From Pseudomonadota bacterium (GTDB taxonomy: Bacteria; Pseudomonadota; Gammaproteobacteria; Burkholderiales; Thiobacillaceae), in NCBI GenBank assembly GCA_021784115.1, contig JAJXTE010000008.1, positions 1 to 39,547 on the forward strand: DNA of 39,547 nt. The letters are read 5' to 3'. Shown here piece by piece: positions 1 through 39,547 of the stretch (the first letter of the stretch is position 1; each line of letters opens with the position of its first letter). The notes under the pieces are model-generated. The model was not told where the DNA came from. It saw only the letters and a list, made by a program, of their open reading frames with translations, and did no database searches. The position numbers and the translations under genes are program-made.

Positions 1-632
1 CGGAACTTGATGTGACGCTCGAAGATTTCGGACAGCGCCTGGGTGCGCGCTTCCATCAGCGTGTTGCCGGCCGACATGCCGTTGCTGACGTAGAGGTTGC
101 CGATGAGGTTGACCGGGAAATACACGGTCTTGTTATCGCGCAGCCGCTGGTAGGGGATGGCGCAGATGCCGCGTTCGGCGTTGCCGGAGTTGAGGTCGAT
201 CAGCTGGTCGGCGCGCACGCCTTCGTCCGGGTTGTAGAGGCCATGCAGCACAGGGGTGAGCAGGTCGGCCGGCCAGGCATCGTCGCCGCCGTCGAGCGCA
301 AACCAGCGCTCGTCGGGGTGGTGGACGTAGCTGCGCTTGGCGATTGTCTCGCCCAGATAGAAATGGGTCCAGAAATAATTGGTCGACAGCCGCTCGAAGA
401 ATTCGCCCAGCGCGCTCGCCCGCGCGGCCAGCTCCGAGGCACCCTTGCCGTTGGTGAACAGGAGCGGGCAGTCGCGGTCGCGGATGTGCACCGACCACAC
501 GCCTTCCACCGGGTTGAGCCAGGAGCGTTCCTCGATGTGGAAGCCCAGCGCATCGAGCTTGGACTGCAGGGTGGCGATCGACGCTTCGAGCGAGGCGTCC
601 TTGCCGGGGATGAAGTGTTCGGTGGCTTGCAT
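1..632 (-). CDS. ycaO: YcaO-family protein, N-terminal part (runs off the window)
   Basis: An open frame on the minus strand starts at the ATG at 632 and stays open to the window edge, giving about 210 residues of the N-terminal part. Translating it gives the hallmarks of Escherichia coli-type YcaO: FIPGKDASLE near the start, then SWLNPVEGVWSVHIRD, FTNGKGASELAA, LGEFFERLSTNYF, and IGNLYVSNGMSAGNT followed by EARTQALSEIFERHIK. YcaO proteins are ATP-dependent enzymes; the E. coli protein is linked to beta-methylthiolation of ribosomal protein S12. The glutamates of the NGKG...GEFFER and SEIFER segments fit the ATP/Mg-binding core of the family. I chose 632 because homologues begin a few residues before FIPGKD; an in-frame ATG at 668 would add 12 unlikely residues. 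No Shine-Dalgarno is visible. The C-terminal half lies outside the window, so domain completeness cannot be judged. Confidence 0.88.
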   Translation of the reverse strand, partial: MQATEHFIPGKDASLEASIATLQSKLDALGFHIEERSWLNPVEGVWSVHIRDRDCPLLFTNGKGASELAARASALGEFFERLSTNYFWTHFYLGETIAKRSYVHHPDERWFALDGGDDAWPADLLTPVLHGLYNPDEGVRADQLIDLNSGNAERGICAIPYQRLRDNKTVYFPVNLIGNLYVSNGMSAGNTLMEARTQALSEIFERHIKF

Positions 633-736
633 GAGGAGGATGCTGCGGGGAGGGGGACATGACAGCATAAGCGATGCGTCAAGTCCGGCGTAAAATGAAG
701 GGCGTCTATCCGTTCCCAGCCTGCCATTGCCGATCC

Positions 737-1405
737 ATGTTCAGCCGGTTTGCCCTGTGTGTGCTGTCGTCCTGCCTGGTGTGCTCAGGCCCGGTGACCG
801 CGGGCGCGCAAACGTTTGGTCTGGACGCCGAACCGGCAGCGTTGGCTCCCCGGCCGCAGGCCGAGTGGGTGCGACAGGCACAGGCGCTGGAAAAGCAGGG
901 TGACTGGCCGGGTCTGCTGGCATGGGGGCAAAGCTGGGCGCAGGCCGATACGAAGAATCCGCTTGCCTGGTTTGTGCAGGGGCGCGCGCTGGGGGAACTG
1001 GGACGATTTTCCGAAGCGATCACGGCATATCGACACAATCTCCGCCTGGCGCCGGGCGATGTGCTGGCCCGCAACAACCTGGGCAATGCCTATCGTGACA
1101 GTGGCCGCACGCGCGAGGCCATGGAGGCCTATCGCACCGCGGTGGAGGCTGACCCCGACTACGTCCAGGCCTGGCACAACCTTGGGCTGATGTTTTATCT
1201 GGCACGAGGCGAGGCGGGCGTGGCGCAGGCGCTGCAAAAGCTGCACGCCATCGACCCGCAACTCGCGGAAGTCTGGCGCGCGCTGGCGGTCGAGTATTCG
1301 ATCACGCAGGATCCGCGCGTCGCGCGCGAAGCGGTACGGGTGTTGCGCGGCCTGAGCAAAGCCCAGCGCGCGCGAATGTTCGGGATTCTGTTCGAGGAAG
1401 GCTGA
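737..1405 (+). CDS. Exported TPR-repeat protein
   Basis: A 222-residue protein. Residues 1-26 look like a signal peptide (basic MFSR, a hydrophobic stretch, then AGAQ), so it is probably periplasmic. LSSC near residue 13 is lipobox-like, but it sits early and is followed by more hydrophobic sequence. The middle holds about three tetratricopeptide repeats: one around NPLAWFVQGRALGELGRF, one around NLGNAYRDSGRTREAMEAY, one around AWHNLGLMFYLARGEAG. TPRs bind partner proteins and have no enzymatic activity. I chose the ATG at 737 because it places the signal peptide at the N terminus; the frame is open back to 674, but the extra residues are not signal-like. It is divergent from ycaO and convergent with the SenB-type gene, with a 26-bp gap. 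The function is unknown. Confidence 0.75.
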   Translation: MFSRFALCVLSSCLVCSGPVTAGAQTFGLDAEPAALAPRPQAEWVRQAQALEKQGDWPGLLAWGQSWAQADTKNPLAWFVQGRALGELGRFSEAITAYRHNLRLAPGDVLARNNLGNAYRDSGRTREAMEAYRTAVEADPDYVQAWHNLGLMFYLARGEAGVAQALQKLHAIDPQLAEVWRALAVEYSITQDPRVAREAVRVLRGLSKAQRARMFGILFEEG

Positions 1406-1431
1406 GTTGGTCGCCTGCGACGCGCCCGGCG

Positions 1432-2391
1432 TCACGTCGAGCCTTGCTCGAACTCCGCTACCGCCTGGCGCAGGCGGCTGGCCTCCTGCTCGGGCCGCAT
1501 GAGGTTCCGCCGCTGGCGCGCGTGGTTGACCAGCTCGCTGTAGAAATCGGGGTCGGTCTCGGACATCGACAATAGCCTGGCCAGTTGCCGCTCGTCGCCC
1601 ACCGGGAAATATCCGGGGTAGTCCTCGCCCAGCATGCCGATGTTGCCGGGCATGTGCGACGCCAGTACCGGCACGTCGGCCGCCAGCGCTTCGCAGATCA
1701 CGTTGGCGCCGCCTTCCATCACCGAACTGATGACCATCAGATGCGCGCGCGCCAGGCGTTTCAGCACCGTCTTGTGCGGCACGTCGCCGAGCCAGTGCCA
1801 GCGGGGCAGTTTGCTTTGAGCCATTTCCGCCGTCTCGACCATGTCGTCGGAGAGGGCGCCACCCAGATGTGTCACCTGGATGCGCGAATGGTCGGGCAGG
1901 TAGGCGGTTGCCAGCGCCACCCGGAAGGGATCCTTTTCCGTGCGCAGGTGGCCGATCACCAGCACCTCGAAGGCTTGGGGGGGCGAGGGCAGTCGGGCAA
2001 TGTCGGGCGCGGACTGATAGATCACGCGCGTCTTCGCGGCCAGGTGCGCCGCCAGTTCGTCGGGCCCACGCTCCTGCAGCACAAGGATGCGGTGCGCCAA
2101 CTCAAGCGCTTGCTGGGCATCGCGGTCTTCGTGGATGTCGCGATAGAGGTCGGTGCCGGTCAGCGCCAGCAACAGGGGGCGGCTCGGAAAGCGCTCGGAA
2201 AAGGCGCGGATAGACGCAAAACTGCGCCGCGCGTGCAGTACCAGCATCAGGTCGGCGGGGCGGCCATCCCATTCCACCTGCGTTCGCACCGCGTGGCCGG
2301 CTTCGCGCAGAAAGCGCGCCCAGCGCGCGGCGGTGTGCCAGTTGCCGTTGCGATGTTCGCGGCCATACGGGGTGATGAGGGCAATGCGCAT
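1432..2391 (-). CDS. senB: SenB-type glycosyltransferase (TIGR04348, selenosugar synthase family)
   Basis: A 319-residue GT-B-like protein with the pattern I associate with family TIGR04348: ITPYGREHRNGN at the N terminus, ADLMLVLHARRS, LALTGTDLYRD, RVIYQSAPDI, VIGHLRTEKDP, EGGANVICEALAADVPVLAS and the distinctive DYPGYFPVGD. The family includes SenB of the selenoneine pathway, which makes a selenosugar from UDP-N-acetylglucosamine and selenophosphate. The usual partners are SenA (EgtB-like) and SenC (SelD-like), and neither is in this window, so the selenium role here is an inference from family membership. I chose the ATG at 2391 because MRIALITPYG matches the expected N terminus; the open frame continues to 2592 but would overlap the divergent methyltransferase gene. 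Start codons of the two divergent genes are only 45 bp apart. Confidence 0.75.
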   Translation of the reverse strand: MRIALITPYGREHRNGNWHTAARWARFLREAGHAVRTQVEWDGRPADLMLVLHARRSFASIRAFSERFPSRPLLLALTGTDLYRDIHEDRDAQQALELAHRILVLQERGPDELAAHLAAKTRVIYQSAPDIARLPSPPQAFEVLVIGHLRTEKDPFRVALATAYLPDHSRIQVTHLGGALSDDMVETAEMAQSKLPRWHWLGDVPHKTVLKRLARAHLMVISSVMEGGANVICEALAADVPVLASHMPGNIGMLGEDYPGYFPVGDERQLARLLSMSETDPDFYSELVNHARQRRNLMRPEQEASRLRQAVAEFEQGST

Positions 2392-2436
2392 GGCTGAAGT
2401 GTACGCCTGCCCGGACGAATCACGGATAATCGGCGG

Positions 2437-3237
2437 ATGGCCGAAATGCCCATCACCTCGCGCGACAACCCGATCTTCAAGCGGCTGAAAAAGCTCGCCG
2501 AATCGGCACGCGCGCGGCGCGAATCCCGAATGTGCCTGCTCGATGGCGAGCACCTGCTCACGGCGTATGTGGAGGCTGGCGGCGAGCCGCATACGCTGGT
2601 GCGAGCAGCCTCGTTCGAGGGTTGGCGGATTGAACGCCTGACTGGGCGCACCCTGTGTGTCAAAAGCATCGTGTTGCCCGACGTCCTGTTCGCCGAACTG
2701 TCACCGGTCGCCACGCCCACCGGCGTGCTCGCCGAGGTCCCCTGGCTCACCCCGCCTGCCAGCCACGCCACGCCGCTCGTCATCGTGCTGGAAGACATCC
2801 AGGACCCCGGCAATCTCGGCGCCATGCTGCGCACCGGCGCGGCGGCGGGCGCCACGCTGGCCGTGCTGTCGAAAGGCTGCCATGACCCATGGTCGCCCAA
2901 GGCACTGCGCGGCGGGCAGGGCGCACAATTCGTGCTGCCGATGCAGCAGGGCGTCGATCTGGTGACGTGGCTGCAGGGTTTTTCCGGGACGAGCGTTGCG
3001 CTCGCGCTGGCCGAGGACGGCGACCTCTATGCGCTCGATCTTGACGGTCCGCTCGCCCTTGTCGCCGGCAACGAAGGAGCGGGCTTGTCGGCGCCGGTGT
3101 GCGGCGCCGCGACGCGGCGTGCGCAGATCCCGATGTCCGGCCGGATCGAGTCGTTGAATGCGTCGGCAGCCCTTGCGGTGGCGGTATTCGAGGCGGTGCG
3201 GCAGCGCCGGCGACAGCCCGGCCGGCGCCGATCCTAG
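2437..3237 (+). CDS. TrmH/SpoU-family RNA 2'-O-methyltransferase
   Basis: A 266-residue SAM-dependent RNA ribose methyltransferase of the SPOUT class. An N-terminal substrate-binding region (about 1-100, with SRDNPIFKRLKKLA) precedes the knotted catalytic domain. The three SpoU motifs are visible: motif 1 at 118-132 (LEDIQDPGNLGAMLRT), motif 2 at 208-217 (LVAGNEGAGL) and motif 3 at 238-246 (ESLNASAAL), with the motif-1 Arg and motif-3 Asn kept. This architecture resembles 23S rRNA 2'-O-methyltransferases of the RlmB/TsnR type, but the target nucleotide cannot be read from sequence. The C terminus is a basic tail ([12 protein letters not shown]). The ATG at 2437 or the one at 2446 could be the start. 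Its stop codon overlaps that of convergent ppsR inside a CCTAGG palindrome. Confidence 0.85.
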   Translation: MAEMPITSRDNPIFKRLKKLAESARARRESRMCLLDGEHLLTAYVEAGGEPHTLVRAASFEGWRIERLTGRTLCVKSIVLPDVLFAELSPVATPTGVLAEVPWLTPPASHATPLVIVLEDIQDPGNLGAMLRTGAAAGATLAVLSKGCHDPWSPKALRGGQGAQFVLPMQQGVDLVTWLQGFSGTSVALALAEDGDLYALDLDGPLALVAGNEGAGLSAPVCGAATRRAQIPMSGRIESLNASAALAVAVFEAVRQRRRQPGRRRS

Positions 3238-4010
3238 GGGTGGCGCAGTCGCGCCGCGATTTCCTCAACCGACATGCGTGTCGTATCGAGGACAGGAAGG
3301 GCATGGCGTGCGAATAGCCGCTCGGCGGCGGTGAGTTCGTCCCGGGATTGCGTCAGGCTGGCATAGCGGCTGTCGGGGTAGCGCGCCTGGCGGATGGCGG
3401 CGAGGCGTTCCGGCGACAGCGTCAACGCCCGCAGCCGGGGCAGGTGGGCGAGCAGCACGCCGGGCAGGCTCTGCTGCTCCAGGTCTTCCGGCGTGAGCGG
3501 ATAGTTGGCCACGCGCAGGCCGTATTGCAGGGCGAGATAGAGCGCGGTTGGGGTCTTGCCGACGCGCGAGACACCGACCAGGATCAGGTCGGCCTGGCCG
3601 AGCCGCTCGGGGTTGAGGCCGTCGTCCAGATTGAGCGCAAAGTTGACCGCATCCATGCGTGCCTCATAGTCGGGTGCCATGCCATGGGTGTGGCCGCCGC
3701 TGGGCGTGGCGCTCTGGCCGATCGCCGTTTCGACGGCCGGGCCGATCAGGTCGAACACGTCGAACAGGCTGAGCCCGGCCTGGCGAAACGGCACGCGCAG
3801 CGCGGGATCAGTCAGGGTGGAGAACGTCAGGGCACGGGACACGGCCGCAATGCGCGCGGCGGCGGCCCGGGCTTTGTCCGGGCTGTCGACGAAGGGCAGC
3901 GTAATCAGGCTAAACTCGAGACGAGGAAACTGCGCCAGCACGCTCTTGGCGACGGACTCGACCGTCACGCCGGTGTGGTCGGACACGCAAAATACGTTGT
4001 AATCGTTCAT
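3234..4010 (-). CDS. ppsR: PEP synthase regulatory protein (kinase/pyrophosphorylase, DUF299)
   Basis: A 258-residue bifunctional regulator that inactivates PEP synthase by ADP-dependent threonine phosphorylation and reactivates it by phosphate-dependent pyrophosphorolysis. The N terminus ([18 protein letters not shown]) and the P-loop-like GVSRVGKT at 146-153, followed by [11 protein letters not shown] and [10 protein letters not shown], are characteristic. It is slightly shorter than the E. coli protein (277). I chose the ATG at 4010 because AGGTGA lies about 6 nt upstream; an in-frame GTG at 4019 is the alternative. It is divergent from its own target gene, ppsA, with only 11 bp between the start codons, so each gene's promoter must lie inside or close to the other's coding sequence. 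Its stop overlaps that of the convergent methyltransferase gene. Confidence 0.93.
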
Positions 4011-4021
4011 GGAGTTCACCT

Positions 4022-6361
4022 ATGTCTGCAGACTATATTGTGCCGCTGGATGCCCTGTCGATGGCGGACGTGCCGCGCGTGGGCGGCAAGAACGCGTCGC
4101 TCGGCGAGATGATCCGTCATCTGTCGGGCGCGGGTGTCAAGGTGCCGGGCGGTTTTGCGACGACGGCCGAGGCGTTCTGGGACTTTCTGGACCATAACGA
4201 TCTTCGCGCGCGCATCGACGCGCGGCTGGAGCCGCTCGACGTTGCGGACGTGACGGCGCTGGCGCAGGCGGGCGCCGAGATCCGTTCCTGGCTGGAGGCG
4301 GCCAGCCTGCCGCCGGCGCTGGAAGCCGGCCTGCGCACCGCGTATGCGGCGCTCGGCGACACGGTGTCGGTGGCCGTGCGCTCGTCGGCCACGGCCGAGG
4401 ACCTGCCCGACGCCTCGTTCGCCGGCCAGCAGGAAACCTATCTGCATGTGCGCGGCGCGGACGACGTGCTCCTGTACGTGAAGAAGGTGTTCGCCTCGCT
4501 CTACAACGACCGCGCCATCGCCTACCGCGTGCATCACGGCTTTGCCCACGCAGGCGTGGCGCTGTCCGCCGGCATTCAGCGCATGGTGCGCTCCGACATC
4601 GCCTGCTCCGGCGTGCTGTTCACGCTGGATACCGAATCCGGATTTCGCGACGTGGTGTTCATCACCGCAGCCTACGGCCTGGGCGAGACGGTGGTGCAGG
4701 GGTCGGTCAACCCGGATGAGTTCTACGTGCACAAGCCGATGCTGGCGCGGGGCTTCCCCGCCGTGGTGCGGCGCGAGCTCGGCGAAAAAGCCGTTCACAT
4801 GGTGTGGCGCGACGGTGCGACCGTGATCGAGGACACGCCGCCTGAGCTGCGGCGGCAGTTCGCGTTGAACGATGCCGAGGTGCTTGAATTGGCCCGCCAG
4901 GCGATGCAGATCGAGCGGCACTACGGCCGGCCGATGGACGTGGAATGGGCAAAGGACGGTGAAACCGGCGAACTGTTCATCGTGCAGGCGCGCCCGGAAA
5001 CCGTGAAGGCGCGCAGCGCGGGCAGCATTGAGCGCTATGTGCTGAAGGACACCGGCGAGGTGCGCATCAGCGGCCGCGCCATCGGCCAGAAGATCGGTTC
5101 CGGTGCCGTGCGCGTGATCGCCAGTCCGGCGGAAATGAACCGCGTGCAGCCGGGCGACATCCTGGTCACCGACATGACCGACCCCGACTGGGAGCCAGTG
5201 ATGAAGCGTGCGGCGGCGATCGTCACCAACCGCGGCGGCCGCACCTGTCACGCCGCCATCGTCGCGCGCGAACTGGGCATTCCCGCCGTGGTCGGCGCGG
5301 GCAATGCGACCACGGTGCTCAAGGACGGCGAAGCGGTGACCGTGTCGTGCGCCGAGGGCGACACGGGCCGGGTCTATGCCGGCAGGCTGCCGTTCGAGGT
5401 GGAGACGCTGGAAAGCGAGACGCTGCCCGAGCCGCCGGTCAAGCTCATGATGAACGTCGGCAACCCCGAACGCGCCTTCGAGTTCGCGCAGATTCCGAAC
5501 CATGGGATCGGGCTGGCGCGACTGGAGTTCATCATCGCGCGCATGATCGGCGTGCACCCGCTAGCGCTGCTCGACTACGCCGGCCAGACGCCTGCGGTGC
5601 GCGACGAGATCGACGCGCGCACGACAGGCTATGCCGATCCCGTGTCGTTCTACATCGACAAGCTGGCCGAGGGCATCGCCACGCTGGCGGCCGCGTTCTG
5701 GCCGCAGCCGGTGATCGTGCGGCTGTCCGACTTCAAGTCCAACGAATACGCCAATCTCGTCGGCGGCGAACGCTACGAGCCGAAGGAGGAAAATCCCATG
5801 CTGGGGCTGCGCGGCGCGGCGCGTTACGTGTCGACGCTGTTCCGTCCGGCGTTCGAACTGGAATGCCGGGCGCTGAAAAAGGTGCGCGAGACGCTGGGCT
5901 TTACCAACGTCGAGGTCATGATTCCCTTCGTGCGCACGGTGGAGGAATGCGCGGCGGTGGCCGGGCTGCTGGCCGCCAATGGCCTCAAGCGCGGCGACAA
6001 CGGCCTGCGGCTGATCATGATGTGCGAGATTCCCTCCAACGTGTTGCTGGCCGACGACTTCCTGCAATACGTCGACGGCTTTTCGATCGGCAGCAACGAC
6101 CTGACCCAGCTCACCCTCGGCATCGACCGCGATTCCGGGCTGGTGGCCGGCGGCTTCGACGAGCGCAACCCGGCGGTGAAAAAGCTGCTGGCCGAAGCGA
6201 TCGCCGCGTGCAGGCGGCAGGGCAAATACGTCGGCATCTGCGGTCAGGGGCCGAGCGACCATCCCGACCTGGCCGACTGGCTGGTGGAACAGGGGATCGG
6301 CTCGATTTCGCTCAATCCGGACACGGTGGCGGCAACCTGGCGCCGGCTGGCAAGTCATTGA
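4022..6361 (+). CDS. ppsA: Phosphoenolpyruvate synthase
   Basis: A 779-residue enzyme converting pyruvate, ATP and water to PEP, AMP and phosphate, the gluconeogenic entry step. The order is an N-terminal ATP-grasp domain ([48 protein letters not shown]), the phosphohistidine domain ([21 protein letters not shown], catalytic H410) and the C-terminal PEP/pyruvate barrel ([61 protein letters not shown]). The length is near that of E. coli PpsA (792). GGAG at 4011-4014 is 7 nt before the ATG. It is paired divergently with ppsR, which fits control of PpsA by reversible phosphorylation of a threonine next to the catalytic histidine; T408 in GGRTCH fits that site. Confidence 0.96.
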
Positions 6362-6390
6362 ACCGGCCGCGTCATCGCACCGCCTTGTCA

Positions 6391-13829
<7,439 letters not shown>

Positions 13830-13860
13830 TTTCTGAACCAGGAGCGAGCAGGGAACAGAC

Positions 13861-14730
13861 ATGCAAAAAGTAAAAAAAGCCGTATTTCCGGTGGCCGGCC
13901 TCGGCACCCGCTTTCTGCCGGCCACCAAGGCCAGCCCCAAGGAAATGCTTCCCATCGTCGACAAGCCGCTGATCCAGTATGCGGTCGAAGAGGCGATGGA
14001 CGCAGGCATCACCGACATCATCTTCATCAGCAGCCGCACCAAGCGGACCGTCGAGGACCATTTCGACAAGGCCTATGAACTGGAGACCGAACTGGCCGCG
14101 CGCGGCAAGAATCGCGATCTGGAGCTGGTGCAGTCGATCCGGCCGACCGGCGTCAACTTCATCTACATCCGCCAGGCCGAAGCGCTCGGGCTCGGCCATG
14201 CCGTGCTGTGCGCGCAGCCGGTGGTCGGAAACGAGCCCTTCGCCGTCATCCTCGCCGACGACCTGATCGACGGCAGCCCGGCGGTGATGAAGCAGATGGT
14301 CGACCAATACGACTACTACCAGTGCTCGGTGCTCGGCGTGCAGCAGGTCGCGCCCGAGGAAACCGCATCCTACGGAATCGTCGACGCCACCCCCATGGCC
14401 GAGCGCGTGTCGCGGGTGAATGCCATCGTGGAGAAGCCCAAGCCCGCGGATGCCCCGTCCAACCTCGCAGTGGTCGGCCGCTACATCCTAACCCCGCGGA
14501 TCTTCCACCATATCCAGCACCTGACGCCCGGCGCCGGCGGCGAACTGCAACTCACCGACGCCATCGCGGCGCTGCTGAAGGAGCAGCAGGTGCTGGCCTA
14601 CGCCTTCGACGGCGTTCGCTACGACTGCGGCAGCAAGCTCGGTTATCTGCAGGCCACGGTGGAATATGCGCTGAAGCACAGCGAAGTCAGCGAAGACTTC
14701 GGCGCGTATCTCAAATCCCGCATCTGCTGA
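13861..14730 (+). CDS. galU: UTP-glucose-1-phosphate uridylyltransferase
   Basis: A 289-residue nucleotidyltransferase making UDP-glucose from UTP and glucose-1-phosphate for surface polysaccharides and lipopolysaccharide core. It has the family signatures [20 protein letters not shown] at 9-28, [46 protein letters not shown] and the C-terminal [18 protein letters not shown]. The length is usual for bacterial GalU. AGGGAA about 6 nt before the ATG serves as ribosome binding site. It follows ligA by 31 bp and may be the last gene of the plus-strand run. The convergent nnr gene stops one base beyond its own stop. Confidence 0.96.
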
Positions 14731-14731
14731 A

Positions 14732-16144
14732 TCAGGGGGTCGGGGTCCCGCCATGCAGCCAGACCGCCGCTTCCAGGGCGTCTCCCGCGCCCATTCCCTG
14801 ACCCAGTAATGCGGCCGCCATGCCGGTGAGGCGGTCGCCCGAACCCGCCTGGGCGAGCCAGGGGCCGCCGCTGGTGTTGATGGCGTAGCGGCCATCGGGA
14901 TGGGCGATGACGGTGCCGGCGCCTTTCAGCGCGACGTGGGCGCGGTATTGCGCGCTGAGGCGTTGCGCCGCTTCGATGCGGCCAGCCTGGACGGCGGTAG
15001 TGGCCGTGCCGAGCAGACGCGCCGCTTCAGCGGGATGGGGGGTGAGCAGGGTCGGGTGGTCGCGGTGGGCTACCTGGCGGGCCAGGTCGGGATCGCCGGC
15101 CAGCAGATTCAGCGCATCGGCATCCAGCACCAGCGGGCAGGGCGCGGCCAGTGCGGCTTCCAGCACTGCATGCGCGCGCGGGCTTTGCCCCAACCCCGGT
15201 CCGACCGCCAGCACGTCGAGGCGTGCAGTCACCAGATTTTCCGGCAGGGCAAACATCAGCCGCGGCTCGCCGTAATCGACCGCGATTCGCGCGTCCAGCA
15301 CGCCCACGGTGACGCTGCCCGCGCCCGCGTGCAGCGCGGCGCGCCCGGCGATCAGGCTGGCGCCGACCATGCCGGTGTCGCCGCCGATGATGCCAACGTG
15401 GCCGTACAGGCCCTTGTGGCTGTTGCGCATCCGCGCGGGCAGGCGATGGCGCCTTTCCAGTTCCGTAAGCGCGAGGCCCGGTGTGGGGGGCAGCGCCGCC
15501 GGCTCGATGCCGAGCGTGTCGAGATGGAGTTCGCCTGTATAGTCCGGCCCGTCGGCGGTGAGGAGCCCGGGCTTGAGGCCGAGAAACGTCAGCGTGTGAT
15601 CGGCGCGCACGGCGCAGCCGCGGATTCGTCCGCTGTCGCTGTCGAGCCCGCTCGGCACGTCGAGCGCCAGCCTGGGGCAGGCCATGCCATTGGCTTGCGT
15701 GATCCAGTGCGCTTCCACGCCGGCGATGTCGCGCTGCAGCCCAACCCCGAACAGGCCGTCGACGACGAGGCTGAAACGCTGCAGCGATGGGATATCGGCC
15801 AGCAGGGTGCCGCCGCTTTCGCGCCAGGCTGCCCAGGCGCGTGCGGCGTCGGGCGGCAGCCTTGCCGGGTCGGCGCGGCTGACGACGGTCACGCGGCAAC
15901 CTTGTTCAACGAGCCGACGCGCAGCGACCAGCGCATCGCCGCCGTTGTTACCGGGTCCGGCGAGGATCAGGACCGGGTCGCCCGATTCGCTGGCCAGCGT
16001 CCCCGCCAGGTCGGCGGCGACCGCGCCGGCCCTGTCCATCAGCGAAGTGCCGGGGTGGGCGTCTGCCCAGTGCCGGTCGATTTCGCGGATGTCGGCGGCG
16101 GTATACAGCGGCGGCGAGACGAGAGCAGGCAGGGCGATCGGCAT
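14732..16144 (-). CDS. nnr: Bifunctional NAD(P)HX epimerase/dehydratase
   Basis: A 470-residue metabolite-repair enzyme that epimerises and dehydrates damaged NAD(P)H hydrates. The N-terminal epimerase domain (YjeF_N, about 1-210) has AADIREIDRHWAD, AGPGNNGGDALVAARRL, DGLFGVGLQRD and LALDVPSGLDSDSG. The C-terminal ribokinase-like dehydratase (about 225-470) has HKGLYGHVGIIGGDTGM, GLGQSPRA, LVLDADALNLL, TLLTPHPAEAARLLG, ALKGAGTVIA and AQAGSGDRLTGM. I chose the ATG at 16144; the frame extends to 16234 without homologous sequence. The protein ends at WLHGGTPTP, where homologues usually continue for about 25-30 residues, so the last helix seems to be missing. Its stop faces the galU stop with one base between. 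Confidence 0.93.
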   Translation of the reverse strand: MPIALPALVSPPLYTAADIREIDRHWADAHPGTSLMDRAGAVAADLAGTLASESGDPVLILAGPGNNGGDALVAARRLVEQGCRVTVVSRADPARLPPDAARAWAAWRESGGTLLADIPSLQRFSLVVDGLFGVGLQRDIAGVEAHWITQANGMACPRLALDVPSGLDSDSGRIRGCAVRADHTLTFLGLKPGLLTADGPDYTGELHLDTLGIEPAALPPTPGLALTELERRHRLPARMRNSHKGLYGHVGIIGGDTGMVGASLIAGRAALHAGAGSVTVGVLDARIAVDYGEPRLMFALPENLVTARLDVLAVGPGLGQSPRAHAVLEAALAAPCPLVLDADALNLLAGDPDLARQVAHRDHPTLLTPHPAEAARLLGTATTAVQAGRIEAAQRLSAQYRAHVALKGAGTVIAHPDGRYAINTSGGPWLAQAGSGDRLTGMAAALLGQGMGAGDALEAAVWLHGGTPTP

Positions 16145-16192
16145 GCGGCGGAAACCTGAAAATGGGCGTTCGATGCATCTTAAACCCGGTTG

Positions 16193-16206
16193 GTCCCGCC
16201 CGGGAC
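16193..16206. repeat. 6-2-6 palindrome in the nnr/DUF3330 intergenic region
   Basis: GTCCCG and CGGGAC flank a central CC, a perfect 6-bp inverted repeat between two divergent genes. It may be an operator or a chance GC-rich palindrome. Confidence 0.4.
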
Positions 16207-16228
16207 GCCGAACGATGCTGCCGGCCGC

Positions 16229-16256
16229 TTGCATGCGCGCAATGGCCGTCTAGACT
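16229..16256 (+). promoter_or_regulatory. Weak candidate promoter for the DUF3330-type gene
   Basis: TTGCAT at 16229-16234 and TAGACT at 16251-16256 are 16 bp apart. The expected start of transcription falls inside or next to the palindrome at 16261-16274. Matches to consensus are poor. Confidence 0.28.
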
Positions 16257-16260
16257 TCAG

Positions 16261-16274
16261 AGCATCCCGATGCT
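16261..16274. promoter_or_regulatory. Operator-like palindrome upstream of the DUF3330-type gene
   Basis: AGCATC and GATGCT flank CC, a perfect 6-2-6 palindrome just before the Shine-Dalgarno CAGGAG (16278-16283). The loop is too short for a good RNA hairpin, so a protein-binding site is the likelier reading. Confidence 0.35.
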
Positions 16275-16288
16275 TGCAGGAGTGTCCC

Positions 16289-16531
16289 ATGGATACCCGT
16301 CATCGCAATCCTGCGGGTGCGTTGGTGGCGCATTGCACCGACGAAGACGCCTGCACGGTTTTCAGCTGCGAAGTCTGCTTGAAGGAAGTCCCGGCCGATG
16401 CGGTCAAAGTGGCGGATGCGCAGGACTACGTCCATCATTTCTGCGGCCTTGCATGCCTCGAAATCTGGCAAAAGCAGGCCGCTATTCGCCAAGAACCCCG
16501 TCCGGCGAGGCGTTCCGATCGGCTAAAATAG
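16289..16531 (+). CDS. Small DUF3330-type putative zinc-binding protein
   Basis: An 80-residue protein with two cysteine pairs, C27/C30 ([10 protein letters not shown]) and C52/C56 ([12 protein letters not shown]), the likely zinc ribbon of the DUF3330 family. Two more cysteines (C16, C22) precede it. DUF3330 proteins have no established function; some relatives sit in mercury-resistance transposons, but nothing mobile or mercury-related is seen here. The tail ([10 protein letters not shown]) is basic. CAGGAG about 6 nt before the ATG at 16289 decides the start. The gene lies alone between divergent nnr and purL, and its stop codon overlaps the possible -10 box of purL. Confidence 0.72.
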
Positions 16532-16557
16532 CGTCTTTGCCCTGTTCGCAAAGACGC
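16524..16557 (+). promoter_or_regulatory. purL leader: -10-like box and perfect 10-bp hairpin
   Basis: TAAAAT at 16524-16529 resembles a -10 box, with no good -35. GCGTCTTTGC (16531-16540) and GCAAAGACGC (16548-16557) form a perfect 10-bp stem with a 7-nt loop. The stem ends 2 nt before the purL ATG and no Shine-Dalgarno stands outside it. No T-run follows, so it is not a standard terminator. Confidence 0.6.
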
Positions 16558-16559
16558 AC

Positions 16560-19500
16560 ATGTCTTCCATCGTATCGCTCCCCGGCAGTGCCGCGCTGTC
16601 CGCCTTTCGACTCGACAAAATTCGCCAGGAAGCGGTCCGCCTCGGGGTTCCGCTGGGCGAACTGAACGCGCGCTACTGGCATTTTCTGGAAGTGGAGACC
16701 GATCTGGAGGCCGCGGCTGCGCAGCAGCTGGCCAGCACGCTGGACTACGGCACCCCGACCGACAGCCCTACGGCCGACGATGTGCAGATTCTGGTTACGC
16801 CGCGTCCGGGCACGATCTCTCCCTGGTCGTCCAAGGCAACGGATATTCTCAGAAACAGCGGCCTCGTCCAGCTTCGCCGCATCGAACGCGGCGTCGCCTA
16901 TCGCCTGCGTGATCCGCAGGGTGCTGTGCTGTCGGGACAGGCGCTGACGGCGCTGCTGCCGCTGCTGCACGACCGCATGACGGAAACCGTGATGCATTCG
17001 CTCGAGGCTGCGCACGGGCTGTTTCAGCACGTGCCGCCGCGCGAATTGACCACGGTCGACGTGATGGCGGGTGGCCGCGCGGCGCTTGAAACCGCCAACC
17101 GCGCACTGGGCCTCGCGCTGTCGGACGACGAGGTCGAGTATCTGGTCGACAACTTCACTCGCATCGGGCGCAACCCCACCGACGTCGAGCTGATGATGTT
17201 CGCGCAGGCCAACTCGGAGCACTGCCGCCACAAGATCTTCAACGCCGCCTGGGTGATCGACGGCGAAGCGCAGGCGAAATCGCTGTTCGGCATGATCCGC
17301 GACACTCACGCCGCGCATCCCGCAGGCACGGTGGTGGCGTATTCGGACAACTCCTCGGTGATCGAGGGCGCGCAGATCGATCGCTTCTATCCGCGCGCCG
17401 ACGGCAGCTACGCCTACAGCAGCGAGCTGACCCACGTGCTGATGAAGGTGGAGACGCACAACCACCCGACCGCGATCTCGCCGTTTCCGGGCGCGGCCAC
17501 CGGCAGCGGCGGCGAAATCCGCGACGAGGGTGCAACGGGCATCGGCTCCAAACCCAAGGCCGGCCTGTGCGGATTTTCGGTGTCCAACCTCAACATTCCC
17601 GGCTTCGAACAGCCATGGGAAACCAGTGCCTACGGCAAGCCCGAGCGCATCGTCACCCCGCTCGCGATCATGCTCGAGGGCCCGATCGGCGCGGCGGCGT
17701 TCAACAACGAATTCGGCCGCCCCAACCTGGCGGGCTATTTCCGTACCTTCGAAGAGACGGTTTCCGGACAGCGCCGCGGCTACCACAAGCCCATCATGCT
17801 GGCGGGTGGCGTCGGCAGCATCCGAGCTGACCACGTCGAGAAGAAGCTGCTGCCGGTCGGCACGTTGCTCATTCAACTGGGCGGCCCCGGCATGCTGATC
17901 GGGCTGGGCGGCGGCGCGGCGTCGTCGATGGATACCGGCGCCAATGCGGCCGACCTCGATTTCGATTCCGTTCAGCGCGGCAACCCCGAAATGGAGCGGC
18001 GCGCGCAGGAGGTCATCGACCGCTGCTGGCAGCTTGGCGACAAGAACCCGATCCTGTCCATCCACGACGTCGGCGCCGGCGGCCTATCGAACGCGCTGCC
18101 CGAACTGGTGCACGGCGGCGGCAAAGGCGGGCGCTTCGAATTGCGCGCCGCGCCATCCGAAGAGTCCGGCATGTCACCGCGCGAAATCTGGTGCAACGAG
18201 GCGCAGGAGCGCTACGTCCTGGCCATTCCGCCGGGTCGTGTCGGCGAGTTCCGCGCGATCTGCGAGCGCGAGCGCTGTCCGTTCGCGGTGCTCGGCGAAG
18301 CGACCGAAGACAACCATCTGCTGGTGACCGACAGCCACTTCCAGGACGCGCCGGTGGATGTGAGCCTCGACGTGATCCTCGGCAAGCCGCCGAAGATGAC
18401 GCGCGACGTCGCGCATCAGCCGGCCTTGCCGGTGCCGCTGGCGCTCGGCGGCATCGGACTGAGGGACGCCGTCTATCGCGTGCTGGCGATGCCTGGCGTG
18501 GCGTCGAAGATGTTCCTGATCTCCATCGGCGACCGCACGGTCGGCGGGCTGACCGCGCGCGACCAGTGTGTGGGACCGTGGCAGGTGCCGGTGGCCGACT
18601 GCGCGATCACGCTGGCGGGTTACCAGACCACGCAGGGCGAGGCGTTCTCCATCGGCGAGAAGGCGCCGCTGGCGCTCATCGACGCGCCAGCGTCGGGCCG
18701 CATGGCCATCGTCGAGGCGATTACCAACCTGGCTGCCGCGCGCGTCGAGGGCCTGGGCAGCGTGAAGCTGTCGGCCAACTGGATGGCACCGGCCGGCCAC
18801 CCGGGCGAGGATGCGGCGCTGTTCGACACCGTCGCCGCGGTTTCGAATTATTGTCAGGCACTGGGCGTGTCCATCCCGGTCGGCAAGGATTCGATGAGCA
18901 TGAAGACCGTGTGGGATGCAGACGGCGAGAAAAAGTCTGTGACCTCGCCGATCTCGCTGGTGATCTCGGCCTTCGCCACGACCCCCGATGCGACGCAGCA
19001 CCTGACACCGCAGTTGCGCACCGATGCCGGTGATACCGATCTGATCCTGATCGACCTCGGCGTCGGCAAGAACCGGCTTGGAGCATCGAGCTTTGCCCAG
19101 GCCTTCAAGCAGGTGGGCGACCGCTGCCCGGATGCGCCGGCGCCTGCGGCGCTTGTCGCATTCTTCGATACCATCCAGACGCTGAACGCGGCGGGCACGC
19201 TGCTCGCCTATCATGACCGTTCCGACGGCGGCCTCTTGGCCGCCTTGTGTGAAATGGCGTTCGCCGGCCATTGCGGGGTGGAGGTGGACGTGGACGAAGT
19301 GTGTTCGGACAAGATCCGCCGCGACGTGGAGGACGAAGGCCTGCCGGAGCCTGGCAGACTGGATGCCCGCGGCTATTCCGAGCGCATCTTCAACGTGCTG
19401 TTCAGCGAGGAAGCCGGGGCGCTGCTGCAGGTCCGCCGCGGCGATACCCAAACGGTGATGCAGGCCTTCTTCGATGTCGGCCTGCGCGCCGAGTTCTACA

Positions 19501-20516
19501 TCATCGGCCAGCCCAATGCGAACGACCGCGTGCGGGTGCTGCGCAAGGAGCGGGTGATCCTCGACGAGGCGCGCACCGACCTGCAAAGCGCCTGGGCGCG
19601 CACGAGCTACGAGATGGCGAAGCTGCGCGACAACCCGGCGTGCGCCGAGCAGGAATTCGCGCGCAATGCCGACGCCGCCGACCCCGGCCTGCGCTATGTG
19701 CCGGGTTTCGATGTGGACGACGACATCGCCGCGCCGTTCATCGCCAGCGGCAAGCGCGCGCGTGTCGCGGTGCTGCGCGAGCAGGGCGTCAACGGCCAGG
19801 TCGAGATGGCGGCCGCATTCGACGCCGCCGGCTTTGCCGCCATCGACGTGCACATGAGCGACATCCTGTCCGGCCGGGTGAGTCTCGCCGATTTCACCGG
19901 ACTGGCGGCATGCGGCGGCTTCAGCTACGGCGACGTGCTGGGCGCGGGGGGCGGCTGGGCCAAGTCGATCCTGTTCAACGCGCGCGCGCGCGACCAGTTC
20001 GCGGCCTTTTTCGAGCGCGCCGACACCTTCGCGCTGGGCGTCTGCAACGGCTGCCAGATGATGAGCCAGCTGCACGACCTGATCCCCGGGGCAGCCGCCT
20101 GGCCGCGTTTCGAGCGCAACCTGTCGGAACAGTTCGAGGCACGCTTCGCGCTGGTCGAGGTGCTGGATTCGCCGTCGATCTTCTTCGCCGGGATGGCGGG
20201 TTCGATGATGCCGATCGCGGTGTCGCACGGCGAAGGGCGGGTCGCATTCCGCGAACCGACGCATGTCGCACAGGCCCTGGCGACGCTGCGCTATGTCGAT
20301 CACCACGGCGCTGCCACGGAGACCTATCCGCTCAACCCCAACGGCTCGGCCGGGGGGCTCACCGGATTCACCACGACCGATGGCCGCTTCAGCATCCTGA
20401 TGCCGCATCCGGAGCGCGTGTACCGTGCCGCACAGCTGTCGTGGCGGCCTGACGCCATGGCCGGCGCGAGCCCATGGCTGCGGATGTTCCGCAATGCGCG
20501 GCGCGCGGTTGGGTGA
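16560..20516 (+). CDS. purL: Phosphoribosylformylglycinamidine synthase, large fused form
   Basis: A 1318-residue enzyme of purine synthesis that converts FGAR, glutamine and ATP to FGAM. The order is an N-terminal linker ([15 protein letters not shown]), two AIRS-type ATP-binding domains ([78 protein letters not shown]) and a C-terminal glutamine amidotransferase domain with nucleophile C1162 in GVCNGCQMM and H1283/E1285 in MPHPERVYR. The length is typical of the single-chain proteobacterial form (E. coli 1295). The ATG at 16560 fits the usual N terminus. The start region is dominated by a 10-bp hairpin ending two bases before the ATG, which could regulate translation. Confidence 0.97.
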
Positions 20517-20532
20517 TGGGCGCCGACTATGC

Positions 20533-20566
20533 GAAAATAGCGGGCTTTGTCGTTTTCAATCCCGCT
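20533..20566 (+). promoter_or_regulatory. ppc leader: AAAATAGCG motif and hairpin
   Basis: GAAAAT at 20533-20538 is -10-like. AGCGGG (20539-20544) and CCCGCT (20561-20566) form a 6-bp stem with a 16-nt loop. The AAAATAGCG string and the stem starting just after it recall the purL leader. Confidence 0.4.
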
Positions 20567-20589
20567 GTGCCGGGCATTAATTTCCTGCC

Positions 20590-23409
20590 ATGAATGCACC
20601 CGAAAACCTCCTGACGGATGACCACCTGCGTGCGCAGGTCAAGCTGCTGGGCACCCTGCTGGGCCAGGTGCTGCTGCAGTTCGCTGGCGAAGACGTGTTC
20701 GAGGCGGTGGAAACCCTGCGCCGCGGCTTTACAGAACTGCAGCAGCAGGAAGACCAGCAGCGCCGCACCGAACTCATGGCGATGATCGATGCCATGCCGG
20801 CCCCGAAGGTCGAACTGGTGGTGCGTGCCTTTTCCGGTTATTTCAAGCTGGTCAACGTGGCGGAGGAAAGTTTCGCTCACCGCAACCGCCGCCGCCTGCT
20901 GTCGCACGGCCTGGCGCTGTGGGAGGGCTCGTTCGATCACACCCTGGCGGCCCTCAAGGCGCAGGGCCTTTCGGCGAATACGCTGCAGGGCATGGTCGAC
21001 CGCTTGCACTACGCGCCGGTGTTCACCGCCCACCCCACCGAAGCGCGCCGCCGTGCAGTCATGGAAGGCATGCGCCGGGTTTTTCTGATTTGCGACCAGC
21101 TCTACAGCCCCACGCTGGGGGTGAACGACCAGCGCGAACTGGAAGCGCAGCTGGCCGCCGAGATCCAGGTGATGTGGCGCACCGACGAACTGCGCACCGC
21201 CAAGCTCGAAGTGCGCGATGAAGTGCGCAACGGGCTGTATTACGTGCGGGAAAGCCTGTTCGAGGCGGTGCCGAAGGCGTACTACTATTTCGAGAAGGCC
21301 CTGCGCAAGCATTACGGCGTGAGCGCGGACGGTGTCGCCACGGTCGGTGTGCCGAGCTTCATCCGTTTCGGCTCGTGGATCGGCGGCGACCGCGACGGTA
21401 ACCCCTTCGTTACGGCTGACGTGACCGAGTGGACGGTGCATACGCAGATGCAGACGGCGCTCAGCGAATACCGCGCGCGGGTACTGGCGCTGCGGCAGAC
21501 CCTCACCCACAGCATTGGCTGGTGCACGCCTTCGACTGCCTTCCTGGACCGGCTGGATGAATACGAGGCCGAGTTCGGCGAGCAGGTGTTCCGCGGCACC
21601 GCCGTGCAGATATACAGCCGCGAGCCTTACCGTCGCATGGCGGCGATGATGCTGGCGCGTCTCGATGCGAACCTGTCCTATGTCCACCAGTGCCTGGCCG
21701 ACGTGCCGAGCTTCACGTCGCACCTGGCGTACGAGAACGCGACGGCCTTCCTCGACGACCTCTATCTGGTGCGCGATTCGCTGGTCAGCCATGGCGACCG
21801 CATCGTCGCCATGCAGGACCTGCAGGCGCTGATCCGGCTGGTCGAGAGCTTCGGCTTCCACCTGCTTCAGCTCGACATCCGCCAGGAGTCCACCGTGCAC
21901 TCGCGCACGGTCGTGGCGGTGCTGGCGCAGGTCGATCCCGATTTTGATTACAAGTCGGCAAGCGAAGCCGAGCGCCTGCAGCGTTTGGCCGCCTGGATCG
22001 GCCATATCGACCCGATCGAGATCAACGACGGTGCGCTGGACGATGAGGCGCGCGAGACGCTTGCGGTGTTCCGCCGCATGGCCAAGCTGCAGGCCGAGGT
22101 GGGCGACGAGGTCTTCGGCACCTATGTGATCTCGATGACCCATAGCGCATCGCATGTGATGGAAGTCATGCTGCTGGCGCGGCTGGTCGGTCTGTGCGGC
22201 CACAACGGCCGGGACTGGTCCTGCCGCATCCAGGTCGCACCGCTTTTCGAGACGGTCGACGACCTGCAGCGCAGCGAGTCCATCCTCGACCAGTTGCTGT
22301 CGAACAAGGTCTACCGTGCGCTGGTGGCGGCCAACGGCAACCACCAGGAAGTCATGCTCGGCTATTCCGATTCGTGCAAGGACGGCGGCATCCTGGCGTC
22401 GAACTGGAACCTCTACCAGGCGCAGCTTTCCATCATCGCGCTGACCCAGCATTACGGCGTCGAATGCCGCCTGTTCCACGGCCGCGGCGGCACGGTGGGA
22501 CGCGGCGGCGGCCCGACCCACGATGCGATCCTGTCGCAGCCGCCCGGCACCGTGAATGGCGAAATCAAGTTCACCGAGCAGGGCGAGATGCTGTACTACA
22601 AGTACGGCAATCCCGAGACCGCCAGCTATGAAATCGGCATGGGGGTCACCGGCCTGCTCAAGGCGAGTGCGACGGCGCTCGCCCAGAGCGAGGTGCGCTA
22701 CCCGCAGGAGTATCTCGACTGGATGCGTGACATCGCCGCGGCCGGCGAGAAAAGCTACCGTGCCCTGATCGGCATGCCGGGCTTCATTGATTATTTCTAC
22801 GAAAGCACGCCCGTCACCGAGATCGGCCTGCTCAACATCGGCAGCCGTCCGTCGCATCGCAAGAAGGCGGATCGCTCGCTCGGATCGATCCGAGCCATTC
22901 CGTGGGTGTTTGGCTGGGCCCAGTCGCGCCACACGCTGCCGGCCTGGTACGGGATCGGGTCTGCGCTGAAGGGCTTTATCGAGGCCGACCCGACGGGACT
23001 CGAGCGCTTGCGGGCCATGTATCGCGAGTGGCCGTTCTTCCGCAGCTTATTGTCCAACGTGCAGATGTCGCTGACCAAGGCCGACATGGAAATTGCCGAG
23101 GAATACGCGCGCCTGTGCGACCATCCGAACACCATGACGATCTATCGCGCGATCGCGGACGAATTCGCGCTGGCGGTGGCCGGGGTCAAGCAGGTCGCGC
23201 AGATCGAGACCCTGCTGGAAGACAACCAGTCCCTCGCCTTGTCGCTTTCGCGCCGTCGTCCCTACATCGACCCCATCAACCACATCCAGGTCCGCATGCT
23301 TAAACGCTATCGTTCCGAGAGCGTGTGGGATGCCGAACAGGAATCGTGGCTGACGCCGCTGATGCGCTCGATCAACGCGATCGCGTCCGGGATGCGCAAC
23401 ACCGGCTGA
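20590..23409 (+). CDS. ppc: Phosphoenolpyruvate carboxylase
   Basis: A 939-residue anaplerotic enzyme that carboxylates PEP with bicarbonate to oxaloacetate. The first active-site motif FTAHPTEARRR contains H148. The second region has GYSDSCKDGG (K597), followed by FHGRGGTVGRGGGPTHDAIL and QPPGTVNGEIKFTEQGE. The C terminus has NVQMSLTKADMEIA and ends SGMRNTG, which closes the effector-binding part. The motif-1 tail (EARRR) differs from the more common E-V-x-R form. The ATG at 20590 gives a plausible N terminus and has no clear Shine-Dalgarno. A 191-residue membrane protein starts one base after its stop, so the two are probably cotranscribed. Confidence 0.96.
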   Translation: MNAPENLLTDDHLRAQVKLLGTLLGQVLLQFAGEDVFEAVETLRRGFTELQQQEDQQRRTELMAMIDAMPAPKVELVVRAFSGYFKLVNVAEESFAHRNRRRLLSHGLALWEGSFDHTLAALKAQGLSANTLQGMVDRLHYAPVFTAHPTEARRRAVMEGMRRVFLICDQLYSPTLGVNDQRELEAQLAAEIQVMWRTDELRTAKLEVRDEVRNGLYYVRESLFEAVPKAYYYFEKALRKHYGVSADGVATVGVPSFIRFGSWIGGDRDGNPFVTADVTEWTVHTQMQTALSEYRARVLALRQTLTHSIGWCTPSTAFLDRLDEYEAEFGEQVFRGTAVQIYSREPYRRMAAMMLARLDANLSYVHQCLADVPSFTSHLAYENATAFLDDLYLVRDSLVSHGDRIVAMQDLQALIRLVESFGFHLLQLDIRQESTVHSRTVVAVLAQVDPDFDYKSASEAERLQRLAAWIGHIDPIEINDGALDDEARETLAVFRRMAKLQAEVGDEVFGTYVISMTHSASHVMEVMLLARLVGLCGHNGRDWSCRIQVAPLFETVDDLQRSESILDQLLSNKVYRALVAANGNHQEVMLGYSDSCKDGGILASNWNLYQAQLSIIALTQHYGVECRLFHGRGGTVGRGGGPTHDAILSQPPGTVNGEIKFTEQGEMLYYKYGNPETASYEIGMGVTGLLKASATALAQSEVRYPQEYLDWMRDIAAAGEKSYRALIGMPGFIDYFYESTPVTEIGLLNIGSRPSHRKKADRSLGSIRAIPWVFGWAQSRHTLPAWYGIGSALKGFIEADPTGLERLRAMYREWPFFRSLLSNVQMSLTKADMEIAEEYARLCDHPNTMTIYRAIADEFALAVAGVKQVAQIETLLEDNQSLALSLSRRRPYIDPINHIQVRMLKRYRSESVWDAEQESWLTPLMRSINAIASGMRNTG

Positions 23410-23410
23410 C

Positions 23411-23986
23411 ATGGACCAGGGCAAGCGCGCGTCCTCTCCCGTTCAGCCGAAGCGGCGCGGCCTGCTCGTCTCGATCGGCCTGAACGTCGTGCTGCTTTTG
23501 CTGGTCTTTGGCCTGACGCTGTATGCCTTCATGCTCAATGTCGATCTGGGCGACGTCAAGCGGCGCCTGTCCAAGGAAGTCGAGACGCGCCAGCAGACCG
23601 AGGGCTACCTGATCGAGACGCGCAACCAGCTGACCGAGAGCCTGCGCGAAATCGAGCAGCTGAAGGCGCAGCTGGCCTACAAGGAGACCGATGTCCAGCC
23701 GGCGACGGCGGCAGCCAAGCCGGCCTTGCCGGTGGTCGTCAACTTCCGGTCGTCGATGCTCGGCAAGGGACTGGTGGCGGAGATCGAAAACACCAGCGAC
23801 CGCAATCTCACCGTGATCCTGGCGGTGCGCAATCCCACTCTGTCGACCGCACGCCGTTTCAAGCTCGATCTGGAACCCGGAGCCACCACCGATTTCGGCC
23901 ATCTGGAAGGCTGGCAGTTTGCTTCGGGCGACGAGGTGGGGCTGTTCAACGACGAATTCGGCGCCCTCAAGATCACGGTGCCTTGA
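23411..23986 (+). CDS. Uncharacterised membrane-anchored coiled-coil protein
   Basis: A 191-residue protein of unknown function. A basic N terminus (QPKRRG) precedes one transmembrane helix at about 18-43 (LLVSIGLNVVLLLLVFGLTLYAF). A coiled coil runs from about 48 to 90 (RRLSKEVETRQQTEG, LREIEQLKAQL), then a short Ala/Pro linker. The C-terminal domain (about 107-191) is probably all-beta: GKGLVAEIENTSDRN, FKLDLEPGATTDFG, HLEGWQFASGDEV. By the positive-inside rule that domain should be periplasmic. NTSDRNLTV followed by a GATTDFGH-type turn resembles beta-sandwich domains that bind or scaffold, but I cannot name it. It starts one base after ppc and precedes hemN by 75 bp. Confidence 0.7.
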   Translation: MDQGKRASSPVQPKRRGLLVSIGLNVVLLLLVFGLTLYAFMLNVDLGDVKRRLSKEVETRQQTEGYLIETRNQLTESLREIEQLKAQLAYKETDVQPATAAAKPALPVVVNFRSSMLGKGLVAEIENTSDRNLTVILAVRNPTLSTARRFKLDLEPGATTDFGHLEGWQFASGDEVGLFNDEFGALKITVP

Positions 23987-24033
23987 CGGCGATCGGGCGG
24001 CGCTGGATTTCGTGCCCGCGTTGTGATAAAAAG

Positions 24034-24050
24034 ACATCGTTATCCGATGT
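24034..24050 (+). promoter_or_regulatory. Inverted repeat upstream of hemN
   Basis: ACATCG (24034-24039) and CGATGT (24045-24050) flank TTATC, directly before the GAGG Shine-Dalgarno at 24051-24054. An extended -10-like TGATAAAAA lies at 24024-24032, so the repeat may overlap the transcription start. It could be an operator; no FNR box was found. Confidence 0.35.
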
Positions 24051-24061
24051 GAGGCGCTCCG

Positions 24062-25432
24062 ATGTCCTCGACCACCCTGGAACTGCTCCAGAAATACAGC
24101 GTACCCGGCCCGCGCTATACGTCCTATCCCACCGCGCCCTATTTCAGCGCGGCTTTCGGCGAGGCGGACTGGCTTGATGCGCTGAACGCGCCCGCGCCGG
24201 GCCGCGGGCTCTCGCTGTATGCCCACATCCCGTTCTGCGATTCGCTTTGCTACTACTGCGGCTGCAACATGGTGGCGACGCGCGACTACAGCAAGACCCA
24301 GCCCTATCTGGACACGCTCGAGCGGGAAATGGCCTGCACGGCGCAGCAGGTCGACCCCTCACGCGTGGTGCACCAGCTGCACTGGGGCGGCGGCACGCCC
24401 ACCTATCTGAACCCCGACGATATCCGCCGCCTGATGGCGATGATGCGGCAGCATTTCACCCTGGCCGATGATGCCGAGATCAGCTGCGAGGTCGATCCGC
24501 GCGAACTGACGCGTGCGCACCTGGAAGCGCTGCGCGAATCCGGCTTCAACCGCCTGTCTTTCGGCGTGCAGGACATGGACCCCGACGTGCAGCAGGCGGT
24601 CAATCGCATCCAGTCCGAATTCCTGATCCAGCAGGTGCTCGACTGGTCGCGCGAGCTGGGTTTTTCCAGCATCAACCTGGATCTGATCGTCGGCCTGCCG
24701 AAGCAGACGGTCGCCAGCTTCAGCCGCACGCTGGAACGGGTCACCGAGTGGTCGCCCGACCGCCTGGCGGTGTTTGCCTATGCCCACGTGCCGTGGTTGA
24801 AAAAACACCAGAACCTGATCCGCGAGGCGGATCTGCCCGACGCCGCGACCCGTCTCGGCCTGCAGCAGGCGGTGAACGAAATGCTGGGGGCGGTGGGCTA
24901 CGTCAACATCGGCCTCGACCACTTCGCCCGCCCCGACGACGAACTGGTGCGCGCGCAGCAGAACAAGACGCTGTGGCGCAACTTCCAGGGCTACACCACG
25001 CACAAGGATTGCGACATCCTGGCGTTCGGCGTCTCCAGCATCAGCCAGACGGCCGACGTGTACATGCAGAACGACAAGAATCTCAAGCGCTACCAGGACC
25101 GTGTCGCCAAGACCGGGTTCGCCGTCGAGCGCGGCCTCAAGCTGACCCGCGACGACCAGATCCGACGCGACGCCATCACCCGCGTGATGTGCGATCTGGA
25201 ACTCAACTTCGCGACCTTCGGCCGGGAATGGAACATCGCCTTCACCGACTATTTCGCCGATGCGCTGACCGATCTGCGCCCGCTCGCCGACGACGGGCTG
25301 GTCACGGTGGAGCCGGAGCGGGTCAGCGTCACCCCGCGTGGCCGGCTGTTCCTGCGCAACATCGGCATGTGCTTCGACCGCTACCTGAAGGAAGCGGCCA
25401 GCGCGCAGCCGCGCTACTCGCGCACTGCCTGA
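24062..25432 (+). CDS. hemN: Oxygen-independent coproporphyrinogen III dehydrogenase
   Basis: A 456-residue radical-SAM enzyme that decarboxylates coproporphyrinogen III to protoporphyrinogen IX without oxygen, the anaerobic branch of heme synthesis. The N-terminal PGPRYTSYPTAPYF is characteristic. The [4Fe-4S] cysteines are C59, C63 and C66 in HIPFCDSLCYYCGC, with the extra C68 typical of true HemN. GGGTPTYL, CEVDPRELT, RLSFGVQDMD and NLDLIVGLPKQT follow, and the C-terminal HemN domain begins near KLTRDDQIRRDAI. These features separate it from HemW-type proteins. GAGG is 7 nt before the ATG. It would supply heme for the cbb3 oxidase encoded nearby under low oxygen. Confidence 0.95.
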   Translation: MSSTTLELLQKYSVPGPRYTSYPTAPYFSAAFGEADWLDALNAPAPGRGLSLYAHIPFCDSLCYYCGCNMVATRDYSKTQPYLDTLEREMACTAQQVDPSRVVHQLHWGGGTPTYLNPDDIRRLMAMMRQHFTLADDAEISCEVDPRELTRAHLEALRESGFNRLSFGVQDMDPDVQQAVNRIQSEFLIQQVLDWSRELGFSSINLDLIVGLPKQTVASFSRTLERVTEWSPDRLAVFAYAHVPWLKKHQNLIREADLPDAATRLGLQQAVNEMLGAVGYVNIGLDHFARPDDELVRAQQNKTLWRNFQGYTTHKDCDILAFGVSSISQTADVYMQNDKNLKRYQDRVAKTGFAVERGLKLTRDDQIRRDAITRVMCDLELNFATFGREWNIAFTDYFADALTDLRPLADDGLVTVEPERVSVTPRGRLFLRNIGMCFDRYLKEAASAQPRYSRTA

Positions 25433-25500
25433 GCTTCGGGGCAGGGGGCTGGCGGGGCCGTCGTGCCCTACGGTCGGCGTTGTTCCGTTGACCGATTCCA

Positions 25501-25530
25501 TTGACAAAAAGCGTGCAACCCCGCAATAGT
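25501..25530 (+). promoter_or_regulatory. Candidate sigma70 promoter of the diguanylate cyclase gene
   Basis: A perfect TTGACA at 25501-25506 lies 18 bp before AATAGT at 25525-25530. It sits in the 167-bp gap after hemN and would make a leader of about 60 nt carrying the small ORF at 25562. Confidence 0.5.
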
Positions 25531-25561
25531 CTGCTCCATAACAAGCGGAGGACAGCGGACG

Positions 25562-25597
25562 ATGCAGGCCAGTAAATTCAGGCCCGGCGACCGGTAG
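25562..25597 (+). CDS. Putative 11-residue leader peptide
   Basis: ATG at 25562 to TAG at 25595-25597 encodes MQASKFRPGDR. A strong GGAGG at 25547-25551 lies about 10 nt upstream, better than anything in front of the following gene. The stop is 2 nt before the diguanylate cyclase ATG at 25600, which suggests coupled translation or reinitiation. No attenuator-type codon run is present. It could be a chance small ORF; the Shine-Dalgarno is the main argument for it. Confidence 0.45.
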   Translation: MQASKFRPGDR

Positions 25598-25612
25598 GCA
25601 TGGCACCGGTCG
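25588..25612 (+). promoter_or_regulatory. Hairpin presenting the diguanylate cyclase start codon in its loop
   Basis: CGACCGGT (25588-25595) and ACCGGTCG (25605-25612) are perfect 8-bp complements. The 9-nt loop 25596-25604 contains the ATG at 25600-25602. The leader peptide reads through the left arm, so translating ribosomes would melt the stem. Confidence 0.6.
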
Positions 25613-27126
25613 GGCGGATTGACGCCGGGGGGGGGCCATTGCGCAGGGGGCGACATCGCCTGCTGGGGCCGCTGGCCACCGGTCTGGGATACTACCTGGG
25701 CGCGGTGCTCGGGGTGGCGGCCTCGTCCATGTCCGAGGGCATCGCCATCTTCTGGCTGCCCAATGGCATCCTGCTGGCGGCGCTGTTGCTGGCGCCCCGG
25801 CGCGACTGGCCACCGTACCTGCTGGCGGCCGTGGCGGCGGAAATCGCCGCCGACCTGCCGACCTTCACCCTCGCGCAGGCGCTCGGCTTCGCCGCAGTCA
25901 ACCTGTTCGAATGCCTGCTGGCCGCCTGGCTGCTGCAGCGCGTCGCCCGCCCATTTACACTCGACCGGCTGCGCCATGTCGCCCTGTTCGGGCTGGTCCT
26001 GGTGCTCGCCAGCGGGCTGGCGGCCGTGCTCGGGGCGTCGATCTATTCGCTGAGCATCCCGACCACCACGTCGTTCTGGGACTTCTGGATCATCTGGTGG
26101 CTGGGCGACGCCATGGGCGTGCTGCTGGTCACGCCGCTCGTGCTGGGCTGGCTGCAGCAGGGCCCGTCCCGAGAACTCGAACGACGTCATTTCCTGGAAG
26201 CCGCAGCGCTAGTGGCACTGACGCTGCTGCTCACGATCTGGGTTTTTTCGCAGCTCGCTACCGACAGTTTCCCCAAAAGGCCGTTCCTGCTGTTTCCGCT
26301 GCCCCTGTGGGCGGCCGTCCGCTTCGGGGTGCGCGGCGCGGCCAGTGTCGCGCTGCTGATTGCCGCCATTGTCATCACCGCCACGCTGAACGACATGGGC
26401 CCCCTGCTGGCCGCTGCGCCGGCCGACACGGTATTGCTGCTGCAGGAATATCTGGCCGTGCTGGCATTCTCGTCCCTGGCGCTGGCTGCGCTGCTGCAGG
26501 AGCTGCGCGCGACCTACGACAAACTCGACCGCCTGAACCACGAACTCGAAGTGCGGGTCGAAGCCCGCACCCGTGAATTGCAGCAGGTTAACCAGCGGCT
26601 CGAGGAACTGGCTTCGGTTGACCCCCTGACCGGTGCCAGCAACCGGCGCCATTTTCTGGAACAGGCCAGGGCCGAGATCAGCCGCGCGAAGCGTCAGGGG
26701 CTGCCCTTGTCGGTGATCATGCTGGACATCGACTTCTTCAAGTCGATCAACGACCGCTATGGGCATGAGAGCGGCGACCAGGTGCTGGTTGCGTTGGCCG
26801 CCACCATCCATGCCACGCTGCGCGGCGGCGACATCTTTGCCCGCATGGGCGGCGAGGAATTCATCGTCATGCTGCCCGGTCAGGGGCTTCAGGAAGCCAT
26901 GCAGATGGCCGAGCGCCTGCGCCTGCTGATCGCGCAAAACGAGGTGCCGGGCTGTCCGGCCCGCATCACCGTCAGTGCCGGTGTCGCCGGTCTGGAGCAT
27001 GCGTCGGAAGACATTGTCGACCTGCTGCGGCGCGCCGACCGGGGGCTCTATCGGGCCAAGCACCAGGGCCGCAACCAGGTCTGTGCGGAACAGGGGCCGT
27101 CGCCGGACGCGCTGGCCGACGCCTAG
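25600..27126 (+). CDS. Membrane diguanylate cyclase, MASE1-GGDEF
   Basis: A 508-residue enzyme making c-di-GMP from two GTP at the inner membrane. Residues about 20-305 form a MASE1 sensor with some eight transmembrane helices (WLPNGILLAALLLAPRRDWP is typical). A coiled-coil linker (about 310-340, NHELEVRVEARTRELQQVNQRLEELA) leads to the GGDEF domain (about 343-498): DPLTGASNRR, MLDIDFFKSINDRYGHESGD, the active-site GGEEF at 417-421 and a product-inhibition I-site RGGD at 408-411, the normal five residues before it. It is therefore predicted active and feedback-inhibited. The ATG at 25600 has no properly spaced Shine-Dalgarno and lies in a hairpin loop. A nine-G tract fills codons 10-12, and TTG at 25639 just after it is an alternative start. 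Confidence 0.92.
   Translation: MAPVGRIDAGGGPLRRGRHRLLGPLATGLGYYLGAVLGVAASSMSEGIAIFWLPNGILLAALLLAPRRDWPPYLLAAVAAEIAADLPTFTLAQALGFAAVNLFECLLAAWLLQRVARPFTLDRLRHVALFGLVLVLASGLAAVLGASIYSLSIPTTTSFWDFWIIWWLGDAMGVLLVTPLVLGWLQQGPSRELERRHFLEAAALVALTLLLTIWVFSQLATDSFPKRPFLLFPLPLWAAVRFGVRGAASVALLIAAIVITATLNDMGPLLAAAPADTVLLLQEYLAVLAFSSLALAALLQELRATYDKLDRLNHELEVRVEARTRELQQVNQRLEELASVDPLTGASNRRHFLEQARAEISRAKRQGLPLSVIMLDIDFFKSINDRYGHESGDQVLVALAATIHATLRGGDIFARMGGEEFIVMLPGQGLQEAMQMAERLRLLIAQNEVPGCPARITVSAGVAGLEHASEDIVDLLRRADRGLYRAKHQGRNQVCAEQGPSPDALADA
25627..25635 (+). repeat. Nine-G homopolymer in the diguanylate cyclase N terminus
   Basis: Nine consecutive G occupy codons 10-12, before the first transmembrane helix. 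A gain or loss of one G would break the frame from the ATG at 25600. Confidence 0.85.
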
Positions 27127-27145
27127 CCTGCCGCGCCCCGGAAAA

Positions 27146-27445
27146 TCAGCAGCAGCCGCTGCCCTCGTCGCGCTTGGGGCATCCCTCGGGCCGGTTGCGC
27201 GGCGGCAGCGGGCAGCGGTTGATTTCGTCCGCGCCGCGCTGGAAGTAGCAGGTCATGGCGCTGGACGCGATGCCCAGCAGCCAGAACACGAAGAAGCCGA
27301 TGGTGTAGGCGGCGATGCGCTGTTCGATCAGCGCCTCGCCGCGATACATGATCTGCAGCGGGTCGAACAGCGTGGTGAAGATGATGTCGGCCACCCCGGC
27401 AACGAGGAAGGACGGCCACAGAATGTGGATCAGGCGCTGCATCAT
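27146..27445 (-). CDS. Small membrane protein with cysteine-rich tail, last gene of the cbb3 operon
   Basis: A 99-residue protein of unknown function. Two transmembrane helices lie at about 9-30 (LWPSFLVAGVADIIFTTLF) and 46-66 (AYTIGFFVFWLLGIASSAM), with a charged loop between. The tail (69-99) carries C78, C89, C98 and C99, next to C66 at the membrane edge, and ends in Gly-Cys-Cys. Such a tail could bind metal. GAGGA is about 7 nt before the ATG at 27445; a second ATG follows at 27442. It lies 25 bp after the DUF3149-type gene and reads in the same direction as ccoNOQPG-fixH, so a role in oxidase assembly or copper handling is suggested by context alone. It is convergent with the diguanylate cyclase gene, with a 19-bp gap and no clear terminator. 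Confidence 0.72.
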   Translation of the reverse strand: MMQRLIHILWPSFLVAGVADIIFTTLFDPLQIMYRGEALIEQRIAAYTIGFFVFWLLGIASSAMTCYFQRGADEINRCPLPPRNRPEGCPKRDEGSGCC

Positions 27446-27470
27446 GGCGGGGTCCTCGCGTCGGCGGCAA

Positions 27471-27605
27471 TCATTCTTCGGGGCTGTTCATCTTGCGCTT
27501 GTACCAGACCATCAGGGCGATCGCCATGCCTATGATGAAAAGGATGGTGAAGAGGCTCAAGAGCCCGATCGGGCTGCTGAACAGCAGGTTGAGTACGACG
27601 TCCAT
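27471..27605 (-). CDS. DUF3149-like small membrane protein
   Basis: A 44-residue protein: MDVVLNLLFSSPIG, one transmembrane helix (about 14-34, ending IALMVWY) and a short tail KRKMNSPEE. The LFSS.IGL.SL pattern and length resemble the DUF3149 family, which has no known function. GGGAGA sits 5 nt before the ATG at 27605, and the gene lies 16 bp after fixH, so it is very likely translated. It sits where ccoS is found in many cbb3 clusters, but I see no CcoS-type sequence. Its function is unknown. Confidence 0.7.
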   Translation of the reverse strand: MDVVLNLLFSSPIGLLSLFTILFIIGMAIALMVWYKRKMNSPEE

Positions 27606-27621
27606 TTAAGTCTCCCTGTGG

Positions 27622-28134
27622 TTATTGAACGATGGGCTCGAATGACAGCGTGGCAGCCTGCGTGAATGGGGAATGCAGCACGCCGGCGAGACGCCAGGTG
27701 GACGCGGTGTCGACCAGCTGGGCATGCCACTTGCCATTGGGCATGGCGGGAAGCGCGGCGAGATAGCGGCCGCCGCCGGCAGCATTCAGCGTGAGGGTGT
27801 GGTCCATGCCCTGATGGGTCGGGTGCGCCAGGGTGAGGACCAATTGCCCGGGATAGGTCTTCAGGTGTCCGGCCAGCGTCAGCATGAGCGTGCCGTCCAC
27901 GCTCTTCAGCGTGGCGATGAGTCCCAGAGCGCGCGCGGCGTCGTCGCGCTCCAGCGTCTGGTTGATGGCGAGCCCTTCCTTGTAATAATCCCCGACCACC
28001 AGGCCGTCGGCCGTCTTGAAGGCAATCCATGCGGTGGTGAGGCCGGCGACGACCGCGGTGGCGGGCAGGCTCACGAGAAACCACGGCCACGGTTCGCGAT
28101 ACCAGGGCTTGGACTGCGTAGCGGGATGGATCAT
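27622..28134 (-). CDS. fixH: FixH-family cbb3 oxidase accessory protein
   Basis: A 170-residue membrane-anchored protein. The FixH pattern is KPWYREPWPWFLVSLPATAVVAG, a transmembrane helix at about 17-40, then DGLVVGDYYKEGLAINQTL and a periplasmic beta-domain (about 65-170) with LTLAHPTHQGMDHTLTL. FixH (also called CcoH) is needed for assembly or stability of cbb3 oxidase in other proteobacteria. AAAGGG lies about 10 nt before the ATG. The gene follows ccoG by 20 bp in the same operon. Confidence 0.88.
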   Translation of the reverse strand: MIHPATQSKPWYREPWPWFLVSLPATAVVAGLTTAWIAFKTADGLVVGDYYKEGLAINQTLERDDAARALGLIATLKSVDGTLMLTLAGHLKTYPGQLVLTLAHPTHQGMDHTLTLNAAGGGRYLAALPAMPNGKWHAQLVDTASTWRLAGVLHSPFTQAATLSFEPIVQ

Positions 28135-28154
28135 GGCGTCGAGTCCCTTTCAGG

Positions 28155-29576
28155 CTAGCGGTTGAAGAATTTGGTTGCGACGTCCTGCCTGATGCGCGGA
28201 TCGTCGGTGGTCTGCACGGTGAACGTGACGTCGATCGAACGGCCTTTCAGTTCTTCCGGATCCGCGATCAGGCTCACGGGAACGTCGATCGTCTGCAGGG
28301 GATCGGCCGCGATGTCGCGTGTGGCGGTCACCACCTGCAGGTCTTCGATCCCTTCCGCCTGGATGGTGTAGCGATGCGGGGCGCCGTCCTTGTTGATGAT
28401 CTGCAGCCGATAGACGTTCTCGATCATGCCCTCGTCGGTTTCCTTCGACAGCGCCACGCGGTCGCGCACCACGTCGACCCGCAGCGGCACGCGGGTGGCG
28501 AGGCTGTAGACGAAGGCAGCAGCGATCAGCGTCAGCAGCACGGTGTAGATGATGGTGCGCGGACGCAGGATGTGCCTGACGATGCCGGTGTCGGGGTATT
28601 TCCCCTTCACCACGTTTTCCGTGGTGTAGCGGATCAGTCCGCGCGGATAGCCCATCTTGTCCATGATCTGGTCGCAGCCGTCGATACAGGCGGCGCAGCC
28701 GATGCATTCGTATTGCAGACCGTTGCGGATGTCGATGCCGGTGGGGCAGACCTGCACGCAGACGTTGCAGTCGACGCAGGTGCCGAGGCCGGCCGCCTTG
28801 TAATCCGTCTTCTTGCTGCGCGGGCCGCGCGGTTCGCCGATGGAACTGTCGTAGGTCACGGTCAGCGTGTCCGAATCGAACATCACGCTCTGGAAGCGCG
28901 CATACGGGCACATGTACTTGCAGACCTGCTCGCGCATGAAGCCGGCGTTGCCCCAGGTGGCGAAGGCGTAGAACAGGATCCAGAAGGTTTCCCACGGACC
29001 GAGACTGGCACGGAGCGTTTCCGCGGCCAGCGTCTGGATCGGCGTGAAATAGCCGACGAAGGTGAAGCCGGTCCACAGCGCGATCGCGAACCACACGGCG
29101 TGCTTGAGCCCGCGCTTTCTCAGCTTGTTGGCGTTCCATGGCGACTGGTCGAGTTTCTTGCGCGCGACGTGGTCGCCCTCCAGCCAGTTTTCCACCCACA
29201 TGAAGATTTCGGTGTACACGGTCTGCGGGCAGGCGTAGCCGCACCACAGCCGGCCGGCCACCGCGGTGAACAGGAACAGCGACAGCGCCGACAGGATCAG
29301 GAGGCCGGTGAGGTAGATGAAATCCTGCGGCCAGAACACCAGCCCGAAGATGTAGAACTTGCGCGCGGCCAGGTCGAACAGCACCGCCTGGCGGTTGTCC
29401 CACTGCAGCCAGGGCAGGCCGTAGTAGAGCGTCTGGGTCAGCAGCACCAGCGCGATGCGCCAGTTGGCGAACACGCCATGCACCGCGCGCGGCTGGATCT
29501 TCTCCCGGATCGCGTAGAGCTGCTGCTCGGTTGCGGGGTCGGCGTGCTTGGGCGCAGGGGCGGGGTTAGGTTCCAT
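28155..29576 (-). CDS. ccoG: Cytochrome c oxidase accessory protein CcoG (FixG/RdxA)
   Basis: A 473-residue polyferredoxin-like membrane protein. Several transmembrane helices in the N-terminal half (VFANWRIALVLLTQTLYYGLPWL; FIYLTGLLILSALSLFLFTAVAGRLWCGYACPQTVYTEIF) precede two ferredoxin-type cysteine clusters near 265-305 (CVDCNVCVQVCPTGID and CIGCAACIDGC), then a C-terminal Ig-like domain (about 370-473). CcoG is a cupric reductase needed for copper delivery to cbb3 oxidase in other proteobacteria. I chose the ATG at 29576; the frame is open to 29693 through non-coding hairpins. It has no good Shine-Dalgarno and follows ccoP after 113 bp of structured sequence. Confidence 0.93.
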   Translation of the reverse strand: MEPNPAPAPKHADPATEQQLYAIREKIQPRAVHGVFANWRIALVLLTQTLYYGLPWLQWDNRQAVLFDLAARKFYIFGLVFWPQDFIYLTGLLILSALSLFLFTAVAGRLWCGYACPQTVYTEIFMWVENWLEGDHVARKKLDQSPWNANKLRKRGLKHAVWFAIALWTGFTFVGYFTPIQTLAAETLRASLGPWETFWILFYAFATWGNAGFMREQVCKYMCPYARFQSVMFDSDTLTVTYDSSIGEPRGPRSKKTDYKAAGLGTCVDCNVCVQVCPTGIDIRNGLQYECIGCAACIDGCDQIMDKMGYPRGLIRYTTENVVKGKYPDTGIVRHILRPRTIIYTVLLTLIAAAFVYSLATRVPLRVDVVRDRVALSKETDEGMIENVYRLQIINKDGAPHRYTIQAEGIEDLQVVTATRDIAADPLQTIDVPVSLIADPEELKGRSIDVTFTVQTTDDPRIRQDVATKFFNR

Positions 29577-29599
29577 GTGGCCGGATCGTGTGATTTTGA

Positions 29600-29647
29600 G
29601 GAATTGGCCTATCAGGCTGAAGCCGGACGGACGGATAGGGCAATTCC
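29600..29647 (-). promoter_or_regulatory. Long intercistronic hairpin between ccoP and ccoG
   Basis: The arms 29600-29612 and 29635-29647 pair over 13 positions with one mismatch, around a 22-nt loop. No T-run follows on the minus strand, so it is not an intrinsic terminator by the usual rule. It could stabilise the upstream oxidase mRNA. Confidence 0.55.
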
Positions 29648-29652
29648 CCACC

Positions 29653-29673
29653 GCATCCTGACTGGCCGGATGC
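29653..29673 (-). promoter_or_regulatory. Second hairpin just after ccoP
   Basis: GCATCC (29653-29658) and GGATGC (29668-29673) flank a 9-nt loop, 16 bp past the ccoP stop. With the longer hairpin it makes a tandem structure between ccoP and ccoG. Confidence 0.45.
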
Positions 29674-29689
29674 GGCAGGAAACAGAGGG

Positions 29690-30979
29690 TCAAATAATGC
29701 TGGCCTCCACCCGGCGCGCTTCGGCCGGTCCGCCTTCACCCGTCGTCACTTCGGGCTTGCGCAACTCGATCCGGTCTTCGGCAATTCCGGCCGCCGTCAA
29801 CGCGTCGCGAACGGCCTTGGCGCGGTTCTTGGCGAGCTCGGCGTTGGCTGCCGCGCTGCCGGTCGCATCATGGTAGCCGGAGATGGCGATGCGGGCGTCC
29901 GGATTGGCCTTGGCGAAATCGATGATGGGCTGCAGGGCCGCGGTCGCTTCGGCGCTCATCTCCGCCTTGCCGGTGTCAAAGTACATCTTGGCCGCCTGCG
30001 GCGAGGCGGGCGCAGCCGCTTCGGCAGCCGGCGCCGCCGGTGCAGGTTCTGCGGTGTTGGCCACTCCGCCCCCCAGCCCGTACACATACGCTGCCAGCAG
30101 ATGCAGCTTGGCGTCCTTGTTGGAGGTGGTGCCGAGCGTCTGGGTCAGGGCGGGCATGACGCCATTGCGGCCCTTGCTGATGGTCTCGATGATCGTCGCT
30201 TCGCTGCCGCCATACAGCCATACCTTGTCGGTGAGGTTGGGGGCGCCCAGCGCCTTCATGCCGGTGCCGTCAGGCATGTGGCAGGCGGCGCAGTTCTCGG
30301 CGAATACGGTCTTGCCCGCAGCGGCCAGCGTGGCGTCGTGCTTGCGGCCCGACAGCGACAGCACGTAGTTGGCCACCTGCCTGACCTTCTCGGCGCCGAG
30401 GACCTGGCCCCACGGCGGCATCACGCCGTTGCGGCCGTTGGTGATGGTGGCCACGATGGTGTCGGGGTCGCCGCCGTAGAGCCAGTCGCCGTCGGTGAGG
30501 TTGGGGAAGCCCTTGGCGCCCGTGGCATCGGAGCCGTGGCACTGCGAGCAGTAGGTCAGGAACAGGTGCTTGCCGATGGCGCGCGCGTTGGGGTCGGCGG
30601 CCACGGTGGCAATGTCCTGCTTCATGAAGCCGGCGTATACCGGCTGGAACTTGGCCTCGGCGGCTTTCACTTCGGCCTCGTACTCCCCTATGGACGTCCA
30701 TTTCAGCATCCCGGCGTAATTGCCGAGCCCCGGCCACAGCGCCAGGTAGCCGAGCGCGAAAATCATGGTGCCGTAGAACAGGCCCAGCCACCAGCGCGGC
30801 AACGGGTTGTTGAAATCCTGCAGGTCGCCGTCCCAGGTGTGCTCCATGAGTTCGGCCTTCTCGCCGGGCGCGAACTTGCGCGTGGTCTGCGACTTGAGAA
30901 ACACCCAGGTGCCCACGATGCTCGCCAGGGTGAGGACGCTGATGTAGATCGGCCAGAAGCCGCTGGTGAAATCACTCAT
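29690..30979 (-). CDS. ccoP: cbb3 oxidase diheme subunit CcoP with C-terminal OmpA-like domain
   Basis: A 429-residue fusion. Residues 1-300 are a normal CcoP: two transmembrane helices (about 8-28 and 66-84), two c-type heme domains with C144-C147-H148 (CSQCH) and C230-C233-H234 (CAACH), and axial Met candidates M187 and M275. After an Ala/Pro linker (about 305-330), residues 331-429 form an OmpA-C-like domain: KMYFDTGKAEMSAEA, ISGYHDATG with D371, and AELAKNRAKAV with R386. That Asp and Arg match the pair that grips diaminopimelate in peptidoglycan. Ordinary CcoP ends near residue 300. The domain would face the periplasm, so the oxidase could be tethered to the cell wall. AAGGAGA is a strong ribosome binding site, and the start overlaps the ccoQ stop by 4 bp. 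Confidence 0.93.
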   Translation of the reverse strand: MSDFTSGFWPIYISVLTLASIVGTWVFLKSQTTRKFAPGEKAELMEHTWDGDLQDFNNPLPRWWLGLFYGTMIFALGYLALWPGLGNYAGMLKWTSIGEYEAEVKAAEAKFQPVYAGFMKQDIATVAADPNARAIGKHLFLTYCSQCHGSDATGAKGFPNLTDGDWLYGGDPDTIVATITNGRNGVMPPWGQVLGAEKVRQVANYVLSLSGRKHDATLAAAGKTVFAENCAACHMPDGTGMKALGAPNLTDKVWLYGGSEATIIETISKGRNGVMPALTQTLGTTSNKDAKLHLLAAYVYGLGGGVANTAEPAPAAPAAEAAAPASPQAAKMYFDTGKAEMSAEATAALQPIIDFAKANPDARIAISGYHDATGSAAANAELAKNRAKAVRDALTAAGIAEDRIELRKPEVTTGEGGPAEARRVEASII

Positions 30980-31146
30980 TTCTTGTCTCCTTGTTGGGCG
31001 GGCGTGTCGTCGTCATCCTTGAAGGGCAGCTTGGCGTCCTCTTCGAAGCGCTGCTTGTTGCCCTTGCTGAATGCCCACCAGACGATGCCGATGAACACCA
31101 GGACGAAGACCGCCGTGATGATGCCGCTGATCGTTCCGCTGTCCAT
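30976..31146 (-). CDS. ccoQ: cbb3 oxidase small subunit CcoQ
   Basis: A 56-residue single-pass membrane protein: MDSGTISGIITAVFVLVFIG, transmembrane helix at about 6-26, the typical IVWWAFSKGNK, then an acidic tail (EEDAKLPFKDDDD). CcoQ/FixQ stabilises the oxidase complex. It starts 7 bp after the ccoO stop and overlaps ccoP by 4 bp (ATGA), which fixes both its frame and its end. Confidence 0.9.
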   Translation of the reverse strand: MDSGTISGIITAVFVLVFIGIVWWAFSKGNKQRFEEDAKLPFKDDDDTPAQQGDKK

Positions 31147-31153
31147 GCGGGTC

Positions 31154-31759
31154 TCAGTTCTTCGGGGCGTGGGTGCCCAGCACCTGCAGGTAGGCGATGA
31201 CGGCCTCGAGCTCGGTCTTGCCTGCCAGCGCGGCGGGCGCTTCGGCGATCTCCTGCTCGGTATAGCCGTGGCCGACGAGGTCCAGCGTGCGCATCTTGGC
31301 CTGGATGCCGGTGTCCTTGAGCGGGCGGTCGAGCCAGGGATAGGCGGGCATGTTGGATTCCGGCACCACGTCGCGCGGGTTCATCAGGTGCGCCACGTGC
31401 CAGGCATCCGAATAGCGGCCGCCGACGCGCGCCAGGTCGGGGCCGGTCCGCTTGGATCCCCACAGGAAGGGCCGGTCGTAGACATATTCGCCCGCCACCG
31501 AGTAATGGCCATAACGCTCGGTCTCGGCACGGAATGGCCGGATCATCTGCGAATGGCAGCCGACGCAGCCTTCGCGGATGTAGATGTCGCGCCCCATCAG
31601 TTGAAGCGCCGTATAGGGCTTGAGGCCCTCCACCGGCGTGGTGGTGGACGTCTGGAAGAACAGCGGGACGATCTGCACCAGCCCGCCGACGCTGACGATG
31701 AGGATGGTCAGCACGATCAGCAGACCGAGGTTCTTTTCAATGCTCTCATGCGAAATCAT
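31154..31759 (-). CDS. ccoO: cbb3 oxidase monoheme subunit CcoO
   Basis: A 201-residue membrane-anchored cytochrome c. The N-terminal helix (about 11-34, [21 protein letters not shown]) is followed by [21 protein letters not shown] and the heme site C65-C68-H69 (CVGCH), then [22 protein letters not shown], which is highly typical. The methionine in [13 protein letters not shown] is the likely axial ligand. CcoO passes electrons between CcoP and the catalytic subunit. GGAGA precedes the ATG, 11 bp after ccoN. Confidence 0.95.
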
Positions 31760-31770
31760 GGTCGGTCTCC

Positions 31771-33213
31771 TTAGGCGTGGACGGCTTGCGGGATGGCGGC
31801 GTCATTCACGACGCGGCCGGCGCGGACGGTCTGCCAGACGTTGAAGGCCATCATCAGCATGCCGGTCAGGAACAGCGTGCCGCCGGTCAGACGGATGCCG
31901 TAGAACGGGTACATGGTCTTGATCACCTGGGCGAAGCTGTAGGTCAGCGTGCCGTCGGCGTTCGCCGCGCGCCACATCAGGCCCTGCGCCACCCCCGCGA
32001 TCCACATCGAGGCAATGTACAGAACGACGCCGATGGTGGAGAGCCAGAAGTGCCATTCGATCAGCTTGGTGCTCCACATCGACTCGCGGCCGAACAGGCG
32101 CGGGATCAGGTAGTACATGGAGCCGATGGTGATCATCGCCACCCAGCCGAGCGCGCCGGAGTGCACGTGGCCGATGGTCCATTCGGTGTAGTGGCTCAAT
32201 GCGTTGACGGTCTTGATCGACATCATCGGGCCTTCGAAGGTCGACATGCCGTAGAACGATAGCGCGGTGACGAGAAACTTGAGGATGGGGTCGGTGCGAA
32301 GCTTATGCCAGGCGCCGGACAGGGTCATGATGCCGTTCATCATGCCGCCCCAGGATGGCGCCAGCAGCATCAGCGAGAACACCATGCCCAGGCTTTGCGC
32401 CCAGTCGGGCAGGGCGGTGTACTGCAGGTGGTGCGGGCCGGCCCACATGTAGATGAAGTTGAGCGACCAGAAGTGGACCACCGACAGGCGATACGAGTAG
32501 ATCGGGCGGCCGGCCTGCTTGGGAATGAAGTAGTACATCATGCCGAGGAAGGCGGTGGTGAGGAAGAAGCCCACTGCATTGTGGCCGTACCACCACTGCA
32601 CCATCGCGTCCTGCACCCCGGCGTAGGCGGAGTAGGACTTGTACCAGGCGCTCGTGCTGCCGCCGAGAATCCAGGGCAGCTCGGCGCTGTTGACGATGTG
32701 CAGCAGCGCGATCACCAGGATGTAGGCGCCGAAGAACCAGTTGGACACATAGATGTGCCTGGTCTTGCGCTTGACGATGGTACCGAAGAACACCAGCGCG
32801 TACGACACCCACACTACCGCGATCAGCAGGTCGATCGGCCATTCCAGCTCGGCATATTCCTTGGAACTGGTGATGCCCATCGGCAGCGTGACCGCCGCCA
32901 GCACGATCACCGTCATCCAGCCCCAGAAGGTGAACGCTGCAAGTTTCTCGGCCCATAGCCGCACCTGGCAGGTGCGCTGCACGATGTAGTAGGAGACGGC
33001 GAACATCGCCGAGCCGCCGAAGGCGAAGATAACCGCGTTGGTGTGCAACGGTCGGAGGCGTCCGTATGAAAGCCACTCGATGCCAAACGTCAGATCCGGC
33101 CAGATCAGTTGCGCGGCCAGGATGACCCCGACCAGCATCCCGACGATCCCCCACACCACCGTCATGATGGCGAACTGGCGGACGACCTTATAGTTGTAGG
33201 TTGTCGCTTCCAT
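31771..33213 (-). CDS. ccoN: cbb3 oxidase catalytic subunit CcoN
   Basis: A 480-residue heme-copper oxidase subunit with about 12 transmembrane helices, reducing oxygen to water with high affinity. The metal ligands are visible: H57 ([10 protein letters not shown]), H211 ([11 protein letters not shown]), the pair H261/H262 (AGPHHLQY) and H349/H351 ([11 protein letters not shown]). Y241 in the [11 protein letters not shown] helix is the candidate cross-linked tyrosine that replaces the one in aa3 oxidases. GGGAGA about 5 nt before the ATG decides the start. It is the first gene of the operon ccoN-O-Q-P-G-fixH and two small genes, read from the AT-rich promoter region at 33220-33322. Confidence 0.96.
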
Positions 33214-33237
33214 ACACGTCTCCCGTGATTGATGACT

Positions 33238-33259
33238 TGATTAGCACATGATTAGTACA
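33238..33259. repeat. Tandem 11-bp repeat in the ccoN leader
   Basis: TGATTAGCACA (33238-33248) and TGATTAGTACA (33249-33259) are adjacent with one mismatch. More TGATT copies lie at 33226 and 33271, so the spacing is 12, 11 and 22 bp, near one helical turn. Confidence 0.6.
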
Positions 33260-33285
33260 TGCGAATTTAATGATTGGTTTCGCAT
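33259..33285 (-). promoter_or_regulatory. Inverted repeat at the start of the ccoN transcript
   Basis: ATGCGAA (33259-33265) and TTCGCAT (33279-33285) are perfect complements 13 bp apart. With the predicted transcription start near 33288, they would form a 5' hairpin or an operator just past the promoter. Confidence 0.5.
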
Positions 33286-33294
33286 ATGAAGATA

Positions 33295-33322
33295 AATATA
33301 TCCATTTAGTAGGGTGTGTCAA
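33295..33322 (-). promoter_or_regulatory. Candidate sigma70 promoter of the cbb3 operon
   Basis: On the minus strand, TTGACA (33322-33317) and TATATT (33300-33295) are 16 bp apart, six of six and five of six matches. The leader to the ccoN ATG would be about 75 nt. No canonical FNR box is visible in the 233-bp gap. Confidence 0.6.
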
Positions 33323-33417
33323 GTTGCCGCACCCGGTGGTGAACGGATTCGGCTGCCCGGTGTTGTTTAGCTGCGAAAAATGACGCATCCCTGTTTTTTT
33401 TATGCCAGATTTAGACT

Positions 33418-33426
33418 TGGTATAGT
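33418..33426 (+). promoter_or_regulatory. Candidate extended -10 promoter of the phosphatase pair
   Basis: TG at 33418-33419, one base, then TATAGT at 33421-33426. A T8 run at 33394-33401 lies about 20 bp upstream, and no -35 is clear. The first ATG is 20 bp downstream. Confidence 0.4.
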
Positions 33427-33446
33427 CCAGTTCGCATCCAATTGAT

Positions 33447-34100
33447 ATGCATCATGTTTCGAAATCCGCCGCGACGCGCATCTGCATCATCCGCCACGGA
33501 GAAACAGACTGGAACGTGGAGAAGCGCATCCAGGGGCATACCGATATTCCGCTTAACGCGACCGGACAGGCGCAGGCGCTGGCGATGGCGTTCAATGCGG
33601 CGCATCACCGGTTTCATGCGGTCTACAGCAGCGACCTGGTGCGGGCAGTGGAAACGGCGCTGGCGCTGGCGCAACGCGAAAACCTGGAGGTGAAATTGCT
33701 GCCGCAGCTGCGCGAGCGGCATTTCGGGCTGTTTCAGGGCATCACCGCTGCGGAGGGCGCCGGGCTTCACCCGCAAGCGTATGCGCACTACGTGGCGCGC
33801 GACCTCGATTACGACTTCGAAACGGGCGAGTCGCTGCGCCGGTTCGCCGAACGGGTGGCGGGCGGCATCGACTGGCTGGTGCGGCATCACAGCGGGCAGA
33901 CGATTGCGGCGGTCTGCCACAGCGGCGTGCTGGACGTGGTGTATCGCCGCGCCACCGGACGGCCGCTTTCCACGCCGCGCGATTTCAAGATTCCCAACTG
34001 CGCGCTCAACTGGTTTCATTTCGACGCCCATGGCTGGCATCTGGAGGCGTGGGGCGACCGTCACCATTTGCACGACGTCCTGGCGGAGCCGCCGGAATGA
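33447..34100 (+). CDS. Histidine phosphatase-family protein
   Basis: A 217-residue member of the phosphoglycerate mutase-like superfamily (branch 1). The catalytic histidine is in IIRHGETDWN at about 14-23, followed by QGHTDIPLNATGQAQA, YSSDLVRAVETA, RERHFGLFQG with its acid, and VCHSG holding the second histidine. It is shorter than a true mutase and lacks the long inserts of GpmA, so a phosphatase is likelier: alpha-ribazole phosphatase, phosphoserine phosphatase or another; the substrate cannot be read from the sequence. The ATG at 33447 has no clear Shine-Dalgarno. Its stop overlaps the next start (ATGA at 34097-34100), so it is translated with gpmA. Confidence 0.82.
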   Translation: MHHVSKSAATRICIIRHGETDWNVEKRIQGHTDIPLNATGQAQALAMAFNAAHHRFHAVYSSDLVRAVETALALAQRENLEVKLLPQLRERHFGLFQGITAAEGAGLHPQAYAHYVARDLDYDFETGESLRRFAERVAGGIDWLVRHHSGQTIAAVCHSGVLDVVYRRATGRPLSTPRDFKIPNCALNWFHFDAHGWHLEAWGDRHHLHDVLAEPPE

Positions 34101-34822
34101 ACGTACCGGCAGAATGGCTGGTGCTGTTTCGCCACGGCCACAGCGAATGGAATCTCTCCGACCGGTTCACCGGCTGGACCGACATTCCGCTGACCGAAGT
34201 CGGCCTCGCCGAGGCGGCTGCGGCGGGGCGGCGGCTGGCGCAGGCCGGCTTTGTCTTCGACGAGGTGCATGGCTCGGCGCTGCAGCGCAGCCGCCAGACC
34301 GTCGCGGCGCTGCTGGCCGCGATGGGCACACCCGACGTGCCGCTGTTCACGACCTGGCGCCTGAACGAACGGCATTACGGCGCACTGCAGGGCATGAACA
34401 AGCGCGAAATCTTTTCAACCTGGGGCGAAGAAGCATCCCGCCGCTGGTGGCGCGGCTATTTCGAACCGCCGCCGCCGCTCGATCCGGACGATCTGCGCCA
34501 TCCGCGTCTCGATCCGCTGTATGCGGCGCTGGACCCCAAGGATCTGCCGGCCAGCGAAAGCCTGCGCGACTGCCAGCGGCGCATGCTGCCGTATTGGAAC
34601 GAGGTGCTGGTGCCCAAGCGGCGGGCCGGTCGGCGGCTGCTGGTGGTGAGCCATGGCAATACGCTGCGCGGCCTGGTGATGCACCTGGACGGTCTGAGTC
34701 CCGACGCGATGGAGCGCGTGGAGATTCCGTCCGGGGTACCGCTGGTCTATCGCTTCGACGCGGCGGGCGCTGTGCGCGGGCACGCGTGGCTGGACATCCC
34801 GGCCTCAGCCCCCGCCGCCTGA
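34097..34822 (+). CDS. gpmA: 2,3-bisphosphoglycerate-dependent phosphoglycerate mutase
   Basis: A 241-residue enzyme interconverting 3- and 2-phosphoglycerate. FRHGHSEWNL carries the catalytic H13; RFTGWTDIPLTEVG, LNERHYGALQGMNK and VVSHGNTLRGLVMHLDG follow, and IPSGVPLVY at the C terminus is typical. Residue 15 is His where many GpmA have Glu or Gln; the catalytic set itself is intact. The length is near E. coli GpmA (250). The ATG at 34097 overlaps the upstream phosphatase stop. The gene is convergent with ald, one base between stops. Confidence 0.92.
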   Translation: MNVPAEWLVLFRHGHSEWNLSDRFTGWTDIPLTEVGLAEAAAAGRRLAQAGFVFDEVHGSALQRSRQTVAALLAAMGTPDVPLFTTWRLNERHYGALQGMNKREIFSTWGEEASRRWWRGYFEPPPPLDPDDLRHPRLDPLYAALDPKDLPASESLRDCQRRMLPYWNEVLVPKRRAGRRLLVVSHGNTLRGLVMHLDGLSPDAMERVEIPSGVPLVYRFDAAGAVRGHAWLDIPASAPAA

Positions 34823-34823
34823 A

Positions 34824-35903
34824 TCAGCTTGTTCCGAGGTCCTGCGCCAGCCCGGCGTGGGTGATCTTTCCCGCATGCACGTGCAGCCCCGCCTTCAGGC
34901 CGGCATCCGCAGCCAGTGCCGCCAGGCCTTCGGCCGCCAGCGCCTGCACGTAGGGCAGGGTCGCATGGGTGAGCGCCTTGGTGGAGGTGCGGGCCACGGC
35001 GCCGGGCATGTTGGTGACGCAGTAGTGGACGATGCCCTCCGCCACGAAGAAAGGGTCGCTGTGGGTGGTGGGGCGCGAGGTCTCGGCGATGCCCCCCTGG
35101 TCGATGGCGACGTCGACCAGCACCGAGCCCGGGGGCATCCGCTTCAACGACGCGAGGCTGATCAGGCGCGGTGCATGGCGGCCGGGAATCTGCGCGGCGC
35201 CGATGACGATGTCGGCGTTCTCGAGGCTGTCGTCGATGGCATCGGGCGAGGAAAAGCGTGTTTCCACTCGCGCGCCGAACTGGGTTTCGGCGTGGGCGAG
35301 CTTGTCGGTCTGGCGGTCGATCAGCGTGATGCGTGCGCCTAGCCCGACCGCCGTGCGCGCCGCGCTCATGCCCACCACCCCGGCGCCGATGATGAGCACC
35401 CGCCCGGGCGGCACGCCGGGCAGGCCCGTGATCAGCTTGCCGCTGCCGCCGTGCGAGGTGTGCAGCCCCAGCGCGCCCATCTGCGGCGCCAGCCGCCCGG
35501 CGATGTCGGACATCGGCTGCAGCAGCGGCAGGCCGCCGCCGGCCTTGCTCACGGTTTCGTAGGCGATCGCCGTCACGCCGCGCGCCATCAGTTCGCGCGC
35601 CAGCTCCGGCGCGGCGGCGAGGTGAAGGTAACAGAACAGCAGTTGTCCCGCGTGCAGCTGCTTCACTTCGTCGGGCTGCGGCTCCTTCACCTTCACCACC
35701 AGCTCCGCAGCCCAGACATCGGCGGTGCCGACGATCGACACGCCGGCGGCACGATAGGCGTCGTCGGAGAATCCTGCCGCCACGCCCGCTCCGGTCTCGA
35801 CGTTGACGGTGTGGCCTGCCTCGGTGAGAACACGCGCACCCTCGGGGGCGAGCGCCACCCGGTATTCGTGGTTCTTGATTTCTCTTGGAATGCCGATATG
35901 CAT
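34824..35903 (-). CDS. ald: Alanine dehydrogenase
   Basis: A 359-residue NAD-dependent enzyme that interconverts L-alanine with pyruvate and ammonia. The N-terminal MHIGIPREIKNHEYRVALAP has R15; K73 (VKVKEPQ) and H94 (YLHLAA) match the pyruvate-binding residues. The NAD fold is at about 165-185 (RVLIIGAGVVGMSAARTA). The aspartate of DVAIDQGG is the last active-site residue. YCVTNMPGAVARTSTKALTHATLPY at the C terminus is typical. It is slightly shorter than the usual 370. Upstream, to the TIGR03790 gene, there are 67 bp without features. Confidence 0.95.
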   Translation of the reverse strand: MHIGIPREIKNHEYRVALAPEGARVLTEAGHTVNVETGAGVAAGFSDDAYRAAGVSIVGTADVWAAELVVKVKEPQPDEVKQLHAGQLLFCYLHLAAAPELARELMARGVTAIAYETVSKAGGGLPLLQPMSDIAGRLAPQMGALGLHTSHGGSGKLITGLPGVPPGRVLIIGAGVVGMSAARTAVGLGARITLIDRQTDKLAHAETQFGARVETRFSSPDAIDDSLENADIVIGAAQIPGRHAPRLISLASLKRMPPGSVLVDVAIDQGGIAETSRPTTHSDPFFVAEGIVHYCVTNMPGAVARTSTKALTHATLPYVQALAAEGLAALAADAGLKAGLHVHAGKITHAGLAQDLGTS

Positions 35904-35970
35904 GACGGGTCTCGCGCAGGGGAAACCCCAGCAGCATAACCCTAGCCGCTGCGCGCCAGAAGCGTGCGGT

Positions 35971-37245
35971 TTATTGCGCCGGCACGGAAGCGGTGCGGCG
36001 CTCGAAGCGGTAATACGCGGGCGGAACGTGGTCGAGCCTGACCTGGCGCGTGCCCCAGGCGATGGCCAGGCGTCCGACGCTGCGGTAGGGGCCGATCATC
36101 GACGGTGCGGCCTGCACGTCGTAGAGCCCGGGCGCGAGCAGGCGTGCCGACAGGCTCAGGCCGCCGTCGCGGGCGTCGTGGGCGATGCCGGCAAACGGGC
36201 GCGCCAGCGGCTCGCCGATGAATATCCCCTGGCCTGGCATCTGCACGCTCTTCCAGTAGGCTTCGATCAGGGTTTCACCCTGCAGGTAGCGCGCCATGAC
36301 GATGCCGGGAACCGGAAACTTCGCCGCGAAGTTGCAGGGCTCGACCACCGCGCCGTAGCTGCCGGTGGCACCGGCTTCCAGCCACCGCAGGCTGCTCATT
36401 TGTGAGCCGCCGAACAGGACGCCGCCGGCCGAGGTGAGGTGGTCGGCGATGGCGCCGGGCAGGAAGGTGTTGCTGTCGAGCGCGGGCACCTGGGTCAGGC
36501 CGGTGAAGTAGAACATCACGTCGGACTTGTTTTCGAGCGCGTTGGCCTCGACGATTTCGGTCGGCATGATGCGCTGCATCAGCATGTGCACGGTCTCGTA
36601 TCCGGCGGCGCGCACGTTGCGATTCTTGTCGCTCGTGCTGACAAGATAGGCGGTGCCCGCCGGGTTGCTGCCGTCGGCGGCGACGCCGCGGTCGATCAGC
36701 TTCCTGGCTTCGGCCACGCTGGCGGCAGCCAGGCTCATGGTCGGGCGGATTCGATACGTGGCATAGGGGCGCGCCACGTCGCTGTTGAAATACGGGCTGG
36801 GCTGAGTCGGCTTGCAGGTGTGGGCGCAATAGGCGGGGTCGAAGCCGAAGGCGAAGGCGGACGTGATCGACATGCAGTCTACCCGGTACGGCTGCGCCCA
36901 GGTCAGCGCAAAGGCCTGAACCTGCCTGGGTGTGATGCGGTCGACGCGGCGCTTGAGGTTGACGAATTCCGCGCGCGTGAGCGTGCTGCGTCCGGGTTTG
37001 AACCGCACGTGAATCAGGTTGGCGGCGGGAATGCCGCGCTTCTCCCGGTAATACGCGGCGATCGCCACGCTGTCGGGGTCGTCGTCGTTGACGATCACGC
37101 CCAGCTGGTCGGCGCTGAGGCCGGGTTGCGGAAAGTCGGTCAGCACAGGCTCCGACGGCGCGGCCTGCGCGCCGGTCTGCAGCAGCAGGGCCGCGACGAC
37201 ACCCCGCAACAACCGCAGCGGGTTCAGGCGAGCCGTTGCACGCAT
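35971..37245 (-). CDS. TIGR03790-family exported protein of unknown function
   Basis: A 424-residue protein. Residues 1-28 form a signal peptide ([18 protein letters not shown]), so it is exported. The pattern [33 protein letters not shown] at the N terminus, [47 protein letters not shown] and [22 protein letters not shown] is the one I know from TIGR03790. Its biochemical role is unknown; the alternating strands and late Gly-rich turns recall a caspase/gingipain-like fold, an inference only. Cysteines at about 124, 139 and 143 could form a disulphide. Its first 22 bp overlap the end of pyrD, so the two are probably transcribed together. Confidence 0.78.
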
Positions 37246-38234
37246 TCCCGTACCAGTGCCGGCCCGCGATAGATCACGCCGGAATACAGCTGAACCAGCG
37301 ACGCGCCGGCATCGATCTTTTCGCGCGCATCGTCGCCCGAGAGAATGCCGCCGACGCCGATGATCGGCACCTCGTTTTTCAGGTGGCGCGCCAGTTCGCG
37401 CACCACCCGGGTAGATGCCGCGCGCACCGGTGCGCCGGACAGGCCGCCCGTCTCCTCGGCATTCGGCAGGCCGGCGACCGCATCCCGGGCGACGGTGGTG
37501 TTGGTGGCGATCACCGCGTCGATGCGGTGCATCATCAGCAGCGCGGCGATCGCGGCGATCTGCGCGTCGTCCAGATCGGGTGCGATCTTCAATGCGATCG
37601 GCACATACATGCCATGTTGCTGCGCAAGCTCGGACTGCCGCATCTTGATCGCCGACAGCAGCGCATCGAGTGCCTCGTCCTTCTGCAGTTCGCGCAGGTT
37701 CTGCGTGTTGGGCGAGGAGATGTTCACCGTCACGTAGCGGGCATGCGCGTAGACCTTGTCGAGGCAGGCCAGGTAATCGTCCACCGCGTGCTCGTTCGGC
37801 GTGTCCTTGTTCTTGCCGATGTTGATGCCGAGCACGCCCTTGAAGCCGCTGCTCGCGACGTTGTTCACGAGGTTGTCGACGCCCAGGTTGTTGAAGCCCA
37901 TTCGGTTGATGATGGCCTCGGCCGCGGGCAGGCGGAACAGGCGCGGTTTCGGGTTGCCCGGCTGCGGGCGCGGGGTGACCGTGCCGATCTCGATGAAGCC
38001 GAAGCCGAGCGCCGCCAGCGCGTTGATGTGGGCGCCGTTCTTGTCGAGCCCGGCCGCAAGGCCCACCGCGTTGGGAAAATCAATGCCCATCACCTGCACG
38101 GGTCTGCCCGTCGCGCGCGGCAACAGTCCCAGCAGGCCGAGCCGCTGCGCGAGGTCGAGGCCGGACAGGGTCAGGCCGTGCGCGTCCTCGGGGTCAAGGC
38201 TGAACAGGGCGGGGCGCAGAAGTGAATAAAGCAT
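37224..38234 (-). CDS. pyrD: Dihydroorotate dehydrogenase, quinone type (class 2)
   Basis: A 336-residue, FMN-containing, membrane-associated enzyme oxidising dihydroorotate to orotate with quinone. The N-terminal helix ([19 protein letters not shown]) marks class 2. [51 protein letters not shown] and the catalytic serine motif VNISSPNT (S173/S174) follow. ATNTTVAR and [26 protein letters not shown] bind FMN and phosphate. The length equals E. coli PyrD (336). I chose the ATG at 38234, because the open frame to 38378 adds non-homologous sequence. Confidence 0.96.
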
Positions 38235-38392
38235 GGTGCGGATGATGGGTATTGCGTGCCTGCGAGTGTAACAGGGGAAACGGCGCCAGGCTGCCGCCCG
38301 GCGGCCGGTCGGTGTTATCCTGAACCTATGCGCGTGATGCGTGTCTCTTCGCTGCAATTCGCTTTTTTCAATCTCCACTCGTAGACAAGCCC

Positions 38393-39547
38393 ATGACTAC
38401 CCCGCATTTTCTGCAACGACTCGTATTGATTTTCAGTGTGCTGGTTGCGCCGCTCGCGTCGGCCGACACGATCCCGCCCCCGCCCGAAGTTGCCGCCAAG
38501 TCCTGGGTGCTGATGGACGCCGCCAGCGGCAACGTCCTGGCCGAGCACGACGGCGATGCGCGCCTGCCGCCGGCGAGCCTGACCAAGATGATGACGGCCT
38601 ACATCGCGACCCTGGAAATGCAGCGCGGCCGGATTCATCCGAACGACATGGTCACCATCAGCGAGAAGGCCTGGCGAACCGGCGGCTCCAAGATGTTCGT
38701 CGAGGTCGGCAAGCAGGTCTCGGTCGACGATCTCTTCCACGGCATCATCATCCAGTCGGGCAACGACGCCAGCATCGCGCTGGCCGAGCAGATCGCCGGC
38801 AGCGAGGAGGCGTTCACGTCGCTGATGAACGCCGAGGCGCAGCGCCTCGGGATGCGCAACACCCATTTCGTCGACGCCACCGGCCTGCCCAATCCCGGCC
38901 ACTATTCGAGCGCCCACGACATGGCCATCCTGGCGAGGGCCATCATCTATGCCGATCCCGCGCACTACGCGATCTACGCGCAGAAGCATTTCCTGTGGAA
39001 CGGCATCCAGCAGCCCAATCGCAACCTCCTGCTGTGGCGTGACGAAAGCGTCGACGGCCTGAAGACCGGCCACACCGAGGAAGCCGGCTACTGTCTGGTG
39101 GCGTCTGCCAAGAGGAATGGCGAACGCCTGATTGCTGCCGTGTTCGGCACCGACAGCGAAGCCGCGCGCGCGAACGAAACCGCCAAGCTGCTGGGCTACG
39201 GCTTCCGCTTCTTCGAGAGCAGGGTGTTCAACAAAAAGGGCGACGTGCTTGCCAATGCCCCCGTCTGGAAAGGCGCCGCCCGCACCGTCAAGGCCGGGCT
39301 CAACGCCGACCTGGCGGTCAGCGTGGCCCGGGGCGAGGCCGCCAAGCTCACCACCCAGCTCGTGCTGAAGCCGGAACTCATCGCCCCGGTGAAGGCGGGT
39401 GACGTCATCGGCAAGGTGGAGATCCGCCAGGGCGACAAGGTCATCAAGCAGGCCGACGTCGTCGCGATGGAAAGCGTCGAGCAGGGCGGCTTCTTCCGCC
39501 GCATGTGGGACAGCATCCGGCTGTTCTTCAAGGGGCTGTTCGGCTGA
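38393..39547 (+). CDS. dacC: D-alanyl-D-alanine carboxypeptidase (PBP5/6 type)
   Basis: A 384-residue low-molecular-mass penicillin-binding protein that trims the terminal D-Ala of peptidoglycan stem peptides in the periplasm. A signal peptide (about 1-24, [15 protein letters not shown]) precedes the catalytic domain with S62-x-x-K65 (SLTK), S122-G-N124 and K224-T-G226, all three motifs intact. A beta-rich C-terminal domain (about 270-365) is followed by an amphipathic membrane-anchor helix ([18 protein letters not shown]), typical of PBP5/6. The stop codon is the last three bases of the window, so the gene is complete. No strong Shine-Dalgarno is visible before the ATG at 38393. The symbol is by type; dacA is equally possible. 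Confidence 0.93.

Follow-up and report, generated by a model that had tools for sequence, protein, structure and literature searches.

Ties between the outer membrane and the wall of Gram-negative bacteria are well known, whereas ties of the inner membrane are few and belong mostly to special machines such as flagellar stators. In MotB, a linker and an OmpA-like domain at the C-terminus hold an inner-membrane complex to peptidoglycan, and the peptidoglycan-binding domains of OmpA, Pal and OprF are usually tied to the outer membrane. CcoP, a subunit of cbb3 oxidase, is an inner-membrane protein whose haem domains and C-terminus lie on the periplasmic side. According to PMC5974059, Asp271 and Arg286 of A. 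baumannii OmpA are the residues that hold diaminopimelate. Extended forms of CcoP have also been described. Aspholm et al. 2010 (PMC2924362) derive the third haem of Neisseria CcoP from c5, fused by way of an Ala/Ser/Pro linker, and describe tri-haem CcoP as ‘completely distributed’ in that genus; their main text mentions neither OmpA nor peptidoglycan. In the R. capsulatus CcoP-cytochrome cy supercomplex (6xkx), the CcoP chain has a further C-terminal part, as judged from the molecule name.

The window analysed here, a stretch of 39,547 nucleotides from a sulfur bacterium, encodes a CcoP that is extended at its C-terminus by an OmpA-like domain. On the analyses set out below, this domain is fairly likely to be a non-covalent peptidoglycan anchor, which would make the oxidase a membrane-wall tether. 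The protein resembles MotB in joining a periplasmic OmpA-like domain through a linker to an inner-membrane protein (for CcoP by its known topology and by the model), but MotB belongs to a stator whose work needs the anchor, whereas the CcoP fusion has a respiratory oxidase as its base and a short-ended variant as its domain. With the C-terminal domains of OmpA, Pal and OprF it shares the fold and the Asp/Arg positions (PF00691), but its own domain is without the final stretch of the Pfam model. As in Neisseria tri-haem CcoP, an extra C-terminal module follows a diheme CcoP by way of an Ala/Ser/Pro-rich linker; there, however, the module is a c5-derived cytochrome c domain (PMC2924362), and the fusion CcoP carries an OmpA domain in that slot. 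The extension in 6xkx is of another kind, being an electron carrier instead of a wall-binding domain. No report of CcoP-, COX2-, PufC- or H+-PPase-OmpA fusions was found in the open-access PMC literature, to the extent of its available text; PMC8552683 was discarded as a prior report, as OmpA in its available text refers to a promoter.

Architecture of the fusion gene and its operon

The fusion gene lies in an intact operon, with ccoN, ccoO and ccoQ upstream and ccoG and fixH downstream, an arrangement that counts in favour of an anchoring role. The features are:

27622..28134, minus strand: fixH/ccoH (PF05751, E = 1.9e-39)
28155..29693, minus strand: ccoG, cbb3 accessory protein (TIGR02745, E = 2.7e-159, from residue 75 on)
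29690..30979, minus strand: ccoP-OmpA fusion gene, a single open frame of 429 amino acids plus stop
29693..29989, minus strand: OmpA-like domain (peptidoglycan-binding type), residues 331–429, by PF00691 and Foldseek; short C-terminal variant
29822..29824, minus strand: Arg386 codon, at the diaminopimelate-contact Arg position by alignment
29867..29869, minus strand: Asp371 codon, at the diaminopimelate-contact Asp position by alignment
29990..30070, minus strand: Ala/Pro-rich linker, residues 304–330, predicted to be disordered, with raised G+C
30071..30979, minus strand: CcoP core, residues 1–303, with N-terminal membrane helices and two haem c domains, by FixP_N, TIGR00782 and Foldseek
30976..31146, minus strand: ccoQ (FixQ; PF05545, E = 1.5e-12)
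31154..31759, minus strand: ccoO (PF02433, E = 9.8e-83; TIGR00781)
31771..33213, minus strand: ccoN (TIGR00780, E = 3.5e-226)

The longest ccoG frame opens with a TTG at 29693, and an ATG near 29576 is the likelier start. Beside the fixH end of the cluster is a 99-residue hydrophobic open reading frame (27146–27445, minus strand) with no Pfam match, and a MASE1-GGDEF diguanylate cyclase gene (25600–27126, plus strand) is convergent with the cco cluster.

Residues 1–303 are a normal diheme CcoP. Pfam places FixP_N at residues 42–88 and cytochrome c stretches at 134–206 and 219–284, and the ccoP model TIGR00782 matches residues 46–305 (E = 2e-88; 296.4 bits against a curated cut-off of 179.95). 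The protein has only two CxxCH haem motifs, at 144–148 and 230–234, and does not have the third C-terminal haem domain of tri-haem CcoP; C144, C147, H148, M187, C230, C233, H234 and M275 are invariant in a 20-row CcoP alignment. When the PDB was searched by sequence, the first part of the protein matched solved CcoP chains and the last part OmpA-like domains, and Foldseek matches of the core include 3mk7, 8smr and 8snh.

The first-pass annotation had read residues 331–429 as an OmpA-like domain fused in frame to CcoP behind an Ala/Pro linker, which the single 429-codon frame, Pfam, TIGR00782 and AlphaFold2 all bear out. PF00691 matches residues 333–406 at 61 bits, above its gathering cut-off of 27.2 (E = 1.5e-16). 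The match covers positions 1–76 of the 98 in the model rather than the whole model, and the domain ends in ..EARRVE, without the usual ..NRR.. end of OmpA domains; in this shortened variant the pocket could be altered, which counts against an anchoring role. The linker has a G+C content of 0.81, compared with 0.66 on both flanks.

An AlphaFold2 model of the full protein, run with 20 aligned rows (mean pLDDT 70.8, pTM 0.42), leaves linker residues 308–330 below a pLDDT of 50 and shows a separate folded domain from residue 331 on, with eight of its ten blocks at pLDDT 70–88 and two at 59. Foldseek returned five CcoP chains at the top for this model, followed by OmpA, Pal and OprF domains with a probability of 1.00 and E-values from 8e-6; 3td4, an A. 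baumannii OmpA-like domain with diaminopimelate, is among the matches with probability 1.00. Modelled alone from its single sequence, the domain was poor (pLDDT 63), a point against anchoring, and this model gave no Foldseek match below E = 0.001, the best weak matches still being OmpA-like and the MotB domain 5y40 ranking low. The predicted fold of the full-length model matches that of peptidoglycan-binding OmpA domains, the diaminopimelate-bound one included.

The fusion is confirmed as real. The source genome comprises 2.23 Mb in 155 contigs and is estimated to be 91.3% complete. A contig from a second public metagenome-assembled genome (L038; JAJXWP010000101.1, 3203 bp) spans the junction and is identical to the window at 3202 of 3203 bases, the sole difference, at position 29499, lying outside ccoP; the two may share related sampling and coverage is low, so that their agreement is support rather than proof. 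The frameshift between residues 300 and 331 that the first-pass annotation had allowed for was not seen, and is rejected on the open frame, the intact operon and the near-identical L038 assembly, which is also in frame. It is very improbable that an assembly chimera joined ccoP to an unrelated ompA-like gene: congeners without the domain would fit such an artefact, as would the draft state of both assemblies and the low coverage of L038 (2.2), but the ccoNOQP-ccoG-fixH operon around the domain is normal, the frame is open to either side of it, the two assemblies agree, and no other variant copy that could have supplied it was found in the genome, at 91.3% completeness.

Congeners and the source of the domain

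The core of the window’s CcoP is nested among Thiobacillus, in a seven-row group with T. thioparus DSM 505 (SH-aLRT 97). The nearest unfused congener, the CcoP of locus L039, has a core that is 93% identical and ends in ..GLSQKQ. The OmpA domain was not found in the loci read (L009–L037) from 29 of the 55 other genomes of the same genus. A tblastn search with the domain over 68 Thiobacillus-group loci (L009–L076), many of which are the same genomes in two collections and some of which are cut by contig ends (L076 within ccoP), gave a match only in L038, with the next at E = 0.77 and 2.8. Within the window’s lineage the fusion was found in two near-identical genomes only, a point against anchoring. 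The 67 other group loci in which the domain was not found indicate that it is dispensable for the oxidase, which also counts against anchoring.

These observations bear on whether the fusion is a recent, near-neutral event in one Thiobacillus lineage, without an effect that matters there. Its occurrence only in the window genome and one near-twin (68 loci, tblastn) and the 93% identity of the core to that of the nearest unfused congener would both be expected in that case. The frame, linker and conserved positions are intact, however, and similar fusions in Neisseriaceae are under purifying selection (see below), although this still allows neutrality in the Thiobacillus lineage itself. We regard near-neutrality as improbable.

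Some congeners have extensions of another kind. In a few (L065, L063 and L058), CcoP ends in an Ala/Pro tail of 12–32 residues with no domain. A decayed domain in congeners was considered and rejected on the tblastn search of the 68 loci; the short tails are scattered on the CcoP tree and not beside the window’s row, and we do not take them for remnants.

A donor within the same genome was also rejected. The source genome has seven OmpA domains, of which only that of CcoP is of the variant type, the six others covering model positions 2–98, and no other variant-type domain was found at 91.3% completeness. The genome’s own H+-PPase ends without an OmpA domain. A second diheme ccoP (C68:16671–17564; L002) is likewise without the domain and shares 47% identity over 41–307; the genome probably has two cbb3 isoforms.

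The variant domain across the order and on Neisseriaceae CcoP

The last 122 residues of the protein were searched against 399 genomes of the order, and close relatives were found, often in long frames. The best match had E ≤ 1e-16, at 40–64% identity, in 57 of the 398 other genomes. The relatives were sorted by script. The script labels of 118 variant rows (117 and one fragment) were 38 CcoP, 23 H+-PPase, 10 COX2, 8 PufC, 4 DUF937, 3 adaptors and one each of cytochrome c and ammonium transporter, with the other 30 in a catch-all class; this consists mostly of single-helix proteins and also contains the BON proteins, a DUF937-like protein and, at a contig edge, at least one H+-PPase fragment. 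Pfam analysis of ten representatives identified the hosts as H_PPase, COX2, ammonium transporter, FixP_N, CytoC_RC, HlyD, DUF937 and BON proteins, the remaining representatives being a cytochrome c protein and a single-helix protein with no other match. The OmpA match ends at model position 74–83 of 98 in nine of the ten and at 93 in the other, and in a 125-row tree the variants are split from eight canonical OmpA rows by a branch with an SH-aLRT of 100.

From these comparisons, the variant looks like a short-ended OmpA type that occurs mainly in Burkholderiales and is rare outside the order. A search of 274 genomes from the class, of which three belong to the order, gave one close match outside the order (L306, 44% identity), and among the four non-order matches opened, the more distant L308 (32% identity) has a similar short end. 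Among the matches listed for these 274 genomes, only the window’s own runs from CcoP through the OmpA part; the longest other among those listed (G810) reaches residue 366 through two stop codons, and the five long-frame matches that were opened have CcoP tails of 3–9 residues (L298–L301) or 28 residues (L302). Plasmid records gave no match to the domain at E ≤ 1e-8.

The domain is found at the C-terminus of H+-PPase, COX2, CcoP, PufC and the adaptors and at the N-terminus of the ammonium transporter. From known topologies, we take all six of these fused places to be in the periplasm; the periplasmic side is kept though the fused end switches, which fits the need of a wall-binding role.

Individual hosts show further detail. 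The ammonium transporter (L132:1435–3186) has its OmpA domain behind what appears by eye to be a signal peptide. PufC proteins with a C-terminal OmpA domain are encoded in L166, L167, L169, L172, L183, L195, L196 and L202 (Pfam-checked in L169), and RND-type periplasmic adaptors with a C-terminal variant domain in L170, L193 and L205 (Pfam-checked in L205); by eye, the PufC and adaptor fusions resemble lipoproteins. In the cytochrome c protein (L168:2116–3696) the OmpA domain lies between two haem c domains. Stand-alone single-helix copies had no neighbour common to all six loci whose open reading frames were read by eye, and three Neisseria single-helix loci share flanking genes with one another.

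The genus and family names of the compared genomes rest on named loci and on the word GCCGTCTGAA, which we take to be the DNA-uptake word and on which basis family f44 is equated with Neisseriaceae and group g55 with Neisseria; it has 115 copies in 192.6 kb of f44 loci compared with 4 in 1.01 Mb of other loci. CcoP was read in 66 of the 83 Neisseriaceae genomes searched (ccoP loci L155–L157, L214–L243 and L263–L297), and none was read in the other 17. An OmpA domain ends 37 of these 66 proteins, a third haem domain 18, and neither ends 11, among them the CcoP of L282, which lies at a contig end, and that of L281, which is broken into two frames; none of the 66 has both modules. In g55, a Neisseria-level group of 46 genomes, the corresponding numbers are 24, 18 and 4. 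Judged from these proteins, and given the wider sampling and GTDB genus limits, the third haem of Neisseria is one of two alternative CcoP modules. In L276, a short CcoP has a stop-riddled OmpA-like match just downstream.

The first-pass annotation had asked how far CcoP-OmpA fusions spread, and Neisseriaceae provide 37 distinct ones, all of which keep the D-x14-R spacing. Their linkers, measured in 30 of the 37 proteins, are 33–73 residues long, with a median aligned identity of 0.47 compared with 0.70 for the domain. Of the 435 pairs that can be formed from the 30 proteins whose core end was recognised, the first 400 were used for dN/dS, and 24 of these had a domain dS of 0.05–1. In 20 of these 24 close pairs the domain omega is 0.25 or lower; in the other four it is 0.46–0.59, which counts against anchoring. 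The OmpA domain on Neisseriaceae CcoP is under purifying selection.

The window’s domain groups with those of H+-PPase, BON proteins and the ammonium transporter and not with those of Neisseriaceae CcoP (SH-aLRT 92). A tree constrained to put all 38 CcoP domains in one clade was rejected (p-AU 0.027); the evidence is moderate, given 100 columns and a group chosen once the tree had been seen. That the window’s CcoP is nested among unfused congeners also points to a separate origin. We conclude, with moderate confidence, that the window’s fusion appears to have arisen separately within Thiobacillus, independently of that in Neisseriaceae.

A putative wall anchor and its hosts

D371 and R386, which the first-pass annotation had placed at the diaminopimelate-gripping positions, align with D and R in all eight canonical OmpA rows and are 15 residues apart, the same spacing as Asp271 and Arg286 in A. 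baumannii OmpA. The variant rows were gathered by similarity to the window’s domain, which favours conserved positions, so some of their conservation is built in, and many neighbouring positions vary; among them the Asp position is D in 115 of 117 and the Arg position R in 117 of 117, G368, G374, N379, A387, R422 and V424 show no variation either in the 117 variants or in the eight canonical rows, and P409 is invariant across the 117 variants. Loss of the Asp/Arg pair in homologues, an objection raised beforehand, was thus not seen, and the pair is also kept in the Neisseriaceae CcoP fusions (37/37).

The domain might keep the OmpA fold and bind a protein partner, of the outer membrane or the periplasm, in place of peptidoglycan. 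The shortened C-terminal end is consistent with this, as is the residue preceding the Asp, which varies in the variants (H in 52, T in 45, A in 15 and V in 5 of 117) and is T in 8/8 canonical rows, and YfiB-YfiR and Pal-TolB, OmpA-like domains solved with partners, are among the fold matches. Yet there is almost no change in the Asp/Arg pair or the rest of the canonical core over hosts that share no known partner, and we consider partner binding quite unlikely.

We infer instead that the domain binds peptidoglycan, that its hosts are abundant and that the cell benefits. On its flexible 27-residue Ala/Pro linker the OmpA-like domain would extend to the wall and there grip stem-peptide diaminopimelate with Asp371 and Arg386, in the manner of OmpA, Pal and MotB. 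The entire cbb3 oxidase would then connect the inner membrane with the wall, as a tether that may hold the two to each other or at a fixed spacing and restrain the complex laterally; the enzyme would serve as its plentiful membrane base.

Whether such an anchor serves the enzyme or the envelope can be judged from the range of hosts. It could confine the oxidase and other hosts to zones, or keep supercomplex partners together, the benefit being the efficiency of electron transfer. Several hosts are indeed redox or energy complexes (CcoP, COX2, PufC and H+-PPase), and on Neisseriaceae CcoP the domain occupies the slot of the third haem. The ammonium transporter, efflux adaptors, DUF937 proteins and single-helix proteins, however, have no evident redox role, so confinement of the respiratory chain cannot be the common function, and a benefit to the enzyme is possible but unlikely. 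The occurrence of the variant on several unrelated membrane complexes and on bare single-helix proteins makes the tether itself the most likely common function; the hosts share membrane embedding more than chemistry, which argues for the tether, and not the enzyme, as the common purpose. The function of the domain is probably not specific to the cbb3 oxidase.

More broadly, we propose, as an evenly balanced possibility, that Burkholderiales (in the GTDB sense, with Neisseriaceae) own a mobile, short-ended OmpA wall-anchor module that has been joined repeatedly to inner-membrane proteins that convert energy (H+-pyrophosphatase, the aa3 and cbb3 oxidases and the reaction-centre cytochrome) as well as to transporters; these enzymes would thereby double as tethers between the inner membrane and peptidoglycan. 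On CcoP the module would compete with the third haem for one slot, an electron branch being traded for a wall anchor.

The presence of the variant domain on several membrane energy machines suggests that the inner membrane may be tied to the wall in a way that has drawn little notice. If respiratory and proton-pumping enzymes in a large group of bacteria do carry wall anchors, the spacing between membrane and wall, the lateral mobility of respiratory complexes and the mechanics of the envelope would be coupled to the amount of respiratory enzyme made, and each such coupling would be testable by removing one domain.
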